A stretch of 64,000 bases of DNA from NCBI GenBank assembly GCA_015063695.1, contig SVTQ01000002.1, positions 1 to 64,000 of the forward strand, given 5' to 3'. The stretch is from Oscillospiraceae bacterium. Its GTDB lineage: Bacteria; Bacillota; Clostridia; Oscillospirales; CAG-272. The notes beneath the pieces were generated by a model, which made no database searches, had not been told where the DNA came from, and was given only the letters and a program-made list of their open reading frames with translations. The position numbers and the translations under genes were made by a program. Shown piece by piece: positions 1-64,000 of the stretch. The first letter of the stretch is position 1. Each line of letters starts with the position of its first letter.

Positions 1-230
1 AAGTCTACACTCTGAGTCAGACTGAGAGAAACGCAGGTAGATTTAGAGCTTTTTTCCTCGTAGGCATAGTTGCCTATGGTAGAGGAAAAAATGCTCTAAA
101 AGCAGATGTGGCGGGCTTTTGCCCGCCTTTTCCATGTCAGATTGTTTCATCAAGAAAAATTTGCTTTATACAAATCTTTCTGCTCACATCTGCGTTATAC
201 CAAGTTTGTCTTCGGTCTGACTCCGCAGGA
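1..230 (+). repeat. Structured repeat element, copy 1 (5' end cut by window)
   Basis: About 230 bp, repeated in inverse orientation at 9592-9824 with only a handful of differences. It folds densely on paper. 42-49 pairs with 93-100, 50-59 with 82-91 and 61-66 with 71-76, giving one long hairpin. 110-116 pairs with 121-127 around TTTT, 102-110 pairs with 185-193, and 155-163 pairs with 171-179 with one mismatch. 14-22 pairs with 215-223 and closes the whole unit. 30-36 can alternatively pair with 190-196, competing with the 102-110 pairing. The window starts inside a palindrome (GTCTACACTCTGAG) that is complete in copy 2. It lies 3' of rsmG. I see no coding evidence: no ribosome site, and the overlapping frame runs through the hairpins. 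Confidence 0.85.
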
Positions 231-244
231 ACTTTCTGCGGAGT
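220..244. terminator. Hairpin 3' of rsmG
   Basis: A 9-bp perfect stem (220-228 with 236-244) around the loop GAACTTT sits just after the rsmG stop codon. The loop echoes the core of the GGGGGAACTTTC hairpins flanking repeat copy 2, but the arm sequence is different. No clear U-tract, so a terminator role is inferred from position only. Confidence 0.5.
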
Positions 245-253
245 GCCCTTATA

Positions 254-979
254 TCAAAGGGGATTTTTCTTTATTTTTGAATACATTCTGGGATATGATG
301 CAGGAGTGGAAGAGGTCTTTTTGTAGACAAGAACAGCTCTGTCGCCGCCGTCCTTTACGGTGTAGGGGTGAACATTGTGAAGAGTAAGACCAAGCTTCTT
401 TGCCGCGTTTTCCGCCTCAAGGATCTCCTCTTTTGCCGCAGAGCCTTTCATGGCAACGAAATATCCGCCCACTTTAATGAAGGGTGCGCAAAGCTCCATA
501 AGTATATTGAGTCTTGCCACGGCGCGGGCAGTTGCAAAATCAAAGCTTTCGCGAACTCCTTCTGCCACGTATTCCTCCGCTCTCTTTGGAACTGTGATAA
601 TGTTCACACCGCAAAGAGCCGCCGTGTCTGCAATAAAGCCGCATTTCTTTGCAGTTGCATCGAGGGCGGTAACGGAAACGTGAGGAAGTGCGGTAGCAAT
701 GGGCAGGGAAGGAAAGCCTCCGCCGCTGCCGACGTCTATAAGAGAAGCTGCATCGCCGCCAGTCAGCTCATCGATAACCGAAGCACAGAAAAGACAATCT
801 GCCGTGTGCTTGTTCACCGCTTCCTCGGGGTCGGTAATAGCCGTAAGGTTAAAGCGTTTTCCCTTTTCGGAAAGCTCAGTTATATGTATATAAAGCTTTT
901 TCGCGTTTTCCTCTGAAACATATTTTTCGGGAACACCATTTGATGCTCCAAGCAGCATCTCGTAAAATCTATCGAACAT
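254..979 (-). CDS. rsmG: 16S rRNA (guanine-N7) methyltransferase RsmG
   Basis: 241-residue Rossmann methyltransferase that uses S-adenosylmethionine to methylate a guanine of the 530 loop of 16S rRNA (G527 in E. coli numbering). The SAM-binding motif DVGSGGGFP lies at residues 82-90, followed by the family's TARAVARL segment. An upstream in-frame start exists at 1012, but GGAG sits 6 bases before the ATG at 979, and the protein then begins MFDRFYEML as RsmG proteins do. In many Firmicutes this gene closes the rpmH-rnpA-yidC-jag-mnmE-mnmG-rsmG block; here mnmE and mnmG are missing between it and khpB. A terminator at 1013-1042 suggests it has its own promoter. Confidence 0.95.
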   Translation of the reverse strand: MFDRFYEMLLGASNGVPEKYVSEENAKKLYIHITELSEKGKRFNLTAITDPEEAVNKHTADCLFCASVIDELTGGDAASLIDVGSGGGFPSLPIATALPHVSVTALDATAKKCGFIADTAALCGVNIITVPKRAEEYVAEGVRESFDFATARAVARLNILMELCAPFIKVGGYFVAMKGSAAKEEILEAENAAKKLGLTLHNVHPYTVKDGGDRAVLVYKKTSSTPASYPRMYSKIKKNPL

Positions 980-1012
980 GTTTTCTCCAAAATACAGAAA
1001 ATATTTTTTCAA

Positions 1013-1042
1013 AAAATCGGCGGGAAATCCCGCCGATTTTCG
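1013..1042 (-). terminator. Terminator after khpB
   Basis: Perfect stem AAAATCGGCGGG with its complement around a 4-base loop. Read on the minus strand it ends in a T-run, between the khpB stop and the rsmG start. It is symmetrical, but convergent use is unlikely because there is no plus-strand gene here. Confidence 0.8.
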
Positions 1043-1063
1043 ATTTGAGCAAATGACGTAAAT

Positions 1064-2020
1064 TTACGCGTTGTTGTTATCGCGACGGGGACGGCGAGGT
1101 CTTCTTTCAACCTTGTCGGGACCCTCGTATGTGATAACGATCTTACGGTTTTCGTCAGAGCCTACGGAATGAGTGGAAACATTCTCGAAATTCTGGATCT
1201 CGGAATGAATAATTCTTCTTTCGTAGGGATTCATGGGCTCGAGAACAACGTTTCTCTTGTACTTCTGAGCCTTTGCCGCCATTCTTGCCGCAAGACCGCG
1301 GAGAGTTTCTTCTCTCTTCTGTCTGTAGTTTTCAATATCTACAACGATCTTGACAAACTCCTTCTGCGTATTGCCGCCGCGGCGGAGAGCAGAAAGGTTT
1401 ACAAGATACTGGATAGCATCAAGTGTTTCGCCATGATGACCGATAAGGATGCCTGCGCCCTCACCTGCGATAACAAGTCTGGGATAGGACGTGCCGCCTT
1501 CGCCCGCAGTTTCAATTCCGTCGTAGGAAGCGGTTGCATCGATCTCCATGTTCTTCAGAAGTGTGTTAGCGAATTCAAGAGCATAAGCCTTTTCTTCGTC
1601 TGTAACAACTATCTGACGGGGCTCCTTCTTGGGCGCCTCCTTCTTAACTTCTGCCTTCTTAGGCTCTGCCTTTACAGGTTCAGCTTTCTTTTCGGGTGCC
1701 TTTTTCTCGGGTTTCTTTTCAGCCTTCTTTTCGACGGGCTTCTTTTCAACCTTCTTTTCAGGCGCGGGAGTTGTGCCCGCTCCGCCCTTGTTGGTGGCAA
1801 CCTTCATATCTTTAACAGAGGAAACGATAGCTGAAAGGTCGATCTCTTCCTCTTTGTTAATAATTACTCTGATCTTGGCAGGGGAGCTTCCTATACCGAG
1901 AAATCCCTTCTTGGGCATTTCAGCAATCTCATAGGAAACGTCTTCGCCGCTGTACTTTACGGCAGCCGCCGCCATTGCTTCTTCAACGGTTTTACCCGTT
2001 ACAATGATTTCTTCCTTCAT
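1064..2020 (-). CDS. khpB: RNA-binding protein KhpB (Jag/EloR)
   Basis: 318 residues. Three parts are visible: an N-terminal Jag-N domain (1-50, with GFLGIGSSPAK), a lysine/proline/glutamate linker (about 85-135, repeated PEKKVEKK and PVEKKAEKK units), then KH (about 150-230, GHHGETLDAIQYLV) and R3H (about 240-305, NPYERRIIHSEIQ). Known KhpB proteins bind RNA, pair with KhpA and influence cell elongation and division in Firmicutes. It directly follows yidC, its conserved neighbour. The linker is low-complexity and probably disordered. The ATG has only a distant AAGGA as ribosome site. Confidence 0.93.
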   Translation of the reverse strand: MKEEIIVTGKTVEEAMAAAAVKYSGEDVSYEIAEMPKKGFLGIGSSPAKIRVIINKEEEIDLSAIVSSVKDMKVATNKGGAGTTPAPEKKVEKKPVEKKAEKKPEKKAPEKKAEPVKAEPKKAEVKKEAPKKEPRQIVVTDEEKAYALEFANTLLKNMEIDATASYDGIETAGEGGTSYPRLVIAGEGAGILIGHHGETLDAIQYLVNLSALRRGGNTQKEFVKIVVDIENYRQKREETLRGLAARMAAKAQKYKRNVVLEPMNPYERRIIHSEIQNFENVSTHSVGSDENRKIVITYEGPDKVERRPRRPRRDNNNA

Positions 2021-2066
2021 ATAATGTGAATATCCTTGTTTAAGTTATTTGCCGCTTATGCGGTGA

Positions 2067-3233
2067 TTATTTTTTCTTGAATTTCGTTCCCTTGTCATCC
2101 TTCATGGGCGCTGCAACCGCTGAGGAAGGAGCTCCGTTAAGAGTAGAGCTCGAGGAATCTTTTTCGCTTTCTTCATCGTACTTTGTCACCTTGCCGTCAG
2201 ACACGTAATCGTCGTCATCATCGTCAATGTGATGGAGAGAGCGAGCCTTGGGTTTACTTGGGTCGTGTGCAGTATTTGACTTTTTCTTAGCTTTTGAACC
2301 GAGAATTTCCTTTTCAGCCGCCTTGTAATCCTCTTCGGAAAATCTGGGAATGGGCATGAGCTTTGCAAGGAGTATCTGCTGGAGGAAGCTGAGGATGTTT
2401 CTGAATATCCAGTAAATACCGATAGCCGCCGCATAAAGATATGCAAAGTAGCCTGAAAGGAAGGGCATACCGTACAGCATTATCTTCATGGACATATTGT
2501 TCTGCGCCTCTTTTGTTTCGGGAGCCTGATAAGTGAATTTTCTCGTTATCATCTGGCTGATTATCATAGCCGCAACGGTAATAACGGGAATAAGCATCAT
2601 CCATGACCAGATTCCTGCATCCTTGGGAGCAAGAGAAAGGTCGATCTTGCCGCCGAAGAACGTGAAATTGGGAAGAGCCGCGTAGCTGAAGCCTTCAACG
2701 CCTTCTGCAAAAGCAGTTGCCGCCGCTTCGCCCATATCACGAAGTCTCTGGATAAGTGTGATCTGAGGATAAAGAACGCCTTGTTCAATAGTCTTACCTG
2801 CCGCGTCAACAAGCTCCGCTTTCTGGAGAAGCATATTGACAGAGTCCTGGGAGATACCGCAGAGGTAACGGAGAGGCATTGTGATTACTCTGAAAAGCGC
2901 AAAAAGAATGGGAAGCTGAATGAGCATAGGAAGACAACCGCCCATGGGGTTGTAGTTCTCTCTCTGGTAGAGATCCATTGTTTCCTGCTGCATCTTCTGC
3001 TGTGTTGCCTGGTCATTTCTGCCCTGGTACTTCTTTCTGATAGCCGCTATCTTGGGAGCAAGCTTTGCCTGATTTATGGAATTCTTCTGCTGCTTAATTG
3101 CAAAGGGAAGAAGAATTATCTGCATTACGAGCGCAAAAAGCAGAAGAGCAACCATATAGTTGTCCGTCAGCTTATAGCACATCTGCAATATCCATCCGAT
3201 GGGAATTCTGATAATATCTGCAATACCGTTCAT
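2067..3233 (-). CDS. yidC: Membrane protein insertase YidC/Oxa1 family
   Basis: 388 residues. Inserts and folds inner-membrane proteins, alone or with SecYEG. Five hydrophobic segments are evident (around residues 5-20, 25-45, 100-120, 210-230 and 255-290), with the family stretch MGGCLPMLIQLPILFALF after the first cytoplasmic loop. There is no lipobox, so it starts directly with the first transmembrane helix, as in many Clostridia. The C-terminal tail is long and charged, with six consecutive aspartates; such tails can dock ribosomes, but here that is inference. AAGGA lies 7 bases before the ATG. Cotranscription with yidD (9-bp gap) is likely. Confidence 0.95.
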   Translation of the reverse strand: MNGIADIIRIPIGWILQMCYKLTDNYMVALLLFALVMQIILLPFAIKQQKNSINQAKLAPKIAAIRKKYQGRNDQATQQKMQQETMDLYQRENYNPMGGCLPMLIQLPILFALFRVITMPLRYLCGISQDSVNMLLQKAELVDAAGKTIEQGVLYPQITLIQRLRDMGEAAATAFAEGVEGFSYAALPNFTFFGGKIDLSLAPKDAGIWSWMMLIPVITVAAMIISQMITRKFTYQAPETKEAQNNMSMKIMLYGMPFLSGYFAYLYAAAIGIYWIFRNILSFLQQILLAKLMPIPRFSEEDYKAAEKEILGSKAKKKSNTAHDPSKPKARSLHHIDDDDDDYVSDGKVTKYDEESEKDSSSSTLNGAPSSAVAAPMKDDKGTKFKKK

Positions 3234-3242
3234 TTTATTTCC

Positions 3243-3548
3243 TTAGTCCTGTGTATTCGGAAAAACTTCCGTTTGGTCTGTTGCCGACTTTTCATCGGCA
3301 CTCTGTTTTTCATTCTGTCTTCGTTTTCGCTTTCTGCGCGGTACGGGGTCGTAGCCTCCTTTTGAAAAAGGATTGCAGCGAAGTATCCTCCAAAGAGCGA
3401 GGGCAAGACCTATTATAATTCCCCACTCCTTTATCGCCTCTATGGCGTAGTTTGAGCAGGTAGGGGTAAAACGGCAGGATGGCGGTTTTAAGGGAGACAG
3501 AATTTTCTGATAAAGCCTTATCAGAAATATAAATGGAGCTTTAAGCAT
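3243..3548 (-). CDS. yidD: Membrane protein insertion efficiency factor YidD
   Basis: 101 residues. The family core is clear: an amphipathic N-terminus ([20 protein letters not shown]), then [15 protein letters not shown] with its two conserved cysteines, [14 protein letters not shown], and a basic then acidic low-complexity tail. YidD assists YidC-dependent insertion at the membrane face. The start was moved to the ATG at 3548, preceded by GGAGG at 5-6 bases. It overlaps the rnpA stop by 8 bp, suggesting translational coupling. Confidence 0.94.
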
Positions 3549-3981
3549 CGTTTTCCTCCGGGGAAACAGCTTTATTCTCCTCTGCCAAAATGTCTTCGGC
3601 AGACTTTCTTTCAAGCATGTCAAGCTTTGCGAGAGCGGTCTGCATGTCACGTAATACGTCCTGCATTTTAACAACAGTAGTTTTTTCTCTTGCGGCGATA
3701 ACTATAATAAATCCGCGCTTTATGCCGAGCTCACGGTCGATCTGCCTATACGCCTCTCTTACGACCCTTTTTGCACGGTTTCTCTCTACTGCGCCTCCGA
3801 TCTTCTTCGAGGCTGATATTCCCACACGGTTGACACACTCTTTTTGGGGATTTTCTTTTTTCAGTTTGTTTCGGGCATAATCACGCAGTACGTATATCGC
3901 CGAGGTTGAAGTTACAAATCTCTGGCGGCTTCTGTACGCCTTCCCGAAAAGATGGTTTTCTGTAAGCGAAATAAAGTTCAT
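3541..3981 (-). CDS. rnpA: Ribonuclease P protein component
   Basis: About 146 residues. Protein cofactor of RNase P, which trims the 5' leader of pre-tRNAs. The signature RNR region reads [16 protein letters not shown], preceded by [12 protein letters not shown]. The start is placed at the ATG 3981 ([17 protein letters not shown]), the usual beginning of the family, with GGAG about 9 bases upstream; longer in-frame extensions lack both. A 20-25 residue acidic tail follows the domain. It sits 3' of rpmH, separated by a hairpin, the classic pairing. Confidence 0.95.
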
Positions 3982-4116
3982 GACCACATCTCCGTTTTGG
4001 AAAATCGTTTCATGACAAGGCACCGCTGTCCGAGGTTTTCCGACATTCCGCCCCGTATAACGGGACAATCCGCCAAAAAGCACTTTTTTAAACTAAATTT
4101 AATCCATACAGTATGA

Positions 4117-4147
4117 AAACCCCCGACACCTATGGGAATCGGAGGTT
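4117..4147 (-). terminator. Hairpin between rpmH and rnpA
   Basis: On the minus strand ACCTCCGA pairs with TCGGGGGT (one G-U) around a 12-base loop and is followed by TTTT. It probably attenuates rpmH transcription before rnpA, allowing much more L34 than RnpA message. Confidence 0.65.
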
Positions 4148-4203
4148 AGTCATCAGATATGACTGCGGTGCGTAAAATCTTCAGAGATCACAAGACCTGA
4201 AAC

Positions 4204-4338
4204 TTAGTGAGTAAGTCTTGCTCTGCCTTTTGCACGACGTCTCTTAAGTACTTTTCTGCCGTCGGCTGTTCTCATTCTCTTTCTGAAGCCATGCTCCTTC
4301 TTTCTCTGACGCTTTTTGGGCTGATATGTTCTGAGCAT
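4204..4338 (-). CDS. rpmH: 50S ribosomal protein L34
   Basis: 44 residues, very basic: begins [18 protein letters not shown] and contains [18 protein letters not shown], which fixes the identity. A near-perfect ribosome site (GGAGG, 7 bases before the ATG) and a consensus promoter at 4424-4453 fit a highly expressed ribosomal protein. In most bacteria dnaA lies upstream, divergent or in line. Here the upstream neighbour is yifB/comM, in the same direction. Confidence 0.98.
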
Positions 4339-4423
4339 ATTCGCACCTCCTTAATTTATTTAAGTGAAACTTTTTCTGTTTTTATAAAGGGATATTACTA
4401 CCCCATACGCATAGGCAATACAT

Positions 4424-4453
4424 ATTATAACTATATTTACCCCGTTTTGTCAA
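4424..4453 (-). promoter_or_regulatory. Sigma-A promoter of rpmH
   Basis: On the minus strand TTGACA, an 18-base spacer, then TATAAT, about 85 bases ahead of the rpmH start. The rest of 4339-4629 holds only a GGAGGT ribosome site and AT-rich leader; I see no DnaA-box cluster there. Confidence 0.85.
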
Positions 4454-4629
4454 CACTTTTTTTGAAATTTTTCAAGGTAAATTCCAATCATATGCAAAAA
4501 CCACGAAATATGGTGGAGCACGGCAGATACCTATACAAGACAAAGGCTGAAAAGTCGAAGAAAAAACGAAAAATTCCGTTCCTGTAGCCGTTCTTGCCGT
4601 CTTTTTACAGTTATAATACCCGAAAATCC

Positions 4630-6159
4630 TTAAAAATATTTCTTATCAAGAGTTCTGAGCTGAATTGCCTCGGCAACGTGTCTGAGCTGAATGTCCTCCT
4701 CGCCGTCAAGGTCTGCTATGGTACGGGCAACACGGAGAATTCTGTCATACCCTCTGCCCGAAAGACCCATGGAGTCGAATGCCTTTTTCAGAATGGAAAG
4801 ACTTCTCTCGTCAACGGCGCAGTATTTTCTTATCTCCTTCGAGCCCATGGCGGCGTTGCTCTGTATGCCGTCGTCCTTAAAACGCCGAAGGGCAAAGTCT
4901 CTCGCCTTGCACACTCTTTCTCTTACTGCAGAGGAGGGCTCTGCGGTACCTCGCTCCGAAAGCTCCTCAAAGCTGAGGGCGGAGACTTCTACCTGAATAT
5001 CCATTCTGTCAAGAAGGGGGCCGCTTATCTTGGCAAGATATTTCTTTATATCACCCTGTTTACAGGTGCACTCCTTGGCATCGGAGCCGTAATATCCGCA
5101 TTTACAGGGATTCATGGCGGCAACAAGCATGAAGGAGCTGGGGAAGGTTATTCTTCCTGCCGCTCTCGTTACTGTCACCTTTCCGTCCTCCATGGGCTGA
5201 CGAAGGCTCTCTGTTACGTTTTTGGTAAACTCGGGAAGCTCATCAAGGAACAAAACTCCGTTGTGAGCAAGGGAGACCTCTCCCGCCTTGGGAATAGTTC
5301 CTCCGCCTACAAGGGACGGGGCGCTCATGGTATGGTGAGGTGAGCGGAAGGGGCGCTCCGTAACAAGGGAGACGCCTGCACCGAGCGTTCCCGTTGCGGA
5401 ATGTACCTTTGTAGTCTCCACCGCCTCGCTGAAGGTCATGGGAGGAAGAATGGAGGGAAGTCTTTTTGCAAGCATCGACTTACCGGAGCCGGGAGGCCCT
5501 ATAAGCAGAATATTGTGTCCGCCTGCGGCTGCTATCTCAAGGGCTCTTTTTACCTTCTCCTGTCCCTTTACGTCGGCAAAATCAAGCCTTGAATTATTCT
5601 TTTCACAGGATGCGTAGGAGAAGAGCTCTGCGGGAAGAAGCAGAACCTTTCCGTTGAGATGGGCGATAAGGGAAGCGAGGGTCTTTACGGGATAAACCTT
5701 CACTCCTTCAACAACTGCCGCCTCCGCTATATTATCATAAGGAACGAATACCTCGGAAATCCCGTTGTCCCTTGCGGCAAGGACCATGCTCAGCACTCCT
5801 CTTACGGGACGCACGTCTCCCGAAAAGGAAAGCTCGCCTATAAACATTTTATCCTTGAGGTCCACATCATGCGGTATCACCTTTTTGCCCTGCAAAACAG
5901 AAATTGCAATAGCCATATCAAGGGCAGAACCTTCTTTTCTCATATCGGCGGGAGCAAGGTTTATGCGCACGTCTATGTCGCCTCCCGAAATTCCCGTATT
6001 AAGTATGGCGGTATTAACCCTCTGTTCGGACTCCTTGACGGCGGTGTCGGGAAGGCCTACTATCTCAAAGGCAGGGAGCCCCCTTGTACTGTGACACTCA
6101 ACGGTCACAATAAAGCCGTCAATTCCTATAAGTCCTGCGCCCTTTGTTACTGTCAGCAT
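4630..6159 (-). CDS. comM: YifB/ComM-family Mg-chelatase-like AAA+ ATPase
   Basis: 509 residues. Order: N-terminal ChlI-type domain (1-120, GLPAFEIVGLPDTAVKES and NLAPADMRKEGSALD), AAA+ core with Walker A GPPGSGKSM and FLDELPEF, a cysteine-rich insert (NPCKCGYYG to CTCKQG), and a C-terminal winged-helix with LSGRGYDRILRVARTIAD. ComM-type helicases promote branch migration during natural transformation in Gammaproteobacteria; the role in Clostridia is less certain. The start at 6159 has AGGAG 7-8 bases upstream; the longer frame lacks one. It stands alone between two DUF/regulator genes and rpmH. Confidence 0.93.
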   Translation of the reverse strand: MLTVTKGAGLIGIDGFIVTVECHSTRGLPAFEIVGLPDTAVKESEQRVNTAILNTGISGGDIDVRINLAPADMRKEGSALDMAIAISVLQGKKVIPHDVDLKDKMFIGELSFSGDVRPVRGVLSMVLAARDNGISEVFVPYDNIAEAAVVEGVKVYPVKTLASLIAHLNGKVLLLPAELFSYASCEKNNSRLDFADVKGQEKVKRALEIAAAGGHNILLIGPPGSGKSMLAKRLPSILPPMTFSEAVETTKVHSATGTLGAGVSLVTERPFRSPHHTMSAPSLVGGGTIPKAGEVSLAHNGVLFLDELPEFTKNVTESLRQPMEDGKVTVTRAAGRITFPSSFMLVAAMNPCKCGYYGSDAKECTCKQGDIKKYLAKISGPLLDRMDIQVEVSALSFEELSERGTAEPSSAVRERVCKARDFALRRFKDDGIQSNAAMGSKEIRKYCAVDERSLSILKKAFDSMGLSGRGYDRILRVARTIADLDGEEDIQLRHVAEAIQLRTLDKKYF

Positions 6160-6217
6160 ATATGATCTCCTCGGTGCAGCATTTACTGCACAAAAATTCA
6201 AACAAAAAAACGTTCTG

Positions 6218-6397
6218 TTAGTTCTGTTTTCTTACAAATTTATATTCATCATAAAATCTGAAATAAGGACAGCTTCCGTTATCGCCCTTCATAAAGCGTA
6301 TAAGCTCGTCCTCGTCAAGGTCGGCATTGCACTCGTAAGCTCCGTCCTCGTTCATATCGTAATGCATACATTCTTCGCAGTTGGTACTCTTTTTCAT
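6218..6397 (-). CDS. Small cysteine-rich protein, DUF6472-like
   Basis: 59 residues with four cysteines: CEEC, a single C in YECNAD, and CPYF, plus acidic residues (DLDEDELIRF) and a conserved-looking FYDEYKFVRKQN end. The pattern matches small clostridial metal-binding-type proteins (DUF6472 by my recollection); the function is unknown. The start is the ATG at 6397 with GGAG 5 bases ahead; a GTG six bases upstream lacks a ribosome site. It ends 59 bases ahead of comM, in line with it, so the two may be cotranscribed. Confidence 0.7.
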   Translation of the reverse strand: MKKSTNCEECMHYDMNEDGAYECNADLDEDELIRFMKGDNGSCPYFRFYDEYKFVRKQN

Positions 6398-6485
6398 GCT
6401 CACTCCGTGAAAAATAATATGTTAAGATCAAATTTTCTACATTATACCATATTTAACACGTAATTTCAACATTATAGAAGTTACA

Positions 6486-6524
6486 AAAAACCATCCGATA
6501 AAGCTTACTTTACCGAATGGTTTA
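6486..6524 (-). terminator. Terminator of the XRE gene
   Basis: Minus strand AAACCATTCGGTAAAG pairs with CTTTATCGGATGGTTT (one mismatch) around a short loop and is followed by a T-run, directly after the regulator's stop codon. Confidence 0.8.
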
Positions 6525-6535
6525 AATATCCTTTT

Positions 6536-6757
6536 TTATTTACTATCGGGATAACGGTCTTTGAGGTCTGTTTCTCCGAGCAAGTAGTCTATACTGGTGC
6601 GGTAAAAACGGGCAAGCTTTATAAGCACGTCTGTAGGTATATCATTTTCACCTGTTTCGTACTTTGAATACCCCGTCTGCGACATACCGAGGTATTTTGC
6701 CACCGTTGTCTGATTAAGATCACGGTCTTCTCTCAGATCACGAATTCTTTTGTACAT
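6536..6757 (-). CDS. XRE-family HTH transcriptional regulator
   Basis: 73 residues, a stand-alone Cro/C1-type helix-turn-helix: RIRDLREDRDLNQTTVAKYL then SQTGYSKYETGENDIP as recognition region, and a DYLLGETD end typical of SinR/Cro-like repressors. GGAGG lies 8 bases before the ATG at 6757, so that start is preferred over two nearby upstream ones. It is divergent from thrS. The second XRE gene at 9223 is a clear relative (shared LRxxREDRDL-T and FYxxSxDYLxG), so the pair may be paralogues flanking thrS. Target unknown; autoregulation is plausible. Confidence 0.88.
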   Translation of the reverse strand: MYKRIRDLREDRDLNQTTVAKYLGMSQTGYSKYETGENDIPTDVLIKLARFYRTSIDYLLGETDLKDRYPDSK

Positions 6758-6847
6758 AGGCATATCCTCCGCATTCAAATATTTCTCTTTAAAATGATTT
6801 TATCCGAAAATATAGAGAATGTCAATCAAACAATGAAAAATCGCATG

Positions 6848-6876
6848 TTGACAAGCGGAAAAAACTGTGCTATACT
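6848..6876 (+). promoter_or_regulatory. Sigma-A promoter of thrS
   Basis: TTGACA, exactly 17 bases, then TATACT. Transcription would start about position 6883, at the base of the T-box stem I. Confidence 0.88.
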
Positions 6877-6882
6877 TTTTCT

Positions 6883-7115
6883 CAGCGGAACAAGTCGCAA
6901 GGGTCTTGAACTCTACAGAGAAGGCGCGTTTGCTGAGAGCGCCCGTTTTCATTCTTTACGGTACCATCCGCCGCCAACACAAGTCTTAGGTGAAATTCCT
7001 GTTTTTGTCTTGGCAAACCAAATAGAATTGAGTTAAACGTTCAGGTGGAACCGTGCGGATATTATCCTCACCCCGAACAGCATTTCGCTATCGGGTGGAG
7101 GATTTTTTGTTTTTC
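6883..7115 (+). ncRNA. T-box leader (tRNA-Thr sensing) of thrS
   Basis: The T-box core AGGTGGAACCGTGCGG sits at 7043-7058 and is followed by a terminator hairpin (7064-7076 with 7091-7103, two inner mismatches) and TTTTTT. Upstream, 6920-6960 carries the GAGAAGGCGCG...GCTGAGAGCGCC type arms of stem I. The likely specifier is ACC at 6963-6965, which the GGT anticodon of the tRNA-Thr at 36508 would read. Uncharged tRNA-Thr would pair with specifier and T-box and favour antitermination, raising thrS. The specifier assignment is by eye. Confidence 0.88.
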
Positions 7116-7170
7116 ATGCCGAGCACCGAAGCGAACACATTATCTTTATATTAATGAAAGGATGAAAAAC

Positions 7171-9138
7171 ATGAAGGTAAAATTTTTACAGGGTATCGCA
7201 GTCGACGTTGCAGAAGCAAAGTCCGTATACGATATCGCAAGAGAAAACGAGCTTATTTCCAGAAGCGTTATTGCCGCAAAGGTAAACGGCGAGGTCGTTG
7301 ACCTGACACACGTAATTACAGAAGATGCAGACGTTGCCCTGCTCACTTTTGAAGGCGCTCTCACAGCAGACGGAGTTGACGAGTCCGAGGACGGCGGCAG
7401 AAAGACCTTCTGGCACACTGCTTCCCACATTCTCGCACAGGCGGTAAAGAGACTTTACCCCGAAACAAAGCTTACGATCGGACCCGCTATTGGCAAAGGC
7501 TTCTACTACGATTTTGATTCCGACATCGCTTTCTCTCCCGAAATTCTTGAAAAGATCGAAGGAGAAATGAAGAAGATAATCAAGGAAAACCTCAAGATCG
7601 AAAAGTTCGCTCTTCCCCGCGATGAAGCTAAAAAGCTGATGGCAGATGCAGGAGAAGACTATAAGGTTCTTCTTATAGACAGAGTTCCCGAGGGTGAGGA
7701 GATCTCCTTCTACCGTCAGGGCGAATTCGTTGACCTCTGTGCAGGGCCTCACCTTTTCGCAACAGGCGCTGTTAAGGCATTCAAGCTTATTCAGTGCACA
7801 GGTGCGTACTGGGAAGGAAACTCCGACAACAAGGTTCTTCAGAGAGTTTACGGTACAGCGTTCCCTGCAAAGGATGCGCTGAGAGCCTACCTTGAAGCAG
7901 TTGAGGAAGCAAAGAAGCGAGACCACAACAAGATAGGCCGCGACCTTGAATACTTCACAACGGTTGACGTTATCGGTCAGGGTCTCCCCGTTCTTCTTCC
8001 CAAGGGCGCAAGAACTATTCAGCTTCTCCAGAGATTTGTTGAAGACGAGGAAGCAAAGAGAGGTTATCTCCTTACTAAAACTCCTCTTATGGCAAAACGC
8101 GACCTTTACAGAATTTCCGGTCACTGGGATCACTACCGCGACGGTATGTTCATTCTCGGCGACCCCGATGATGAAACAAAGGAATGCTTCGCTCTCCGTC
8201 CCATGACATGTCCCTTCCAGTATCAGGTATTCCTCAACAGAAAGCGTTCCTACAGAGACCTTCCCATGCGTCTCGGCGAAACCTCCACTCTCTTCAGAAA
8301 CGAAGACTCCGGCGAAATGCACGGTCTTATCCGTGTCCGTCAGTTCACAATTTCCGAGGGTCACCTCGTTATCCGTCCCGATCAGCTTGAAGAAGAATTC
8401 AAGGGCTGTCTTGAACTGGCAAGATTTATGCTTGACGCGGTAGGTCTTGAAGAGGACTGCACATACCGCTTCAGTCAGTGGGATCCTGCAAACACGGCTA
8501 AGTACGAAGGTACTCCCGAGCAGTGGAACGAAGCTCAGACAGTTATGGGCAACCTTCTTGACAAGCTGGGCGTTAAGTACACAGTAGGTATTGACGAAGC
8601 CGCTTTCTACGGCCCCAAGCTCGACATTCAGATAAAGAACGTTCACGGCAAGGAAGATACTCTTATCACAATTCAGATAGATATGCTTCTCGCTAAGAAG
8701 TTCGGTATGGAATATACAGACAGCGACAACACACAGAAGACTCCTTATATCATTCACAGAACTTCTCTCGGATGCTATGAAAGAACTCTCGCTCTTATCC
8801 TTGAAAAGTATGCAGGTGCTCTTCCCGTTTGGATCGCTCCCACTCAGGCAGTTGTTCTTCCCGTTTCTCCCCTCTTCGAAGAGTACGCAGAACAGGTTAC
8901 AGAACAGCTTAAGGCGGCAGGCATCAGAGTTGAGCTTGACAACAGAAACGAAAAGCTCGGCTACAGAATTCGCGAAGCTCAGCTCAGCAAGGTTCCTTAC
9001 ATGGTAACAGTCGGCGCTGACGAGCAGGAAAACGGAACAGTTTCCGTCCGCGCACGCGTTGAAGGCGAAGGCGGTCTTATGAAGACCGAAGAATTCATCG
9101 CAAAGGTTCTTCTTGAAACAGCTACAAGAAAGAAGTAA
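7171..9138 (+). CDS. thrS: Threonyl-tRNA synthetase
   Basis: 655 residues. Order: TGS domain (1-60), SAD editing-type second domain (WHTASHILAQAVKRLYP, about 75-240), class II catalytic core (about 250-540) and anticodon-binding domain (from about 545). Catalytic core landmarks are RPMTCPFQYQVF (zinc-ligand cysteine), RNEDSGEMHGLIRVRQF, and HRTSLGCYERTLALILEKYAG. The residue before the zinc cysteine is T where many family members have N. The start ATG at 7171 has AAGGATG about 9 bases upstream; further upstream the frame runs into the T-box. Controlled by the T-box at 6883-7115. Confidence 0.97.
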   Translation: MKVKFLQGIAVDVAEAKSVYDIARENELISRSVIAAKVNGEVVDLTHVITEDADVALLTFEGALTADGVDESEDGGRKTFWHTASHILAQAVKRLYPETKLTIGPAIGKGFYYDFDSDIAFSPEILEKIEGEMKKIIKENLKIEKFALPRDEAKKLMADAGEDYKVLLIDRVPEGEEISFYRQGEFVDLCAGPHLFATGAVKAFKLIQCTGAYWEGNSDNKVLQRVYGTAFPAKDALRAYLEAVEEAKKRDHNKIGRDLEYFTTVDVIGQGLPVLLPKGARTIQLLQRFVEDEEAKRGYLLTKTPLMAKRDLYRISGHWDHYRDGMFILGDPDDETKECFALRPMTCPFQYQVFLNRKRSYRDLPMRLGETSTLFRNEDSGEMHGLIRVRQFTISEGHLVIRPDQLEEEFKGCLELARFMLDAVGLEEDCTYRFSQWDPANTAKYEGTPEQWNEAQTVMGNLLDKLGVKYTVGIDEAAFYGPKLDIQIKNVHGKEDTLITIQIDMLLAKKFGMEYTDSDNTQKTPYIIHRTSLGCYERTLALILEKYAGALPVWIAPTQAVVLPVSPLFEEYAEQVTEQLKAAGIRVELDNRNEKLGYRIREAQLSKVPYMVTVGADEQENGTVSVRARVEGEGGLMKTEEFIAKVLLETATRKK

Positions 9139-9143
9139 TTATT

Positions 9144-9204
9144 ATGGGGAAAACTTTCTGAAGAAAGTTTTCCCCATACCCCTTTCAAAGACTTTTGAAA
9201 GGGG
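9144..9204. repeat. Double hairpin after thrS
   Basis: Two adjacent perfect palindromes: 15-bp stem ATGGGGAAAACTTTC with its complement around TGAA (9144-9177), then an 11-bp stem CCCCTTTCAAA with TTTGAAAGGGG (9179-9204). The first may end thrS transcription. The same two sequence themes recur in reverse order and orientation at 9536-9591, on the other side of the XRE gene. Confidence 0.85.
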
Positions 9205-9222
9205 TTTGAAAGGAACTTTATT

Positions 9223-9444
9223 ATGAACTATCGTACAAGACTCAGAAATGTGAGAGAAGATAGAGATCTAACTCAAGACGATGTTGGCAAGGTGCTCCAA
9301 AAATCACAACAAGGATACAATCACATTGAGACAGGTCGCGCAGAATTAAAGATCGATGACCTTATAAAGCTTTGTAGGTTTTATAATCTTTCCGCCGACT
9401 ACCTCATCGGACTTATCGACACACCCGAAAAACTTAAATATTAA
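9223..9444 (+). CDS. XRE-family HTH transcriptional regulator
   Basis: 73 residues; a single Cro/C1-type helix-turn-helix (RLRNVREDRDLTQDDVGKVL then SQQGYNHIETGRAELK) ending in SADYLIGLIDTPEKLKY. AAAGGA lies about 9 bases before the ATG. It is a paralogue of the regulator at 6536, in the opposite orientation. The gene is bracketed by matching palindromic repeats (9144-9204 and 9536-9591) and followed by its own terminator, so it looks like a unit inserted between thrS and the VanY-like gene. Function unknown beyond DNA binding. Confidence 0.88.
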   Translation: MNYRTRLRNVREDRDLTQDDVGKVLQKSQQGYNHIETGRAELKIDDLIKLCRFYNLSADYLIGLIDTPEKLKY

Positions 9445-9456
9445 AAACACAAAATA

Positions 9457-9507
9457 GGCTCCGTGTTAATCTGAGATTTTTCTCAAACTCGACGGAGCCG
9501 TTTTTAT
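9457..9507 (+). terminator. Terminator of the XRE gene
   Basis: GGCTCCGT (9458-9465) pairs with ACGGAGCC (9492-9499), enclosing a smaller inner hairpin (TGAGA..TCTCA), followed by GTTTTTA. Confidence 0.8.
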
Positions 9508-9535
9508 TTGCTTAATCAAGAAAGGGATTTCCTTC

Positions 9536-9591
9536 CCGTTCAAAAGCCTTTGAAGGGGTCAAAGGGGGAACTTTCCTCGGAAAGTTCCCCC
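9536..9591. repeat. Double hairpin left of repeat copy 2
   Basis: CCCGTTCAAA/TTTGAAGGGG followed by the perfect palindrome GGGGGAACTTTC-CTCG-GAAAGTTCCCCC (9564-9591). The order is the mirror image of the double hairpin at 9144-9204. Confidence 0.85.
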
Positions 9592-9824
9592 TCAGTCCGA
9601 AGACAAACTTGGTATAACGCAGATGTGAGCAGAAGGATTTGTATAAAGCAAATTTTTCTTGACGAAGCAATCTGACATGGAAAAGGCGGGCAAAAGCCCG
9701 CCACATCTGCTTTTAGAGCATTTTTTTCTCTACCATAGGCAACTATGCCTACGAGGAAAAAAGCTCTAAATCTACCTGCGTTTCTCTCAGTCTGACTCAG
9801 AGTGTAGACTTTGTCTACACTCTG
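9592..9824 (-). repeat. Structured repeat element, copy 2 (complete)
   Basis: Inverted copy of the element at 1-230. The few differences are single bases (for example in GTTTCATC versus GCTTCGTC, and in the A-rich arm of the main hairpin), plus a divergent end next to the flanking hairpin. It is complete at the end truncated in copy 1: a 14-bp perfect palindrome CTCAGAGTGTAGAC-TTT-GTCTACACTCTGAG occupies 9794-9824. It is bounded on both sides by identical GGGGGAACTTTC hairpins. It contains a frame starting MWRAFARLFHVR that is also present in copy 1, but no ribosome site; I do not call it a gene. Confidence 0.88.
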
Positions 9825-9854
9825 AGGGGGAACTTTCCTCGGAAAGTTCCCCCT
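9825..9854. repeat. GGGGGAACTTTC hairpin right of repeat copy 2
   Basis: A 12-bp perfect stem around CTCG, identical to 9564-9591. It lies just after the stop codon of the VanY-like gene and could terminate it on the minus strand. With 9564-9591 it gives repeat copy 2 matching ends. Confidence 0.8.
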
Positions 9855-9869
9855 TAATCTGACATAAAG

Positions 9870-11114
9870 TTATTTTATAAGCTCTAAATATTCTTCGAAG
9901 CAAAGGCCGAAGTTGTGTATCTTTTCTGCGTGGTAACGGCCCACGAAGCGGTAGTGCCAGGGCTCGAAGATATAGCCTGTCACGTCCTCTTTATCCTTAG
10001 GATAGCGAAGAATGAACCCGAATTTCCAGGCGTTATCGCATAGCCACTTATAAGCCTCCTGATTTTCAAAAGCCTGACTTGCGGAGGGCAGGTTATGCAT
10101 ATCACAGCAGAGTGCCGCCTGATGCTCGCTTGTGCCGGGAAGGGCGGAATACTTATTCGCTTCCTTTTCCGCATCCTCTCTTGATAGACCCTTGTTCATT
10201 TCGCTGTTTACGTAATTGTTATATAGAGTTCCCTGATATTCATAAGAACGGTAGGCGCTGGTAACGGAAACGTCGGTGTATCCTGCGGCATACATTTCAA
10301 GATAGAGAGCTTCAAGGGCTTTTTCTGCAGTTTCAACCATTTTCTGTGTTGCTCTTCCGTCCTTTCTCGTATTCACAACGTTTATCATATTTTCGGGAAC
10401 GTAGTTTGCATCAACGGAATTAGTCTTATTGAGAAGCATAAGAAAGCCGTCGCGGTCTGCAGGGCTCATGTACTGCTCATATTCCGAGAGGTCAACTGAA
10501 AACTCAACACTGTCGGAAAGGGAAAAATAGCCATCATCAACAAGCGTGCCCTCGAAAAGACGGTACATATAGACGTACTCGTTTCCGTCTTCAAAGACCG
10601 TGCTGTATATTCTGCCCGAAACAGCATCAAACATAGGAGAAACAACGTGGAAGGCATATTCAAAGGAGCCTCTGTTCTCATTCCAGAGATAACAGAAATA
10701 GGGAGTATTTCCCTCGGTTCCCTTCCAGCCTTCAATGAGAAAATCGGTCTTTCCGTCAAGGTTTACGTCACGGGTCATAAAAGAATATGTTCCGTCTGAG
10801 GAATATATACCCTCCTTATGGCCGAGGACTGCCTCTGTTGCCTCGCGAAGGTCAAGGCTGTCCTTTTCCTCGCCGCCGACGCTTACGTTTACGGCGGTAA
10901 GGTACCCTTCGGCACCCATAAAGTCAAGCTTTACGGGAACGCCGTCGGAAACGTCAAACTGTTCCGTCTTAAGAACGGTCTTTTCCACGTAATCGGAGTT
11001 TTCGTTTTCTGTTGTGTCAGTTGACGGGTCGGAGGGTACTTCCTCTTTTTGACAGGAGCACAGGGCACCTGCAAGCATTGCTACAACCAATAATAAAGAT
11101 AAAAATTTTTTCAT
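9870..11114 (-). CDS. D-alanyl-D-alanine carboxypeptidase family lipoprotein (VanY-like)
   Basis: 414 residues. A signal peptide with lipobox (LCSC, lipidated Cys about residue 20) is followed by a Ser/Thr/Glu-rich spacer, an unassigned middle region (about 50-250) and a C-terminal peptidase M15/VanY domain. Visible zinc-site motifs: SEHQAALCCDMH (the family's SxHxxGxxxD with Gly replaced by Ala) and EPWHYRFVG. Likely trims D-Ala from peptidoglycan stem peptides at the outer membrane face. No van genes are nearby, so a housekeeping wall role is more likely than resistance. The start follows the guaB terminator closely (27 bases). Confidence 0.85.
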   Translation of the reverse strand: MKKFLSLLLVVAMLAGALCSCQKEEVPSDPSTDTTENENSDYVEKTVLKTEQFDVSDGVPVKLDFMGAEGYLTAVNVSVGGEEKDSLDLREATEAVLGHKEGIYSSDGTYSFMTRDVNLDGKTDFLIEGWKGTEGNTPYFCYLWNENRGSFEYAFHVVSPMFDAVSGRIYSTVFEDGNEYVYMYRLFEGTLVDDGYFSLSDSVEFSVDLSEYEQYMSPADRDGFLMLLNKTNSVDANYVPENMINVVNTRKDGRATQKMVETAEKALEALYLEMYAAGYTDVSVTSAYRSYEYQGTLYNNYVNSEMNKGLSREDAEKEANKYSALPGTSEHQAALCCDMHNLPSASQAFENQEAYKWLCDNAWKFGFILRYPKDKEDVTGYIFEPWHYRFVGRYHAEKIHNFGLCFEEYLELIK

Positions 11115-11140
11115 AGTATCACCAATCTAACCTAATAGCA

Positions 11141-11166
11141 AACCCCAAGGTATCCCTTGGGGTTTT
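11141..11166 (-). terminator. Terminator of guaB
   Basis: AACCCCAAGG pairs with CCTTGGGGTT around a 4-base loop, immediately after the IMP dehydrogenase stop codon on the minus strand. Confidence 0.8.
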
Positions 11167-11177
11167 ATTTGTATAAC

Positions 11178-12680
11178 TTAGTCGCGCTTATTTGTGGAGC
11201 GGAGCATTACGTCATGGTAGCCGCCTTCAACGATACTTGTTGCGGAAACCAATGTGATCTTTGCGTTCTTCTGCAGGTCGGGAATAGATGTAACACCGCA
11301 GTTGCACATTGTGCTCTTAACCTTATAAAGGCTCTTCTGAACGTTATCGCGGAGAGGACCTGCGTAGGTTACGTAGGAGTCAACGCCTTCTTCGAAGGAG
11401 AGCTTGCTCTTACCGCCGAGGTCGTATCTCTGCCAGTTACGCGCACGGTTGGAGCCTTCGCCCCAGTATTCCTTAACGTACGTGCCGTTAATGTTGAGCT
11501 TGGGTGTAGGGCTTTCGTCAAATCTTGCGAAGTATCTGCCGAGCATGATGAAGTCGGAGCCCATTGCAAGAGCGAGAGTCATGTGATAGTCGTGAACGAT
11601 ACCGCCGTCGGAACAGATAGGTACGTAGATACCTGTCTTTTCATAGTATTCGTCACGCGCTGCAGCAACCTCGAGAACTGCCGTTGCCTGACCTCTGCCG
11701 ATACCCTTCTGTTCACGGGTGATACAGATGGAACCGCCGCCGATACCTACCTTGATAAAGTCAGCACCTGCTTCTGCGAGGAACATAAAGCCGTCTCTGT
11801 CTACAACGTTACCTGCGCCAACGAGAACGCTGTCGCCGTACTTTTCGCGGATGAAGTCGATAGTCTGCTTCTGCCAGCAGGAGTAACCTTCGGAGGAGTC
11901 GATGCAGAGAACGTCAGCGCCTGCTTCTACAAGCGCAGGAACTCTCTTTTCGTAGTCAAGAGTGTTGATACCTGCACCAACCATATATCTCTTGTTTTCG
12001 TCGAGGAGCTCATTGGGGTTTTCCTTATGCTGAGAGTAGTCTTTTCTGAATACGAGGTACTTGAGGTTACCTTCTTCGTCAACGAGGGGGAGAGAATTGA
12101 GCTTGTGGTCCCAAATGATGTCGTTTGCTTCCTTGAGAGTTGTTGTTGCGGGAGCGGTAACGAGCTTTTCAATGGGAGTCATGAACTCGGATACCTTAAG
12201 GTCTGTGGACATACGGCTTACTCTGTAATCTCTGCCTGTTACGATGCCGAGAAGCTTGCCTGTGCCTGTGCCGTCATGAGTTACTGCAACGGTGTTGTGG
12301 CCGTTAGCTTCAACAACTGCAAGAACGTCAGCAAGGGTGTTATCGGGAGTAACGTTGGAGTCACTTACAACAAAGCCTGCCTTGTAGCCCTTTACGCGGG
12401 CAACCATAGCAGCCTCGTCCTCGATGGACTGAGAGCCGTAAATGAAAGACATACCGCCTTCTTTTGCGAGAGCTATTGCCATAGTATCGTTGGATACGGA
12501 CTGCATGATAGCGGAAACGAGAGGAATGTTAAGACTGATTCTGGGTTCCTCGCCCTTTCTGTATTTTACAAGGGGAGTCTTCAGAGTAACGTTAGCGGGA
12601 ATACAATCGGGGGACGTGTAACCGGGCACCAACAGATACTCACTGAAGGTTCTTGAGGGTTCAGGAAATACAAACGGCAT
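11178..12680 (-). CDS. guaB: IMP dehydrogenase, Tritrichomonas-like type
   Basis: 500 residues; oxidises IMP to XMP with NAD, the committed step to GMP. TIM barrel interrupted by two CBS motifs (about 100-220). The catalytic loop [19 protein letters not shown] places the nucleophile at Cys319, and the flap has WQRYDLG with Arg418-Tyr419. The N-terminus ([18 protein letters not shown]), [12 protein letters not shown] and STMCNCG are unlike the common bacterial enzymes. From memory they resemble the Tritrichomonas foetus enzyme closely, including the residue numbers. AAAGGAG precedes the ATG. It sits alone between cysE and the VanY-like gene, with no purine genes nearby. Confidence 0.93.
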
Positions 12681-12862
12681 GACTTTTCTCCTTTATTTTT
12701 ACTGTTTTATTTTAAAAATCGGTTGTGCAAAATCAAAAAAGTATAATTTTATATATTGTAGCACACTTTTTTTGATTTGTACATAGAAAAAAAGCAATAA
12801 TTTTGAAAACAATTATGGAAGAATAATGGAGAGTTTCGACAAAGGACGTCAAAATACCGGGT

Positions 12863-13765
12863 TTACTTCTTTCCTTCCTTGAAGTTGAGAACGGGAGCCT
12901 TTGCGCTGACCTTGACGTTCTTGCCTACGGAGGAAGTTATGAAGGTATTACCGCCCACAACGGAGCCCTCGCCGATAACGGTCTCGCCGCCGAGAATGGT
13001 TGCACCTGCGTAAATTGTAACGTTATCTTCAACGGTGGGATGACGCTTCTTACCCGAGAGCTTCTGCCCGCTTCTTGTGGAGAGCGCACCGAGAGTAACG
13101 CCCTGATAAAGCTTCACGTTATTTCCGATAACAGTCGTTTCACCTACAACTACGCCCGTACCGTGGTCGATGAAGAAATATTCGCCGATAGTTGCGCCGG
13201 AGTTTATGTCAATTCCCGTTTTGCCGTGGGCATACTCCGTCATAATACGGGGAATAAAGGGTACGCCGTAGTTATAAAGTTCATGGGCAATTCTGTAAAC
13301 GAAGATGGCGAAGAATCCGGGGTAAGAACAGATCACCTCTTCCTTGCTCTTTGCCGCAGGGTCTCCGTTGAAGCCTGCCTCAACGTCCTTGAGGAGTATA
13401 TTCTGAAGTTCGGGAAGCTTTTCGAAAAATCCGTTACAGATATCCTCTGTCATTCTTTCTACAGCGGCATCGGAAAGGCTCTTTTTCTTTTTGTAGGAAA
13501 GTCCGCGCTTTACCTGAATATAAAGGCTGTCGTAAATATCGCACAGAAGACTACCTACGTAGTACTGTGCAGGTGCACCCTCGGTAACGATGCCCGTGAA
13601 ATATCCGGGGAACATTACGTCGCGAAGGTCCTTAATTATATCTATTACCGCGTTTCTGTCGGGAAGAGCACCCTCGTCGCTGAGCATGAGGATCTCGGAA
13701 TTATCATAGTTTTCACTTATCTTTTCAACTGAAGCTGTCAGTATATTTCTCGCATTATCTGTCAT
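12863..13765 (-). CDS. cysE: Serine O-acetyltransferase
   Basis: 300 residues. Transfers acetyl from acetyl-CoA to L-serine, giving the O-acetylserine used by cysteine synthase, whose gene lies just upstream. N-terminal helical domain (about 1-160) followed by a left-handed beta-helix of hexapeptide repeats ([48 protein letters not shown]). The catalytic His/Asp pair is in FIDHGTG. It is longer at the N-terminus than the EpsC/CysE of Bacillus and matches the larger clostridial form. AAGGAG precedes the ATG. cysK and cysE probably form one operon (38-bp gap). Confidence 0.93.
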
Positions 13766-13803
13766 GATTTATCTCCTTTTGATAAAGTATTTGAGCGTAA
13801 AAT

Positions 13804-14733
13804 TCAATTTGTGAATTCTTCGCAGGAGAGGTATCTCTCACCCGTATCGGGAAGTACGAGCACCACCGTTTTCCCTTTGTTTTCGGGACGGCACGCCGCC
13901 TTCACCGCGCCGCAGAGGGCGGCACCCGAGGAGATTCCCGAAAGAATTCCTTCAAGCCTTGCAAGGTCCTTTGCGCAGAGGAAAGCATCCTCGTTTGAAA
14001 CGGTCACTACCTCGTCATATATATCTCTGTTCAAAACCTCGGGAATAAAGTTTGCGCCGATGCCCTGAATTTTATGGGCTGCCGCCTTGCCTCCCGAAAG
14101 AAGGGGAGATGCTTCGGGCTCAACGGCTATCACCTTTATATCGGGCTTCTTTTCCTTAAGATATTCACCGCAGCCCGTAAGGGTTCCTCCCGTTCCCACG
14201 GCAGACACTAAAATATCGACCTCGCCGTCGGTGTCCTCCCATATCTCGGGACCCGTTGTCTTTCTGTGAGCCGCAGGATTTGCAGGATTTTCAAACTGAC
14301 CTGCGATTATGGCTCCTTCCGTATTTTCTTTTATTTCCAGAGCCTTTTCGATGGCACCCGCCATTCCGAGCGCTCCGTCTGTCAGCACCACCTCGGCGCC
14401 GTAGGCTTTTATAAGAAGCTGTCTTTCAACGCTCATGGTATCGGGCATGACGATAACTGCGCGGTATCCCTTCACCGCCGCCACCGCCGCAAGGCCGATG
14501 CCCGTGTTTCCGCTGGTGGGCTCGATTATCACACCGCCGCGCTTCAGCTTTCCCTCTCTCTCGGAGCTCTCTATCATTTCAAGGGCAACTCTGTCCTTTG
14601 CGCTTCCGCAGGGATTTGCTCTTTCAAGCTTTGCGACTATCTTTGCGTAGGCCCCCGTTCTTTTTTCTATATTCTGAAGTCTTACAAGGGGGGTCTTTCC
14701 TATAAGCTCCGTCATTCCGTTATATATCTTCAT
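13804..14733 (-). CDS. cysK: Cysteine synthase (O-acetylserine sulfhydrylase)
   Basis: 309 residues, fold-type II PLP enzyme that makes cysteine from O-acetylserine and sulfide. The PLP lysine is in NPCGSAKDRVA, with the asparagine loop TSGNTGIG and the phosphate-binding GTGGTLTG. The last residues (EFTN) differ from, or extend beyond, the usual short C-terminus. CysK normally binds the C-terminal Ile of CysE; CysE here ends FKEGKK, without Ile, so the classical complex may not form. Start at 14733, with GAGG 6-7 bases ahead. Confidence 0.94.
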   Translation of the reverse strand: MKIYNGMTELIGKTPLVRLQNIEKRTGAYAKIVAKLERANPCGSAKDRVALEMIESSEREGKLKRGGVIIEPTSGNTGIGLAAVAAVKGYRAVIVMPDTMSVERQLLIKAYGAEVVLTDGALGMAGAIEKALEIKENTEGAIIAGQFENPANPAAHRKTTGPEIWEDTDGEVDILVSAVGTGGTLTGCGEYLKEKKPDIKVIAVEPEASPLLSGGKAAAHKIQGIGANFIPEVLNRDIYDEVVTVSNEDAFLCAKDLARLEGILSGISSGAALCGAVKAACRPENKGKTVVLVLPDTGERYLSCEEFTN

Positions 14734-14778
14734 AATACGCCTCATTTAATTACTGATAAAATGAATTTTTTCGCTTTA

Positions 14779-15414
14779 TTAGTTATACCCAAACTCAGAA
14801 AAGGGAAACACCGCCGGCGGCTCCTTTTCAAAAACAAAATCTTCATTTTTCATACAGAACGAGATACGGTTCGACCAGAGAGCGATATTACAGTTATCGC
14901 TTCCTCCGTACTTGCCGTCTCCGTACAAAGGCATTTTTCTTGAGGAAAACTGAACTCTTATCTGGTGGCTTCTTCCCGTGTGAAGCTTTATTCTAACAAG
15001 GGACTTTTCCCCGTCAAATGCCTCCCTCTTATATTCAAGGGACGCTTTTCTAACGCCCCGTCTCTCTCTTTTTACAACAAAGCTCTTGTTGAGCCTTGAG
15101 TCCTTGAAGAGAAGGTCCTCCATCGTCCCTTCCTCGGGACACTTTCCGTGAACCACCGCAAGGTACTCCTTGGAAAAGCCTCCGCTCTCCATGATTTTTG
15201 AGAGAGCCGCCGCCCCTTCTTTAGAGAGCGCGTATATCATAACACCGCCAACGGCTCTGTCAAGTCTGTGAACTGGATAAACTTTTTTTGAAAGCTGTTT
15301 TTCAAGAAGAGAGACCATGCCGCCCTCGCCGCTTTCGGACAAAAGCCCGACAGGCTTTACCACTGCGGCAAAATCCCTGTTTGAAAAAAGAATTTCGATC
15401 TTTATTCCATCCAT
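14779..15414 (-). CDS. RluA-family pseudouridine synthase
   Basis: 211 residues. Isomerises uridines in rRNA or tRNA. Catalytic motif VHRLDRAVGG (active-site Asp) near residue 48, then KEYLAVVHG and the conserved GRSHQIRVQFSS. There is no S4 domain, so it is the short RluA/RluC-like type; the exact site cannot be told. The start was moved to the ATG at 15414, about 11 bases after AGGAGG; an upstream TTG overlaps that ribosome site and is rejected. Divergent from perR; a 12-bp inverted repeat (15438-15487) sits in its leader. Confidence 0.88.
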   Translation of the reverse strand: MDGIKIEILFSNRDFAAVVKPVGLLSESGEGGMVSLLEKQLSKKVYPVHRLDRAVGGVMIYALSKEGAAALSKIMESGGFSKEYLAVVHGKCPEEGTMEDLLFKDSRLNKSFVVKRERRGVRKASLEYKREAFDGEKSLVRIKLHTGRSHQIRVQFSSRKMPLYGDGKYGGSDNCNIALWSNRISFCMKNEDFVFEKEPPAVFPFSEFGYN

Positions 15415-15437
15415 GGCGACCTTCCCCTCCTTGATCA

Positions 15438-15487
15438 ATGATATACTTTCCGCATTTTACTAAGGATACTTACATAAAGTATATCAT
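15438..15487. promoter_or_regulatory. 12-bp inverted repeat between pseudouridine synthase and perR
   Basis: ATGATATACTTT and its exact complement AAAGTATATCAT separated by 26 bases, upstream of the minus-strand gene. Could be an mRNA leader stem or paired half-sites; function unknown. Confidence 0.45.
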
Positions 15488-15541
15488 ATAACCCTCGCAG
15501 TTGCAAGGGGAAATCCATATACTGCAAGGAAAAACAGCTTT

Positions 15542-15556
15542 TTAGAATTATTCTAA
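15542..15556. promoter_or_regulatory. PerR-type box 1
   Basis: TTAGAATTATTCTAA, a perfect 7-1-7 palindrome close to the Fur-family PerR consensus (TTATAATNATTATAA). It lies 16 bases upstream of the -35 of the perR promoter. Confidence 0.8.
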
Positions 15557-15572
15557 TTATTCCAAAAATCTA

Positions 15573-15601
15573 TTGACAAAGGAAAAAAATACCTGTATAA
15601 T
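15573..15601 (+). promoter_or_regulatory. Sigma-A promoter of perR-rbr
   Basis: TTGACA, 17 bases, TATAAT. It is bracketed by the two PerR-type boxes. Confidence 0.9.
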
Positions 15602-15612
15602 CATATCAGAAA

Positions 15613-15627
15613 TTAGAACCGTTCTAA
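15613..15627. promoter_or_regulatory. PerR-type box 2
   Basis: TTAGAACCGTTCTAA, a second perfect 7-1-7 palindrome, placed between the -10 and the AGGAGG of perR, where bound repressor would block transcription. Confidence 0.8.
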
Positions 15628-15640
15628 AAAGGAGGGCATC

Positions 15641-16018
15641 ATGACAAAGAATTGCAAGCTTATTCTTGACATCGTAACGTCCTCCAAATCTCATCCAACG
15701 GCAAAGGATATCTTTGACAGGATGAAGACCCTCTCCCCCGGAACCGTAATGGCAACGGTCTATAACAACCTTGCCCATCTTACAGAAGCGGGTCTTATAA
15801 GAAAGATCGAAATCCCAAGCGAAGCAGACAGATATGACAGAACGGAGATCCCCCATGAGCATATGATCTGCGAAAAATGCGGCGGTATCAGCGACATAAT
15901 GATGGAGGACCTGACAGACACCATCAGCGAAAAGGCAGGAGAGGATATAACTTCCTATTCCCTTATAGTCAAGTACGTCTGCTCCGCATGCAGAAGCGCA
16001 GAGGACAAGAACGTATAA
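15641..16018 (+). CDS. perR: Fur-family peroxide-type regulator (PerR-like)
   Basis: 125 residues. Winged helix (KDIFDRMKTLSPGTVMATVYNNL) followed by a dimerisation/metal domain with HEHMICEKCG and a second pair CSAC near the C-terminus: four cysteines for structural zinc. His/Asp ligands for regulatory iron appear in DRYDRTEIPHEH. PerR senses peroxide by metal-catalysed oxidation and represses oxidative defence genes. Two facts support PerR over Fur or Zur: rubrerythrin follows directly, and the two operator palindromes match PerR boxes. The arrangement predicts autoregulation. AGGAGG precedes the ATG. Confidence 0.88.
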   Translation: MTKNCKLILDIVTSSKSHPTAKDIFDRMKTLSPGTVMATVYNNLAHLTEAGLIRKIEIPSEADRYDRTEIPHEHMICEKCGGISDIMMEDLTDTISEKAGEDITSYSLIVKYVCSACRSAEDKNV

Positions 16019-16077
16019 GTCCGATGGGTAAAACACGTCAAATAATTTTATTTTAAATACATTTTGGAGGAACAATA

Positions 16078-16611
16078 ATGGAACTCAAAGGCTCAAAGAC
16101 CGAAAAAAATCTGATGACTGCATTTGCAGGCGAATCCCAGGCAAGAAACAAGTACACATACTTTGCTTCCGTTGCCAAGAAGGAAGGCTACGAACAGATC
16201 GCAGCTATTTTCCAACAGACAGCTGACAACGAAAAGGAACACGCAAAGCTGTGGTTCAAGGCTCTCGGCGAGCTGGGCACAACTGCTGAAAACCTTCTCG
16301 CTGCTGCAGAAGGCGAAAATTACGAATGGACAGATATGTACGCTACGTTCGCAAAGGAAGCTGAAGAAGAAGGCTTTGCTAAGCTTGCTTACCAGTTCCG
16401 CGCTGTTGCTGAGATCGAAAAGTCTCACGAGGAAAGATACCGCGCACTTCTCTCCAACGTTGAAATGCAGAAGGTATTTGAAAAGAGCGAAGAAACAATG
16501 TGGGAATGCCGTAACTGCGGTCACCTCGTGATCGGCAAAAAGGCTCCTGAGCTCTGCCCCGTATGTGCTCATCCCAAGAGCTACTTTGAAGTAAGAAAAG
16601 AAAATTACTAA
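16078..16611 (+). CDS. rbr: Rubrerythrin
   Basis: 177 residues. N-terminal four-helix di-iron domain ([20 protein letters not shown], and EKEHAKLWF and [10 protein letters not shown] giving the ExxH ligands), then a C-terminal rubredoxin-like centre CRNCGH with CPVCAHP. Reduces hydrogen peroxide in anaerobes. It is the second gene of a perR-rbr unit with no terminator between them and a strong GGAGG. Codon choice is uniform, suggesting high expression. A terminator follows at once. Confidence 0.97.
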
Positions 16612-16629
16612 TAATTAAATAACATAAAG

Positions 16630-16660
16630 ATAGCCTCAGGCATTGCCCGAGGCTATTTTT
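16630..16660 (+). terminator. Terminator of perR-rbr
   Basis: TAGCCTC pairs with GAGGCTA around an 11-base loop, followed by TTTTT. Confidence 0.85.
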
Positions 16661-16703
16661 ACTTTCGGACTTTCGCCCGACACTGTCTCTATTCTATTCA
16701 GTA

Positions 16704-18155
16704 TCAGAAGCCTTTTACAATGAAAGCTATAAGCTCTGTTGCAGATTTGTCTTCTCTTTCTTCGGTCATAATTGTAAGAATAGAGCCGTCGGAAAGAACT
16801 GTGGAGGAACAGAACCAGGGATAATATGTTTCAAAAAGATCTTCGCCATCTGCTTCACCAACGTATTTTCCGTCAGTATCCCAAAGAACCACATTTCTCA
16901 TGTTACCGTCAAAACCAATGTATCCGTTTTCGGATTTGGTAATAAACGTAATGCTTCCGAGGCCCTCGCCATCTTCACCGGAAAGAGTCTTGAGAAGGGC
17001 GCCGTCCTTATCATAAACGTATACTTTATGTCCGCTATCGTCTGCCGCAGAACCGCAAACGTAGATTGTGTCTTCATCAACGAACAGATTCATTATTGTT
17101 GAAACCTCGGAGAAGGTTACTGCTTTTTCGGTGCAGGAACCGCCTGCAAAAGTTACAATACTGCAATCAGCGCCTACAAAATAATCAACACCCCATGTTC
17201 CGGAAGGAGCAATCGCAAGCTTATCAATATCTTCATAAGTTGCAAAAACTTCTCCACCCTTAAGAACTGTAATGTCGTTCATGGAACCGCAGAGCCAGAG
17301 AGCTCCGTCGCTTGTCTGCTGTACGATCTCGTAATCATCCTCGGGAAGCTCGATATCCCGAGCGTACGTAAGCTCTCTTCCGTCAAGATCAAATTCCTTA
17401 AGAACGCCTTCGGAAAGAACGTAGACCTTATCTCCGACAGCTGCTACAGAATGATTAAAAGTTTCAAAAGTGGAGATATACTTATCAAACTCTATCCACT
17501 CTGTTTCAAGAGTAAAGGAACCGACCGAAACACTGTTTACGTCTGCCGCAAAGGCTTCGCCTTCCCATTCCCAGGGACCGTCTTCATTGCCTGTGTCTTC
17601 AAGTGTGAAGGTAAGTCCTGCAAGGAGAGCTTCAATACGGCTGTCAGCTGTGTCTTCAGCTGAGATCTCAACTTCAACCGTTGCACCTGCACCTTCAACT
17701 CTTGCAAAATACTTAACAGTAGCCTCGCCCCAGCTTTCGCTTTCGTATTTGAGACAGTCAACACCGCCTATTTTTACAAGCTCATAGGAGTTGTTTACTG
17801 CATATTCATACTGGTCAAAGCCGCAGTACACGAGGTCTTCGCGGAAATCATAGGGTTCATCAATATAAGCGCTGATCTCTGCATTTATAAGATAATATTC
17901 AGAGTCTTCGGGATCAAGGATCTGAAGAGTAATACTGCAGTCATCCTCGTCCTCTGTAAAATATTCTTCATCATAGACCCATACGCTCTCGTCGTAGCTG
18001 AGAGTCCAAAGAGGAGTAACAAGAGCATCCGCGGGCGCTTCGTTGGTATCTGCACCGCCGGGTTCGTCCGTTTCAGGATCCTCCGGTTTATTTCCGCAGG
18101 AAACAAAGGAAACGAGCATAAATGCTGCGAGTAAAAGTGCTAACAATCTTTTCAT
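16704..18155 (-). CDS. Lipoprotein of unknown function, possible beta-propeller
   Basis: 483 residues. Signal peptide with lipobox (SFVSCG), then a Pro/Asp/Glu-rich spacer. The first half (about 45-195) is an acidic alpha/beta region. The second half (about 230-480) contains several strands of the VYVLSEGVLKEFDLDG, IYVCGSAADDSGHKVYVYD, GYIGFDG and VVLWDTDGKYV type, which look like propeller blades. No catalytic motif is visible. Very acidic overall. Nothing in the neighbours suggests a role; the next upstream gene on the same strand is the zinc-ribbon protein at 18212. Confidence 0.75.
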   Translation of the reverse strand: MKRLLALLLAAFMLVSFVSCGNKPEDPETDEPGGADTNEAPADALVTPLWTLSYDESVWVYDEEYFTEDEDDCSITLQILDPEDSEYYLINAEISAYIDEPYDFREDLVYCGFDQYEYAVNNSYELVKIGGVDCLKYESESWGEATVKYFARVEGAGATVEVEISAEDTADSRIEALLAGLTFTLEDTGNEDGPWEWEGEAFAADVNSVSVGSFTLETEWIEFDKYISTFETFNHSVAAVGDKVYVLSEGVLKEFDLDGRELTYARDIELPEDDYEIVQQTSDGALWLCGSMNDITVLKGGEVFATYEDIDKLAIAPSGTWGVDYFVGADCSIVTFAGGSCTEKAVTFSEVSTIMNLFVDEDTIYVCGSAADDSGHKVYVYDKDGALLKTLSGEDGEGLGSITFITKSENGYIGFDGNMRNVVLWDTDGKYVGEADGEDLFETYYPWFCSSTVLSDGSILTIMTEEREDKSATELIAFIVKGF

Positions 18156-18211
18156 GATATTCTTCCTTTCACAAATAATATTAATTCATAAACAGCAAAC
18201 TTTTTTGAGGA

Positions 18212-18970
18212 TTATTTAACCTTTGAAAGAGCCTCGTCTGCTTTGCGGATCCATTCGGTTCTGTCGCCGTAGAAGTTGGCATTGAGAGCATCGATTGCAG
18301 CCTCACCCTTTTCTTCATCAATCTCTCCGTTAACAGCTGATTTTACCGCTTCGGTAACAGATTTAATTGCGTTTATCTGTCTCTTGGCATTATTGATTGC
18401 GTTTCCAAGTGTTTTCTGAATGCCGAACTGTTTATTGAAATATTTTTCTATGTAAGTGAAATCTGCCGCGCTTCCGATGGGCAGTCTGACAATGGGCATT
18501 CCGCTTACACCCGAAAAAGCAAGAACACAAAAATGCTTTGTTACGTCTTTGCCGTCAGAGCCTCTTTGAACCTCAGATACATATTCATAGCTGTAAAGAT
18601 CGGCAATTCTGTATACGCATGCCTTTGTTGTTTTTCCGAAAATGAATATCTTGTAGTCGTTCTGAATAAGAGCAACAAGACCCGTGGAGGGAGATACTCT
18701 GAGCATACCGTTCTCTCCGAAGCTTTTGATCTTCTCTTCTTTCTTCTTTGCTTTTGCAAGAGGAACAAATATCTGTTCCCACACCTTTGTTCCGTATTCA
18801 ACCTGCTCGATATGCTTCTTCACCTGTTCAAGAGTGGAGGGTACAAAATCAAACAGCTTCATACATCTTTTAGCGCACACCTTTCTGCATATATAGTTTT
18901 TGTCTGCAAGCTGCTGTTGAGCAAACAGACCCACCTCAGTACCGCAAATTGCGCAGTTGTGCTTTGCCAT
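18212..18970 (-). CDS. DUF4428-type zinc-ribbon protein
   Basis: 252 residues. The N-terminal zinc ribbon CAICGTEVGLFAQQQL with later CRKVC and CMKLF cysteines matches DUF4428-type ribbons. A middle domain (about 75-190) of alternating strands resembles the small PH-like or lipid-scramblase-type domains often following such ribbons, but this is guesswork. The C-terminus (195-252) is helical and lysine-rich. No signal peptide: cytoplasmic. AGGAGG lies before the ATG. Function unknown. Confidence 0.75.
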   Translation of the reverse strand: MAKHNCAICGTEVGLFAQQQLADKNYICRKVCAKRCMKLFDFVPSTLEQVKKHIEQVEYGTKVWEQIFVPLAKAKKKEEKIKSFGENGMLRVSPSTGLVALIQNDYKIFIFGKTTKACVYRIADLYSYEYVSEVQRGSDGKDVTKHFCVLAFSGVSGMPIVRLPIGSAADFTYIEKYFNKQFGIQKTLGNAINNAKRQINAIKSVTEAVKSAVNGEIDEEKGEAAIDALNANFYGDRTEWIRKADEALSKVK

Positions 18971-19090
18971 AAAGACCTCCTGTTGTTACTAAAAAATTAC
19001 GTGATTAAGGACATACCGTCTGCACTGAGCGAAAACGACAGACAGATTTTTGTCCCCCATGGCAAAATTATAACACAATATTAACAAAAT

Positions 19091-19165
19091 GTCCCCACAC
19101 TATTCATAGAAAAAAGTGTGGGGACGATAAATTTTATTGGGTTTAGTGTGGGAAAAAGTGTGGGA
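19091..19165. repeat. GTGTGGGGAC hairpin and direct repeats
   Basis: GTCCCCACAC (19091-19100) is exactly complementary to GTGTGGGGAC (19116-19125), and AGTGTGGGA recurs at 19145 and 19157. It is located after the GH20 stop codon. There is no U-tract, so it is not a standard terminator. Confidence 0.6.
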
Positions 19166-19200
19166 TTGCTTAACTTTTTGCGTCACCGCTCTTCTTGGAG

Positions 19201-21030
19201 TCAGTCTTCCGTTATTACAGGCACGTCGGTAATGCTTTTCACAAATTCGCGTATTCGGGGAAGGTCTGAAGGTTTATCCTCGCGAAGCCAAGCGGCGCTG
19301 TAATCTTCAAGCCAAAGGTCAAAATCCTTCTGAAGAGAATTTTTATCTTCAAAGCCCTCTGCTCCGTTTACGTAAAGGCGGAGGCGATTCATAAGAAGAA
19401 GAGCACGGGCAGCAAGAATGAGGTCCTCTGTTACCGCATCTTCCCTTCCGAGAGCAGAAAGGCGGGAAATTTCTTCTTCGCATGTTTTTACTGCTTCAAG
19501 AGTTTTCTCCTCGCTTCCCCATTCACCGTAAGAATGGGGTTTGTTCTTGCCCTCAAGGCAGACTGCGCTGTGCCACATAACGTATTCGAACCAATTTCCG
19601 CTGAAGGCGGCTCTGCCTAAACGGCGCAAGGTTTCAACCATATTGAATTCCGTCACTCCGTAAAGAAGGTGACTTGCCGTTTTTTCAAATTCTTCACCTA
19701 TTTCACTGTCAACGTTCCAGCTTTTTTCCGCGCCGAAGAGCATACCGTAAAGATTGCAGTTGAAGGCGCAGACGTGACCGAAATCGCCCCAGTTGGTATT
19801 GAGAATTCCGAGAGCGTTGTACTTTTTTGCATGGCGAGAAAAGCTTGTGATATTGCCCGCGGAAATATTGACGTTTTCAATGAAGGCGTCCCAGCACGAG
19901 GTTCCCGTGCAAGCTATCTGAGGAAAACCGAGCTCCGAGAACATCTGAGGTATCCACTCGGCGACCTCACGTCTGTAACACCAGTTGAGAATTACGGTGT
20001 CGGACGGAAGCTTTTCCTTTGCCTTCTCGGGGTAAGCCATAGGCTCATCTCCCCACATCATGACCTTTTTGCCGTGCTTCTTTACAACCTCTATAAGCTT
20101 TTCTACGTGATAAAAATAAGCCTCGGCTTTATCTTTTCCTTCGTTTTTACCCTTGCAAAGGTCAATCGTTTCATCACAGCAGATATTGAAATATTCGGAG
20201 GAGAAAAGGGGGGCATACTGGTCTATCATGCTTCCGATGACCTTTATTGTTTCGGGGTCATAAGGGTCAACCGTATGGTGCCACTGCTTTTCCATCCAGT
20301 AATTCCTTGAAGGCTCGTAGTTTTCAAGCTCGCAAATATGTCTGTATCTGTCGCTTTGAAGGAGAGTATAGAGATGTCCGAAAGTAGATAAAGAAGGTAT
20401 CAGCTCTATAAAATGCTCTCTGCAATAGAGGTCAAGCTCACGTATCTCGTCGGGTGTCATCGCATTATTTTCGTCTGCGATACCCTCAAGCTCGCGGAAG
20501 GTAAAAGCATCCTCAACGTAGAGCTGAAGAGAGTTTACCTTGTAGAAGGAAAGAAGGTCGACCACTCTTTTTAGCTTTTCAAGTTTCGGCACTCTGCCTC
20601 TCGTTATATCAAGATAAAATCCGCGGTATCCGAAATCGGGAGCATCCGTTATTTCACAGAAAGGAATATCCTTGCCGTAAAGCTTCACAAGCTGACGAAG
20701 GGTCTGAATTCCGTAAAATGCTCCAGCGGCTCCGTCTCCGTGAATTTTTACTCCGTCCTTTGAAACAGTGAGAGTGTAACCTTCACTCTCTGTTTCAAAA
20801 ATGGCTTTTTCTTTTTCACCGCAAGTTATTTTTACTGAGTTTTTGAAAGGCTCTTCGACTGCAAAATACACCTTGCCACCCGTTACCGCCTCTATTTTCT
20901 CAATAAGAACAGCGGCGGCGGAAAGTATTCTTTTGTCGGCAAAATCGGGCACAAAAAGAGAAACACCCGAAAGGTCAAAGCTCCCGTCTTTTTCCTCTAT
21001 CTGCCTTGGGGTCGGAATAATTCTTATCAT
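19201..21030 (-). CDS. Glycoside hydrolase family 20 beta-N-acetylhexosaminidase
   Basis: 609 residues. N-terminal GH20b-type domain (1-120), then a TIM barrel beginning GYRGFYLDITRGRVPKLEKL; the catalytic Asp-Glu pair is in FNICCDETIDLCKG near residue 280 (usual form HIGGDE). WGDEPMAYP and NWCYRREV line the sugar site. The C-terminal 150 residues are helical. There is no signal peptide, so it should act inside the cell, on imported GlcNAc- or GalNAc-containing oligosaccharides such as mucin or peptidoglycan fragments. AGGAG precedes the ATG. No sugar transporter adjoins it. Confidence 0.9.
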   Translation of the reverse strand: MIRIIPTPRQIEEKDGSFDLSGVSLFVPDFADKRILSAAAVLIEKIEAVTGGKVYFAVEEPFKNSVKITCGEKEKAIFETESEGYTLTVSKDGVKIHGDGAAGAFYGIQTLRQLVKLYGKDIPFCEITDAPDFGYRGFYLDITRGRVPKLEKLKRVVDLLSFYKVNSLQLYVEDAFTFRELEGIADENNAMTPDEIRELDLYCREHFIELIPSLSTFGHLYTLLQSDRYRHICELENYEPSRNYWMEKQWHHTVDPYDPETIKVIGSMIDQYAPLFSSEYFNICCDETIDLCKGKNEGKDKAEAYFYHVEKLIEVVKKHGKKVMMWGDEPMAYPEKAKEKLPSDTVILNWCYRREVAEWIPQMFSELGFPQIACTGTSCWDAFIENVNISAGNITSFSRHAKKYNALGILNTNWGDFGHVCAFNCNLYGMLFGAEKSWNVDSEIGEEFEKTASHLLYGVTEFNMVETLRRLGRAAFSGNWFEYVMWHSAVCLEGKNKPHSYGEWGSEEKTLEAVKTCEEEISRLSALGREDAVTEDLILAARALLLMNRLRLYVNGAEGFEDKNSLQKDFDLWLEDYSAAWLREDKPSDLPRIREFVKSITDVPVITED

Positions 21031-21180
21031 ACCGCGCTCCTTTGTCTTTCTTATAGGACTATTTTATCACAAAAAAAGCGTAAAATCTACTATAACTTAT
21101 TCTCTTGCCAAAATTCTTTTTATGTGATATACTTCTTTTGGGAAGTTTCCCGTTTAAAAACCTACAATAAGAGGTACAAC

Positions 21181-22197
21181 ATGGAAAGATATGCAATATA
21201 CGGCGCAGGTTCCCTCGGAACGGTTCTCGGCGCTTACATAACAAAAAACGGCGGAAAGATCGACCTTATCAACAGAAACAAGGCACATATTGCCGCTCTT
21301 CGCGAAAAAGGAGCTATAATAAACGGTACCGTCAACATGACAGTTCCCGTTTCCGCAATTACTCCCGACGAAATGACGGGCAAATACGATATTATTCTTC
21401 TTATGACAAAACAGCTTCTAAACCGCGAAGTAGTAACTTTCCTCAAGGACTATCTTGAAGAGGACGGCGTAATCGTAACCCTCCAGAACGGACTTCCCGA
21501 GCCGGGAATTGCCGAGATAGTTGGTGAAAGCCGCACTGTGGGATGTACCGTTGAATGGGGCGCGGCGCTGTCAAAGCCCGGCGTTTGCACTCTTACAAGC
21601 TCCCCCGACAGTCTTTCCTTCCACATGGGAAAGATGAAGGGAATTTCCGACAGTCGTTTTGAAGAGGTCAAAAAGCTTCTCTCCCTTATGTGTCCCGTTC
21701 ATGAAGAAACAAATCTCTTAGGCGCGCGCTGGTCAAAGCTTCTTATCAACGCCACATTCTCGGGGCTCGGCACCGTTGTCGGAGGCACCTTCGGCTCCGT
21801 TTCCGAAAACAAGGAAGCGGCAAAGGTTGCTGTGCGCTGTATGAAGGAGTGCATTGACGTTGGGCACGCGGCAGAAGTTGAATTCGCTCCCGTTCAGGGA
21901 AAGAACATCACTGCCCTTTTCTACTATAAAAACGCGCTGAAGCGCGCTTTTGCCACGCTTCTTGTACCCATCGCCATGAAGAAGCACCGCGACATTGAGC
22001 CCTCCATGCTTCAGGATATTAAGCACGGAAAGCCCTGCGAGGTCGATGCCATAAACGGCGTTGTCTGCGAATGGGGCACAAAGACGGGCGTAAAGACTCC
22101 CATCAACGACAGAATTGTTGAAACCATTAAAAAGATACAGGCAGGCGAAATCAAAGCCTCTCCTGAAAACATCAGACTTTTTGACGAACTGCTTTGA
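21181..22197 (+). CDS. Ketopantoate reductase-family protein (ApbA/PanE)
   Basis: 338 residues. NAD(P)-binding N-terminus YAIYGAGSLGTVLGAYI and the family stretch QNGLPEPGIAEIVGE, then a C-terminal helical domain with KLLINATFSGLGTV and NGVVCEWGTKTGVKTPIND. The family reduces 2-ketopantoate to pantoate in CoA synthesis, but many members act on other 2-keto acids, and no other pan gene is present; hence no symbol. It was shortened to the ATG at 21181 because the upstream frame lacks a ribosome site and Rossmann proteins start at this point. Confidence 0.85.
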   Translation: MERYAIYGAGSLGTVLGAYITKNGGKIDLINRNKAHIAALREKGAIINGTVNMTVPVSAITPDEMTGKYDIILLMTKQLLNREVVTFLKDYLEEDGVIVTLQNGLPEPGIAEIVGESRTVGCTVEWGAALSKPGVCTLTSSPDSLSFHMGKMKGISDSRFEEVKKLLSLMCPVHEETNLLGARWSKLLINATFSGLGTVVGGTFGSVSENKEAAKVAVRCMKECIDVGHAAEVEFAPVQGKNITALFYYKNALKRAFATLLVPIAMKKHRDIEPSMLQDIKHGKPCEVDAINGVVCEWGTKTGVKTPINDRIVETIKKIQAGEIKASPENIRLFDELL

Positions 22198-22247
22198 TAT
22201 AAAACTTCGGGCGGAGATATCCGCCCGTGTTATCTTTGGAGGACAAC

Positions 22248-22781
22248 ATGAATTTCAGTGAAATAGCAAGAAAGCGTCAATCCTGCAGAAACTTTGATGC
22301 GGACCGCGCAGTTGAAAACGAAAAGCTTGCAGAAATACTTGAGTGTGCAAGACTCGCGCCCTCAGCCTGCAATTCTCAGCCCTACCACCTGACAGTTTGC
22401 AAGGGCAGTACCGCAAAGGCGGTTGCAAAGGCGACCATGGGAATGGGCATGAACAAATTTGCCGATAAGGTTCCCGTTATGATAGTAATTTCCGAAGCTC
22501 CCTACAACAGAACGGCGGCTCTCGGTGCAAAAGCCAAGGGCAACGATTACCGTTCCATCGACATCGGGATCGTTACTGCACAGATCGCGGCATCAGCAAC
22601 CGACCTCGGTCTTTCCACCTGTATTTTGGGCTGGCTTGACGATGGAAAAATAAGAAAAATTTGCTCCATCGAACATCCCGTCCGCCTTGTTATCGCCCTC
22701 GGCTACGCATCAGAGGGAGACGCGCTCCGCGATAAAAAAAGACGTCCCCTCGAAGAGACCGTAACCTTTATGGAGGATTGA
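22248..22781 (+). CDS. Nitroreductase-family protein
   Basis: 177 residues. FMN-dependent oxidoreductase fold: RKRQSCRNF near the N-terminus (phosphate-binding RxSxR type), ARLAPSACNSQPYHL, and DIGIVTAQIAASATDLGLSTCILGW. Substrate unknown. Start ATG 22248 has GGAGG 5 bases before it. A GC-rich hairpin (22208-22227) lies ahead without a T-run. It sits directly before the unknown gene at 22783 (gap of one base), likely coupled. Confidence 0.87.
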   Translation: MNFSEIARKRQSCRNFDADRAVENEKLAEILECARLAPSACNSQPYHLTVCKGSTAKAVAKATMGMGMNKFADKVPVMIVISEAPYNRTAALGAKAKGNDYRSIDIGIVTAQIAASATDLGLSTCILGWLDDGKIRKICSIEHPVRLVIALGYASEGDALRDKKRRPLEETVTFMED

Positions 22782-22782
22782 G

Positions 22783-23859
22783 ATGGATGCGGAATTCATA
22801 CAGAATGCCGACCAAAAACCAAACGCGGCACCTTACCCGATAGTTTACTGCGACGAAAATCTGAACGTTGCCGACATAAGCCCTACGGCAAAGTCAGGCA
22901 ATTTCTCCCACCTTCAAGGCCTTTCTCTTAAAAAGCATCTGTCCGCGAAGGACATATCGGCTCTTTCTGCCTATATCAGAAACCATTCGGGCTCATACAA
23001 CAGCGGAATTTTCGTTGACATAAACAACGTAAAGGGAACGAAATGCGCTCACGTAACGGCGGTGAAGCTATTCGGCAAAAACTATTTTGAAATGCGCCTT
23101 TTCCGAAGCAGAACCTCCATGTTCAAAGACTTTGACGTTTCAAGAATAATGCTTTCAGACGTTCCCTACGTTCCTCAGTACGATCTGTCGCGAGACAGAA
23201 TTACCGTTAACGAAACAAGAGAAAAGCTTAGCAAAACCTTTTCCGCAGGGTATCTGAAAAATCTGTATTACAGTGCCCTTGAGCCTTTCCGCAGAGAAAT
23301 TTCCTTTGAACCCGTGGACGCGACACGGCGCATCTTCGCAGACCTCCCCTATGGGCTGGAGCTTGGAGGCACAAAATTTTCTCTTTCAGTCCGGAATGAA
23401 GAGGCCTTTATACACAACATAATTGACGTTTCAAATTACGTAAACCTTGTTGCTGTCTTTATGAAAATGTTCTGCGCGGTTACAAAGACGGGAAACGTTT
23501 CATGCTCCATGATCACCGAGGAAGACAGAGTAAGCCTTCTTTTCTCCACAAGTGCAAAGGAGCCGTCAACTCTTTTTGCCGGCGGTTTTGCCTTTGATCT
23601 TATCGCCGATGCCTATCCCGAAACAGCCTCCCTCGTTTGGGCGGCAAAATATATAGGTGCTCTTTTCGGCATACGCTGTTATGCGGAGCTTTCGGGAAAG
23701 GACACACTCACCGCGGAGATCCTTATGAGAAAATCCCCTCCCGATATTGAGATCGGAGTTATGCATCCTCATTACAAGGAGCTTGAAGAGCTTTGCCGCA
23801 CCGCGGCCGCCCTTTCGGTCTACCTCGAAAATGAGGAAGTTAAAAAATACTTCATATAA
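22783..23859 (+). CDS. Unknown protein, PAS-like N-terminus
   Basis: 358 residues, soluble. The first about 110 residues read like a PAS fold (PYPIVYCDENLNVADISPTA, GLSLKKHL, FEMRLFRS). A helical region follows (155-190), then a segment of about 150 residues (FSLSVRNEEAFIHNIIDVSNYVNLVAVFM..., LIADAYPETASLVWAAKYIG) arranged like a histidine kinase ATPase domain but without its N- and G-box motifs. It may be a degenerate sensor or adaptor. It starts right after the nitroreductase and shares its GGAGG, so the two are translationally coupled. Function not assigned. Confidence 0.7.
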   Translation: MDAEFIQNADQKPNAAPYPIVYCDENLNVADISPTAKSGNFSHLQGLSLKKHLSAKDISALSAYIRNHSGSYNSGIFVDINNVKGTKCAHVTAVKLFGKNYFEMRLFRSRTSMFKDFDVSRIMLSDVPYVPQYDLSRDRITVNETREKLSKTFSAGYLKNLYYSALEPFRREISFEPVDATRRIFADLPYGLELGGTKFSLSVRNEEAFIHNIIDVSNYVNLVAVFMKMFCAVTKTGNVSCSMITEEDRVSLLFSTSAKEPSTLFAGGFAFDLIADAYPETASLVWAAKYIGALFGIRCYAELSGKDTLTAEILMRKSPPDIEIGVMHPHYKELEELCRTAAALSVYLENEEVKKYFI

Positions 23860-23863
23860 GAAA

Positions 23864-23902
23864 AAACGGTGAAGAACACCTTTTGGCGGCTCTTCACCGT
23901 TC
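23864..23902. terminator. Bidirectional terminator
   Basis: AACGGTGAAGA pairs exactly with TCTTCACCGTT around a 15-base loop, with A/T runs on both sides, between convergent genes. Confidence 0.85.
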
Positions 23903-23907
23903 TCTTA

Positions 23908-24861
23908 TTACATTTTCTTGCCCTGCCATGAATTACGGGCAAAGAGCTCTTTGTCTATCTCGTTTGCGACTATTGTTTTCTTAATGCTCCAGAGGGGGGC
24001 AAGAAGCTCCGCCGCCTTACCGTCGCCCGTTACGCGGCCCACTGCAATTTCGGGAGGGATACTTTCAAGCTGGTCGCAAACCGTTTCAACATAATCTTCA
24101 AGCTCCATGGGAACGTATTCTCCGCTCTCAAAAAGTGATGCAAGTCTTGTATTTTTCAGCACGTGGAGAAGATGAAATTTTATTATATCGGGCTTCATTT
24201 CACCCACTGCCGCCGCGCTTTCAAGCATTTCCGCTTTCGTTTCAAGTGGAAGTCCGTTTATAAGGTGAACTCCGATCTTTATGCCGCTGTCGGCATCGCG
24301 AAGCCTTTTATAGCCATCGCGGAACTGAGCGAAAGAATGGCCTCTGCCTATACGCACCGCGGTTTCGTCATGGATACTCTGAAGACCAAGCTCTACCATA
24401 ACGGGAATATCGCAATTTATTCTCTTCAAAAGAGAGATTACTTCATCATCGAGACAATCCGCCCTTGTCGCTATCGCCAGCATCACAGCTCCCTCAAAGT
24501 AAACGCACTCACGGTACACCCTCTCAAGAGTTTCTATGGGTGCATAAGTATTTGTATGAGCCTGAAGATAGGGAATGAAATTTTTGCATCCCCATTTTCT
24601 CTCCATTATTTCTTTTCCCTTTTCATACTGCAGTCTGAGCGAGCCTTCTGCCGCCGCACCCGACGAGCCTCCGCTGCAGTAGATGCATCCGCCGCATCCG
24701 ACGGTACCGTCGATATTGGGGCAGGTAAATCCCGCGTCAAGGGAGATCTTGGCCGTCTTTGCACCAAACATGCTTCTCAGATAGTAGTCAAAGGTATGAT
24801 ACCTTTTGTTAGTATCCGAAAAAGGGAAGGGATTTGTATTTCTCTGTGTTTCTCTTTTCAT
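23908..24861 (-). CDS. TIGR01212-family radical SAM protein (YhcC-like)
   Basis: 317 residues. An iron-sulfur site CPNIDGTVGCGGCIYC lies near the N-terminus, followed by HTNTYAP, ELGLQSIHDETA and GVHLINGLPLET, all family landmarks. The cluster motif is the longer spacing seen in YhcC proteins, not CX3CX2C. In E. coli YhcC the activity is unassigned. Start at 24861 (MKRETQRNTNPFP): the longer frame runs through a perfect palindrome and is rejected, though the site here is weak (AGGA only 2 bases away). Confidence 0.87.
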   Translation of the reverse strand: MKRETQRNTNPFPFSDTNKRYHTFDYYLRSMFGAKTAKISLDAGFTCPNIDGTVGCGGCIYCSGGSSGAAAEGSLRLQYEKGKEIMERKWGCKNFIPYLQAHTNTYAPIETLERVYRECVYFEGAVMLAIATRADCLDDEVISLLKRINCDIPVMVELGLQSIHDETAVRIGRGHSFAQFRDGYKRLRDADSGIKIGVHLINGLPLETKAEMLESAAAVGEMKPDIIKFHLLHVLKNTRLASLFESGEYVPMELEDYVETVCDQLESIPPEIAVGRVTGDGKAAELLAPLWSIKKTIVANEIDKELFARNSWQGKKM

Positions 24862-24876
24862 TTTCCTAAAACAAGA

Positions 24877-24914
24877 TGGGGATGTAAAAAACTTGCAAGT
24901 TTTTTTACATCCCC
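24877..24914. terminator. 38-bp perfect palindrome
   Basis: TGGGGATGTAAAAAACTTG followed with no loop by its exact complement. An A-run and a T-run sit in opposite arms, so it could terminate either strand. It lies between the stop of the NrdG-like gene and the start of the YhcC-like gene. Confidence 0.75.
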
Positions 24915-24936
24915 ACATAATCATGATCTAAAATAC

Positions 24937-25638
24937 TCAACCGTTTACTCCGCGAAGCTTCGCTTTCGGTGCACCCACTCTTGCCATGGCAAGAAGGGCA
25001 GTCATTTCCTCGGCTGAAAACGCGCTGTAACCGCTTCCGATAACGTCGCCCGAGTCAACAAACTGCTGGATAAAATAGTTTTCCACGTCACCCAGCCATT
25101 TTCCTATTGATAGGAAATCTGCGGCGGTATGGAGTCCTTTGACGGCGGTGGTTCGAAATTCGAAAGGAATTACGGATGATTTAAGAATTTCTATGCTCTT
25201 TTCAATTCTTCCGATGTCGAAATTTTTCATACCTGCCGTTTTGGCATATCCCGCGGGGGATGATTTTATATCCATCGCCACAAAGTCAACAAGTCCGCTT
25301 TCTATGATGTCCGAGAGTATCTCCGGTTCATAGCCGTTGGTATCAAGCTTCACCGCAAAACCCATTTTCCGTATTCTTCCGAGGAATTTTTTGAGATCCT
25401 TTTGCAGAGTAGGCTCACCGCCCGTTACCGCAACGCCTTCAAGAATACCGCGGCGCTTTTCCAGAAAGGCGAAGAATTCTTCCTCGCTTACGGATTCATT
25501 CCCCACTCTGTCTGAAAGAACAAGGGAAGCGTTATGGCAAAATGGGCATCTGAAGTTACACCCTTTGGTAAAGACCGTACATGCCGTGCGGCCGGGGAAA
25601 TCGAGAAGGGTCAGCTTCTGCAGTCCGCCAAGCTTCAA
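24937..25638 (-). CDS. nrdG: Anaerobic ribonucleotide reductase activating protein (NrdG2-type)
   Basis: 233 residues. Radical SAM enzyme with CNFRCPFCHN (CX3CX2C) near residue 27, then GVAVTGGEPTLQKDL, DTNGYEP and VDFVAMDIKSSP: the TIGR02495 type. Expected to generate the glycyl radical of class III ribonucleotide reductase, but no nrdD is in the window, so the target is inferred from family only. It starts with TTG, and its TTGA overlaps the stop of the membrane gene upstream, so it is translationally coupled to the sigma factor operon. Confidence 0.87.
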   Translation of the reverse strand: MKLGGLQKLTLLDFPGRTACTVFTKGCNFRCPFCHNASLVLSDRVGNESVSEEEFFAFLEKRRGILEGVAVTGGEPTLQKDLKKFLGRIRKMGFAVKLDTNGYEPEILSDIIESGLVDFVAMDIKSSPAGYAKTAGMKNFDIGRIEKSIEILKSSVIPFEFRTTAVKGLHTAADFLSIGKWLGDVENYFIQQFVDSGDVIGSGYSAFSAEEMTALLAMARVGAPKAKLRGVNG

Positions 25639-26297
25639 TTTGCGTTACCGCCCATTGCGTCGATAATTGCTTTTGCCTGTGCTGCTTCCTCTGTAAGACT
25701 AAGCTTTTCAAACTGTTCGAGAGAATCCATTGCGTAGCTGAGGATAGCATCCTTATCGTTGCCAACAGTACCGTCGATACAGCCGTTGTAGAATTCGTAC
25801 CAGTTCATTTCATGACCTTCGTGAAGTATGAATTTATGCTTGCTGAGAATCATAAAAGCTCTTGCACCCTTGGAGAGCGCAAGGTCTTCGGCAAGCTCCA
25901 CATCCACTTTTTCAAAGCCTGTGATGATAGGCTCGCACTTTTCAGCTGCAAGATGGTCCTGTGTTTCTGCCTTATCTGCAGATTCGGTAGTGTCAACGGA
26001 ATCTGCAAGCGCGTCGTTTGCATTGTATTCAAAGTCTTCGCCGTTTTCACCTGCGGATTCGGGTGCTGTTTTGTCACCAATAAGATTGGGAACGAGAATG
26101 ATAACACCAACTACGATAACAAGGCAGGCAGCGATTGCTACCCACTTGAGAATGCCGTTCTTCTTTGCTTTTTCGTTCTTTACGTTTTCCATGATCTTCT
26201 CCTTAAATTCCTCGGGAATTTTAATTAAGCTTTCTGTTTTTTGATTATATAGATCCTCTGTTTCAGAGGAAAACTGACTTATCTTATTCTCTTCCAT
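25635..26297 (-). CDS. Putative anti-sigma factor, single-pass membrane protein
   Basis: 220 residues. N-terminal cytoplasmic region (1-48, EEFKEKIMENVKNEK), one transmembrane helix (about 51-72, ILKWVAIAACLVIVVGVIIL), then an acidic external domain rich in Asp, Glu, Ala. It directly follows an ECF sigma factor gene on the same strand, so it is probably its membrane anti-sigma factor, but no ZAS zinc motif (HxxxCxxC) is seen and the role is inferred from context. The last bases overlap nrdG. Extracellular C-terminus ends AIIDAMGGNAN. Confidence 0.7.
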   Translation of the reverse strand: MEENKISQFSSETEDLYNQKTESLIKIPEEFKEKIMENVKNEKAKKNGILKWVAIAACLVIVVGVIILVPNLIGDKTAPESAGENGEDFEYNANDALADSVDTTESADKAETQDHLAAEKCEPIITGFEKVDVELAEDLALSKGARAFMILSKHKFILHEGHEMNWYEFYNGCIDGTVGNDKDAILSYAMDSLEQFEKLSLTEEAAQAKAIIDAMGGNAN

Positions 26298-26352
26298 GAT
26301 CCTTCATCTTTCTTTTCAAACTGTTTTTCTCTCGCTTATTATGACGAAATAA

Positions 26353-26946
26353 TTATTTGTTTGTTCCCTTTTCTTTTTGGGACGCAAGATAATTCTCAAT
26401 GGCAGTTTTTACAGTTTCTCTGCCTCTGCTTATACGGCTTTTTACGGTTCCCACCGTAACGCCCGTAATATCTGCAATTTCCAGATATGTAATACCCATA
26501 AGGTCACGGTAGATGACCGCTTCCCTCTGTTCCTCGGGCAGAGTATTTATTATCTTTTCGATATTAAGAACACCTTCCCTGTCGAGAAATTCCTCCTCGG
26601 GGGTAAGATCCGTTGAAACAACGCCTGCAAGGACAGTCTCGGGATCATCGGTTATTTCTTTTCTCTTCTGTTCTTTCCTCAGAAAGTCACATGCCGCATT
26701 CTTTGCTATTCTGCGAAGCCACGTTGCAAAGGAACATTCCCCGCGGAAACCGTTTATTCCCCTCCATGCCTTGAGGAACACCTCCTGAGAAATATCCTCG
26801 GCATCATGAACATTGCCTACGTCCGCAAGAACCGTACCGTATACAAATTTCTGGTATATGATAACAAGCTCTTCAAAGGCTTTCGTTTCCCCGCGCTTCA
26901 CTCGTTTAACAAGGACAGCAACTTCTTCGTCCGTATATTTTAACAT
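26353..26946 (-). CDS. ECF-type RNA polymerase sigma factor
   Basis: 197 residues. Region 2 reads AFEELVIIYQKFVYGTV and NVHDAEDISQEVFLKAWRGI with FATWLRRIAKNAACDFLR; region 4 reads LPEEQREAVIYRDLMGITYLEIADITGVTVGTVKSRI. Resembles the SigW/RpoE-like ECF group. It lies upstream of a single-pass membrane protein, the usual sigma/anti-sigma order. GGAG precedes the ATG. The regulon cannot be told; envelope stress is typical of the family. Confidence 0.93.
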   Translation of the reverse strand: MLKYTDEEVAVLVKRVKRGETKAFEELVIIYQKFVYGTVLADVGNVHDAEDISQEVFLKAWRGINGFRGECSFATWLRRIAKNAACDFLRKEQKRKEITDDPETVLAGVVSTDLTPEEEFLDREGVLNIEKIINTLPEEQREAVIYRDLMGITYLEIADITGVTVGTVKSRISRGRETVKTAIENYLASQKEKGTNK

Positions 26947-27002
26947 AACCTTCTCCGTTATTTTGCTGACAGTATTTTAAAAGCTAACTCCTCGGGACAG
27001 TC

Positions 27003-28451
27003 TTATCTGACCGTATATTTTGTTCCCTGAGGTGTGTCAATAATGTCAACACCCATTTCGGAAAGCTCTGCTCTGATTGCATCGGCTGTCGCAAAGTCTC
27101 TTGACTTTTTAGCATCAAGTCTCTTTGCGATAAGTTCTTCTATCTTAAGGGTGAATTCATCCTTAACAACGCCCTCTTCTGCCGCCGCCTTCTCTGCCGC
27201 CTCGGCCTCTGCCTTTGCGTTCAGCTTTTCTGCCGCTTCAAGAAGCCCGAGAGACATTACCTTCTCGTAATCCGCAAGAAGTGCGAGCTTTGTTGCACCG
27301 TTTGTCTTTGCCTTGAATACGTTGTATATCTCCGTAATACCGTTGGAGGTATTGAGGTCGGAGCCTACTGCCGCCATAAACTTTGCCTTGTATTCCTCGA
27401 ATACCGCAGAGTCGACCTCGCCCTCATTCTTAAGGGCAGCTATCTTTGCAACAAGCTTATCGTAAGCTATCTTTGCATTGTCAAGACCTTCCCATGAAAA
27501 AACAAGGGATTTTCTGTAATGGGACTGGAGACAGAAAAATCTGTATACAAGGGGATCGTAGCCCTTTTCTTCAAGAAGGGAAACTGTGAGGAATTCGCCC
27601 TTGGATTTACTCATTTTACCCGAATTTGTATTCAGGTGAAGCACGTGGAACCAATGGCGGCACCAGGGATGGCCGAGATAAGCCTCGCTCTGTGCAATTT
27701 CATTGGTGTGGTGAGGGAACGCATTGTCGATACCGCCGCAGTGGAGGTCGAGGTACTCACCGTTGTGCTTGATGCTGATAGCGGAGCACTCGATATGCCA
27801 ACCGGGATAGCCGATACCCCAAGGAGAATCCCACTTCAGCTCCTGATCATCAAACTTAGACTTTGTGAACCAAAGAACAAAGTCCGTCTTGTTCTTTTTA
27901 TTATCGTCAGCCTCAACGCCTTCGCGCACGCCTACTTCAAGGTCCTCTGCGTTGTGGTTGTTGAATACGTAGTAATTTTCAAGCTTTGACGTATCAAAGT
28001 AAACGTTTCCGCCCGCTTCGTAGGCATAGCCCTTCTTAAGAAGAGTTTCCACCATCTCGATAAACTCGGGAATACAGCTTGTTGCAGGCTCAACTACCTC
28101 GGGAACCTTGATATTAAGCTTCTTGCAGTCCTCGAAGAATGCGTCCGTATAGAACTTTGCGATCTCCATAACCGTCTTATGCTCACGCTTTGCGCCCTTG
28201 AGCATTTTATCTTCACCTGTATCGCCGTCGCTTGACAGATGGCCTACGTCAGTGATATTCATTACACGGAAAACTTCGTTTCCTTCGTATCTGAGATACT
28301 TTTCAAGAACGTCCTCCATGATATAGGAGCGAAGGTTTCCTATGTGAGCAAAGTGATAAACGGTAGGACCGCAGGTGTACATAGATACCTTCCCTGCCTC
28401 ATGGGGAATAAACTCTTCCGCTTTTTTTGTAAGCGTATTATAAAGCTTCAT
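27003..28451 (-). CDS. cysS: Cysteinyl-tRNA synthetase
   Basis: 482 residues, class I synthetase. HIGH motif as HIGN ([10 protein letters not shown], residues 36-39) and KMSKS as [10 protein letters not shown]. The zinc ligands include CGPTVY (Cys 27) and [14 protein letters not shown]. The C-terminal half is alanine/glutamate-rich before the helical end domain. There is no T-box in the 84 bases before the gene, unlike thrS. CGGAGTAAATATT forms the ribosome site. Confidence 0.96.
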
Positions 28452-28535
28452 AATATTTACTCCGTTCCGCCGCCCGAAAAGCGGCTTAATTTCGGTTTTT
28501 TATTATTTAAACTGCAAAATGCAAAATTGTACGAC

Positions 28536-29453
28536 TTAATTTTCGGCCGTTTTCACCTGTCTTTTCGTATAGTAAACTATACAGACGGCACCGAGCATTA
28601 CTGCAAGGACCGTTGCCGCGAAAAGAATGAGGGCATACAGGATAAGGCTTCCCTCGGGAGTGAGCGCCACAAGAAGGCTTCCGAAGTTAAATCCAAAATG
28701 AAGGAGAACGGGCACCCAGAAGGAACCGCTTATCTCATAGAAATAAGCAAGCAGGGCACCGAGAACGGTTGCGTAAACAAAGGATATTGCCGTTCCGTGG
28801 GATATTCCGAAAACAAGCGCCGAAATCGCAATCGCTGCACCGAGTGGCATTACCTTTCTCATTGTTCCGAAAGCGAGGGCTCTGAAAACAAGCTCCTCAA
28901 CAATGGGCGCAAGCGCCACAACTGCCAGAAGCACCAACATAGGGCTTCCTTCCCCCATAGCACTGTACGTTTCTTCGTGCTGGTTCAACACTTCGTCCGA
29001 AATAGGAAGAAAAGAGCTTATGATCACCGTAATGTAATTAAGAACGGCACCGAGCATCACAACTAAGATTCCCACGCCGCCGGGAGAAACGTTACTCTTA
29101 ATTCTCTTTACAAGGCTCTTTTTTCTGATGGCAAAGACTATGCAGAAAAAAACTACTGTCAATGCGGCTGAGATTATAAATACTTCGGAAAGATGGGAGT
29201 TTACCATTTTCAGAAGCTCAGCCTCGGTTATATCTCCATAGGCACCGGCTCCGGCCATTATACCGTAGTATATGGAATAAGCGAGAGACACTGCCGCCTG
29301 GAAGAACAAGAAGCAGAACACGTAAAGCAGCGCCTTTCCAAAGGCACCTGCTTTGGTACCAAAGGTGGGTATCAGACGCTCGGTTTCGCCGCAGATATTG
29401 CAACTATCAAAAGTATCCCCGATCTTTGCACCGCAGTTTTTACAATACTTCAA
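28536..29453 (-). CDS. CPBP-family intramembrane protease with zinc-ribbon N-terminus
   Basis: About 305 residues. N-terminal zinc ribbon (YCKNCGAKIGDTFDSCNICG, about residues 3-22), then seven or eight hydrophobic helices; the family signature EELVFRALAFG (EExxxR) lies in the middle, with FGISHGTA and LHFGFNFG giving the two further His/Asn sites. CPBP (Abi-like) proteins are glutamic-type membrane proteases. The start is uncertain: TTG at 29453 (8 bases after GGAGG) or GTG at 29456; an ATG at 29468 overlaps the ribosome site. Own promoter at 29493. Confidence 0.85.
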   Translation of the reverse strand: MKYCKNCGAKIGDTFDSCNICGETERLIPTFGTKAGAFGKALLYVFCFLFFQAAVSLAYSIYYGIMAGAGAYGDITEAELLKMVNSHLSEVFIISAALTVVFFCIVFAIRKKSLVKRIKSNVSPGGVGILVVMLGAVLNYITVIISSFLPISDEVLNQHEETYSAMGEGSPMLVLLAVVALAPIVEELVFRALAFGTMRKVMPLGAAIAISALVFGISHGTAISFVYATVLGALLAYFYEISGSFWVPVLLHFGFNFGSLLVALTPEGSLILYALILFAATVLAVMLGAVCIVYYTKRQVKTAEN

Positions 29454-29492
29454 CACCCACACCTCCATTCAACCGCAAGCATATTCTTATAT

Positions 29493-29521
29493 ATTATATA
29501 ACAAAGACTTATAAAATTCAA
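29493..29521 (-). promoter_or_regulatory. Promoter of the CPBP gene
   Basis: Minus strand TTGAAT, 17 bases, TATAAT, located 40 bases upstream of the start codon. Confidence 0.8.
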
Positions 29522-29553
29522 TAGTAAAACAAAAAAAGTATTGCTTTGAGCAA

Positions 29554-29590
29554 AAAAGAAATGAGACCTCCGTCAAGAAGCCTCATTCGT
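29554..29590 (-). terminator. Terminator of the DUF89 gene
   Basis: AATGAG pairs with CTCATT at the ends of an imperfect stem, followed by TTCTTTTTTG on the minus strand. Confidence 0.55.
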
Positions 29591-29603
29591 AAACCTATTA
29601 AAA

Positions 29604-30497
29604 TCAAAGAGTTGCACCGTCAACGTCAAACTTCTGTCTTCTCTCGTTGGTGAACACGCCTTCAAGGCGCACCATGCCGAAACGCCGGACAAACCATTCG
29701 CATTTACAGAGAAAAGCATAATAAACGTTAAGTCCGCAGCCGAAAAGGGTCTCGAAATTGCCCTGTCCCTTTGCAAGGATAAGGTCGGCAGTGTCTATAA
29801 GCTCTCTTGCTTCTTTCGAAACCTCGGGTAGATACGTTCCCGCAACTCCGTTTCCGTTGCCGATAACGGGAGCGTATTTGTCAAGCCCCACGAAAAGTGC
29901 ATCCTTCACCGTGGCATCGTTTAATACGGGCGCACCGCGCACGATTATACGAAGGTCAAGCTCAGGATAAAGCTCTTTGATAACTCTTATAAGAATTTTA
30001 TCGAAGACTACCTCGCCGCAGTTATCGGGAAGATAGACCATGCGTTTTGCGGAAGATATCTCCCGTCTGAAATTCTCGTACTCCTCGGGGTCTATCTCTT
30101 CACTTGGAGCATTATTTATCATTTCGTGAAGCTTTTCGTCTTCAACGGTATTGAGAGCGCCGAAGTCGATGTAGTTGCCGACTCTCGCAAACTTGAGAGC
30201 ACAAAGAAGTCTGTCCTCACTCTTATTCACGAGCGCCATTATTTCCTCTTCCTTTTCGAGAATAAGGCGGTTGTACTTCTCTTTTTCGGCCTCAAAGCTA
30301 TGTACCTCGCCGAATCTTTCGGCAAAGAGTGCATCCATCTTGCGAACTGCAACGGGAGCTGCTTCGCCCTTTTCCATATTACGGAGGATCTCAAGAACGT
30401 CTCTCATATAAAGAGCCTTTTTTTCCTCGTCCTCAAATTTATTCAACATACGAAGCTGTCTTTTCACAAGACAGCACATACAGTAAGCGCTGAGCAT
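29604..30497 (-). CDS. DUF89/ARMT1-family damage-control phosphatase-like protein
   Basis: 297 residues. Conserved DUF89 sites are present: N-terminal CMCC region, LPDNCGEVVFDKILI (metal/phosphate), PVLNDATVKDA and LILAKGQGNFETLFG. Family members of this fold dephosphorylate damaged sugar phosphates or phosphopantetheine and need a divalent metal. The substrate here is unknown. It is in line with the CPBP gene, from which it is separated by a terminator-like hairpin and a new promoter. Confidence 0.88.
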   Translation of the reverse strand: MLSAYCMCCLVKRQLRMLNKFEDEEKKALYMRDVLEILRNMEKGEAAPVAVRKMDALFAERFGEVHSFEAEKEKYNRLILEKEEEIMALVNKSEDRLLCALKFARVGNYIDFGALNTVEDEKLHEMINNAPSEEIDPEEYENFRREISSAKRMVYLPDNCGEVVFDKILIRVIKELYPELDLRIIVRGAPVLNDATVKDALFVGLDKYAPVIGNGNGVAGTYLPEVSKEARELIDTADLILAKGQGNFETLFGCGLNVYYAFLCKCEWFVRRFGMVRLEGVFTNERRQKFDVDGATL

Positions 30498-30527
30498 TTT
30501 TTTAATTCCTTTCGAAAAGCTTTAATA

Positions 30528-31751
30528 TCAGAACGCCCAGTTTCCGTCTTTGAATATCTGAACTCTCTTTCCGTCCTTTGTAACGCCTACAACGGAAAGG
30601 TCGTCCGTTCCTATCATAAAGTCCTCGTGAACAAAGGAGTTGTTTATACCCATTTCACGGCATTCTTCAAGAGTGTATTTGTCGTAATCCTTGATGCAGT
30701 TGGAAAAGCCCATGCCGAGAGCCAGATGGCAAGCGGCATTTTCGTCAAAGAGAGTATTATAGAAGGTAAGTCCCGACTGACAGATGGGAGACTTCTGGGG
30801 AACAAGAGCACATTCGCCGAGCTTTGCGGCCCCCTCATCCATTGTAATGAGCTTTTCAAGAAGCGCCGCGCCCTTTTCTGCGCCCCACTCTACAGCCTTT
30901 CCGCCTTCAAAGCGAATATAGAAATTATCAATAACCTCGCCCTGATAGGAAAGGGGCTTTGAGGAATAAACTATACCCTCAGCATCTCCTGCCTTGGGAG
31001 AGACGAACACTTCTTCCGTAGGGATATTGGGGTTGAAATATTCTCCGCCGAGAGTGTATTCTCCGCCGCCGAGGAAGAGTGCGTTTTCAATGAGTCCGAC
31101 CTTGAGGTCTGTGCCGTTTGCACTCTTGTATTCAAGACTTACAAGGTTCATTGAATTGAGTGTATCGCATCGGTTTTTAAGATCTGCATTGTGTGCATCC
31201 CAAGCGGCAACGGGATCATCGTCAACACGGGAGGTATAAAGAATAGCCTCCCAGAGCTTTTCCATGGCGCGGCCTGCAGGCTCGCCGGGGAACATTTTCT
31301 TTGCCCATGCTTTGCCGGGGACTGCCGCGATACACCACTTGTATTTATTCTCCATTCCGTCTCTGATGGGCTTTATTACCTTCATTCTTGCAGAGATAGC
31401 CTTTGCGTTTTTCTCCTGATTCATGCCCTTCTGTCCGTCGGGGTCTTCACTGAGAATGTAGATCATGGCAGGAAGAGTCTTGGCGCGGTGGTTAAGCTTG
31501 GCAACCTCCCAATCCTCAACGGTGGAAAGGGTCTTTACGGAACGGTTTCTCACGTGAATTTTTGTGAGGGGCGCATATCCCCACTCAACTTCGACCTTAG
31601 CGGCACCTGCTCTGTAACATTCTTCAACGAGCATTTTAATGAATTCGGGCTGGTCAAGGTCTGCTCTGATAACGGCAGTGTCGCCCTTTTTGAGGTTTAC
31701 GCCCTTTGTGGCGATAAGCTTTGCATACTTTCTGAGAACTGTTTTTTTCAT
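30528..31751 (-). CDS. Aminopeptidase, family M29
   Basis: 407 residues, the size of AmpS/AmpT-type thermophilic aminopeptidases. N-terminal domain with NLKKGDTAVIRADLDQPEFI; C-terminal domain containing NIPTEEVFVSPKAGDAEGIVYSS, YIRFEGGKAVEW, LGECALVPQKSPI, NAACHLALGMGFS and HEDFMIGTDDLSV, with the Glu/His/Asp metal ligands typical of the family. No signal peptide: a cytoplasmic peptide-recycling enzyme. AAGGA precedes the ATG. Confidence 0.9.
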   Translation of the reverse strand: MKKTVLRKYAKLIATKGVNLKKGDTAVIRADLDQPEFIKMLVEECYRAGAAKVEVEWGYAPLTKIHVRNRSVKTLSTVEDWEVAKLNHRAKTLPAMIYILSEDPDGQKGMNQEKNAKAISARMKVIKPIRDGMENKYKWCIAAVPGKAWAKKMFPGEPAGRAMEKLWEAILYTSRVDDDPVAAWDAHNADLKNRCDTLNSMNLVSLEYKSANGTDLKVGLIENALFLGGGEYTLGGEYFNPNIPTEEVFVSPKAGDAEGIVYSSKPLSYQGEVIDNFYIRFEGGKAVEWGAEKGAALLEKLITMDEGAAKLGECALVPQKSPICQSGLTFYNTLFDENAACHLALGMGFSNCIKDYDKYTLEECREMGINNSFVHEDFMIGTDDLSVVGVTKDGKRVQIFKDGNWAF

Positions 31752-31782
31752 TTTGTTTTTCCTTATATGAACTGATTTTTAT

Positions 31783-33525
31783 TTATTTATTTTCCTCTGC
31801 AAGAACCATTTTTATGGAAGGTGCAAAGGTCTTTTTTATTCTGTAATCGAGATAATCGTCATCTACCATTCCTACGGCACCGCGAAGAAGTCTGATTTCC
31901 GAAAGGGACCGCTTGAAGCCGAAAATTCCGTCAGCGGCAAAGGCCATACCCGGAGTTTCTCTGTGGCTTAAAACGGCAGAACCGTCTTCGAAAAAGAATT
32001 TAAGGTATCTGATACAGGGCGTTTCTCCGAAGGCAAGGCGAAGCTTCAGCACGGGCACTCCGTCCTCATTCTCTGCAAACTCACCGCTTACCGCAACGCG
32101 GAAAACACACTGTCTGAATTTCATATTGCATATTTTAGGCTTATCAAAGCCTACGGGGAAACGGTGAAGCGCATCCTTTTCTCTGTACATAACGTAAAAT
32201 TTTCCGTCTTTTATCTCAAAGGAAATACTTTGAAGTCCCTTGGTATAGTTGTTGTACAGAAGCTGAAGCACCATGGGCAAAAGGCCCGTCGACGGAGCAT
32301 CGGCGCCTACGGCTTCGTATTTTTTGCCGTCAAGCTCAAAGCACCTTGAATGAAGCTCGTTTGCAGTACCGCGTTTGCGGCAGGAGTTTACGTATTTTTC
32401 AAGCTCCGAGAGAGCTTCAACGTCCTCGGGAAGAGGCGTGTCACTCAGCTTTTCGCCGTTGTTATCCACAAGGCACTCAAAAACTGCCGAGAAAAATCCG
32501 CTTTGCTGAAACATATCTGTGTTTCCCGAATTTACAAGAATGAGGATATCCGAAGAGCGAAGGCCAAGAACGTTCTGATCAAGCATTCCGCTGAACAGGA
32601 AAGTGTCGCTGTCTCTGCCGCACCAGGTCTGATATCCGTAGTTAAATCTGCCGCTTGTTTCGGGAACCTTCACCTTTTCCGAGGTCATTTCCGCGATATA
32701 TTCGGAAGGGAGAATTTCTTCTCCGTTCCATACGCCGCCGTTCATTACCAAAAGTCCGATCTTCGCCATATCCTCGGGAGTGATATACATTCCCCATCCG
32801 CCTTTTTCATATCCGTCGGGTCCCTTTTCCCACAAAAAATTCTCAATTCCGAGAGGCTCGAAAAGTCTTGGCTTTAGATACTCCGTAAGACTCATACCCG
32901 ATGTTTTGCATATCATTGCCGCAAGCATATAGGTATTCATGGAATTATAGGCGAAACCCTCTCCGAGAGTGCCTTTTGACGAGGACGTCATGTATCCGCC
33001 GATCCAGTTATCCGAAACAAGAGAATCCGCCTCTCCGAACAGGGAAACCGCGGTCATTGTGAGAAGATGCCGCACGGTGGCTGACGTAACGGCTTTTTTC
33101 GAAAAAGCGTTCACCTCTTCGGGAAAGACCTCGGAAAGCTTTGTATCAAGAGCAAAAAGCCCTTCCTGCAGAGCAAAACCTACGGCAAGGGCGGTTATGC
33201 TTTTACATGCCGAAAAGGTCTGCTTCCAGAGAGAAAGGTCGCTGTCGTCAAATGCCGCCTCAAGAATTACCCTTCCGTGACGAAGTATCATAAGATTATG
33301 GGTGTCAAGAGTTTTGTCCGCACGAAGCTTCTTTACAAATTCAAGTAAAAGCGCTGTGGGTACACCTTCTGCCTCGGGAGTTGACCGTTCCAAAGGAATA
33401 CCGAGCTTTGACGGTTCAAAGGGCGGCTTTTCGCCAAGTTTTGAAACAAGGGGCTCTGTCGATCTTTTGGTATCCGTAAGCTGTTTTATAAGACCGAACA
33501 CGTTGCTTACCGAATTTACGTTCAT
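31783..33525 (-). CDS. Serine hydrolase, beta-lactamase class C/esterase fold
   Basis: 580 residues. The catalytic SxxK is FSACKSITAL and the YxN is YNSMNTY, characteristic of class C-type hydrolases (family S12/EstB-like). The first about 45 residues are not part of the domain. There is no signal peptide, so unlike penicillin-binding proteins it is probably cytosolic. The C-terminal 200 residues (about 370-580) form a separate beta-rich module (FELDGKKYEAVG, SFEIKDGKFYVMYREKD) of unknown function. The longer upstream frame is rejected: GGGGAG lies 7 bases before the ATG at 33525. Probably an esterase or peptidase rather than a beta-lactamase. Confidence 0.83.
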   Translation of the reverse strand: MNVNSVSNVFGLIKQLTDTKRSTEPLVSKLGEKPPFEPSKLGIPLERSTPEAEGVPTALLLEFVKKLRADKTLDTHNLMILRHGRVILEAAFDDSDLSLWKQTFSACKSITALAVGFALQEGLFALDTKLSEVFPEEVNAFSKKAVTSATVRHLLTMTAVSLFGEADSLVSDNWIGGYMTSSSKGTLGEGFAYNSMNTYMLAAMICKTSGMSLTEYLKPRLFEPLGIENFLWEKGPDGYEKGGWGMYITPEDMAKIGLLVMNGGVWNGEEILPSEYIAEMTSEKVKVPETSGRFNYGYQTWCGRDSDTFLFSGMLDQNVLGLRSSDILILVNSGNTDMFQQSGFFSAVFECLVDNNGEKLSDTPLPEDVEALSELEKYVNSCRKRGTANELHSRCFELDGKKYEAVGADAPSTGLLPMVLQLLYNNYTKGLQSISFEIKDGKFYVMYREKDALHRFPVGFDKPKICNMKFRQCVFRVAVSGEFAENEDGVPVLKLRLAFGETPCIRYLKFFFEDGSAVLSHRETPGMAFAADGIFGFKRSLSEIRLLRGAVGMVDDDYLDYRIKKTFAPSIKMVLAEENK

Positions 33526-33687
33526 ATCTTTACTCCCCTTTTCTGTAGATTTCCTGTCGGAAAGAATGTTTCCGACATATTTTGTTAATTTTTGAAAACA
33601 TAAAAACAGGGTATTTTTTCGAAAAACCACAATTTACGGGATGAAAAAAAATATATACACTATATATGCCTATCGGTGCCCGTCAGA

Positions 33688-33710
33688 TCCAAATCTGACA
33701 TTTTTCTTAT
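33688..33710 (+). terminator. Short hairpin with T-run
   Basis: GTCAGAT and ATCTGAC around CCAA, followed by ATTTTTC, in the 230-bp divergent region between the serine hydrolase and the gene at 33758. No promoter of consensus quality was seen on either side. Confidence 0.5.
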
Positions 33711-33757
33711 TTTACCTATGCTACAATAAACTCAGTGAAAAATGAACGGAGAAAACC

Positions 33758-34060
33758 ATGAATAATCTTACTTCCCCCGAAGAAATAACAGAATATCCCG
33801 AAATACCTATCCGCGAGGAATACAGATATCCGAGGGAAAACACTGTCCTCAAATTCGTTCTTTATTCCCGCGACACCGAAGACGGAAAAAGCTATTCCAT
33901 ACAGTGCCAAAGATTCGTAAACGGGATAAAAGTCTGTCAGGCAACCGCCGCCGACGTTTCAGCCGAATATGATTTCGCTGCCGAAATGTATGAGAAAATA
34001 GCAAACGGCGAGGTTGAGCCGGTACACCTGCACGACGTGGTCTATGACCTTCTGCCTTAA
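33758..34060 (+). CDS. Small protein, DUF6514-like
   Basis: 100 residues, acidic, soluble. A single domain with strands around YSIQCQRFVNGIKVCQATAADVS and a C-terminal VEPVHLHDVVYDLLP, a pattern I associate with DUF6514. Unknown function. ACGGAG lies before the ATG. Its last 4 bases overlap the stop of the convergent DUF1294-like gene. Confidence 0.7.
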   Translation: MNNLTSPEEITEYPEIPIREEYRYPRENTVLKFVLYSRDTEDGKSYSIQCQRFVNGIKVCQATAADVSAEYDFAAEMYEKIANGEVEPVHLHDVVYDLLP

Positions 34061-34359
34061 ACCAGAATAAGCACAGCAAGCACTGCGTGAAGGAGTATTA
34101 TTGCGGGAAGTCCTGCCATGAATTTCACGTGTTTTGTTTTATGTCTTATAATAAGCATCGTCAAATACATAAGAACAGAGCCGCCCAGAGCTCCGAGAAG
34201 CAACAGATCGGACTCGGGCACTCTTCTCTTATGTTTTTTTGCATTTATTTTGTCAACAACCGTAACTATAACGGAAATAAGGGATATCGCCCCGAGATAT
34301 ATCAGAAGAAAATATCTGAGATAACCCGCCAGTACGGGAAAATTTATAATACCATCCAT
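34057..34359 (-). CDS. DUF1294-family small membrane protein
   Basis: 100 residues with three hydrophobic segments (about 8-32, 52-70 and 80-98). The family core DKINAKKHKRRVPESDLLLLGALGGSV followed by RHKTKHVKF is recognisable. Inner-membrane protein of unknown function. Start ATG 34359 with GGAG at 7 bases; longer frame rejected. Overlaps the convergent gene by 4 bp and follows rnhA. Confidence 0.82.
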   Translation of the reverse strand: MDGIINFPVLAGYLRYFLLIYLGAISLISVIVTVVDKINAKKHKRRVPESDLLLLGALGGSVLMYLTMLIIRHKTKHVKFMAGLPAIILLHAVLAVLILV

Positions 34360-34375
34360 TGTATTTCTCCGAAAA

Positions 34376-34813
34376 TTATTTGTATTTATCTGCTTCTGCC
34401 TGCGCCATGGCATCACATCTCTCGTTGTAAGGATGACCTGCGTGGCCCTTTATCCAGGTGTAGGAAACGGTATGCTTTTCGGTGAGCAGAAGGAGCTTTT
34501 CCCAAAGGTCGGGATTGAGTGCGGGAGACTTGTCCGCCTTTTTCCATCCCTTTTCCTTCCAGCCCTTTGCCCAACCCTTCTCGAGACCGTCAATAAGATA
34601 CTTTGAGTCAGAACAAAGCATGACGTTGCAGGGCTCTTTCAAAGCGGAAAGCGCCATTACCGCCGCCGTCAGCTCCATTCTGTTATTTGTTGTTTCCTTT
34701 TCCCCTCCGCAAAGCTCTTTTTCGTGTCCGTTATAAACGAGGACAGCGCCCCAGCCGCCGGGGCCGGGATTGAACTTGCAGGAGCCGTCTGTATATATCT
34801 CAACGTTTTTCAA
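34376..34813 (-). CDS. rnhA: Ribonuclease HI
   Basis: 145 residues. Cuts RNA in RNA-DNA hybrids. The acidic catalytic set is visible: [18 protein letters not shown] (Asp8), NNRMELTA (Glu), [11 protein letters not shown] (Asp) and ERCDAMAQ (Asp), with the basic handle [15 protein letters not shown]. The family's [11 protein letters not shown] is intact. Begins with TTG, 9 bases after GGAG; GTG nearby is out of frame. Immediately upstream of the DUF1294-like gene. Confidence 0.95.
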
Positions 34814-34966
34814 ATCACAATTCTCCGTACAGTGAATTTATTATAGGTACAGTAAGTATAACATATACGCTGAAGTTTTACAATAAAATAATATAAAATA
34901 TCCGTATGCGTCGAGTCATCTTTTCGACGGCAAACGCTTTAAAAAGCAGAGATTTTCAAAATAATC

Positions 34967-34995
34967 TTGAAATCCGAATTTTTCTATGCTATACT
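34967..34995 (+). promoter_or_regulatory. Promoter of the gene at 35043
   Basis: TTGAAA, 17 bases, TATACT. Transcription would start near 35002, just before a GGAGG. Confidence 0.83.
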
Positions 34996-35010
34996 ATACG
35001 GGTAAAATAT

Positions 35011-35037
35011 TATGGAGGACACAGTTTTTGTGATTTA
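35011..35037 (+). CDS. Possible 8-codon leader peptide
   Basis: ATG GAG GAC ACA GTT TTT GTG ATT TAA, encoding MEDTVFVI, placed between the promoter and the gene at 35043. The only good GGAGG of the region lies inside it, some 22 bases before the main start. It has no ribosome site of its own beyond AT-rich sequence, so translation is uncertain. Confidence 0.25.
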
Positions 35038-35042
35038 AAATT

Positions 35043-35588
35043 ATGAACTCAGGAACACACTACGCAGAATACGCCACAAGCCAGAAGGCTGAAGGTAAAT
35101 TCGCCACAAGAAAGCTCGGCTTTATCATCGGTTACGTTGTAGTAATCGCTGCTATGCTCGGCGGCTCTTACGCTATCTTCCAGGAAATGTTTGCAGTATT
35201 CGGATTTATCTTCCTTGTACTCGGCATTGCTCTCGTTTTCTTCACCAAGCGCTTCATTCTTCCCGACTACAAGTACGTTATCGAGTCCGGCGACATGAAG
35301 TTCTATATCAACTACGGCAAGAGAGATAAGCTCCTCTTCACAGCTAAGATCAAGGACATGGAAGCTATCGCTCCCTACGAAGGTGAATACCTCGATGCAG
35401 CAAATGCATCCGATATCGCAGCTACATACGACTACAGAGGCACAGCAAAGACCCCCGACGGCTACTACGCTATCTTCAACAAGGACGGCAAGAAGTGCGT
35501 TGTTATCTTTGAAAACTGCGAAAACGCAATGAAGCAGCTCTACTACTACAACAAGGCAGCCGTTAAGCGCGAAAAGTTCAATCACTGA
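35043..35588 (+). CDS. Two-helix membrane protein of unknown function
   Basis: 181 residues. Two transmembrane segments (about 25-43 and 50-68), then a 110-residue cytoplasmic beta-rich domain (YKYVIESGDMKFYINYGKRDKLLFTAKIKDMEAI) similar in outline to bacterial PH-like domains. Codon use (GCT, AAC, ATC, TTC) is as biased as in rbr, suggesting abundant protein. The spacing is odd: the nearest GGAGG is about 22 bases ahead of the ATG, and there is an eight-codon frame in between. Function not recognised. Confidence 0.72.
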   Translation: MNSGTHYAEYATSQKAEGKFATRKLGFIIGYVVVIAAMLGGSYAIFQEMFAVFGFIFLVLGIALVFFTKRFILPDYKYVIESGDMKFYINYGKRDKLLFTAKIKDMEAIAPYEGEYLDAANASDIAATYDYRGTAKTPDGYYAIFNKDGKKCVVIFENCENAMKQLYYYNKAAVKREKFNH

Positions 35589-35600
35589 TTGATGATAATA

Positions 35601-35640
35601 GAAAAACAAAGCACTTCGTGATGAAGTGCTTTGTTTTTTG
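35601..35640. terminator. Terminator A of the accessory patch
   Basis: AAAACAAAGCACTTC with GAAGTGCTTTGTTTT around GTGAT, with T-runs on both strands. It ends the gene at 35043 and also the convergent GNAT gene. A second near-copy is at 36471-36510. Confidence 0.88.
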
Positions 35641-35705
35641 GAAGTTTGAACTTAGTGACACGAATTTAATGTGCCTGAAAACTGAGTATATCAGTTAACA
35701 ACTTT

Positions 35706-36218
35706 TTATTTGTCTTTTGTCTTACAAATAATCTTTGAAAAACAAGCCAAGACCAAGCCCGGCTGAGTTTGTAGTCTTTTACCTGTATCAATAAAACCTG
35801 CTTGTTCATAACACCGTTTATTCTTAATCAAGTCTTCCGGAAAGTCCACAATAAAACATTTTGCATCAGGAAATTCCCTCTCGCAAAGTAATATTGCGGT
35901 TTGTGCAATTCTTTTACATTGTTGTTCGGGTTTAATATAAATTCTTTGTAAATAATATTGACCTTCTTGCAAGTTTTCAATAAAAGGGGTTCTTCCCTTA
36001 CATTTGTATAGAACACCACCCACAATTTCTTCATTCACAAAAATTGTAAAGTAGCGGAAGTAATCGGAAGTTAGTCTATTAGCGATATCTTCTTCTCCTC
36101 GCAAATAAGGATTACCCTCATCTTGATATTTTTCATATAAAGGAAGAAAAGCATCTCTTTGTATTTTGCATAATTCTGTTGATTCTTTTTCTTGTGTTGC
36201 TCTAATTGATATATTCAT
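35706..36218 (-). CDS. GNAT-family N-acetyltransferase
   Basis: 170 residues. GCN5-type acetyltransferase: N-terminal IRATQEKESTELCKIQRDAF, strand FTIFVNEEIVGGVLY, acetyl-CoA segment YLQRIYIKPEQQCKRIAQTAI (the usual RxxGxG/A loop appears as QQCKRIA), and KNKRCYEQAGFIDTGKR. The substrate is unknown. It is clearly more AT-rich than its neighbours and uses different codons (AAA, ATA, TTT), implying recent acquisition. It lies between a hairpin array and a repeated terminator. AAAGGAG precedes the ATG. Confidence 0.85.
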   Translation of the reverse strand: MNISIRATQEKESTELCKIQRDAFLPLYEKYQDEGNPYLRGEEDIANRLTSDYFRYFTIFVNEEIVGGVLYKCKGRTPFIENLQEGQYYLQRIYIKPEQQCKRIAQTAILLCEREFPDAKCFIVDFPEDLIKNKRCYEQAGFIDTGKRLQTQPGLVLACFSKIICKTKDK

Positions 36219-36290
36219 ACTGTTCTCCTTTCAAAAACGTTTACTCGAATTATACTATATCAGCGGTAGAGATGCAAATCAAATAAAATC

Positions 36291-36468
36291 AATGCGAAGC
36301 ATTGTATATCATCAATTCCGCAGGAATTGCATATCATCAACTTCGCAAGAAGTTGTATATCATCAAGCCGACAAAAATACACGCTTTGCGTGATGATATA
36401 CACCGCACGAGTGCGGCAATGATATACAGCCCGTTCGGGCTGATGATATACCAAGCCTGTCGGCTTGG
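36291..36468. repeat. Seven-hairpin array with TGATGATATA linkers
   Basis: Seven small hairpins with unlike stems: 36291-36303, 36314-36328 (AATTCC/GGAATT), 36339-36354 (AACTTC/GAAGTT), 36380-36392 (CACGC/GCGTG), 36403-36416 (CCGCAC/GTGCGG), 36428-36441 (AGCCCG/CGGGCT), 36451-36468 (CCAAGCC/GGCTTGG). Almost identical 11-base linkers separate them: GTATATCATCA in the left half and its complement TGATGATATAC in the right half, so the array can also fold as one large inverted repeat. AAGCCGAC at 36365-36372 pairs with GTCGGCTT at 36459-36466. It lies between the GNAT gene and the tRNA-Thr terminator. Confidence 0.9.
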
Positions 36469-36470
36469 AT

Positions 36471-36510
36471 AAAAAACAAAGAACTTCTTTCGAAGTTCTT
36501 TGTTTTTTGG
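36471..36510 (-). terminator. Terminator B, after tRNA-Thr
   Basis: AAAACAAAGAACTTC with its complement around TTTC, T-runs on both sides. It directly follows the tRNA-Thr CCA on the minus strand and is almost identical to the hairpin at 35601-35640. Confidence 0.88.
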
Positions 36511-36583
36511 AGCTACTACCGGGATTCGGACCCGGGACCTCGTCATTACCAATGACGTGCTCTGCCAACTGAGCCATAGTAGC
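36508..36583 (-). tRNA. tRNA-Thr (anticodon GGT)
   Basis: 76 bases including an encoded CCA. Acceptor stem GCTACTA/TAGTAGC, D-arm GCTC/GAGC, anticodon stem CGTCA/TGACG around TTGGTAA (anticodon GGT, codons ACC/ACT), T-arm CCGGG/CCCGG with loop TCCGAAT (TTCGAAT-like, with C at the second position). It fits the ACC specifier of the thrS T-box. Confidence 0.95.
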
Positions 36584-36625
36584 ACTTTTACAGTATGCAC
36601 ATTATAACAAACTTTAATGCCGTTG

Positions 36626-37132
36626 TCAAGACATTTTTTTCAAAACGATATCGCTTACCGTAAAAGTTCTCTCTCCCTCATAAGCAATAGAAGAAGGTTT
36701 TCCTTCGGGAGTAATAAACAATGTATAAACACCGTCGTCAGCGGACACGGAATACACCGTATTTCCGCTTTCGTCCTTCGTTATGGAAGCTATATTATCG
36801 GGAGACAAGAGAAAGGCATCGAGAATCGGTTCGACCTTTGAAAACAACTCAGGGGAAAGAGGGATCTTCATATCCCCCGATGAGGCAAAAAAAGCTCCGT
36901 TTTCTCTGGAAAAGGTTACACCGCCAATATTTTCGGGCTCTTTTATCTCAAGAGACGCGCCGTTCTCATTATAAAAGATCTCCACCGCATACTCCGCGCC
37001 TCCCGTTTCGATCCTTGCGCTGACAGAAGCAAGACCGTTCTGATAGTCAAGCAGAGGACGGCTCACCGAATTACAGCTCGCAAAGGTCAAAACAACGACA
37101 ACAAAACATAAAAACAAACCTATCTTTTTCAT
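36626..37132 (-). CDS. Lipoprotein of unknown function
   Basis: 168 residues. Signal peptide and lipobox (TFASCN, Cys about 20). The rest is one domain of short strands (YAVEIFYNENGASLEIKEPEN, ENGAFFASSGDMKIPLS, YTLFITPEGKPSSIAYEGE), the layout of a small beta-sandwich of the LolA or DUF4292 kind. No motif is diagnostic. GGAG precedes the ATG. It stands alone upstream of tRNA-Thr, on the same strand. Confidence 0.72.
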   Translation of the reverse strand: MKKIGLFLCFVVVVLTFASCNSVSRPLLDYQNGLASVSARIETGGAEYAVEIFYNENGASLEIKEPENIGGVTFSRENGAFFASSGDMKIPLSPELFSKVEPILDAFLLSPDNIASITKDESGNTVYSVSADDGVYTLFITPEGKPSSIAYEGERTFTVSDIVLKKMS

Positions 37133-37202
37133 AGTACTCTCCGCTAAGCATCAGTTCTCTAAATTCTATGCAGAGGAAAAGAAATGTATTCTAAGAGAAC
37201 CC

Positions 37203-37279
37203 CAAGTCGTCTTGCGACAACTTGAGGACCCCTTGTTAATGCAAATAGCCCCAAGTTATCGCAAAATAACTCGGGGCTG
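37203..37279 (-). terminator. Two related hairpins after the DUF4340 gene
   Basis: AGCCCCAAGTTAT with its near-complement ATAACTCGGGGCT around CGCAAA (37247-37278) directly follows the stop codon. A second hairpin, CAAGTCGTC/GACAACTTG around TTGC, lies at 37203-37224. Their arms share the CCCCAAGT theme. Confidence 0.7.
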
Positions 37280-37282
37280 TTT

Positions 37283-38803
37283 TTAGTTCTTACCGTAAGC
37301 CTCGATAGGCTCGCCGTTCAAAATTCTCGAAGTGTCATTGATTATCTTCTGTACAAGATCGGCGTGAACGTAGAATTCGGCATTGCCGTTTACCTTCACC
37401 GCGCTTCGTCTTGTGGTGTATCTGTAGAATTCATAGGTGGTAACTTCACCCTTTTTATTCTTATAGGAGAACTTCAGATTACATCTTTCGGGATCATTCA
37501 GTATATCCTCAAGAAGCTCTCCCGTTTCGGGAACGCTTTCGGGAAGATAGTCCTGAACGTCAAAGGAAAGAAGGGCTTTATAGTACTGTCTGAAATTGTC
37601 TATATCCTCGGCAGTTGTCAGATAAACGTTTGTATCCGTTGCCACCGAAAGGGTGTCCTTCCCTTCCTCGTCCTTGCCGTGGTGGAGATAGAAGGTGACT
37701 TCTTCACCTCCCGTTTCAACGGTCATTTCAGCAACGGACGTAATATAATACTGGAAGATGTAGGTGGATATCCAGTCCATCATTCCGTATTCAAGATATT
37801 TAAGAGTATCTGCAGGGACCTTGGTGACTATATCGCTGTACATATTTGAAACAACGTAGTAATAACCGTCCTCTGTCTTTTCGCTTGTGAAGAAATAGTA
37901 GGTCTTGTTCTTATAATCAAAGGACACTGTATGAGCAGGTCTGTCAAGACCGCATTCCTTCAGCGTATCGTTGTCCGCGCCAAGCTTATAGGTGGACTCA
38001 CCCGTTAGTCCCACAAAAGATATAAATATCTCGTAAAGAAGGGTGGAATTGGGAGTATAGGGAGCAGGATAGGTGAGAATGTTCTCGACCATAGCCTCGG
38101 GATTCATCATATCCTCTCGGTCCACTATACCCACAGAGAGCATTTTTTCCTTGCCGTGATGAACCGTAAAGTTGTTGATGGTATAGTAGTCCTCTTTGTC
38201 AATACCGAAAATGACGTAGGGTGTTATAAACGCCTCAATGGGAGCAAGAATAGTCTGCTCAACTGTAGTATCAAGGACGTAAACGCTGTTTCTGCCTGCA
38301 AACATGCAGTAGTAGCCGCCGCCCGTCAGAAGCTTTCTGCCTACGTAGACCTTATACTGCCTGTCATCATTGTCCGTTACTATCCAGTAAGCCTTGGGCA
38401 CGTCAAGACCGTACTCCGCAAGCTTCGCCTCGTCCGCCCCATCCATGACCTTCGCCTTGGAGAGTGTGGAGCCGCAGGTGGTAACAAGAGTGGAAAGGGC
38501 TGTGGCATCTACGCCGATACCTTCAAAGCCTTCAACGGTCAGCTCGCCGTTTTTATCCTTAACAAACTTGTATCCGCCGTGCTCGTTTCCAACCTCGATG
38601 GACTTCATATCCGCCCTCTCAAGGTAGTTATACATATAATACCTGTTGGAAACACCGAGGCTCTCGCCCTCAAGAGTTTCGGGAGCCTCCTCCACGGGGA
38701 CTCTTGACTGGACGTAGGGTTTTACTACCGCAAAGTACCCTACGGCGGCAAGAACGATGATCGCGGCAGACAGAATAATTAAAGTTATCTGTTTCTTTAT
38801 CAT
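37283..38803 (-). CDS. DUF4340-domain protein, Gld-like ABC operon
   Basis: 506 residues. One transmembrane helix near the N-terminus (about 8-28), then repeated extracellular DUF4340-type modules: KSIEVGNEHGGYKFVKDKNGELTV, AEYGLDVPKAYWIV, RQYKVYVGRKLLTGGGYYC, and a second round KECGLDRPAHTVSF with YYFFTSEKTEDGYYYVV. The last 110 residues repeat the pattern less clearly. Start ATG 38803 overlaps the stop of the upstream GldG-like gene (ATGA), with AGGAG ahead. DUF4340 proteins habitually follow GldG-like genes; the substrate is unknown. Confidence 0.85.
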   Translation of the reverse strand: MIKKQITLIILSAAIIVLAAVGYFAVVKPYVQSRVPVEEAPETLEGESLGVSNRYYMYNYLERADMKSIEVGNEHGGYKFVKDKNGELTVEGFEGIGVDATALSTLVTTCGSTLSKAKVMDGADEAKLAEYGLDVPKAYWIVTDNDDRQYKVYVGRKLLTGGGYYCMFAGRNSVYVLDTTVEQTILAPIEAFITPYVIFGIDKEDYYTINNFTVHHGKEKMLSVGIVDREDMMNPEAMVENILTYPAPYTPNSTLLYEIFISFVGLTGESTYKLGADNDTLKECGLDRPAHTVSFDYKNKTYYFFTSEKTEDGYYYVVSNMYSDIVTKVPADTLKYLEYGMMDWISTYIFQYYITSVAEMTVETGGEEVTFYLHHGKDEEGKDTLSVATDTNVYLTTAEDIDNFRQYYKALLSFDVQDYLPESVPETGELLEDILNDPERCNLKFSYKNKKGEVTTYEFYRYTTRRSAVKVNGNAEFYVHADLVQKIINDTSRILNGEPIEAYGKN

Positions 38804-40293
38804 GTGCGCTTTCTCCTGATACAAACGTAAATTCCGAGAATCGCAACAATTACGGGAATAACGGTCACCATAGCAACGCTCCAGCGGTTTGCCTGAGCCG
38901 TTGTGATGTCGAGCGCTGTTTCGTCAAGAACCTTGGGATCAATGTCGGCAACTATCTTCTCTCTGCCCGTAAGTCTTACGGTGTTTACGAGAATATCGCT
39001 GTTGGCATAGGACGAGCTCTTAAGGAAATCATCGGAAGCAAATTCGGGAGAGCCGCAAACGATAACGTAGGTGTAGATATAGTCGTTGTCCTTGATCCCT
39101 TCTTCACGGGAAACGGTCATAATGGGGAGAGCTCCTTCAAATACGGTCTCACCCTCTTTTACGGACTCTGAGGAGTCGCCGGACCAGAGTACCGTGCTTG
39201 TGGAAATGGAGCCCATAAGTCTGTCATCCTTTTCAAAGAGGATGTCAAGGGGCATGGCATTCCCGAACACCGTCTTGGGGGGAGAAGCAAGGTCAGCAAT
39301 ATCTCTGTAAAGACTTCTGCCCATGGTGTCCTCAGTTTCGTATTTCGCAACGATAGACTTACCGTCGCTTGTAACGGAATTCAGCGTGTCAACAACGACC
39401 TCACCGCTTCTGAAAGCAATTCCCCACTCACCGAGAAGCTCGGAGAGATTTTTGAGGTTTTTGGATTTTTCGGAGTCGGCAAATACCATAAGGCAGCCGT
39501 GTCTGTCAAGGAACGCATCTATCTTGTCGATCTCGTTACCGTTTTCGCCGCCTTCAATTCCTGCAAAGTCATAGATGGGGTCGTTGATAACGAGAATTCT
39601 GCCGTCCTCGTGTATTTCTTCCTTCGCAAGGTCAACGGAGCGCACCTCAAAGCCTGCGGTCTCATAAAGCTCCCACAGAGCCGAGGACTGCTCTTGTGTT
39701 CTTTCGCCGTGACCCGAGGTAAAGTATACGATAGGCATTTCCGCCGCAGTTACCTGGAGAATGGAAGCCGCGAATTTAGCCTCTCCGTTGTAGCCCCAGA
39801 TATAGGAGTACTCCTCGTCCCACATAAAGAAGGAGTCAGCTGCCTGAAGGCGGAATTCTCCGCCGCTTTCAATAATAACGGAGGTGGACTTGATGTCCGT
39901 TGCGGCAGTATTGTAGTAATATTCAAAGAAGCCGGGGTGCTTTATGATATCCACGCACTCGACGCTTATATTGGAAAACTCTTTTTCAAGCTGAAGGGCG
40001 GTGTTATAGATATATTTCATATAGGGACTTGAGCCCTCACCGCTCATAAGCTTGTCTGCATCCTGTGTGAAGTAGATGTTTACCTCGGCGGTAACGTCGG
40101 AGAGCACGTCCTTTGCCTCCTCCGAAAGGCTGAACACGCTGTCTCCCGTCATATCTATATACCAAAGCATTGAGTTTGCAAGTATACCGAAAACTGCGTT
40201 GATAACGATGACACCTGCCACGAAAAGCACGGTGAATGCAAAGGAGGCACTTCCTATCTTAAGTCCTCTTGACTTGGGATTTTTTCTGAACAT
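38800..40293 (-). CDS. GldG-like ABC exporter accessory protein
   Basis: 497 residues. An N-terminal transmembrane helix (about 15-40) and a C-terminal one (about 472-490) flank a large external domain. The region DMTGDSVFSLSEEAKDVLSDVTAEVNIYF is the family start (PF09822-like), followed by VYFTSGHGERTQ and a DUF4350-like part LVINDPIYDFAGIEGGENGNEIDKI (residue text abridged). It is the gliding-motility GldG relative, here with ABC permease and ATPase genes but no other gliding genes, so an export role is more plausible. ATG 40293 has AGGAGG 7 bases ahead. Confidence 0.85.
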   Translation of the reverse strand: MFRKNPKSRGLKIGSASFAFTVLFVAGVIVINAVFGILANSMLWYIDMTGDSVFSLSEEAKDVLSDVTAEVNIYFTQDADKLMSGEGSSPYMKYIYNTALQLEKEFSNISVECVDIIKHPGFFEYYYNTAATDIKSTSVIIESGGEFRLQAADSFFMWDEEYSYIWGYNGEAKFAASILQVTAAEMPIVYFTSGHGERTQEQSSALWELYETAGFEVRSVDLAKEEIHEDGRILVINDPIYDFAGIEGGENGNEIDKIDAFLDRHGCLMVFADSEKSKNLKNLSELLGEWGIAFRSGEVVVDTLNSVTSDGKSIVAKYETEDTMGRSLYRDIADLASPPKTVFGNAMPLDILFEKDDRLMGSISTSTVLWSGDSSESVKEGETVFEGALPIMTVSREEGIKDNDYIYTYVIVCGSPEFASDDFLKSSSYANSDILVNTVRLTGREKIVADIDPKVLDETALDITTAQANRWSVAMVTVIPVIVAILGIYVCIRRKRT

Positions 40294-40305
40294 CTTCACC
40301 CCTCC

Positions 40306-41010
40306 TTACGCATAACGGCGCTTCTCATAGATGCGCACGGTGAAAAACAGGAAAACTACACATACAGAAACGTAGTAAAGCACTGCGGAGAGGTCAAAAA
40401 TACCATAGGTGAAGTTTGCAAAACGGGAGTAGATGGATACCCAACCGATAACGGCGGAGATGATTCTTGAATTCATATAGGAATCAAGAACGCCCAGCAC
40501 TACGAGAAACGCAAGAAGTCCCACGGTTCCCATAGCCGCCACGAACTGATTTCCCGTGAGGGAGGACACGAAAAGTCCCACCGCGATAAAGCAGGAGGCG
40601 ATAAGTATCATGCCGATAAGGCATCCGAGAATTTTTCCGGGATTGGGCTCTCCGTAAATTCCGAGGGGAATGAAGAAGAGGCAGGACATGGCGATAGTTA
40701 TAAGGAACATAGTGAATGCCGCCGCAAATTTTGCGAGAACCATGCTCCAGAGACTTACGGGAGAGGTCAGAAGAAGCTGTTCAGTTCCCTGACGTTTTTC
40801 TTCGGCAAAGCTCTTCATGGTGAGAAGAGGAATAATTATAACGTAAGCGAACATCAAAAGCTGAAAATAGCTCGAAACGTCGCAGGTCTGTGCCTGCAGT
40901 GTGGAAAGGGAGCAAAGAAAGCCCGATGCACAAAGGAATATACCCATGAAGATATATCCTGCAGGTGTTTTAAAATAGCTCTTTATATCTCTTTTGAAAA
41001 TTGCAAACAT
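40306..41010 (-). CDS. GldF-like ABC transporter permease
   Basis: 234 residues with six membrane segments. N-terminal IFKRDIKSYFKTPAGYIFMG and PLLTMKSFAEEKRQGTEQLL are typical of the ABC2/GldF permeases, followed by LTSPVSLWSMVLAKF, FVSSLTGNQFVAAMG. It probably forms a homodimeric channel with the ATPase at 41016. Its start is preceded by GGAGG inside the end of the ATPase gene, so coupled translation is likely. Confidence 0.88.
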   Translation of the reverse strand: MFAIFKRDIKSYFKTPAGYIFMGIFLCASGFLCSLSTLQAQTCDVSSYFQLLMFAYVIIIPLLTMKSFAEEKRQGTEQLLLTSPVSLWSMVLAKFAAAFTMFLITIAMSCLFFIPLGIYGEPNPGKILGCLIGMILIASCFIAVGLFVSSLTGNQFVAAMGTVGLLAFLVVLGVLDSYMNSRIISAVIGWVSIYSRFANFTYGIFDLSAVLYYVSVCVVFLFFTVRIYEKRRYA

Positions 41011-41015
41011 CCTTT

Positions 41016-41963
41016 TTACGCCCTCCTTTTCTTGTTTTCTTCCGTAAGACGGATAAATACGTCCTCAAGGGACACACCTGCCGCCTCAAAGCCGATAATT
41101 GGGAAATCACGGGATGCGCAAAGTCTGAAAAGCTGTTTGCGGATATCTATTCCCGTACGGCTCTCTATCACGTACACGTGAGCATCAAGATCGCGCTCGC
41201 CTGTGAGCTGAACGCTTTCAACTCCGTCGAGACCGCCCACAGCTGAAAGCACGTCCCTTGAGGGGCCGCATATCTTTACGCTGTAACGTCTGTTCTGATT
41301 TACCGCGGTGGAGATATCATCTGTCTTCTCGTCGGCAAGGATCTTGCCGTTCTCAATAATAATTACTCTGTCGCAGACCGCCTGAACCTCGGAGAGGATA
41401 TGCGTTGAAAGAATAACCGTATGATTTCTTCCGAGGCGGCGGATAAGGCTTCTTATCTCGATTATCTGCTTGGGGTCAAGGCCGACTGTCGGCTCGTCAA
41501 GAATAATTATCCTGGGGTCACCCACAAGAGCCTGTGCGATACCCACTCTCTGGCGATAGCCCTTTGAGAGGTTGGCGATAAGTCTGTCCTTTACGTCCCA
41601 GGTCTTTGTAACCTTCATTATTTCCTCAAGGTGAGGGCCTCGGGGCAGGTCACAGCCCTTGAGCTCATAAACAAAGTTCAGATATTCCGATACGGTCATA
41701 TCGGGATAAAGAGGGGGTATTTCGGGAAGATAGCCGATAAGCTTCTTCGCCTTGTCGGGGGAGTCGAGGATATCAAGTCCGCCGATCTCAACGGTTCCGC
41801 TGTCAGAGGAGAGATATCCCGTAATAATATTCATAGTCGTAGTTTTTCCCGCGCCGTTGGGGCCGAGGAAACCGACTATCTCACCTTTTCCAACGTGAAA
41901 GGAAATGCCGTCAAGGGCATATTTTCTTCCGTAGCTTTTCACAAGATTTTCAATCTTAATCAT
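41016..41963 (-). CDS. ABC transporter ATP-binding protein, Gld-like operon
   Basis: 315 residues. Walker A GPNGAGKTTTMN, Q-loop region, signature LSKGYRQRVGIAQAL, Walker B RIIILDEPTVGLDP and H-loop LSTHIL. A C-terminal extension of about 95 residues beyond the nucleotide-binding domain matches the GldA/drug-export type. The start was set to the ATG at 41963 (MIKIENLVKSYG) with AAGGA 7 bases ahead. First gene of the four-gene operon; a 25-bp palindrome covers its promoter. Confidence 0.92.
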   Translation of the reverse strand: MIKIENLVKSYGRKYALDGISFHVGKGEIVGFLGPNGAGKTTTMNIITGYLSSDSGTVEIGGLDILDSPDKAKKLIGYLPEIPPLYPDMTVSEYLNFVYELKGCDLPRGPHLEEIMKVTKTWDVKDRLIANLSKGYRQRVGIAQALVGDPRIIILDEPTVGLDPKQIIEIRSLIRRLGRNHTVILSTHILSEVQAVCDRVIIIENGKILADEKTDDISTAVNQNRRYSVKICGPSRDVLSAVGGLDGVESVQLTGERDLDAHVYVIESRTGIDIRKQLFRLCASRDFPIIGFEAAGVSLEDVFIRLTEENKKRRA

Positions 41964-42006
41964 TTTTGTTTCCTTTTTATTTTCTCGCCGTGCAAAAGCG
42001 CACAAT

Positions 42007-42031
42007 TATACTATTATAATATAATAGTATA
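42007..42031. promoter_or_regulatory. 25-bp perfect palindrome operator at the Gld-like promoter
   Basis: TATACTATTATA, one base, and the exact complement. On the minus strand it overlaps a TATACT -10 element with an upstream TGGAAA at 16 bases, so a bound dimer would cover the promoter. Such sites suit GntR/YtrA-type regulators, but no regulator gene adjoins it. Confidence 0.7.
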
Positions 42032-42087
42032 CCACATTTTGCAGAGATTTCCATAGGTAGAGTTAAAATTTCTGTAAATTCGGGTAA

Positions 42088-42123
42088 AAAAGAGCCGCGC
42101 GGGGACAAAATCCGCCGCGCGGT
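42088..42123 (-). terminator. Terminator of the LCP gene
   Basis: Two CCGCGCGG arms (42095-42102, 42115-42122) pair through a short loop, followed on the minus strand by CTCTTTTTT. Confidence 0.82.
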
Positions 42124-42133
42124 GTTAATATTT

Positions 42134-43237
42134 TTACTCTTCAACTTCCGTATAGAAAACTTCAAGCACGGTTTCGAGGACGTTTTCGGCATCAAGATGG
42201 ACTTCCATAAATCTGTCGCCCATGACCGCTTCGCCTTCGAGAACGTAGATGTTATCGAAGTTAATATTCTTATTTTCAAGAACAGTTGAAGCAAGGTAGG
42301 TAAATTCCGAAAGGGTAATATTCGTGCAGGTATAGTCCATTGCCGCATTATAAAGCTTTGTCACTGTTGAAAAATCCGCAAGACAGGCTTCAACAGCTTT
42401 CTTAGCAAAAGCCTTTGCAAACTGGAGCTGTCTTTCACGCCTTAATGCATCGGAATTGAACTTTGTGGTATCTCGTCTCTGAATGTAATCCCTTGCGGCA
42501 TCGTCGATAAGATAATAGGTTTCTCCCTTTACAAACTCACCGATGTCCTCGATAGCCACTACATAAACTCCGCCAACTGCGTTATTAAGGCTCTGTATTC
42601 CGCGGAGATTAAGGGAAGCGTAATTTGAAATTTCAATACCGCAAAGAAGTCTTTCCATGGAGGTCACCACGTTTTCACAGCTTGTGTCCTCACCGTCTCC
42701 GTAAGAATATGCAAGGCAAAGCTGCATCTTCTGTATACCTGCGTAGGTCCCGTCCTCGCTGTAGACCTCAACGTCCGCCATTGCATCACGGGGAATAACT
42801 ATCATTGAAACATCACCCGTTTTTGTATTGAACGCCATTACCATATTGGTATCGGCCTGGCCTGCGCCTTTGTCCGCATCCTCTGCTTCAAGGTCATAGT
42901 CGTCAATTCCCATAAAGGCAACGGGCACTATATTTTCGTTATACAGATACTTTTTTCCGCGCCACGTTACGGTCTTACCGCCGTCAAAGGTCTCAAGCTC
43001 TGTAAGCTCCTCCTTTTCTACAAGCTCTTCAAGCTGAACGGGATCGACCACCGTAGGTTCAAAGCTGTTTTTACCCACGTTTCTCATAACAAAAAACGAG
43101 ATAACGAGAGCGGCAACAAGAAGCGCAAGAAGAACCACTATAGAAAGAAGGACTGCAAGAATAATCTTTCCGCCTTTTTTCTTGTTTTTAACTTCGGGTT
43201 TCGTTAAGACTTCTTTTTCGGGAGTGTTATTTTCCAT
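42134..43237 (-). CDS. LytR-CpsA-Psr family protein
   Basis: 367 residues. Cytoplasmic Lys-rich N-terminus, one transmembrane helix (about 27-52), then the LCP domain (about 105-340): VPVAFMGIDDYD, GQADTNMVMAFN (Asp/Arg-type metal site) with VSMIVIPRDAMAD, and DAARDYIQRRDTTKFNSDALRRERQLQFAKA. LCP enzymes attach teichoic acids or other glycopolymers to peptidoglycan. The sequence RRDTTKFNSDALRRERQ is the family's arginine-rich substrate loop. It lies next to a sortase, so both handle wall attachment. GGAG upstream. Confidence 0.88.
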   Translation of the reverse strand: MENNTPEKEVLTKPEVKNKKKGGKIILAVLLSIVVLLALLVAALVISFFVMRNVGKNSFEPTVVDPVQLEELVEKEELTELETFDGGKTVTWRGKKYLYNENIVPVAFMGIDDYDLEAEDADKGAGQADTNMVMAFNTKTGDVSMIVIPRDAMADVEVYSEDGTYAGIQKMQLCLAYSYGDGEDTSCENVVTSMERLLCGIEISNYASLNLRGIQSLNNAVGGVYVVAIEDIGEFVKGETYYLIDDAARDYIQRRDTTKFNSDALRRERQLQFAKAFAKKAVEACLADFSTVTKLYNAAMDYTCTNITLSEFTYLASTVLENKNINFDNIYVLEGEAVMGDRFMEVHLDAENVLETVLEVFYTEVEE

Positions 43238-43257
43238 TTTAGTTCTCCTTTCCGTCT

Positions 43258-44088
43258 TTATTTTGTAGACTCGTCGCTAATAAGCACTGCATTTACAAGA
43301 TAACGGTATCTGTTATCCGCCATACAGGTGCTCATAACAAGGAGCTTATCGTCGTTTTCAAGAGCTGCGCCCTCTCTGACGTTCTGAGGGAACATCATTG
43401 GACTGAGAACATAGTCGAAATAATCCCTTCGAACCTGTTCGTTGTCAAAGTTAAAGGAGTTCATTATATGACGGTTATCATATTTATAAGCCGATACCAC
43501 CTTATAAGTCAGAATGTGCCCCGGTGTATAGACGTATACCGTTTCATGCTCTTTGAAAAAATCGGGATCCTCAAAATTATGGAGGGTTGCAAACATGGAG
43601 CCGTCCTCGGTCATGTTATGTCCGTAGACCACCGTTACGGGGTCCATAAAATCCCTTTTGTTATGGGACTGCGAGAAAAGGACACCTGCAAGGAGATAAT
43701 TCCCGTCTACACCTCGGCGCAGATAATAGAGGTCGTCGTTTCGGCTCTGGAGAATGGGATAGTCAACGTTTGTTCCGGGAATTCGCATCCATGCGTATAT
43801 CTCATCATTTATTGCCATCTGCTCGGAAAAATCAATGGGGTTATCAGGAAGTGGCTCCGTTTCAACATCAGTCTCCTTCTCACTCTCCGCCCCTGTGCTA
43901 TCTGAACTTTCTTCGGGCTCTGAGATATCCGTAGGTTCCCCGGAGGGGTCTGTTACGGTGCCTCCCGAAAAATCAAAAATTCCGAGGCGCACGGAGAAAT
44001 AGACAGCCGTAAGAAGCAAAAGGATTATGAGAATAATGAGGGAAATAATAAAGGGTATCTTATAGTCCGAGTTTCTTTCGTTTTTCAC
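43258..44088 (-). CDS. srtB: Class B sortase
   Basis: 276 residues. Starts with GTG 5 bases after GGAG. N-terminal transmembrane anchor (about 10-32) and an acidic Ser/Glu/Asp spacer, then the catalytic domain: IPGTNVDYPILQ, TVVYGHNM (catalytic His), and LLVMSTCMADNRYRYLVNAVLI (Cys and Arg). Class B sortases anchor specific surface proteins, and in Clostridioides difficile the recognised motif is (S/P)PxTG. The protein encoded next door ends in SPVTG, which fits. It belongs to a sortase-substrate-LCP group. Confidence 0.92.
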   Translation of the reverse strand: MKNERNSDYKIPFIISLIILIILLLLTAVYFSVRLGIFDFSGGTVTDPSGEPTDISEPEESSDSTGAESEKETDVETEPLPDNPIDFSEQMAINDEIYAWMRIPGTNVDYPILQSRNDDLYYLRRGVDGNYLLAGVLFSQSHNKRDFMDPVTVVYGHNMTEDGSMFATLHNFEDPDFFKEHETVYVYTPGHILTYKVVSAYKYDNRHIMNSFNFDNEQVRRDYFDYVLSPMMFPQNVREGAALENDDKLLVMSTCMADNRYRYLVNAVLISDESTK

Positions 44089-44129
44089 TTTTGCTCCTTT
44101 CCGCCGCAGGCGCGGCAATTTTAAAAACT

Positions 44130-44171
44130 CCCCTGTTATCATTCCTCGGAACAGTAACAGGGGATCTTTTA
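44130..44171 (-). terminator. Terminator of the SPVTG-protein gene
   Basis: CCCCTGTTA pairs with TAACAGGGG, followed on the minus strand by AGTTTTT, between the surface protein and the sortase. Confidence 0.75.
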
Positions 44172-44186
44172 TTATTTACTTTGAAT

Positions 44187-44669
44187 TTATTTTGCGTCGA
44201 AGAGGTACTTCTTACCTGTGTATGCAACTGCAAAAGCACTGATGGCAAGAGCCGTCGCCATAACTGCTGTAATCATGCTGTTCTCATAGCCTGTTACGGG
44301 AGACTCCTTGTCGGTGTCCTTGTCGGGTCCTTTACCTTCGAAAGCCGCAGTGAACACAACGTCACTCTTGGGACGAACAACGATAACCTTGGAGTTAGCG
44401 TCACCCTCTACCCATTCAAATTCACCTGTAAATGTCCAACCGATGAAGGTAAAGCCGTCGTCTTCCTTAGCTGTGATCTTAACTGTTTCTCCAACGGGAA
44501 CTGTAGGCTTTTCTGCATTGGCAGTACCGCCCTTATCGTCCTTAACGTTAGCTACTACGTTATAAAAATCCTTTGCGCCGGGGCTGAGAAATTCATCTGC
44601 AGCAAACACTGTGCCGATTACGGAAAGCATCATAAGAGATGCGAGAATAATTGCAAAAAGCTTCTTCAT
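44187..44669 (-). CDS. Small surface protein with SPVTG sorting signal
   Basis: 160 residues. Signal peptide (MKKLFAIILASLMMLSVIGT, cleavage after AAD or FAA), then a repeat domain (EKPTVPVGETVKITAKEDD, GFTFIGWTFTGEFEW, VVFTAAFEG) of the InlB/Listeria-Bacteroides type. The end is a sorting signal: SPVTG, hydrophobic helix (MITAVMATALAISAFAVAY), then a charged GKKYLFDAK. The SPVTG fits the (S/P)PxTG specificity of class B sortases, and the class B sortase gene is adjacent, so it is the likely substrate. Own promoter at 44712. Start ATG 44669, AGGAG upstream. Confidence 0.88.
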   Translation of the reverse strand: MKKLFAIILASLMMLSVIGTVFAADEFLSPGAKDFYNVVANVKDDKGGTANAEKPTVPVGETVKITAKEDDGFTFIGWTFTGEFEWVEGDANSKVIVVRPKSDVVFTAAFEGKGPDKDTDKESPVTGYENSMITAVMATALAISAFAVAYTGKKYLFDAK

Positions 44670-44711
44670 GATATATCCTTCTCCTGTCAAGTTATATTCT
44701 TATACACAATA

Positions 44712-44740
44712 ATAATATCATATACCAAAGATTTTGTCAA
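44712..44740 (-). promoter_or_regulatory. Promoter of the SPVTG-protein gene
   Basis: Minus strand TTGACA, 17 bases, TATTAT, about 43 bases ahead of the start codon. Confidence 0.85.
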
Positions 44741-44781
44741 CATCGATTTTTGCCGTTTTCAAGTCTTGAAAAATGAAAAAC

Positions 44782-44810
44782 CGCCCGTCAGGAAAAAACT
44801 TGACGGGCGA
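44782..44810 (-). terminator. Terminator of the SNF symporter
   Basis: CGCCCGTCAAG with its complement through a TTTTTTC loop, then GGTTTTTC on the minus strand. Confidence 0.8.
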
Positions 44811-44821
44811 TCAGATTCAAA

Positions 44822-46213
44822 TCAAATAAATTTATCAAGCACACCGTATGCAAAGATGATAAGAACGATAACGGGGAGAACGTATGTGAGATAGAAGCGG
44901 AATATCTTTACCCAAGTGGGGTTAATGCCTTTTGCAACCTTCATACCCTTACCTGTGTCGGCTTCCTTGACAAACTTATCCCATCCCCAAGCCTTCTTTG
45001 ATACGCAGAAGATAAGGTAAACAAGAGCGCCGAGAGGAAGAATAACGTTGGAAACCGCAAAATCTTCAAGGTCGAGAATATTGGAGCCTTCGCCGAAGGG
45101 AGTAAAGCCCGAGAGTACGTTGAAGCCCAGAGCGCAGGGTATTGACAGAATAAGCATTGCGACACCGCAGATAATGGAAGTCTTTCTTCTTGACCAACCC
45201 GTAAGGTCAGCAACGCAGGCGAGAATATTTTCGAATACCGCAATTACCGTGGACATAGCCGCAAACGCCATGAAGATGAAGAACAGTGTTCCCCAAATTC
45301 TGCCGCCGGGCATATTTGCAAAGATATTGGGAAGAGTTACGAAAATAAGGGGAGGTCCCTGTCCTGCTTCAACACCGTATGCAGAGCAAGCGGGGAAAAT
45401 AATGAGACCTGCCGTGAAAGCCACAAAGGTATCAAGAACGGTTACTCTTACAGCTTCTCCCATAAGCGCTCTTTCTCTGCCGATATAGCTTCCGAAAATA
45501 GCCATGGAGCCGATACCGATACTGAGAGTGAAGAACGCCTGATTCATAGCGGCAACGAGAACTGTTCCGAGGCCGTGTTCTTTAACACCGTCAAGGCTGG
45601 GGACAAGATAGAACTTGAGGCCTTCAGCTGCGCCGTCAAGAAGCACGGAGTTTACTGCAAGAATTACAATAAGCACGAGAAGAGCTATCATCATTATTTT
45701 TGTTACGCCCTCAACACCCTTCTGAAGACCGATTCCACAGATAAGGAAACCGAGAATAACTACAACGGCAGTCCAAATCACGAGGGTTACAGGGTCTGCA
45801 AGAAGCGTATCAAATGCGGCTCCTACCGCCTGTGTATCCGCGCCGACAAATTTGCCCGATGCCATAAGGTAGCAATAATGGAGCATCCAGCCTGCAACGA
45901 CCGTATAGAACATCATAAGCAGGGTATTGCCTGCAAGAGCGACGTATCCGTGAAGATGCCACTTCTGATGGGGCTTTTCAAGCACTGTGAAAGATTTAGC
46001 AACGCTTCGTTTACTTGCTCTGCCCACTGCGAATTCCATTGTCATAAGAGGAATACCCATAGCAACGAGGAAGAACAGATAAATAAGCACAAAAAGAGCT
46101 CCGCCGTATTGACCTGTTATGTAAGGGAACTTCCATACGTTACCGATACCGATAGCACAACCGGCAGAGAGAAGAATAAATCCCAGACGGGAACCGAGAC
46201 TTTCTCTTTTCAT
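44822..46213 (-). CDS. Sodium:neurotransmitter symporter family transporter
   Basis: 463 residues and about 11-12 transmembrane helices, the bacterial SNF/NSS length (LeuT-like). N-terminal hallmark GFILLSAGCAIGIGNVWKFPYI, with the Na+/substrate-site helix 1 break, and EFAVGR in helix 2. Probably imports an amino acid with sodium; specificity cannot be read. AGGAGG before the ATG. It stands alone, next to the surface-protein gene, but is not obviously linked to it. Confidence 0.92.
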   Translation of the reverse strand: MKRESLGSRLGFILLSAGCAIGIGNVWKFPYITGQYGGALFVLIYLFFLVAMGIPLMTMEFAVGRASKRSVAKSFTVLEKPHQKWHLHGYVALAGNTLLMMFYTVVAGWMLHYCYLMASGKFVGADTQAVGAAFDTLLADPVTLVIWTAVVVILGFLICGIGLQKGVEGVTKIMMIALLVLIVILAVNSVLLDGAAEGLKFYLVPSLDGVKEHGLGTVLVAAMNQAFFTLSIGIGSMAIFGSYIGRERALMGEAVRVTVLDTFVAFTAGLIIFPACSAYGVEAGQGPPLIFVTLPNIFANMPGGRIWGTLFFIFMAFAAMSTVIAVFENILACVADLTGWSRRKTSIICGVAMLILSIPCALGFNVLSGFTPFGEGSNILDLEDFAVSNVILPLGALVYLIFCVSKKAWGWDKFVKEADTGKGMKVAKGINPTWVKIFRFYLTYVLPVIVLIIFAYGVLDKFI

Positions 46214-46347
46214 ATTTTCCTCCTGAAAGAAAATTTTATGGTGCTATTGTACCACAAAAAACAAGTTTTTTCAATCCCGTTTTTGTGATTTGTTAACAAT
46301 TTTTGGTTTCTTTTTAACTTTAGATTTAAAAACAGGCTCAAAAAATC

Positions 46348-46389
46348 CCCGTTTGCCATCAGAGCTTCATATCTGACGGAAATCGGGGA
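46348..46389 (-). terminator. Terminator of the yybS-gdpP-rplI-dnaB operon
   Basis: CCCCGATTTCCGTCAGA pairs with TCTGATGGCAAACGGGG with small inner bulges, followed by ATTTTTTG on the minus strand. Confidence 0.78.
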
Positions 46390-46412
46390 CTTTATTTTTA
46401 TCCTATTAATAT

Positions 46413-47756
46413 TTACTCCTGAATACCGTTATCCTCAACGGTCATAAACTTTGTGTACTGAGGAAGCCACGCCATCTTAACGTCGCCCTGAGAGCCGTGT
46501 CTGTTCTTGGCGATGATAAGCTCGGCTTTGTTCTTCTTTTCGGGGTCGTTCTTATCGTATTCGCCGGGACGGTAGATAAACAGAACGATATCTGCGTCCT
46601 GCTCAATAGCACCGGAGTCACGAAGGTCGGAAAGCACGGGCTTATGTCCGTCCTCACCCGTTCTCTTTTCGGAAGCACGGGAGAGCTGAGCACAGGTGAT
46701 TACGGGAACGCCGAATTCCTTTGCCATAAGCTTTAAGTTTCTTGAAATATCGCCTATTTCGTTTACCTTATTATCGGTGTGCTTTTCGCCCTGCATAAGT
46801 CCCAGATAGTCGATGATAACAAGGCCGAGATCCTTTACACGGCGGAGCTTCGCCTTCATACCCGTTACGGTAACACCCGTTGAGTCGTCTATCATTATGT
46901 TACAGCCTGCAAGTCTTGCCGCCGCATGGCCGAGCTTCGTCCAGTCCTCCTCGTCAAGCATACCTGAGCGCAGCTTTGTTGACTCAACCATTGCTTCACT
47001 TGCAAGAAGTCTTGTTGCGAGCTGCTCCGTTGACATTTCAAGAGAAAAGATACAAACCTTTTTAGGTGAGCGGAAGGCGGCATTTACCGCCACGTTAAGA
47101 CAAAAAGAGGTCTTACCCATACCGGGACGGGCGCCTACAAGCACGAAGTCGCCCTTACTCATACCTACGAGAAGGCGGTCAATTCCCGCAAAGCCCGTCT
47201 GCATACCGATCGCCTCGGCGCGGTTTGTTTCAAGCTCCTTGAGTCTGTTGAAGGACATCATGATAGCATCCTTGATATGGACGAATTCATGATTTTCGTG
47301 CTTGTCCGCAATGGAATAGATCCTCTGCTCTGCTGATTCAAGAAGCTTCTGTGTATTGTTCTCCTCGGAATATGCGTCCTCTACGATGGACTCACCTGCC
47401 GAAATAAGGGCGCGGAGAATGCTTTTATCCCTTACTATTTTTGCATAGTCCTTTACGTTTGATGCAGTGGGGACTATTTCAACTATAAGACTTATGTATT
47501 CCTTTCCTCCCGCCTTGTCATAGACTCCTTCCCGTACAAGCTCGTCAATGAGGGTAACGAGGTCTATTCTGCGGCTCTTGAGGTACATGCTCTGCATTAT
47601 GGAGAAGATCTGCTTATGCTCCTCGAGATAAAAATCCTCTTTAGTGATAATACCTACGAGCTCGTCCATAACGTCGGGCTTTATAAGCACCGCGCCGAGG
47701 ACCGACTGCTCCGCCTCAAGGGAAAAAGGAAGCTTTTTTCCGTATTCTTCGTTCAT
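46413..47756 (-). CDS. dnaB: Replicative DNA helicase DnaB
   Basis: 447 residues. N-terminal DnaB domain (LPFSLEAEQSVLGAVL), linker, then RecA-like core: Walker A VGARPGMGKTSFCLN, Walker B VIIDYLGLM, arginine-rich YRPGEYDKN region and QLSRASEKR. It is the hexameric replication-fork helicase. In Bacilli and Clostridia it closes the yybS-gdpP-rplI-dnaB cluster, as here. There is no intein. GGAG before the ATG. Confidence 0.97.
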   Translation of the reverse strand: MNEEYGKKLPFSLEAEQSVLGAVLIKPDVMDELVGIITKEDFYLEEHKQIFSIMQSMYLKSRRIDLVTLIDELVREGVYDKAGGKEYISLIVEIVPTASNVKDYAKIVRDKSILRALISAGESIVEDAYSEENNTQKLLESAEQRIYSIADKHENHEFVHIKDAIMMSFNRLKELETNRAEAIGMQTGFAGIDRLLVGMSKGDFVLVGARPGMGKTSFCLNVAVNAAFRSPKKVCIFSLEMSTEQLATRLLASEAMVESTKLRSGMLDEEDWTKLGHAAARLAGCNIMIDDSTGVTVTGMKAKLRRVKDLGLVIIDYLGLMQGEKHTDNKVNEIGDISRNLKLMAKEFGVPVITCAQLSRASEKRTGEDGHKPVLSDLRDSGAIEQDADIVLFIYRPGEYDKNDPEKKNKAELIIAKNRHGSQGDVKMAWLPQYTKFMTVEDNGIQE

Positions 47757-47769
47757 TTTTAACTCCGTA

Positions 47770-48213
47770 TCAGTCAGAGATAACTACGTTAATTTTACCG
47801 GATATTTCGGTGTAGAGCTTTACGTCAAGGGCATAAGTGCCGAAAGCTTTGATAGGTCCGTCCATTACGATCTTTCTTCTGTCGACCTTGATGCCGTGCT
47901 GTTTTTCGAGGCCTTCAGCGATATCGGAAGAGGTGATGGAACCGTAAAGTCTTCCGTCAGCCCCCGCCTTGCTTGTAAGCTTTACAACAACTGTCTCAAG
48001 CTTCGCCTTCAGCTCGTTTGCCGCTGCCTTTTCAAGCTCGATCTTATGCTGCTTTGAGGATTCCTTGTTCTTAATTTCGTTCATCACCTTGGCATCTGCC
48101 TCTACTGCCAGTCCCTTGGGAAGCAGGAAGTTTCTTGCATAGCCGTCGGATACGTTTATTACCTGGTCCTTTTTTCCCTGACCCTTTACGTCTTGTAAAA
48201 GTACAACTTTCAT
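47770..48213 (-). CDS. rplI: 50S ribosomal protein L9
   Basis: 147 residues: N-terminal [35 protein letters not shown] (text abridged to the family's start), long central helix with [21 protein letters not shown] and a C-terminal RNA-binding domain ([13 protein letters not shown]). The start is the ATG at 48213 with AGGAGG about 9 bases ahead; the longer frame is rejected. The yybS-gdpP-rplI-dnaB order is conserved in Firmicutes. Confidence 0.97.
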
Positions 48214-48247
48214 TATATTTTTCCTCCTGAATGGATATATTTCTTTT

Positions 48248-50287
48248 TTATTTACTTTCGTCAAGGTATTTGTCTATAGCTTCTTTAAGAAGTTCGACTA
48301 CCTCTTTGACACCCTTATCCTTTATCTGAGCGCCTGCGGAGTCAAAGTGTCCGCCGCCCTTCAGCTTTTCAAGGATAAGCTGAACGTTTATGGTTCCCAC
48401 GCTTCGTGCCGAAATGTGGATGGCATCGGGCATTTTTACAATTACAAAGGATGCCTTTATGCCTTCAAGCTCAAGAAGCTTGTCCGCGGCTCTTGCGGCA
48501 GGTATACTGTCCTCGGCATCGCCAACCGTGTCACCCACGGATATTGCCGCCACGTCCCTGTATATCTCAACGCTTGAACGGAATTTGTTTTCTCTTTCGT
48601 ACTCATCGAGAGTTGTTTTGAAAAATTCCTGAACTGCGGAAATGTCAACACCGTGGTCACGCAGATAAAGCGCCGCGCTGAATGTACGTGTACCCGTATT
48701 CTTTCTGAACTGATTGGTGTCAAGGAGAATACCGGCGAACATTATGTCCGCTTCTCTCGGAAGCAGAAGCTCTGAAGGAAGGACCTGCTCGAGCATTTCG
48801 CAAACGAGCTCGCAGGTTGCGGAAGCGGAAGGCTCAATGTATGTGATGAGGGGTTCCTTTGCGAAATCCTCAGTTTTTCTGTGGTGGTCGATGATAATAA
48901 TATCACGGCAGCTTTCTGCAAGATGAGGCTCCTCATATACTCGGGGATTGTTAACGTCCACGATTATAAGAAGCGTATCGGGAGTTACAAGGTCGAGAGC
49001 CGCCTCGCGGCTTACGAGTATTCCCTTATAATCCTTTTCGTCCTTTATCCAGTCAAGGCACTTTTCAATTCCGCCGAAGGAGAAATCGGTCACCACGTTT
49101 ACGGGAACACCGCAGAACATGGCAAAACGCGCCATACCGATGGATGCACCGAAGGCATCAAAGTCAGGTCTCTTGTGGGCCATGATGATAACGTTTGAAG
49201 CCTCGGATATTTTTACAAGGATCTCGTTTGCCACTATGCGGGCACGAACCTTCGCTTTCTTCTGAAGGGTCTTGGTTCTACCGCCGAAGATGCTCTGGGA
49301 GCCGTCGGGGTGCTTTACGACCGCCTGGTCGCCGCCTCGCTGAAGAGCCAGCTCAAGAGCGGACTGCGCCGCCTTTTCCTTTTCCGCAAGGGTTCCTTCA
49401 ATATTAGCCACACCCATGGAAACGGTGATGGGGATACTGCCCGAGCCTACTCTCACCTCTCTTATTTTATCGAGGATATCGAATTTCTGTTCTACAAAAC
49501 GGTCAAAGCTCTCTCTGTTGAAGAGGAAGATGTATTTTTCTTTCTGATATTCCTTGAGTACACCGCCTGCCTCTGTGGCAAAGGTACGGAGAATAGTCTC
49601 CGTGGAGGAGGATGCAAGTCTGTATTCCTCCTGCTCCTGACTGAGCATTTCCTCGAGGTTATCGACCATAACGTAGGCAACAACCGTTTCGCGTCTGCGA
49701 AGGGTATCCTTCGCTTCTTCAAGCTCCGTTACGTCTATGAGAGAGTGGAGCACGTATGCTTCAACGCCCACTCTGATGATACTCTGCTTCACAACGAACT
49801 GTCTGCCCGCGAAGGTTGCCGAGCAGAATTCCTCCGTTTCATCGGGAGATCTGTTAAATTCAAGTATCTTGCTTATATCGGCGCCCTTAAGGGATTTTTC
49901 ACTCTTTAAGACCTCGGAAGCTTCCTTGTTATACCAGATAATTCTGCGATCGCTCTTTCCTGTCAGAAGAACGGGACAGCAGACTTCGGACATGGAGGAG
50001 AGCATTATTTCACCAAGAAGGGGATGAAGATCTGACTGCTTGATCTCAAGGTCAATTCGGGGCTTCATCACGATTGCCGCCACCGATACCCCCACAAGGT
50101 AAAGACCGAGTATCACAAGCCCTGTCCATGCAGGGGACAAAGGCGTAGCACTCATAAGCAGAATGTATATAAGCAGTGCTCCCACCGCGCCGAGGGCGGG
50201 AATCAGAAATCCCGGAAGCACTCTGAGAAAGCCGCTCTTTACACCGTCATGGCCAAAGGGACTTTGTACTGACTTGTTTTTCTTCAT
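48248..50287 (-). CDS. gdpP: Cyclic-di-AMP phosphodiesterase GdpP
   Basis: 679 residues. Two N-terminal transmembrane helices (about 30-75), a PAS-like domain (about 85-165), a degenerate GGDEF domain (about 180-310, GVANIEGTL; no catalytic GGDEF), then DHH (about 350-500) and DHHA1 parts. DHH metal sites: [33 protein letters not shown] and LLDTNQF; C-terminal [11 protein letters not shown]. Hydrolyses c-di-AMP and so sets osmotic and wall homeostasis. ATG 50287 with AGGTG ahead. Confidence 0.95.
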
Positions 50288-50327
50288 ATTTTTCACCTGC
50301 AAATCTGCAAAGTTAACTTATCGGAAA

Positions 50328-51404
50328 TCACATGTTCCCCTTGTTCTTTTCGTCCATCTTATTCTTCATTAACTTGAAGATCTCCGCGTTTATTCTTTCA
50401 GATGCGCCGTAAAAGGCAACGAAAAGCATTCCCATGAGGGGGCTCATGATGAAAACGGGGATAATAAGCCAGAGAATAAAGGTTCTTCGGGGAGCGCGGA
50501 CTGCTCTGCCGTCGGGAGTAACTATTACCTGACGGGGAGCTTTTATCTTCATAATGAGAATGGAGACTCCCGTTATAAAGAGAGGAATGAACATTGCAAT
50601 GGCAATATTGACAAAGGCAAACTGAACTACCTCTGTTCCTTTGAAGGCGGAAACTATTGCCGCCAGGAGAACCGTTGCAATAAAGAATACTGCACCGTGA
50701 AGCCCGACTACGGGATTAAATCTTTCGTTATAATGAAGCTCCTCCGTTGCAAAGGCTCTGTGCATCACCGCACCGAGGAGATAAAGAAGCGCGCCGAGAG
50801 TGATGAAAACTGCCGCAAAGGTTCCGGGAAGAAGAACTGTGGTTGAAGAAATAACGGAGTCCATCATATCCTTCGTTACATCAAAGCCAAGCTCTGCCGC
50901 CTCGATGGTCTGCGTAAAGGCTTCGGCAGCAGAAGCCGTCACCTCGTTCCACCAAAGGACTGCTGCATCAAATATTGACCCGTCCGCGCCCTTTTCAACG
51001 CTCCATCTGTCAAGCATATAGAAAAATGATGCGCCGAAATATGCGGCAAAGCCTACGGAGCAGAATACCGAGCCCTTCCAGAAGGATGCTTTAAGCTTTA
51101 TTCCGAGCGCAGCAAGGGCACCTAAAAGATATACGGAAAGCCCCGTGATGAGAGAGGACAGCATATCCTTTGAAAATACCCAAAGAAGAGCAGTGCACAA
51201 AAGGGGAACTGCCGCCGTTAAAGCAGGCCGCTTCGAAGCTGAGATAAGCCACGCTGCAAGTGCGGCTCCCGCAAGGAGAAAAAGGAAGGAAAAAGCCGAC
51301 AGAAGCGTTGAAACTCCGCAAAGAAAACAGACTCCGAAAACCTTCATAGGTGCGGGATATTTCTTTTGGGATGTATTTAAATCACCGTGGTAACTGCCTT
51401 GCAT
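50328..51404 (-). CDS. yybS: YybS-family (DUF2232) membrane protein
   Basis: 358 residues with eight or so hydrophobic segments. YybS-type membrane protein of unknown function, always located before gdpP. Strong hydrophobic segments at about 22-45, 60-90, 110-130, 190-225, 255-300, 325-345, with a polar C-terminus ending KMDEKNKGNM. AAAGGAG 8 bases before the ATG. Consensus-type promoter at 51446-51474, so the whole operon yybS-gdpP-rplI-dnaB likely reads from here. Confidence 0.85.
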   Translation of the reverse strand: MQGSYHGDLNTSQKKYPAPMKVFGVCFLCGVSTLLSAFSFLFLLAGAALAAWLISASKRPALTAAVPLLCTALLWVFSKDMLSSLITGLSVYLLGALAALGIKLKASFWKGSVFCSVGFAAYFGASFFYMLDRWSVEKGADGSIFDAAVLWWNEVTASAAEAFTQTIEAAELGFDVTKDMMDSVISSTTVLLPGTFAAVFITLGALLYLLGAVMHRAFATEELHYNERFNPVVGLHGAVFFIATVLLAAIVSAFKGTEVVQFAFVNIAIAMFIPLFITGVSILIMKIKAPRQVIVTPDGRAVRAPRRTFILWLIIPVFIMSPLMGMLFVAFYGASERINAEIFKLMKNKMDEKNKGNM

Positions 51405-51445
51405 TTCATTCTCTCCTTTCTGTTTCTCTGAACATATACACAGTT

Positions 51446-51474
51446 AGTATACCAAAATATTTTGCGTTTGTAAA
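51446..51474 (-). promoter_or_regulatory. Promoter of the yybS operon
   Basis: Minus strand TTTACA, 17 bases, TATACT, 41 bases ahead of the yybS start. Confidence 0.8.
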
Positions 51475-51578
51475 CATTAAAATCAATATTATAAAGAATA
51501 ATAACAGTGAAAGCTGAAGCTTACCTTTAAAAGCGGGGCGGAAAACTGAAAAAAATTGTCAAAAGCAAGCTTTTGGTG

Positions 51579-51607
51579 TTGCATTAGCGCGTTTTTTCTT
51601 ATATAAT
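51579..51607 (+). promoter_or_regulatory. Promoter of murD
   Basis: TTGCAT, 17 bases, TATAAT, about 40 bases before the murD ATG. The remaining 51475-51578 shows no other feature. Confidence 0.75.
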
Positions 51608-51648
51608 ATAATAGATTAATTATATCCGAAAACGGAGCATCATCAATT

Positions 51649-53067
51649 ATGAAAAAAGCAGAAATCATTTTACGTGAAAGATTTGAAGATAAAAAGGTGA
51701 TACTTTTAGGTGCGGGAGTATCAAACCTTCCTCTCGCGGAGTTTATCGCATCCTTCGGCGCGAAAGTTGAAATAAGAGATAAAAAAACACGTGAAGAGCT
51801 GGGCGAGACTGCCGAAGTTCTTGAAAAGACTGGAGCAACCCTTGTTCTCGGAGAAAGCTATCTTGACAATATGGAAGCGGACTATATCTTCCGCTCTCCC
51901 GGCTTCCGTCCCGACCTGCCCGCTCTCAAAAAAGCAGTAGAAAAAGGCGCAGAGCTCACAATGGAGATGGAGATGTTCATGGAGCTTCGCCCCGCTTATA
52001 CAGTAGGTATCACGGGAAGCGACGGAAAGAGCACGACCACCACTCTCGTTTACGAAATGCTGAAGAGAGCCCACGGCGGGGACAAAGTGTATCTCGGCGG
52101 AAACATCGGATTTCCCCTTCTTCACAGAGTTTGCGAAATGGACGAGAGCTGTTTTGCCTCCGTTGAGCTTTCAAGCTTCCAGCTTATGACCATAGATACA
52201 CCTGCTGACGTTGCGGTAATTACAAATATCTCCCCTAACCATCTGAACTGGCATACCGACATGCAGGAATACATCGATGCGAAAGCTAAGCTTCTCCTCG
52301 GTGCAAAAAGAGCCGTTCTGAACTTCGGATGCGAAATAACGAGAGAGCTTGGAAAAGCCCTTGAATGTCCCGTATTTTATTTCTCAAAAGACCCTATCCC
52401 CGAAAGTGCTCTCCTTGACAAGGACTGCAGTATCTGCTTTGAAGGGGACGACATTGTATTCTTTGAAAAGAAGACGGGCAAAAAAGAAAAGATCATGGAG
52501 AGAGGCGACATCCTCCTTCCCGGACTTCACAACGCGGAAAACTACATGACCGCGGCGGCGGCACTTTACGGCACCGTAGGCTTTGAAGACGTAAAGGCTG
52601 TTGCAAAGGTCTTCGGCGGAGTAAAACACCGTTTTGAGCTTGTGGCAATAAAGAACGGAGCCTACTTCTACAACAGCTCCATTGACTCATCACCCACGAG
52701 AACGGCGGCAGCACTTTCCGCAGTAAAAGACAAGAAAATAAATCTTATCTGCGGCGGTTATGATAAGAACATCCCCTTTGAACCGTTGGCAGTTGCCATA
52801 GCCGAGGCAGGAAACGTAAAGAGCGTCACCGTAACGGGAGCTACCGCAGATAAAATACTTGCCGCCATTGACGGATGCGGGATTTTTGATAAAGAAAAGA
52901 TAACGGTAGTCAGAAAGAACGATTTTGAAGAAGCGGTAAAGCACGCGGCTTCAATGGCAGAGGACGGAGAAGCCGTGCTTCTCTCCCCTGCGTGCGCAAG
53001 CTTTGACGCATTCAGGAACTTTGAAGAGCGCGGCGAGCGTTTCAGAGAGATCGTTTCCGCGCTGTAA
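51649..53067 (+). CDS. murD: UDP-N-acetylmuramoyl-L-alanine:D-glutamate ligase
   Basis: 472 residues. Adds D-Glu to the peptidoglycan precursor using ATP. N-terminal Rossmann-like domain (VILLGAGVSNLPLAEFI), central ATP loop GITGSDGKSTTTTLVYEM, AVITNISPNHLNWH, and C-terminal domain with GGYDKNIPFEPL and LLSPACASFDAFRNFEERGERF, the Mur C-terminal end. GGAG lies 11-12 bases before the ATG. It has its own promoter and is followed by three peptidase genes rather than by other mur genes. Confidence 0.95.
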   Translation: MKKAEIILRERFEDKKVILLGAGVSNLPLAEFIASFGAKVEIRDKKTREELGETAEVLEKTGATLVLGESYLDNMEADYIFRSPGFRPDLPALKKAVEKGAELTMEMEMFMELRPAYTVGITGSDGKSTTTTLVYEMLKRAHGGDKVYLGGNIGFPLLHRVCEMDESCFASVELSSFQLMTIDTPADVAVITNISPNHLNWHTDMQEYIDAKAKLLLGAKRAVLNFGCEITRELGKALECPVFYFSKDPIPESALLDKDCSICFEGDDIVFFEKKTGKKEKIMERGDILLPGLHNAENYMTAAAALYGTVGFEDVKAVAKVFGGVKHRFELVAIKNGAYFYNSSIDSSPTRTAAALSAVKDKKINLICGGYDKNIPFEPLAVAIAEAGNVKSVTVTGATADKILAAIDGCGIFDKEKITVVRKNDFEEAVKHAASMAEDGEAVLLSPACASFDAFRNFEERGERFREIVSAL

Positions 53068-53101
53068 CTACAAAAAGAACCGAAACAGAAAGAGGCAGAC
53101 C

Positions 53102-54154
53102 TTGACAGATATAAAGAAACTTTTATACGGACTCACAGATATAATGTCCGTTACGGGCTTTGAAAAAAGAGGGAAAGGAGAGCTTTTCCGCCTTGTTTCG
53201 CCTTACTTTGACGAAAGCTATACCGATCCTACGGGAAGCCATATATTTATAAAGAAAGCAAAAAACAATCCCAAAGGAAGAAAGATCCTTCTTGATGCTC
53301 ACTTTGATGAAGTGGGAATGATGGTAAGCGGAATTCACGAGGGCGGTTTTCTCACCGTTGCCTTCATGGGCGGTATTGACACGGGAATTCTCCCTGCAGG
53401 AGAAGTTCTGATATACGGAAAAGAAACTATCCATGGCGTAATATGCGCAACTCCCCCTCACCTTCAGAAACCGGGAGACAGCGAAAAGCTCCCCACCGCC
53501 GAGGATATAAGAATTGACACGGGATACGACAAAGAAGACCTTGAAAAGATAGCTCCCGTGGGCACACCCATAGGCTTTTACGGAAGCGGATGCGAGACCG
53601 TTTTCGGAAGAATTACGGGACGCGGCTTTGACGACAAGGCATGCGGCGCGGCTCTTATTGCGGCTGTCGCAGACTGCGATGACGAAAAACTGACCGCCGA
53701 CATTTACGTCAGCATTTCCGCAAGAGAAGAGGTCGGCGGTGGAGCTCCCTCCCTTGTTGCCTTCGGCATAAGACCCGACGTTGCAATAGTTACCGACGTG
53801 GGCTTTGCAAGAACTCCCGGAACAAAGGCTGAAAAGACCCTTGAATACGGAAGCGGAGCGGGAATTTCGATCACGTCAACCTCTGACCGCGCAGTTGCAA
53901 GAAGAATAATTGATATTGCAAAGGAAAAAGAAATTCCTCTCGGGCTTGTTTGCGAAGGAACGGACATGGGCACAAACGCGGCGCTTCTTGAGATCGCCAT
54001 GGAGGGTGTTCCCTGCGTTGCTCTTTGCCTGCCCCTCGGAAATATGCACACCTATAACGAAGCTCTTGAACTTTCCGACCTCGAGGCTCTCTCCCGCCTT
54101 GTGGGCGAGATAATATGCGACGAAAAAATCTATGAAAGGGAGGAGATCATATAA
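53102..54154 (+). CDS. M42-family metallopeptidase, member 1
   Basis: 350 residues. First of three adjacent M42-type aminopeptidases. Metal sites: LLDAHFDEVGMMVS (His/Asp), RGFDDKACG (bridging Asp), SAREEVGGG (catalytic Glu pair), VTDVGFARTPG and LGNMHTYNEA (His). The family's usual TRYIHS reads PLGNMHTYN here. The start is inferred as TTG 53102, with GAGG 6 bases before, because the frame before it overlaps murD and lacks a ribosome site. TTG starts occur elsewhere in the window. Confidence 0.85.
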   Translation: MTDIKKLLYGLTDIMSVTGFEKRGKGELFRLVSPYFDESYTDPTGSHIFIKKAKNNPKGRKILLDAHFDEVGMMVSGIHEGGFLTVAFMGGIDTGILPAGEVLIYGKETIHGVICATPPHLQKPGDSEKLPTAEDIRIDTGYDKEDLEKIAPVGTPIGFYGSGCETVFGRITGRGFDDKACGAALIAAVADCDDEKLTADIYVSISAREEVGGGAPSLVAFGIRPDVAIVTDVGFARTPGTKAEKTLEYGSGAGISITSTSDRAVARRIIDIAKEKEIPLGLVCEGTDMGTNAALLEIAMEGVPCVALCLPLGNMHTYNEALELSDLEALSRLVGEIICDEKIYEREEII

Positions 54155-54156
54155 GA

Positions 54157-55260
54157 ATGGGAAAACTTAAAAAACTTTACGGTACCGAACTGCTCGAAAA
54201 GCTCTCCCTTATATTCGGCCCTTCCGGCTGTGAGGACAACGTGGCAAAGGCTATTCTCGAAACCTGCGAGGGCGCATACGACGAGAGAGTTTTTGACAAT
54301 ATGGGAAGCGTTATTCTCAAAATTTCAAAGAGAAAAGAACCGAAAAACGGCGCAAAAGCTCCGAAGAAGCTTATGTTCAGCTCCCACATGGACGAGGTGG
54401 GCTTTATGGTCTCCCATATCACCGACGACGGTTATCTGAAGCCCCTTTTCCTCTCGGGAGCGGACACAAGAGTATGGAAAGGAAGAAACATTGTTGTCGG
54501 CGACGAAAAAGGCACAATTAAAGGCTACATGGGAACAAAACCCATCCACTTTATAAAGAAGGAAGACCGCACAAAGGCGGCCCCTGCCGATGAAATGTAT
54601 ATCGATATCGGCGCAAAGAGTAAGGAAGAAGCGGAAAAGTACGTTGCCGTCGGCTCATACGGCACCTGGGACAGCGATTTTTACCGTTTCGGAAAAGACG
54701 GAAGAATGCTCAAGGGCAAGGCTCTTGACGACCGTCTCGGATGCGCTATAATGTGCGACCTTGCAAGAGAGATATACAAAATGAAGGACACACTCACCTT
54801 CGATATCTATTTTGCCTTTACAAGAAAAGAAGAGCTGGGTCTCTCGGGTGCAAGATGCGCGGCTTACAAGATAGCGCCCGACTATGCCATGATATTTGAG
54901 ACCACGGCTGTTGCGGATATCGACGGAGTTCCCGAACACCGAAAGGTTGCAATTCAGGGCGAAGGGGGAGCACTCTCCATTGCCGACAGAGCAACCATCT
55001 ACGACAAAGAATTCACCGATTTCATAAAGAAGTGCGCCGCAGAAAAAAATATCCCCATCCAGTACAAAAAGTACGTTTCCGGCGGAAACGATGCGGGCGG
55101 CATACACAAAACGAGAACCGGCATTAAGTGCGCCGCGCTGTCTGCACCCTCAAGATATATCCACACCGCTTCAAACGTTGTACGCGAAAGCGATTTTATT
55201 AATATGTACGAAACTGCCCTTGAAACGGTTAAAAGACTTACAGAAGGAGGTATCGCATAA
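54157..55260 (+). CDS. M42-family metallopeptidase, member 2
   Basis: 367 residues, closest to standard M42: FSSHMDEVGFMVSHI, KALDDRLGCAIM, TRKEELGLSGARCAAYKI, FETTAVADIDGVP, and GGNDAGGIHKTRTG, then SRYIHTASNV, all metal-ligand landmarks. An arginine/lysine-rich insert near residue 65 (KISKRKEPKNGAKAPKKL) is longer than usual. It probably forms the large tetrahedral assembly known for the family and clips N-terminal residues from peptides. Two bases after gene 1, GGAGG ahead. Confidence 0.9.
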   Translation: MGKLKKLYGTELLEKLSLIFGPSGCEDNVAKAILETCEGAYDERVFDNMGSVILKISKRKEPKNGAKAPKKLMFSSHMDEVGFMVSHITDDGYLKPLFLSGADTRVWKGRNIVVGDEKGTIKGYMGTKPIHFIKKEDRTKAAPADEMYIDIGAKSKEEAEKYVAVGSYGTWDSDFYRFGKDGRMLKGKALDDRLGCAIMCDLAREIYKMKDTLTFDIYFAFTRKEELGLSGARCAAYKIAPDYAMIFETTAVADIDGVPEHRKVAIQGEGGALSIADRATIYDKEFTDFIKKCAAEKNIPIQYKKYVSGGNDAGGIHKTRTGIKCAALSAPSRYIHTASNVVRESDFINMYETALETVKRLTEGGIA

Positions 55261-56255
55261 TGTATACGGTACTTAAGGAGCTTATAAAATGCAGATGTGT
55301 TTCCGGAAGAGAGAGCGCAGTCTGTGACGTAATAGAAAAATATATCGCCCCCCACGTTGACTCCGTGGAAAGAGATGCCATGGGCAACCTTATCGCCTTC
55401 AAAAAGGGCTCGGGAAAAGATCCTAAAAAACTTATGTTTGCCGCTCATACAGATGAGATCGGTTTTATGGTAAACTTCATTGAAAAGAGCGGTCTTATCC
55501 GTTTTGCGACCATCGGCGGAATTAATTTCACCGCCGCGGCATACTCCGAGGTCGTATTTGAAAACGGCACGAGAGGCGTTCTCGTTCCCGAGGCTGACTG
55601 TAAGGCGGCCGATATAACGGCAGATAAATGCTACGTTGACATCGGCACAAAGAGCCGCCGCGAAACCGAGAGATTTGTAAAAACAGGCGACACCTTCGCT
55701 CTTGCAGGAAAGCTCACAAAGCTTTCGGGTACCCGTGTCTCGGGAAGACCCATTGACGACCGCATCGGCTGCGCCATCCTCATAAAAGCGGCAGAAATGA
55801 TAAAGAAGTGCGAAAACGACGTTTACTTCGTATTCACCACTCAGGAAGAGGTTGGTATCAGAGGCTCAAAGTGCGCAGCATTCGGCATCATGCCCGACAT
55901 CGGCGTTGCCGTTGACGTTTGCACCGCAGGCGACGTTCCCGGAGTAAAGAACCTTGAAACAAAGTGCGGAAACGGCCCTGCAGTAAAACTCAAGGATGCT
56001 TCCGTTATCTGTGACGAGGGAGTTATCGCTCTTTTGAAGGAGACCGCAAAGGAAAACGGCATCAAAGTTCAGAATGAGATCCTTATCTCAGGCGGAACTG
56101 ACACCGCTTCCATCCAGATGGCAGGCGCAGGATGCCCCGCAGGCTGTATTTCCATCGCCACAAGATATATCCACACAGGCGTTGAAATGATAGATATGAA
56201 GGATGCAAAAGGTGCTGCCGTTATTTTCGCAAAACTTGCGGAAAAAGCTCTTTGA
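55260..56255 (+). CDS. M42-family metallopeptidase, member 3
   Basis: 331 residues. Same fold as its neighbours: FAAHTDEIGFMVN, RPIDDRIGCAIL, TQEEVGIRGSKCAAFGI, AVDVCTAGDVPG, GGTDTASIQMAGAGCP and TRYIHTGVEMID. Starts with the A of the TAATG overlap with member 2, so coupled. The three proteins may form mixed complexes or take different residues; sequence alone cannot say. GGAGG 9 bases ahead. Confidence 0.9.
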   Translation: MYTVLKELIKCRCVSGRESAVCDVIEKYIAPHVDSVERDAMGNLIAFKKGSGKDPKKLMFAAHTDEIGFMVNFIEKSGLIRFATIGGINFTAAAYSEVVFENGTRGVLVPEADCKAADITADKCYVDIGTKSRRETERFVKTGDTFALAGKLTKLSGTRVSGRPIDDRIGCAILIKAAEMIKKCENDVYFVFTTQEEVGIRGSKCAAFGIMPDIGVAVDVCTAGDVPGVKNLETKCGNGPAVKLKDASVICDEGVIALLKETAKENGIKVQNEILISGGTDTASIQMAGAGCPAGCISIATRYIHTGVEMIDMKDAKGAAVIFAKLAEKAL

Positions 56256-56287
56256 TCTTACCCGGAACACGAAAGAACAATAATAAA

Positions 56288-57130
56288 ATGAAACGGATAA
56301 TAAAAAACAAGACCTTTGACGAAGAAAGAGCGCTTTATAACCTCACCGATGCAAGGGTCGAGGATTGTATTTTCGAAGGGGAGGCCGACGGGGAGAGTGC
56401 CTTCAAGGAAGCGCGACACATTGAGGTTGCAAATTGCAGAATGGCGCTCCGCTATCCCTTCTGGCACGCAGAGGATTTCAGCGTCTCAAACTGCACCTTC
56501 GCTCCCACTGCACGGGCGGCGGTATGGTATGCAAGGAACGCCGCATTTGACGGCTGTATTCTTGACGGCATAAAGGTCTTCCGCGAATGCGACGGCCTCA
56601 CCGTTAAAAACTGCCGAAGTGTTTCCCCCGAAGCATTATGGAAATGCAGAGATTTCCGTATCGACACGTCTTCCTTTGACGGAGAATACCTCTTTTTCGA
56701 AAGCGAAAACGGAATTATCGAAAACCTCGAAATGAAAGGAAAATACTCCTTTCAGTACATAAAAAACGTAACAATAAGAAACTCGGTTCTTGACACTAAG
56801 GACGCCTTCTGGCACGCGGAAAACGTGACAGTTGAAAACTGCACCGTAAAGGGCGAATACGCCGCGTGGTACTCAAAGAACGTAACCTTCAGAAACTGCC
56901 GTATTTCGGGCACTCAGCCCTTCTGCTACTGCGAAGGCCTTGTCCTTGAAAACTGCACCATGGAGGATACCGACCTTTCCTTTGAATATTCCCACGTTAA
57001 CGCCGACATCAAAGGCAATATTCTCTCTGTCAAGAACCCCGCATCGGGTATCATACGCGCCGACAGCATCGGAGAAATTATCCTCGAAAACTCCGTTGTG
57101 GAAAGTATATGCGAGATAATTACGGGATAA
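56288..57130 (+). CDS. DUF3737-family beta-helix protein
   Basis: 280 residues made of repeated strand units of about 20 residues with N-C and V-x-N-C patterns (VENCTVKGEYAAWYSKNVTF, RNCRISGTQPFCYCEGLVL, VLENCTMEDTDLSFEYSHV, VKNCRSVSPEALWKCRDF). This is the pentapeptide-like right-handed beta-helix of DUF3737. No catalytic motif seen. It is positioned 33 bp after the third M42 gene and probably in the same transcript, though the function is unknown. Start set to the ATG at 56288; the frame upstream overlaps the M42 gene. Confidence 0.8.
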   Translation: MKRIIKNKTFDEERALYNLTDARVEDCIFEGEADGESAFKEARHIEVANCRMALRYPFWHAEDFSVSNCTFAPTARAAVWYARNAAFDGCILDGIKVFRECDGLTVKNCRSVSPEALWKCRDFRIDTSSFDGEYLFFESENGIIENLEMKGKYSFQYIKNVTIRNSVLDTKDAFWHAENVTVENCTVKGEYAAWYSKNVTFRNCRISGTQPFCYCEGLVLENCTMEDTDLSFEYSHVNADIKGNILSVKNPASGIIRADSIGEIILENSVVESICEIITG

Positions 57131-57173
57131 ACGGTAATTATTTAAAAACCTCTCACATTTTAATATATATGCC

Positions 57174-57202
57174 TTGACAAACTCACTTTTTTGTGTTACC
57201 AT
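57174..57202 (+). promoter_or_regulatory. Promoter of the his operon
   Basis: TTGACA, 17 bases, TACCAT. Confidence 0.8.
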
Positions 57203-57203
57203 G

Positions 57204-57223
57204 TTAACGTATTAAAGCGTTAA
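57204..57223. promoter_or_regulatory. Putative operator at the his promoter
   Basis: TTAACG and CGTTAA are inverted half-sites eight bases apart just downstream of the -10. TTAAAGCG also recurs directly (57212-57227). It suits a dimeric TrpR-like repressor, for which the next gene, yerC, is the obvious candidate. Confidence 0.6.
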
Positions 57224-57310
57224 AGCGAAAATATACCCACTTTACGCGCGGCGGTTCTTCCGCCGCCGTCAAGCTTTAACCCCTAAAATCTGAAAAGGTC
57301 GGTATAGAAC

Positions 57311-57607
57311 ATGGCAACCTATCATTCAAAGGAAACCGAAAAACTTTATGAAGCTGTGATCAGCCTCGAAAACACAAAAGAGTGCAGAAAATTTTTCGAA
57401 GATATCTGCACAGTAAAAGAACTTCTTGACCTGGCTCAGCGCCTTCAGATAGCTCTCATGCTGAAGGAAGGAAAGAATTATCAGGAAATTTCCGCCGAGA
57501 CGGGTGCATCCACCGCCACCATCAGCAGAGTAAACAAATGTCTGCTTTACGGAACCGGCGGTTATGAAACAGTAATATCTAAACTCAATAAGGATACAGA
57601 GAAATGA
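57311..57607 (+). CDS. yerC: TrpR-like regulator YerC/YecD
   Basis: 98 residues, all helical, matching the TrpR/YerC fold: KECRKFFEDICTVKELLDLAQRLQIALML then EGKNYQEISAETGASTATISRVNKCL, the helix-turn-helix. In other Firmicutes this family has been linked to control of histidine genes (proposed name HisR). Here it opens the his operon, overlapping hisZG by 4 bp (ATGA). Ribosome site AAGG. An operator-like inverted repeat sits at 57204-57223. Confidence 0.87.
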   Translation: MATYHSKETEKLYEAVISLENTKECRKFFEDICTVKELLDLAQRLQIALMLKEGKNYQEISAETGASTATISRVNKCLLYGTGGYETVISKLNKDTEK

Positions 57608-59208
57608 TTTTTGATACTTCAGTTCTTCAAAACGATGAAATTGCCGTTTTTAAGCTTCGTTCCCTTTACGACAGCTTCGGCTACACAAAATATAAATTCA
57701 GCAAATTCGAGGAATATGACCTCTACGCAGGAAAAAAGGACTTCCTTGTTTCCGACAACGTCATAACCTTTACGGATACAGACGGCAAGCTTCTTGCCCT
57801 TAAACCTGACATCACCCTCTCCATAATCAAAAATGAAGGCGATATTGAAGAAGGAACAAAAAAGGTCTACTACAACGAAAACGTATACAGAGTTTCCAAG
57901 GGCACAGGCTCCTTCAAGGAGATAATGCAGGTTGGCCTTGAGTGCATGGGAAAAATAGATAACTACTGCATTTACGAGGTCATCCTTCTGGCGGCGCAGA
58001 GCCTTAGCAGTATCAGCGAAAAGTGGGGACTTGATATTTCTCACCTTGGAATTCTCTCCGCAGTTCTCGATATTGCAGGAGCAAAGGGCGAAAACAGAAA
58101 GAAACTCACAAGCCTCATCGGCGAAAAGAACGTTCACGAAATTCGCACCCTCTGTGAAAAAGAGGGAATTGACGGCGAAAAGATAGTAAAGCTTCTCTCC
58201 TTCAAGGGCTCTGCCATGGATATGCTTCCCGTTCTCGCGGAAATTTCCGAGGGCAGATGTATTCCCGCAGTCGAACAGCTCTACCACATCATGACCGCCT
58301 TTGAACAGCTCGGTTATGACGACAAGGTGAGAATAGACTTCTCCGCAGTTAGCGACATAAACTACTATAACGCCTTTGTTTTCAAGGGCTACGTTGATGG
58401 CGTTGCCGACAGTATTCTTTCGGGCGGTCAGTACGACACCCTTATGAAAAAAATGGGCAAGAAGTCGGGCGCCATCGGATTTGCGGTATACCTTGACGGC
58501 CTTGAAAGCCTTGAGGCATCGGACGCGGAGGGCACCGACAACAAGTATCTCTGCAACACGGCGGACGGTATGCTGAACGTTGCTCTTCCCAAGGGCAGAC
58601 TTGGCGAAAAGGTCTACTCCATGTTCGAAGCGGCAGGCTTTGAATGCCCCGACATAAGAGAAAATTCAAGAAAGCTCATATTTGAAAATCCCGAAAAAAA
58701 GGTCAGATACTTCTGGGTAAAGCCCTCCGACGTTGCAATATACGTTGAAAGAGGCGCCGCCGATATCGGCGTTGCAGGCAAGGATATCCTTCTTGAGTAC
58801 ACCCCCGACGTATACGAGCTTCTCGACCTTGACACAGGTAAATGCAGAGTTGCCGTAGCCGCTCCCGAGGGCTTTGCTTTGAACCCCTCAAAGACCCTTA
58901 AGGTCGCGACCAAATTTACAAACATAACAAAGAAGTTCTACGCCGCAAAGGGCCAGGACATCGACATTATAAAGCTCAACGGCTCCATTGAGATAGCGCC
59001 CATCTTAGGTCTTTCGGACGTTATCGTGGATATCGTTGAAACGGGAACAACACTCAAGGAAAACCACCTTGAGGTCATTGATACGGTAGTGCCCGTCAGC
59101 GCAAGATTTATTGCCAACAAAACGGCTCTTCGTTTTAAGGAAGACACCATTAAAGCTATCACGGACAACATCGCCCGTCAGATAAGCGATAAAAAGGAGA
59201 AAAAATGA
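57604..59208 (+). CDS. hisZG: Fused HisZ-HisG ATP phosphoribosyltransferase
   Basis: 534 residues in one frame. Residues 1-315 are HisZ, the catalytically inactive HisRS-like regulatory subunit (LKPDITLSIIK, YYNENVYRVSKG, QVGLECMGKID, SGGQYDTLM, GAIGFAVYLDGL). From about 323 it is short-form HisG (MLNVALPKGRLGEKVYSMFE, KPSDVAIYVERGAADIGVAG, DVIVDIVETGTTLKENHL). HisG without its C-terminal regulatory domain needs HisZ, so a covalent pair makes sense. The Met at the HisG start (58570) has no clear ribosome site, so separate HisG is possible but less likely. Confidence 0.9.
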   Translation: MIFDTSVLQNDEIAVFKLRSLYDSFGYTKYKFSKFEEYDLYAGKKDFLVSDNVITFTDTDGKLLALKPDITLSIIKNEGDIEEGTKKVYYNENVYRVSKGTGSFKEIMQVGLECMGKIDNYCIYEVILLAAQSLSSISEKWGLDISHLGILSAVLDIAGAKGENRKKLTSLIGEKNVHEIRTLCEKEGIDGEKIVKLLSFKGSAMDMLPVLAEISEGRCIPAVEQLYHIMTAFEQLGYDDKVRIDFSAVSDINYYNAFVFKGYVDGVADSILSGGQYDTLMKKMGKKSGAIGFAVYLDGLESLEASDAEGTDNKYLCNTADGMLNVALPKGRLGEKVYSMFEAAGFECPDIRENSRKLIFENPEKKVRYFWVKPSDVAIYVERGAADIGVAGKDILLEYTPDVYELLDLDTGKCRVAVAAPEGFALNPSKTLKVATKFTNITKKFYAAKGQDIDIIKLNGSIEIAPILGLSDVIVDIVETGTTLKENHLEVIDTVVPVSARFIANKTALRFKEDTIKAITDNIARQISDKKEKK

Positions 59209-60479
59209 TACCCATTCTTAAGCAGGGCGAAGTTACAAACGACGAGATATTTGCCCGTACAGTCCCCACGGTAAACGTTGAGGGCATTGTAAGTGAGATT
59301 ATAGATAACGTAAGAAAGAACGGAGATGCGGCACTCTATGAATACTGCCTCAAATTTGATAAGGCAGAGCTCTCCTCCCTTCAGGTAACCGAAGAGGAAA
59401 TAGACTTTGCCGTTTCCTCCGTTGAGCCCCGTTTTCTCGAGGTTCTTGAAAGAGCGGCAAAGAATATCCGTGCTTTCCACGAAAAGCAGGTAAGAAACAG
59501 CTTTATCGTCAATACAGAGCCCGGTGTCGTCATGGGTCAGAAGGTGATCCCCGTTGACAGAGCAGGTCTCTACGTGCCCGGCGGTACTGCGGCATACCCT
59601 TCAACAGTTCTGATGGACTCAATTCCTGCAAAGATCGCAGGCGTTCCCACGGTTGTTATGGTGACCCCTCCCCGTGCAGACGGCACGGTAAACCCCGTTA
59701 TCCTTGCGGCGGCAAAAATTGCAGGCGTTGATAAGATATTCAAGGTAGGCGGAGCGCAGGCTATCGCCGCCCTCGCATACGGCACCGAAACAATTCCCAA
59801 GGTAGATAAGATAGTAGGCCCCGGCAACGCATTCGTTGCAGAGGCAAAGAAGCAGGTCTTCGGCAAGGTCTCCATTGATATGATAGCAGGCCCCAGCGAA
59901 ATACTTATCGTTTCCGACAAAAACAGTGATCCCCGTCACCTCGCGGCAGACCTTCTCTCTCAGGCTGAGCACGACAGAATGGCAAGCGCAGTTCTCGTCT
60001 GCGACAGTGAGGCGCTGGCGGTCAAGGTTGCAGAAGAAATAGAAAGACAGATACCCCTTCTCGAAAGAGCGGACATCGCACGCGACTCCATTGACAACAA
60101 CGGAAAGATCATCGTTGCAAGGGACCTCTCCTGCGCCGTCGAGATTTCAAACGAGCTTGCCCCCGAGCATCTTGAGCTCTGCGTTGACGACCCCTTCGGA
60201 CTTCTTGACTCTATCCGCCACGCAGGTTCAATATTCATGGGAAGAAACTGCCCCGAGGCTCTCGGAGATTACATGGCAGGCCCCAACCACACCCTTCCCA
60301 CAAGCGGCACCGCAAAGTTTTCAAGCCCCCTCTCCGTTGACGATTTCGTAAAGAAGACACAGTATACGTACTTCACAAGAGAGGCTCTTGAAAATATCGC
60401 AGAGGACGTGGCATATTTTGCAGAAAAGGAAGGACTTACCGCCCACGCAAAGAGCGCAACAGTCCGTCTGGAGGACTGA
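59205..60479 (+). CDS. hisD: Histidinol dehydrogenase
   Basis: 424 residues. NAD-dependent four-electron oxidation of histidinol to histidine. Visible: DRAGLYVPGGTAAYPSTVLM, VGGAQAIAALAYGT, IAGPSEILIVSDKNS, LSQAEHDRMAS (zinc ligands), and the C-terminal GPNHTLPTSGTAKFSSPLS with zinc/substrate His. Overlaps hisZG by 4 bp. AAGGAG ahead. Confidence 0.97.
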   Translation: MIPILKQGEVTNDEIFARTVPTVNVEGIVSEIIDNVRKNGDAALYEYCLKFDKAELSSLQVTEEEIDFAVSSVEPRFLEVLERAAKNIRAFHEKQVRNSFIVNTEPGVVMGQKVIPVDRAGLYVPGGTAAYPSTVLMDSIPAKIAGVPTVVMVTPPRADGTVNPVILAAAKIAGVDKIFKVGGAQAIAALAYGTETIPKVDKIVGPGNAFVAEAKKQVFGKVSIDMIAGPSEILIVSDKNSDPRHLAADLLSQAEHDRMASAVLVCDSEALAVKVAEEIERQIPLLERADIARDSIDNNGKIIVARDLSCAVEISNELAPEHLELCVDDPFGLLDSIRHAGSIFMGRNCPEALGDYMAGPNHTLPTSGTAKFSSPLSVDDFVKKTQYTYFTREALENIAEDVAYFAEKEGLTAHAKSATVRLED

Positions 60480-60482
60480 GCC

Positions 60483-61547
60483 ATGAGCAGATTTTTCAGT
60501 GAAAAATACAAGGGCCTTGACCCCTACACTCCCGGTGAACAGCCGAAGGATATGCAGTACGTCAAGCTCAACACCAACGAGTCCCCCTTTCCTCCCTCGG
60601 AAAAGGCAATTGCGTATGCGGCAGAGGCGGCAAAAAGCCTTCAGCTTTATCCCGACCCCGAATGTTCCGTTCTGACAGAGAAGCTTGCCGACCTTCTCGG
60701 AGTTGACAAAAGCGAGGTTATAATCAACAACGGCTCCGACGAGATACTGAACTTCGCATTCATGGCGTTCTGCGACAAGAACACTCCCGCAATTTTCCCC
60801 GACATCACCTACGGATTTTATCCCGTATTTGCACAGATAAACAACGTTCCCTATGAAGAAATACCCCTTCAGAAAGATTTTTCCATCAATATTTCCGATT
60901 ATATCGGAAAGGGAAAAACAGTTGTTATCGCAAACCCCAACGCCCCCACGGGCATGGCACTCCCCCTCTCCGACATCGAAAAGATAGTCGCTTCAAACCC
61001 CGATAACGTGGTAATTATCGACGAAGCTTACGTTGATTTCGGCGGTGAAAGTGCAGTACCCCTCATTAAAAAATTCGACAACCTGCTTGTTACGGGAACT
61101 TTTTCAAAGTCCCGAAGCATGGCAGGCGCAAGACTTGGTTTCGGAGTCGGCTCAAAAGAGCTTATCCGCGACCTCAACGCAATAAAATATTCAACAAACC
61201 CCTACAACATAAACAGAATGACGGCGGCGGCAGGCATCGGTGTCCTTGAGGACGAGGAATACACGAGAAAGAACTGCCTCACCATTATGGAGACACGCGA
61301 AGAGACTACAGAAAAGCTTCACGCCATGGGCTTTGAGACCACAAATTCAAAGACCAACTTCATTTTTGCAAAGCACGAAAGCGCCCCGGGTGAGCTTCTT
61401 TATACCGAGCTTAAGAAACGCGGGGTACTCGTCCGTCATTTCAAAAAAGAAAGAATTTGCGACTACATCAGAATTACGGTGGGAAGCCGTGAGCAAATGA
61501 ACACCTTCATTTCCGCGCTTGAAGCCGTACTGGAGGAAATAAAATGA
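60483..61547 (+). CDS. hisC: Histidinol-phosphate aminotransferase
   Basis: 354 residues, PLP enzyme (fold type I) converting imidazole acetol-phosphate to histidinol-phosphate. LNTNESPFPPS at the N-terminus, NGSDEILNFAF, NPNAPTGMALP, IDEAYVDFGG, and PLP lysine FSKSRSMAGARLGFGVG. GGAGG before the ATG; overlaps hisB by 4 bp. Confidence 0.97.
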   Translation: MSRFFSEKYKGLDPYTPGEQPKDMQYVKLNTNESPFPPSEKAIAYAAEAAKSLQLYPDPECSVLTEKLADLLGVDKSEVIINNGSDEILNFAFMAFCDKNTPAIFPDITYGFYPVFAQINNVPYEEIPLQKDFSINISDYIGKGKTVVIANPNAPTGMALPLSDIEKIVASNPDNVVIIDEAYVDFGGESAVPLIKKFDNLLVTGTFSKSRSMAGARLGFGVGSKELIRDLNAIKYSTNPYNINRMTAAAGIGVLEDEEYTRKNCLTIMETREETTEKLHAMGFETTNSKTNFIFAKHESAPGELLYTELKKRGVLVRHFKKERICDYIRITVGSREQMNTFISALEAVLEEIK

Positions 61548-62131
61548 GAAAAGCCGAGATAAACAGAAAAACCGCCGAAACAAATATAAAGCTCACACTG
61601 AACCTTGACGGAGTGGGTGCTTCCGCCGTTGACACTGGATGCGGTTTTCTTGACCACATGCTGACCCTCTTCGCAAAGCACGGCAGATTTGACCTCTACG
61701 TTTCCTGCGTGGGAGACATCGAGGTGGACTATCACCATACCGCCGAAGATATCGGCATCGTTCTCGGCGAAGCATTCAAAGAAGCCCTCGGCGACAAGAA
61801 AGGTATTATCCGCTATGGAAGCATGATACTTCCCATGGACGAGACGCTAATTCTCAGTGCAGTTGACCTCTCGGGCAGAGCGCATCTTGAATGGGCAGTA
61901 TCTATCCCCACAGAAAAAGTGGGAGACTTTGACACAGAGCTTGCAGAGGAATTCTTTGCGGCATTCGTAAGAAGCGCGGCGGCAACTCTCCATGTGAGAA
62001 AGCTTACGGGCAGAAACTCTCACCATATCATTGAAGGTGTTTTCAAGAGCGTGGCAAGAAGCCTTAAAGCTGCAGTGGCAATAGACGAAAAGTTCGCCTC
62101 TGAAATCCCCTCCACAAAAGGAGTTCTCTGA
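61544..62131 (+). CDS. hisB: Imidazoleglycerol-phosphate dehydratase
   Basis: 195 residues, single-domain form (no phosphatase part), manganese enzyme. Landmarks: GCGFLDHMLTLFAKHG, YHHTAEDIGIVLGEA, GRAHLEW, and GRNSHHIIEGVFKSVARSLK with metal histidines. Begins inside the end of hisC, GGAGG ahead; ends inside TGATG shared with hisH. Confidence 0.97.
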   Translation: MRKAEINRKTAETNIKLTLNLDGVGASAVDTGCGFLDHMLTLFAKHGRFDLYVSCVGDIEVDYHHTAEDIGIVLGEAFKEALGDKKGIIRYGSMILPMDETLILSAVDLSGRAHLEWAVSIPTEKVGDFDTELAEEFFAAFVRSAAATLHVRKLTGRNSHHIIEGVFKSVARSLKAAVAIDEKFASEIPSTKGVL

Positions 62132-62742
62132 TGATAGCCATAGTAGATTACGGTGTGGGAAATCTTTTTTCCCTCAAAAGCTCCTTTGCCGCCATCGGCG
62201 TTGAAACGGTGGTGTCGGGAGACGAAAAAATACTTAAAAGTGCCGATAAGATAATCCTTCCCGGCGTTGGTGCCTTCAGTGATGCGGCGGCAAAGCTGAA
62301 AGCAACAGGACTCGATGCTTTTCTTAAAGAACAGGCGGCATCGGGCAAGCCCCTTATGGGTATCTGCCTCGGGATGCAGATGCTCTTTGACAGAAGCTAT
62401 GAATACGGATGCCACGAAGGTCTCGGACTTATTCCCGGAGAAGTTCGTCCCATTTCCGAAGTCATCCCTAATGACCTCAAAATTCCCCATATCGGTTGGA
62501 ATGCACTGAAATTCACCGAAAACAAGACCGAAATTTTCAAATACATAAACGACGGCGACCATGTTTACTTCGTTCACTCCTTCTACGGCACAAAATGCGA
62601 AAGCTATGTCACCGCAAACGCAGAATACGGCGCTCCACTCTGTGCTTCCGTTCAGAAGGACAACGTTTACGGCTGTCAGTTCCACCCCGAAAAGAGTGGA
62701 AAGACAGGTCTTGCCATACTGAAAGGCTTCTGCGATTTATAA
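62131..62742 (+). CDS. hisH: Imidazole glycerol phosphate synthase, glutaminase subunit
   Basis: 203 residues. Class I glutamine amidotransferase that supplies ammonia to HisF. Triad: nucleophile Cys in MGICLGMQMLFD, His and Glu in CQFHPEKSG. GVGAFSDA and HIGWNALKF are as in the family. ATG overlaps the hisB stop (TGATG). Confidence 0.97.
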   Translation: MIAIVDYGVGNLFSLKSSFAAIGVETVVSGDEKILKSADKIILPGVGAFSDAAAKLKATGLDAFLKEQAASGKPLMGICLGMQMLFDRSYEYGCHEGLGLIPGEVRPISEVIPNDLKIPHIGWNALKFTENKTEIFKYINDGDHVYFVHSFYGTKCESYVTANAEYGAPLCASVQKDNVYGCQFHPEKSGKTGLAILKGFCDL

Positions 62743-62765
62743 AAAACAAAACAAAAGGACAGAAA

Positions 62766-63485
62766 ATGTATATTTTTCCCGCAATAGACTTATATGAAAA
62801 AAAGGCGGTCCGTCTTTATAAGGGCGACTACGAAAAAATGACCGTCTACAGCGAAAACCCCCGTGAAATAGCAAGAGATTTTGCAAACAAGGGCGCTTCT
62901 CACATCCACATTGTTGACCTCGAGGGCGCAAAATTCGGAACTACCCCCAATCTTGAAACAGTAAAAGAGATAATAGACGAGACTCCCCTCTACTCCGAAA
63001 TAGGCGGCGGCATCAGAACTATGGAAACCGTTGAAAAATATCTCGGAATAGGCGTTGACCGCGTGATTTTAGGCACTGCGGCAGTAACCGACGAAGAATT
63101 TTTAAAAGCTGTCTGCCATAAATACGCCGACAGACTTGCCGTCGGAGTTGATATTAAGGACGGCTTTGTTGCCATCAAGGGCTGGACCGAAAAATCAAGC
63201 CTTACATGCTTTGATTTCTGTGAAAAGATGCAGGCCCTCGGTGTTTCCGCCCTCATCTGCACCGATATTTCAAGAGACGGTGCCATGAGGGGAACAAACC
63301 TCGAGCTTTACCGCGAGCTTTCCGAAAAATTCAGCATGAAGATAACCGCCTCCGGCGGAGTTTCCACCCTCTACGACGTTGAAGAGCTGACAAAAATGAA
63401 GCTTTGGGGCGCAATTATCGGAAAAGCCTACTACACGGGTGACATTGATCTCGAAGAAGCGGTACGCATAGCAAAAAACGGCTGA
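62766..63485 (+). CDS. hisA: ProFAR isomerase HisA
   Basis: 239 residues, TIM barrel: FPAIDLYEKKAVRLYKGDY (catalytic Asp), HIHIVDLEGAKFG, IGGGIRTMETVE, GVDIKDGFVAIKGW, and CTDISRDGAMRGTNLELY (second Asp). Isomerises ProFAR in histidine synthesis. The start is the ATG at 62766 with AAAGGACAG upstream; the longer frame overlaps hisH. Confidence 0.95.
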   Translation: MYIFPAIDLYEKKAVRLYKGDYEKMTVYSENPREIARDFANKGASHIHIVDLEGAKFGTTPNLETVKEIIDETPLYSEIGGGIRTMETVEKYLGIGVDRVILGTAAVTDEEFLKAVCHKYADRLAVGVDIKDGFVAIKGWTEKSSLTCFDFCEKMQALGVSALICTDISRDGAMRGTNLELYRELSEKFSMKITASGGVSTLYDVEELTKMKLWGAIIGKAYYTGDIDLEEAVRIAKNG

Positions 63486-63501
63486 TACTGAGGAACATAT
63501 T

Positions 63502-64000
63502 ATGATAACGAAAAGAATTATTCCCTGCCTTGACGTAAAAAACGGCAGAGTGGTAAAAGGTGTTAACTTTGCAGGGCTGTCCGACGTATCCTCCCCCGTG
63601 GAGCTGGGACGTTACTACAGCGAATGCGGAGCTGACGAGCTGGTGTTTTACGATATAACGGCTTCAAGCGACGGTCGGGCTCTCTTTACCGATATACTTA
63701 CAGAAGTTGCAAGAACAATATTTATCCCTCTCACCGTAGGCGGCGGCATAAACACAGTTGCCGACTTCGATCGCGTTCTCAAATGCGGAGCAGACAAGGT
63801 GAGCGTAAACTCGGGCGCTATAAGAAATCCTTCCCTTATCCCCGAAGCCGCAAAGCTTTACGGCGACCAGTGTGTTGTAATTTCCGCCGACGTTAAGAGA
63901 GTTGACGGTGTTTTCCGTGTATTTGCCAAGGGCGGAAGAGAAAACACGGGACTTGAAGCGGTTGAATGGATAAAAAGATGCGTCGGCTCGGGCGCAGGCG
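63502..64000 (+). CDS. hisF: Imidazole glycerol phosphate synthase cyclase subunit, partial
   Basis: First 166 residues; the frame is open to the window end, so the 3' part is missing. TIM barrel cyclase partner of HisH: IPCLDVKNGRVVKGVNF (catalytic Asp 11), DELVFYDITASSDGR, VGGGINTVAD and GADKVSVNSGAI. The second strand motif reads VISADVKR where many have VVAIDAKR; check that the Asp is intact. GAGGAAC lies before the ATG. Next genes (hisI, hisE) would be expected outside. Confidence 0.95.
   Translation, partial: MITKRIIPCLDVKNGRVVKGVNFAGLSDVSSPVELGRYYSECGADELVFYDITASSDGRALFTDILTEVARTIFIPLTVGGGINTVADFDRVLKCGADKVSVNSGAIRNPSLIPEAAKLYGDQCVVISADVKRVDGVFRVFAKGGRENTGLEAVEWIKRCVGSGAG

Follow-up and report, generated by a model that had tools for sequence, protein, structure and literature searches.

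A Short Structured Repeat of Rumen and Gut Clostridia That Inserts at Intrinsic Terminators and Duplicates the Whole Terminator Hairpin

Introduction

Skipping-rope RNA (RF02924) lies between genes and is flanked by terminator hairpins, an arrangement that resembles the locus described here. In terms of target, the closest described systems are the group IIC introns (class C group II introns), which are intergenic structured RNAs inserted at intrinsic terminator hairpins (PMC4424553). In terms of general form, they are the bacterial MITEs, such as BOX, RUP, SPRITE, ERIC, and the Coxiella QMITEs, which are short and geneless, carry imperfect terminal inverted repeats, duplicate their target, lie between genes, and have a folded transcript (PMC10969869).

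Here, we analyze a 232 bp element found in the first 64 kb of contig C32 (the stretch of DNA analyzed, hereafter "the window") of a 1.85 Mb draft genome comprising 45 contigs, which is 91% complete and has as near relatives the rumen metagenome genomes RUG14199 and RUG14272, labeled uncultured Ruminococcus sp. With the group IIC introns, the element shares a terminator target, a (putative) structured RNA, and an intergenic location, but it is 232 bp rather than about 2 kb in length, lacks the catalytic domain V and any Rfam match, and has neither an encoded reverse transcriptase nor a detectable trans-acting one. Retrohoming of group II introns, moreover, produces no hairpin duplication, unlike insertion of this element. 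With the bacterial MITEs, it shares short length, absence of a gene, imperfect terminal inverted repeats, target duplication, and intergenic location, and it is set apart from them by duplication of a whole hairpin of site-specific length, by a multi-branched fold that is compensated across genera, and by the fact that no autonomous partner was found. REP/REPIN sequences with RAYT and the IS200/IS605 relatives rely on hairpins and folded single strands, as does the element, but make no target duplication, whereas the element does. In CRISPR spacer integration and in casposons, Cas1 inserts DNA by cutting a palindromic repeat at either edge, so that the repeat is duplicated, as is the hairpin here, but the length of that repeat is fixed while that of the element's target is variable. 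The element is thus MITE-like in general form, with a target resembling that of the group IIC introns, while lacking a defining property of each.

Results and Discussion

Copies of the Element in the Source Genome

Using the complete second copy in the window as query (Table 1), we obtained 43 matching pieces in the genome, corresponding to about 30 separate insertions, rather than the two-copy unit described in the original prediction, which was made from the window alone. The two window copies are, as described there, near-identical and in opposite orientation (98% over 220 bases). We note, however, that the first of these is not a unit spanning positions 1–230, as had been proposed, but is incomplete, because the window begins at a contig end: only positions 1–219 belong to the element, the insertion runs downward from 219 on the minus strand, and the remaining half lies at the end of contig C25. 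Since the C32 start and the C25 end overlap by 112 identical bases within the element and carry ACTCCGCAGAAAGTTCCTGCGGAGT in both flanks, they are two halves of one insertion. Element copies also break the assembly between the C40 start and the C21 end and between the C33 and C43 starts, where the joinable contig ends overlap by 77 and 55 bases, respectively.

The copies are near-identical and placed at unrelated genes, always at gene ends. An orientation opposite to that of the adjacent gene, suggested earlier as a shared property, is not the rule, as 14 of the 25 sites considered lie between convergent genes and both tandem arrangements also occur. None of the 232 bp is taken up by a gene. 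Aligned copies begin with CAGASYGAAGACAAACTTGGTA and finish in a terminal hairpin, and their terminal inverted repeats are imperfect and about 12 bp in length.

Table 1. Coordinates of the Element Copies, Their Parts, and the Flanking Terminator Hairpins in the Window (Strand Denotes the Putative RNA Sense for the Two Copies)
Feature	Position	Strand	Evidence or remark
Copy 1, cut by the contig start	1..219	+	Genome search; 112 bp exact overlap with C25
Terminator hairpin ACTCCGCAGGAACTTTCTGCGGAGT adjoining copy 1 at its constant end	220..244	.	Duplicate on contig C25
Duplicated terminator hairpin AGGGGGAACTTTCCTCGGAAAGTTCCCCCT, first copy	9563..9592	.	Target duplication
Copy 2, full length, 232 bp	9593..9824	-	
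Constant end CAGTCCGAAGAC (consensus CAGASYGAAGAC)	9593..9604	+	Imperfect inverted repeat of the other end
Helix P2, 5' arm GCAGATGTG	9619..9627	.	Partner 9702-9710
Inner hairpin GGCGGGC-AAAA-GCCCGCC	9685..9702	.	
Long hairpin P3 (TTTTAGAGC...GCTCTAAA)	9711..9770	.	Conserved CTCTACC/TACGAGG internal loop; strongest covariation
Single-strand/closing segment TCTACCTGCGTTTCTCTC	9771..9788	.	Most conserved
Terminal hairpin CAGAGTGTAGAC-TTT-GTCTACACTCTG closing the element	9798..9824	.	5 of 12 pairs compensated
Duplicated terminator hairpin, second copy	9825..9854	.	

Other hairpin repeats occur in and around these copies. Repeats of ~40 nt, GTGAACCCCAA..TTGAGGACCCC and AAGGGGTCCTCAAG..CTTGGGGTTCTCTTT, are one repeat in two orientations with constant edges and variable inner stems. 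They are found nested within element loops as well as solitary and in tandem, at L018, L019, L025, L027, L029, and L069 and at ~25 independent sites (e.g., G000 C44:32990-33130).

The Terminator Hairpin Is Duplicated upon Insertion

The decisive feature, which the original prediction overlooked, is that the same terminator hairpin stands on both sides of the copies. It lies immediately before and immediately after the element, preceded by an A-run and followed by a T-run in the manner of a bidirectional terminator, while its sequence varies between sites. At a score cut-off of 14, applied to 51 sites, the duplication is detected in 24 of 25 full copies from the source genome, 9 of 11 from the sister species, and 9 of 15 from other genera within the family, and the duplicated hairpin nearly always adjoins the element on both sides. 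As a control, left and right flanks of different sites were compared, giving a 99th percentile score of 9.5, and the few higher control scores come from sites having a terminator repeat in common. Among further full-length matches, mostly from other families of the order, 10 of the 13 inspected score 18–31. The duplication is 21–37 bp long and tracks the number of stem pairs (r = 0.88). The upstream hairpin copy, which has no T-run, is often the decayed one, and at two loci (L025 and, in another genus, L251) the two flanking hairpins differ, as expected from recombination between two copies.

An empty site, found in another genus, establishes which way the event went. A rubredoxin-like gene of G105 has a single terminator behind it, AAAGAGCAGACTTTGGTCTGCTCTTTT, while at the same place G266 carries hairpin, element, and hairpin, with flanks that are 91–95% identical. 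The event was thus an insertion with duplication and not the loss of a double terminator. Insertion with hairpin duplication is demonstrated at this one site; between the source genome and its sister species, where empty sites were also sought, gene order is not conserved. Taken together, these data show that the element goes in at the foot of an intrinsic-terminator hairpin and duplicates the whole hairpin, and the upstream gene therefore retains a complete terminator.

The hairpin that flanks copy 2, GGGGGAACTTTCC-TCGG-AAAGTTCCCCC, is itself repeated in the source genome, occurring not only at 9563-9592 and 9825-9854, but also at about 9144-9175, on G000 C28 near 9371, and at L017. This suggests that terminators multiply here as well.

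A Conserved Fold and the Strand Likely to Carry It

The element folds far beyond chance, with a mean z of about -10 against dinucleotide shuffles across 54 copies. The nested stems named in the original prediction are present, including the inner hairpin stem GGCGGGC/GCCCGCC, the stem AGCAGATGTG/CACATCTGC, and the long stem at 42-100, except that the pairing of 14-22 with 215-223 makes partial use of the flanking terminator, which starts at 220; the pairing within the element is that of CAGACTGA with TCGGTCTG. An RNAalifold consensus of 23 elements from three species contains 56 pairs, 22 of which are altered on both sides. In the corresponding fold test, 97.1% of cells are paired, with 123 doubly changed cells compared to 33 expected, and the covariation score of 0.312 (vs 0.131) is reached by 0 of 500 shuffles, with slid versions scoring far lower. 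Compensating changes thus maintain both the multi-branched fold and the terminal hairpin, and the fold itself is certain, bearing out a structured RNA, one of the candidates put forward originally.

The folded strand is likely to be the minus strand. Wobbles on pairs predicted from both strands favor it by 16:6 in the source genome and by 16:3 in the sisters, and the composition-corrected folding energy favors it only weakly, in 36 of 54 copies.

Truncated Copies

Several copies are shortened at the far end, that is, at the would-be RNA 5' end, and three of these are still flanked by the duplicated hairpin, although several truncated copies were located by means of the left-end pattern, such that their count is biased toward the constant end. 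Additional far-end truncations, without the duplicated hairpin, occur in G266 and G105, and one copy (C28:9485-9594) is missing its left part instead. The far-end truncations suggest synthesis that proceeds from the constant end. However, the breakpoints of L082 and L094 show short homology with the hairpin start, meaning that later deletion, with selection sparing the functional terminator, can explain these truncations, and the truncated copies are therefore weaker evidence for target-primed synthesis. Considered together, the wobble pairs and the polarity of truncation point to a folded minus strand, either RNA or single-stranded DNA, that would be copied from one end.

One further aberrant copy, on the minus strand of L093 at 6277 (RUG14199 contig 94), is a chimera with the constant end at both ends, in which two subfamilies stand head to head through either template switching or inversion.

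Distribution and Related Families

A covariance model of the element finds matches in 52 of 295 genomes of the family, representing 20 of 71 genera, and in a further nine families of the order. The distant members have almost no sequence in common with the window copy, but they retain the fold with its terminal hairpin, ends of the form CAG...CTG, and a duplicated terminator. Since the left end of the window copy, in its exact form, is limited to its own genus, sequence searches alone would suggest a genus-specific element. No match to the element was obtained in phage records, plasmid records, or viral contigs. In agreement with the initial impression that it belongs to no recognized RNA family, no Rfam family matches it either at the gathering score or down to an E of 10, and no match to skipping-rope RNA was found in 12 diverse copies even at an E of 10. 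A literature search on terminator-targeted or cruciform-targeted insertion likewise gave nothing matching.

Matches to the core of the model alone (L274-L293, in other genera of the family) belong to a further MITE-like family, whose inner fold is that of the element. Its ends are inverted repeats (GGGGCTGTCTCATTTAGC..., GGGGCTGTCTCATTTAGCGCAGAA) that are longer than those of the 232 bp element, it has neither the terminal hairpin nor the hairpin duplication, and it often lies directly behind a stop codon, with at least five near-identical copies in G217 and tandem copies in G182. Alignment by eye suggests homology between the ends of this second family and the outer stem of the first. Separately, sub-threshold matches to Gut-1 RNA (L344:673-753 and L037:1573-1674) are tandem GTGAAAT hairpins, and a dispersed hairpin repeat may be part of the Gut-1 family.

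Search for the Mobilizing Enzyme

RVT_1 is missing from the source genome and from 15 of the 17 carriers, among them G105 (98% complete), G147, and G266, and is present in 6 of 17 non-carriers, that is, as often as in carriers or more often; G266 lacks it, yet holds an insertion that is missing in its sister G105. Y1 proteins are present in G000 and G001 and absent from the carriers G105, G147, and G266, several of the carriers being near-complete. Neither Cas1 nor the IS1182-type DDE_Tnp_1_6 domain occurs in four genomes of the genus, and no longer autonomous element with matching ends or duplicated terminators was found in about 96% of the 91%-complete assembly. Given these absences among carriers and genus genomes, a reverse transcriptase, Y1, Cas1, and DDE_Tnp_1_6 are not supported as the mobilizer, and the enzyme thus belongs to an unlisted family, is a common host enzyme, or has been lost.

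REP-like repeats (GTAGGGGCG..CGTCCG) occur in the source genome, G000 (C13, C14, C15, C34, C43, and others), and at L242 and L243, accompanied by several RAYT-type Y1 proteins, with two Y1 genes containing REP sequences within their own coding region.

Alternative Explanations

Taking these results into account, we consider the element to be a non-autonomous mobile element of an order-wide family that targets terminators by their structure, is mobilized in trans, and is copied from its constant end, a reading to which we assign a probability of roughly 60%. A non-autonomous mobile element had been among the candidates put forward originally, and is in line with the target duplications and the empty site, while another of those candidates, a chromosome-organizing repeat, found no support.

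The alternative of an ordinary MITE, moved by cut-and-paste or copy-paste through the DDE transposase of a trans element with matching ends, with the long variable duplication being a habit of that transposase, is unlikely but still deserves serious weight. The element is smaller than 500 bp, present in multiple copies, geneless, and bounded by (imperfect) terminal inverted repeats, the related family carries longer inverted repeats like those of a classical MITE, and target duplications of highly variable length are listed for the IS1182 family. A characteristic short duplication length is, however, lacking, as known DDE duplications are near-fixed in length whereas the duplication here is set by each hairpin. 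DDE_Tnp_1_6, furthermore, is absent from the genus, no longer element with these ends or with a duplicated terminator was found in the portion of the source assembly searched, and the covariation of the internal fold would be left unexplained.

We regard as quite improbable a SINE-like retroelement that is transcribed and whose RNA is copied by a reverse transcriptase at a nicked terminator (target-primed), the element parasitizing a group IIC intron or another reverse transcriptase. Terminators are also the target habit of the group IIC introns (PMC4424553), and the conserved RNA fold, the wobble bias toward the minus strand, and the loss of the would-be RNA 5' end in copies that keep their target duplication would all fit, with the reservation that the short homologies at the breaks allow for later deletion. 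The distribution of RVT_1, which is missing from the source genome and nearly all carriers and no rarer in non-carriers, argues against it.

A structured regulatory RNA or double terminator that serves a host function and is not mobile could account for the covariation and for the constant location at gene ends, but the empty site of a sister species contradicts it, as does the duplication of a different hairpin at each site, and it would have to accommodate about 30 near-identical copies at unrelated genes, some of them cut short, making it a very remote prospect. Finally, an assembly artefact at repeats can practically be dismissed, since, although several contigs terminate within copies, most copies are internal to contigs and the same architecture recurs independently in many genomes, mostly metagenome-assembled and including near-complete ones.

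A Possible Mechanism of Insertion

For the preferred reading, that of a non-autonomous element mobilized in trans, we propose the following scheme. An enzyme supplied in trans would recognize the element as a folded single strand, either RNA or minus-strand single-stranded DNA, and its target as an extruded hairpin or cruciform. It would then nick both strands at the hairpin base, with the top-strand nick immediately following the hairpin and the bottom-strand nick immediately following its mirror image, such that fill-in of the gaps would duplicate exactly one hairpin of any length and yield the order hairpin-element-hairpin. An extruded cruciform as target would explain the variable duplication length without a ruler. 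Synthesis of the new copy would proceed from the constant end (CAG..GAAGACAAACT), with the 3' end released at the foot of the hairpin as its starting point, and may sometimes stop early.

More tentatively, and with the balance of our judgment somewhat against it, the element could represent a new class of bacterial mobile element, in which a folded RNA or single-stranded DNA would know any intrinsic terminator by its shape and be inserted by cutting at both feet of the extruded hairpin, the host having to provide neither a dedicated reverse transcriptase nor a Y1 transposase nor Cas1. On this reading, the element would be the first with a target duplication defined by DNA secondary structure rather than by fixed spacing.

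Conclusions

The element described here belongs to an order-wide structured mobile family of the rumen and gut Clostridia, for which current RNA and repeat annotation has no name. As the terminator survives insertion, such a family can multiply at gene ends at little cost. If the proposed mechanism holds, the target duplication would be set by DNA shape, making cruciform extrusion at terminators testable in vivo. It would also point to an undiscovered insertion enzyme, possibly one that is programmable by structure, not sequence.
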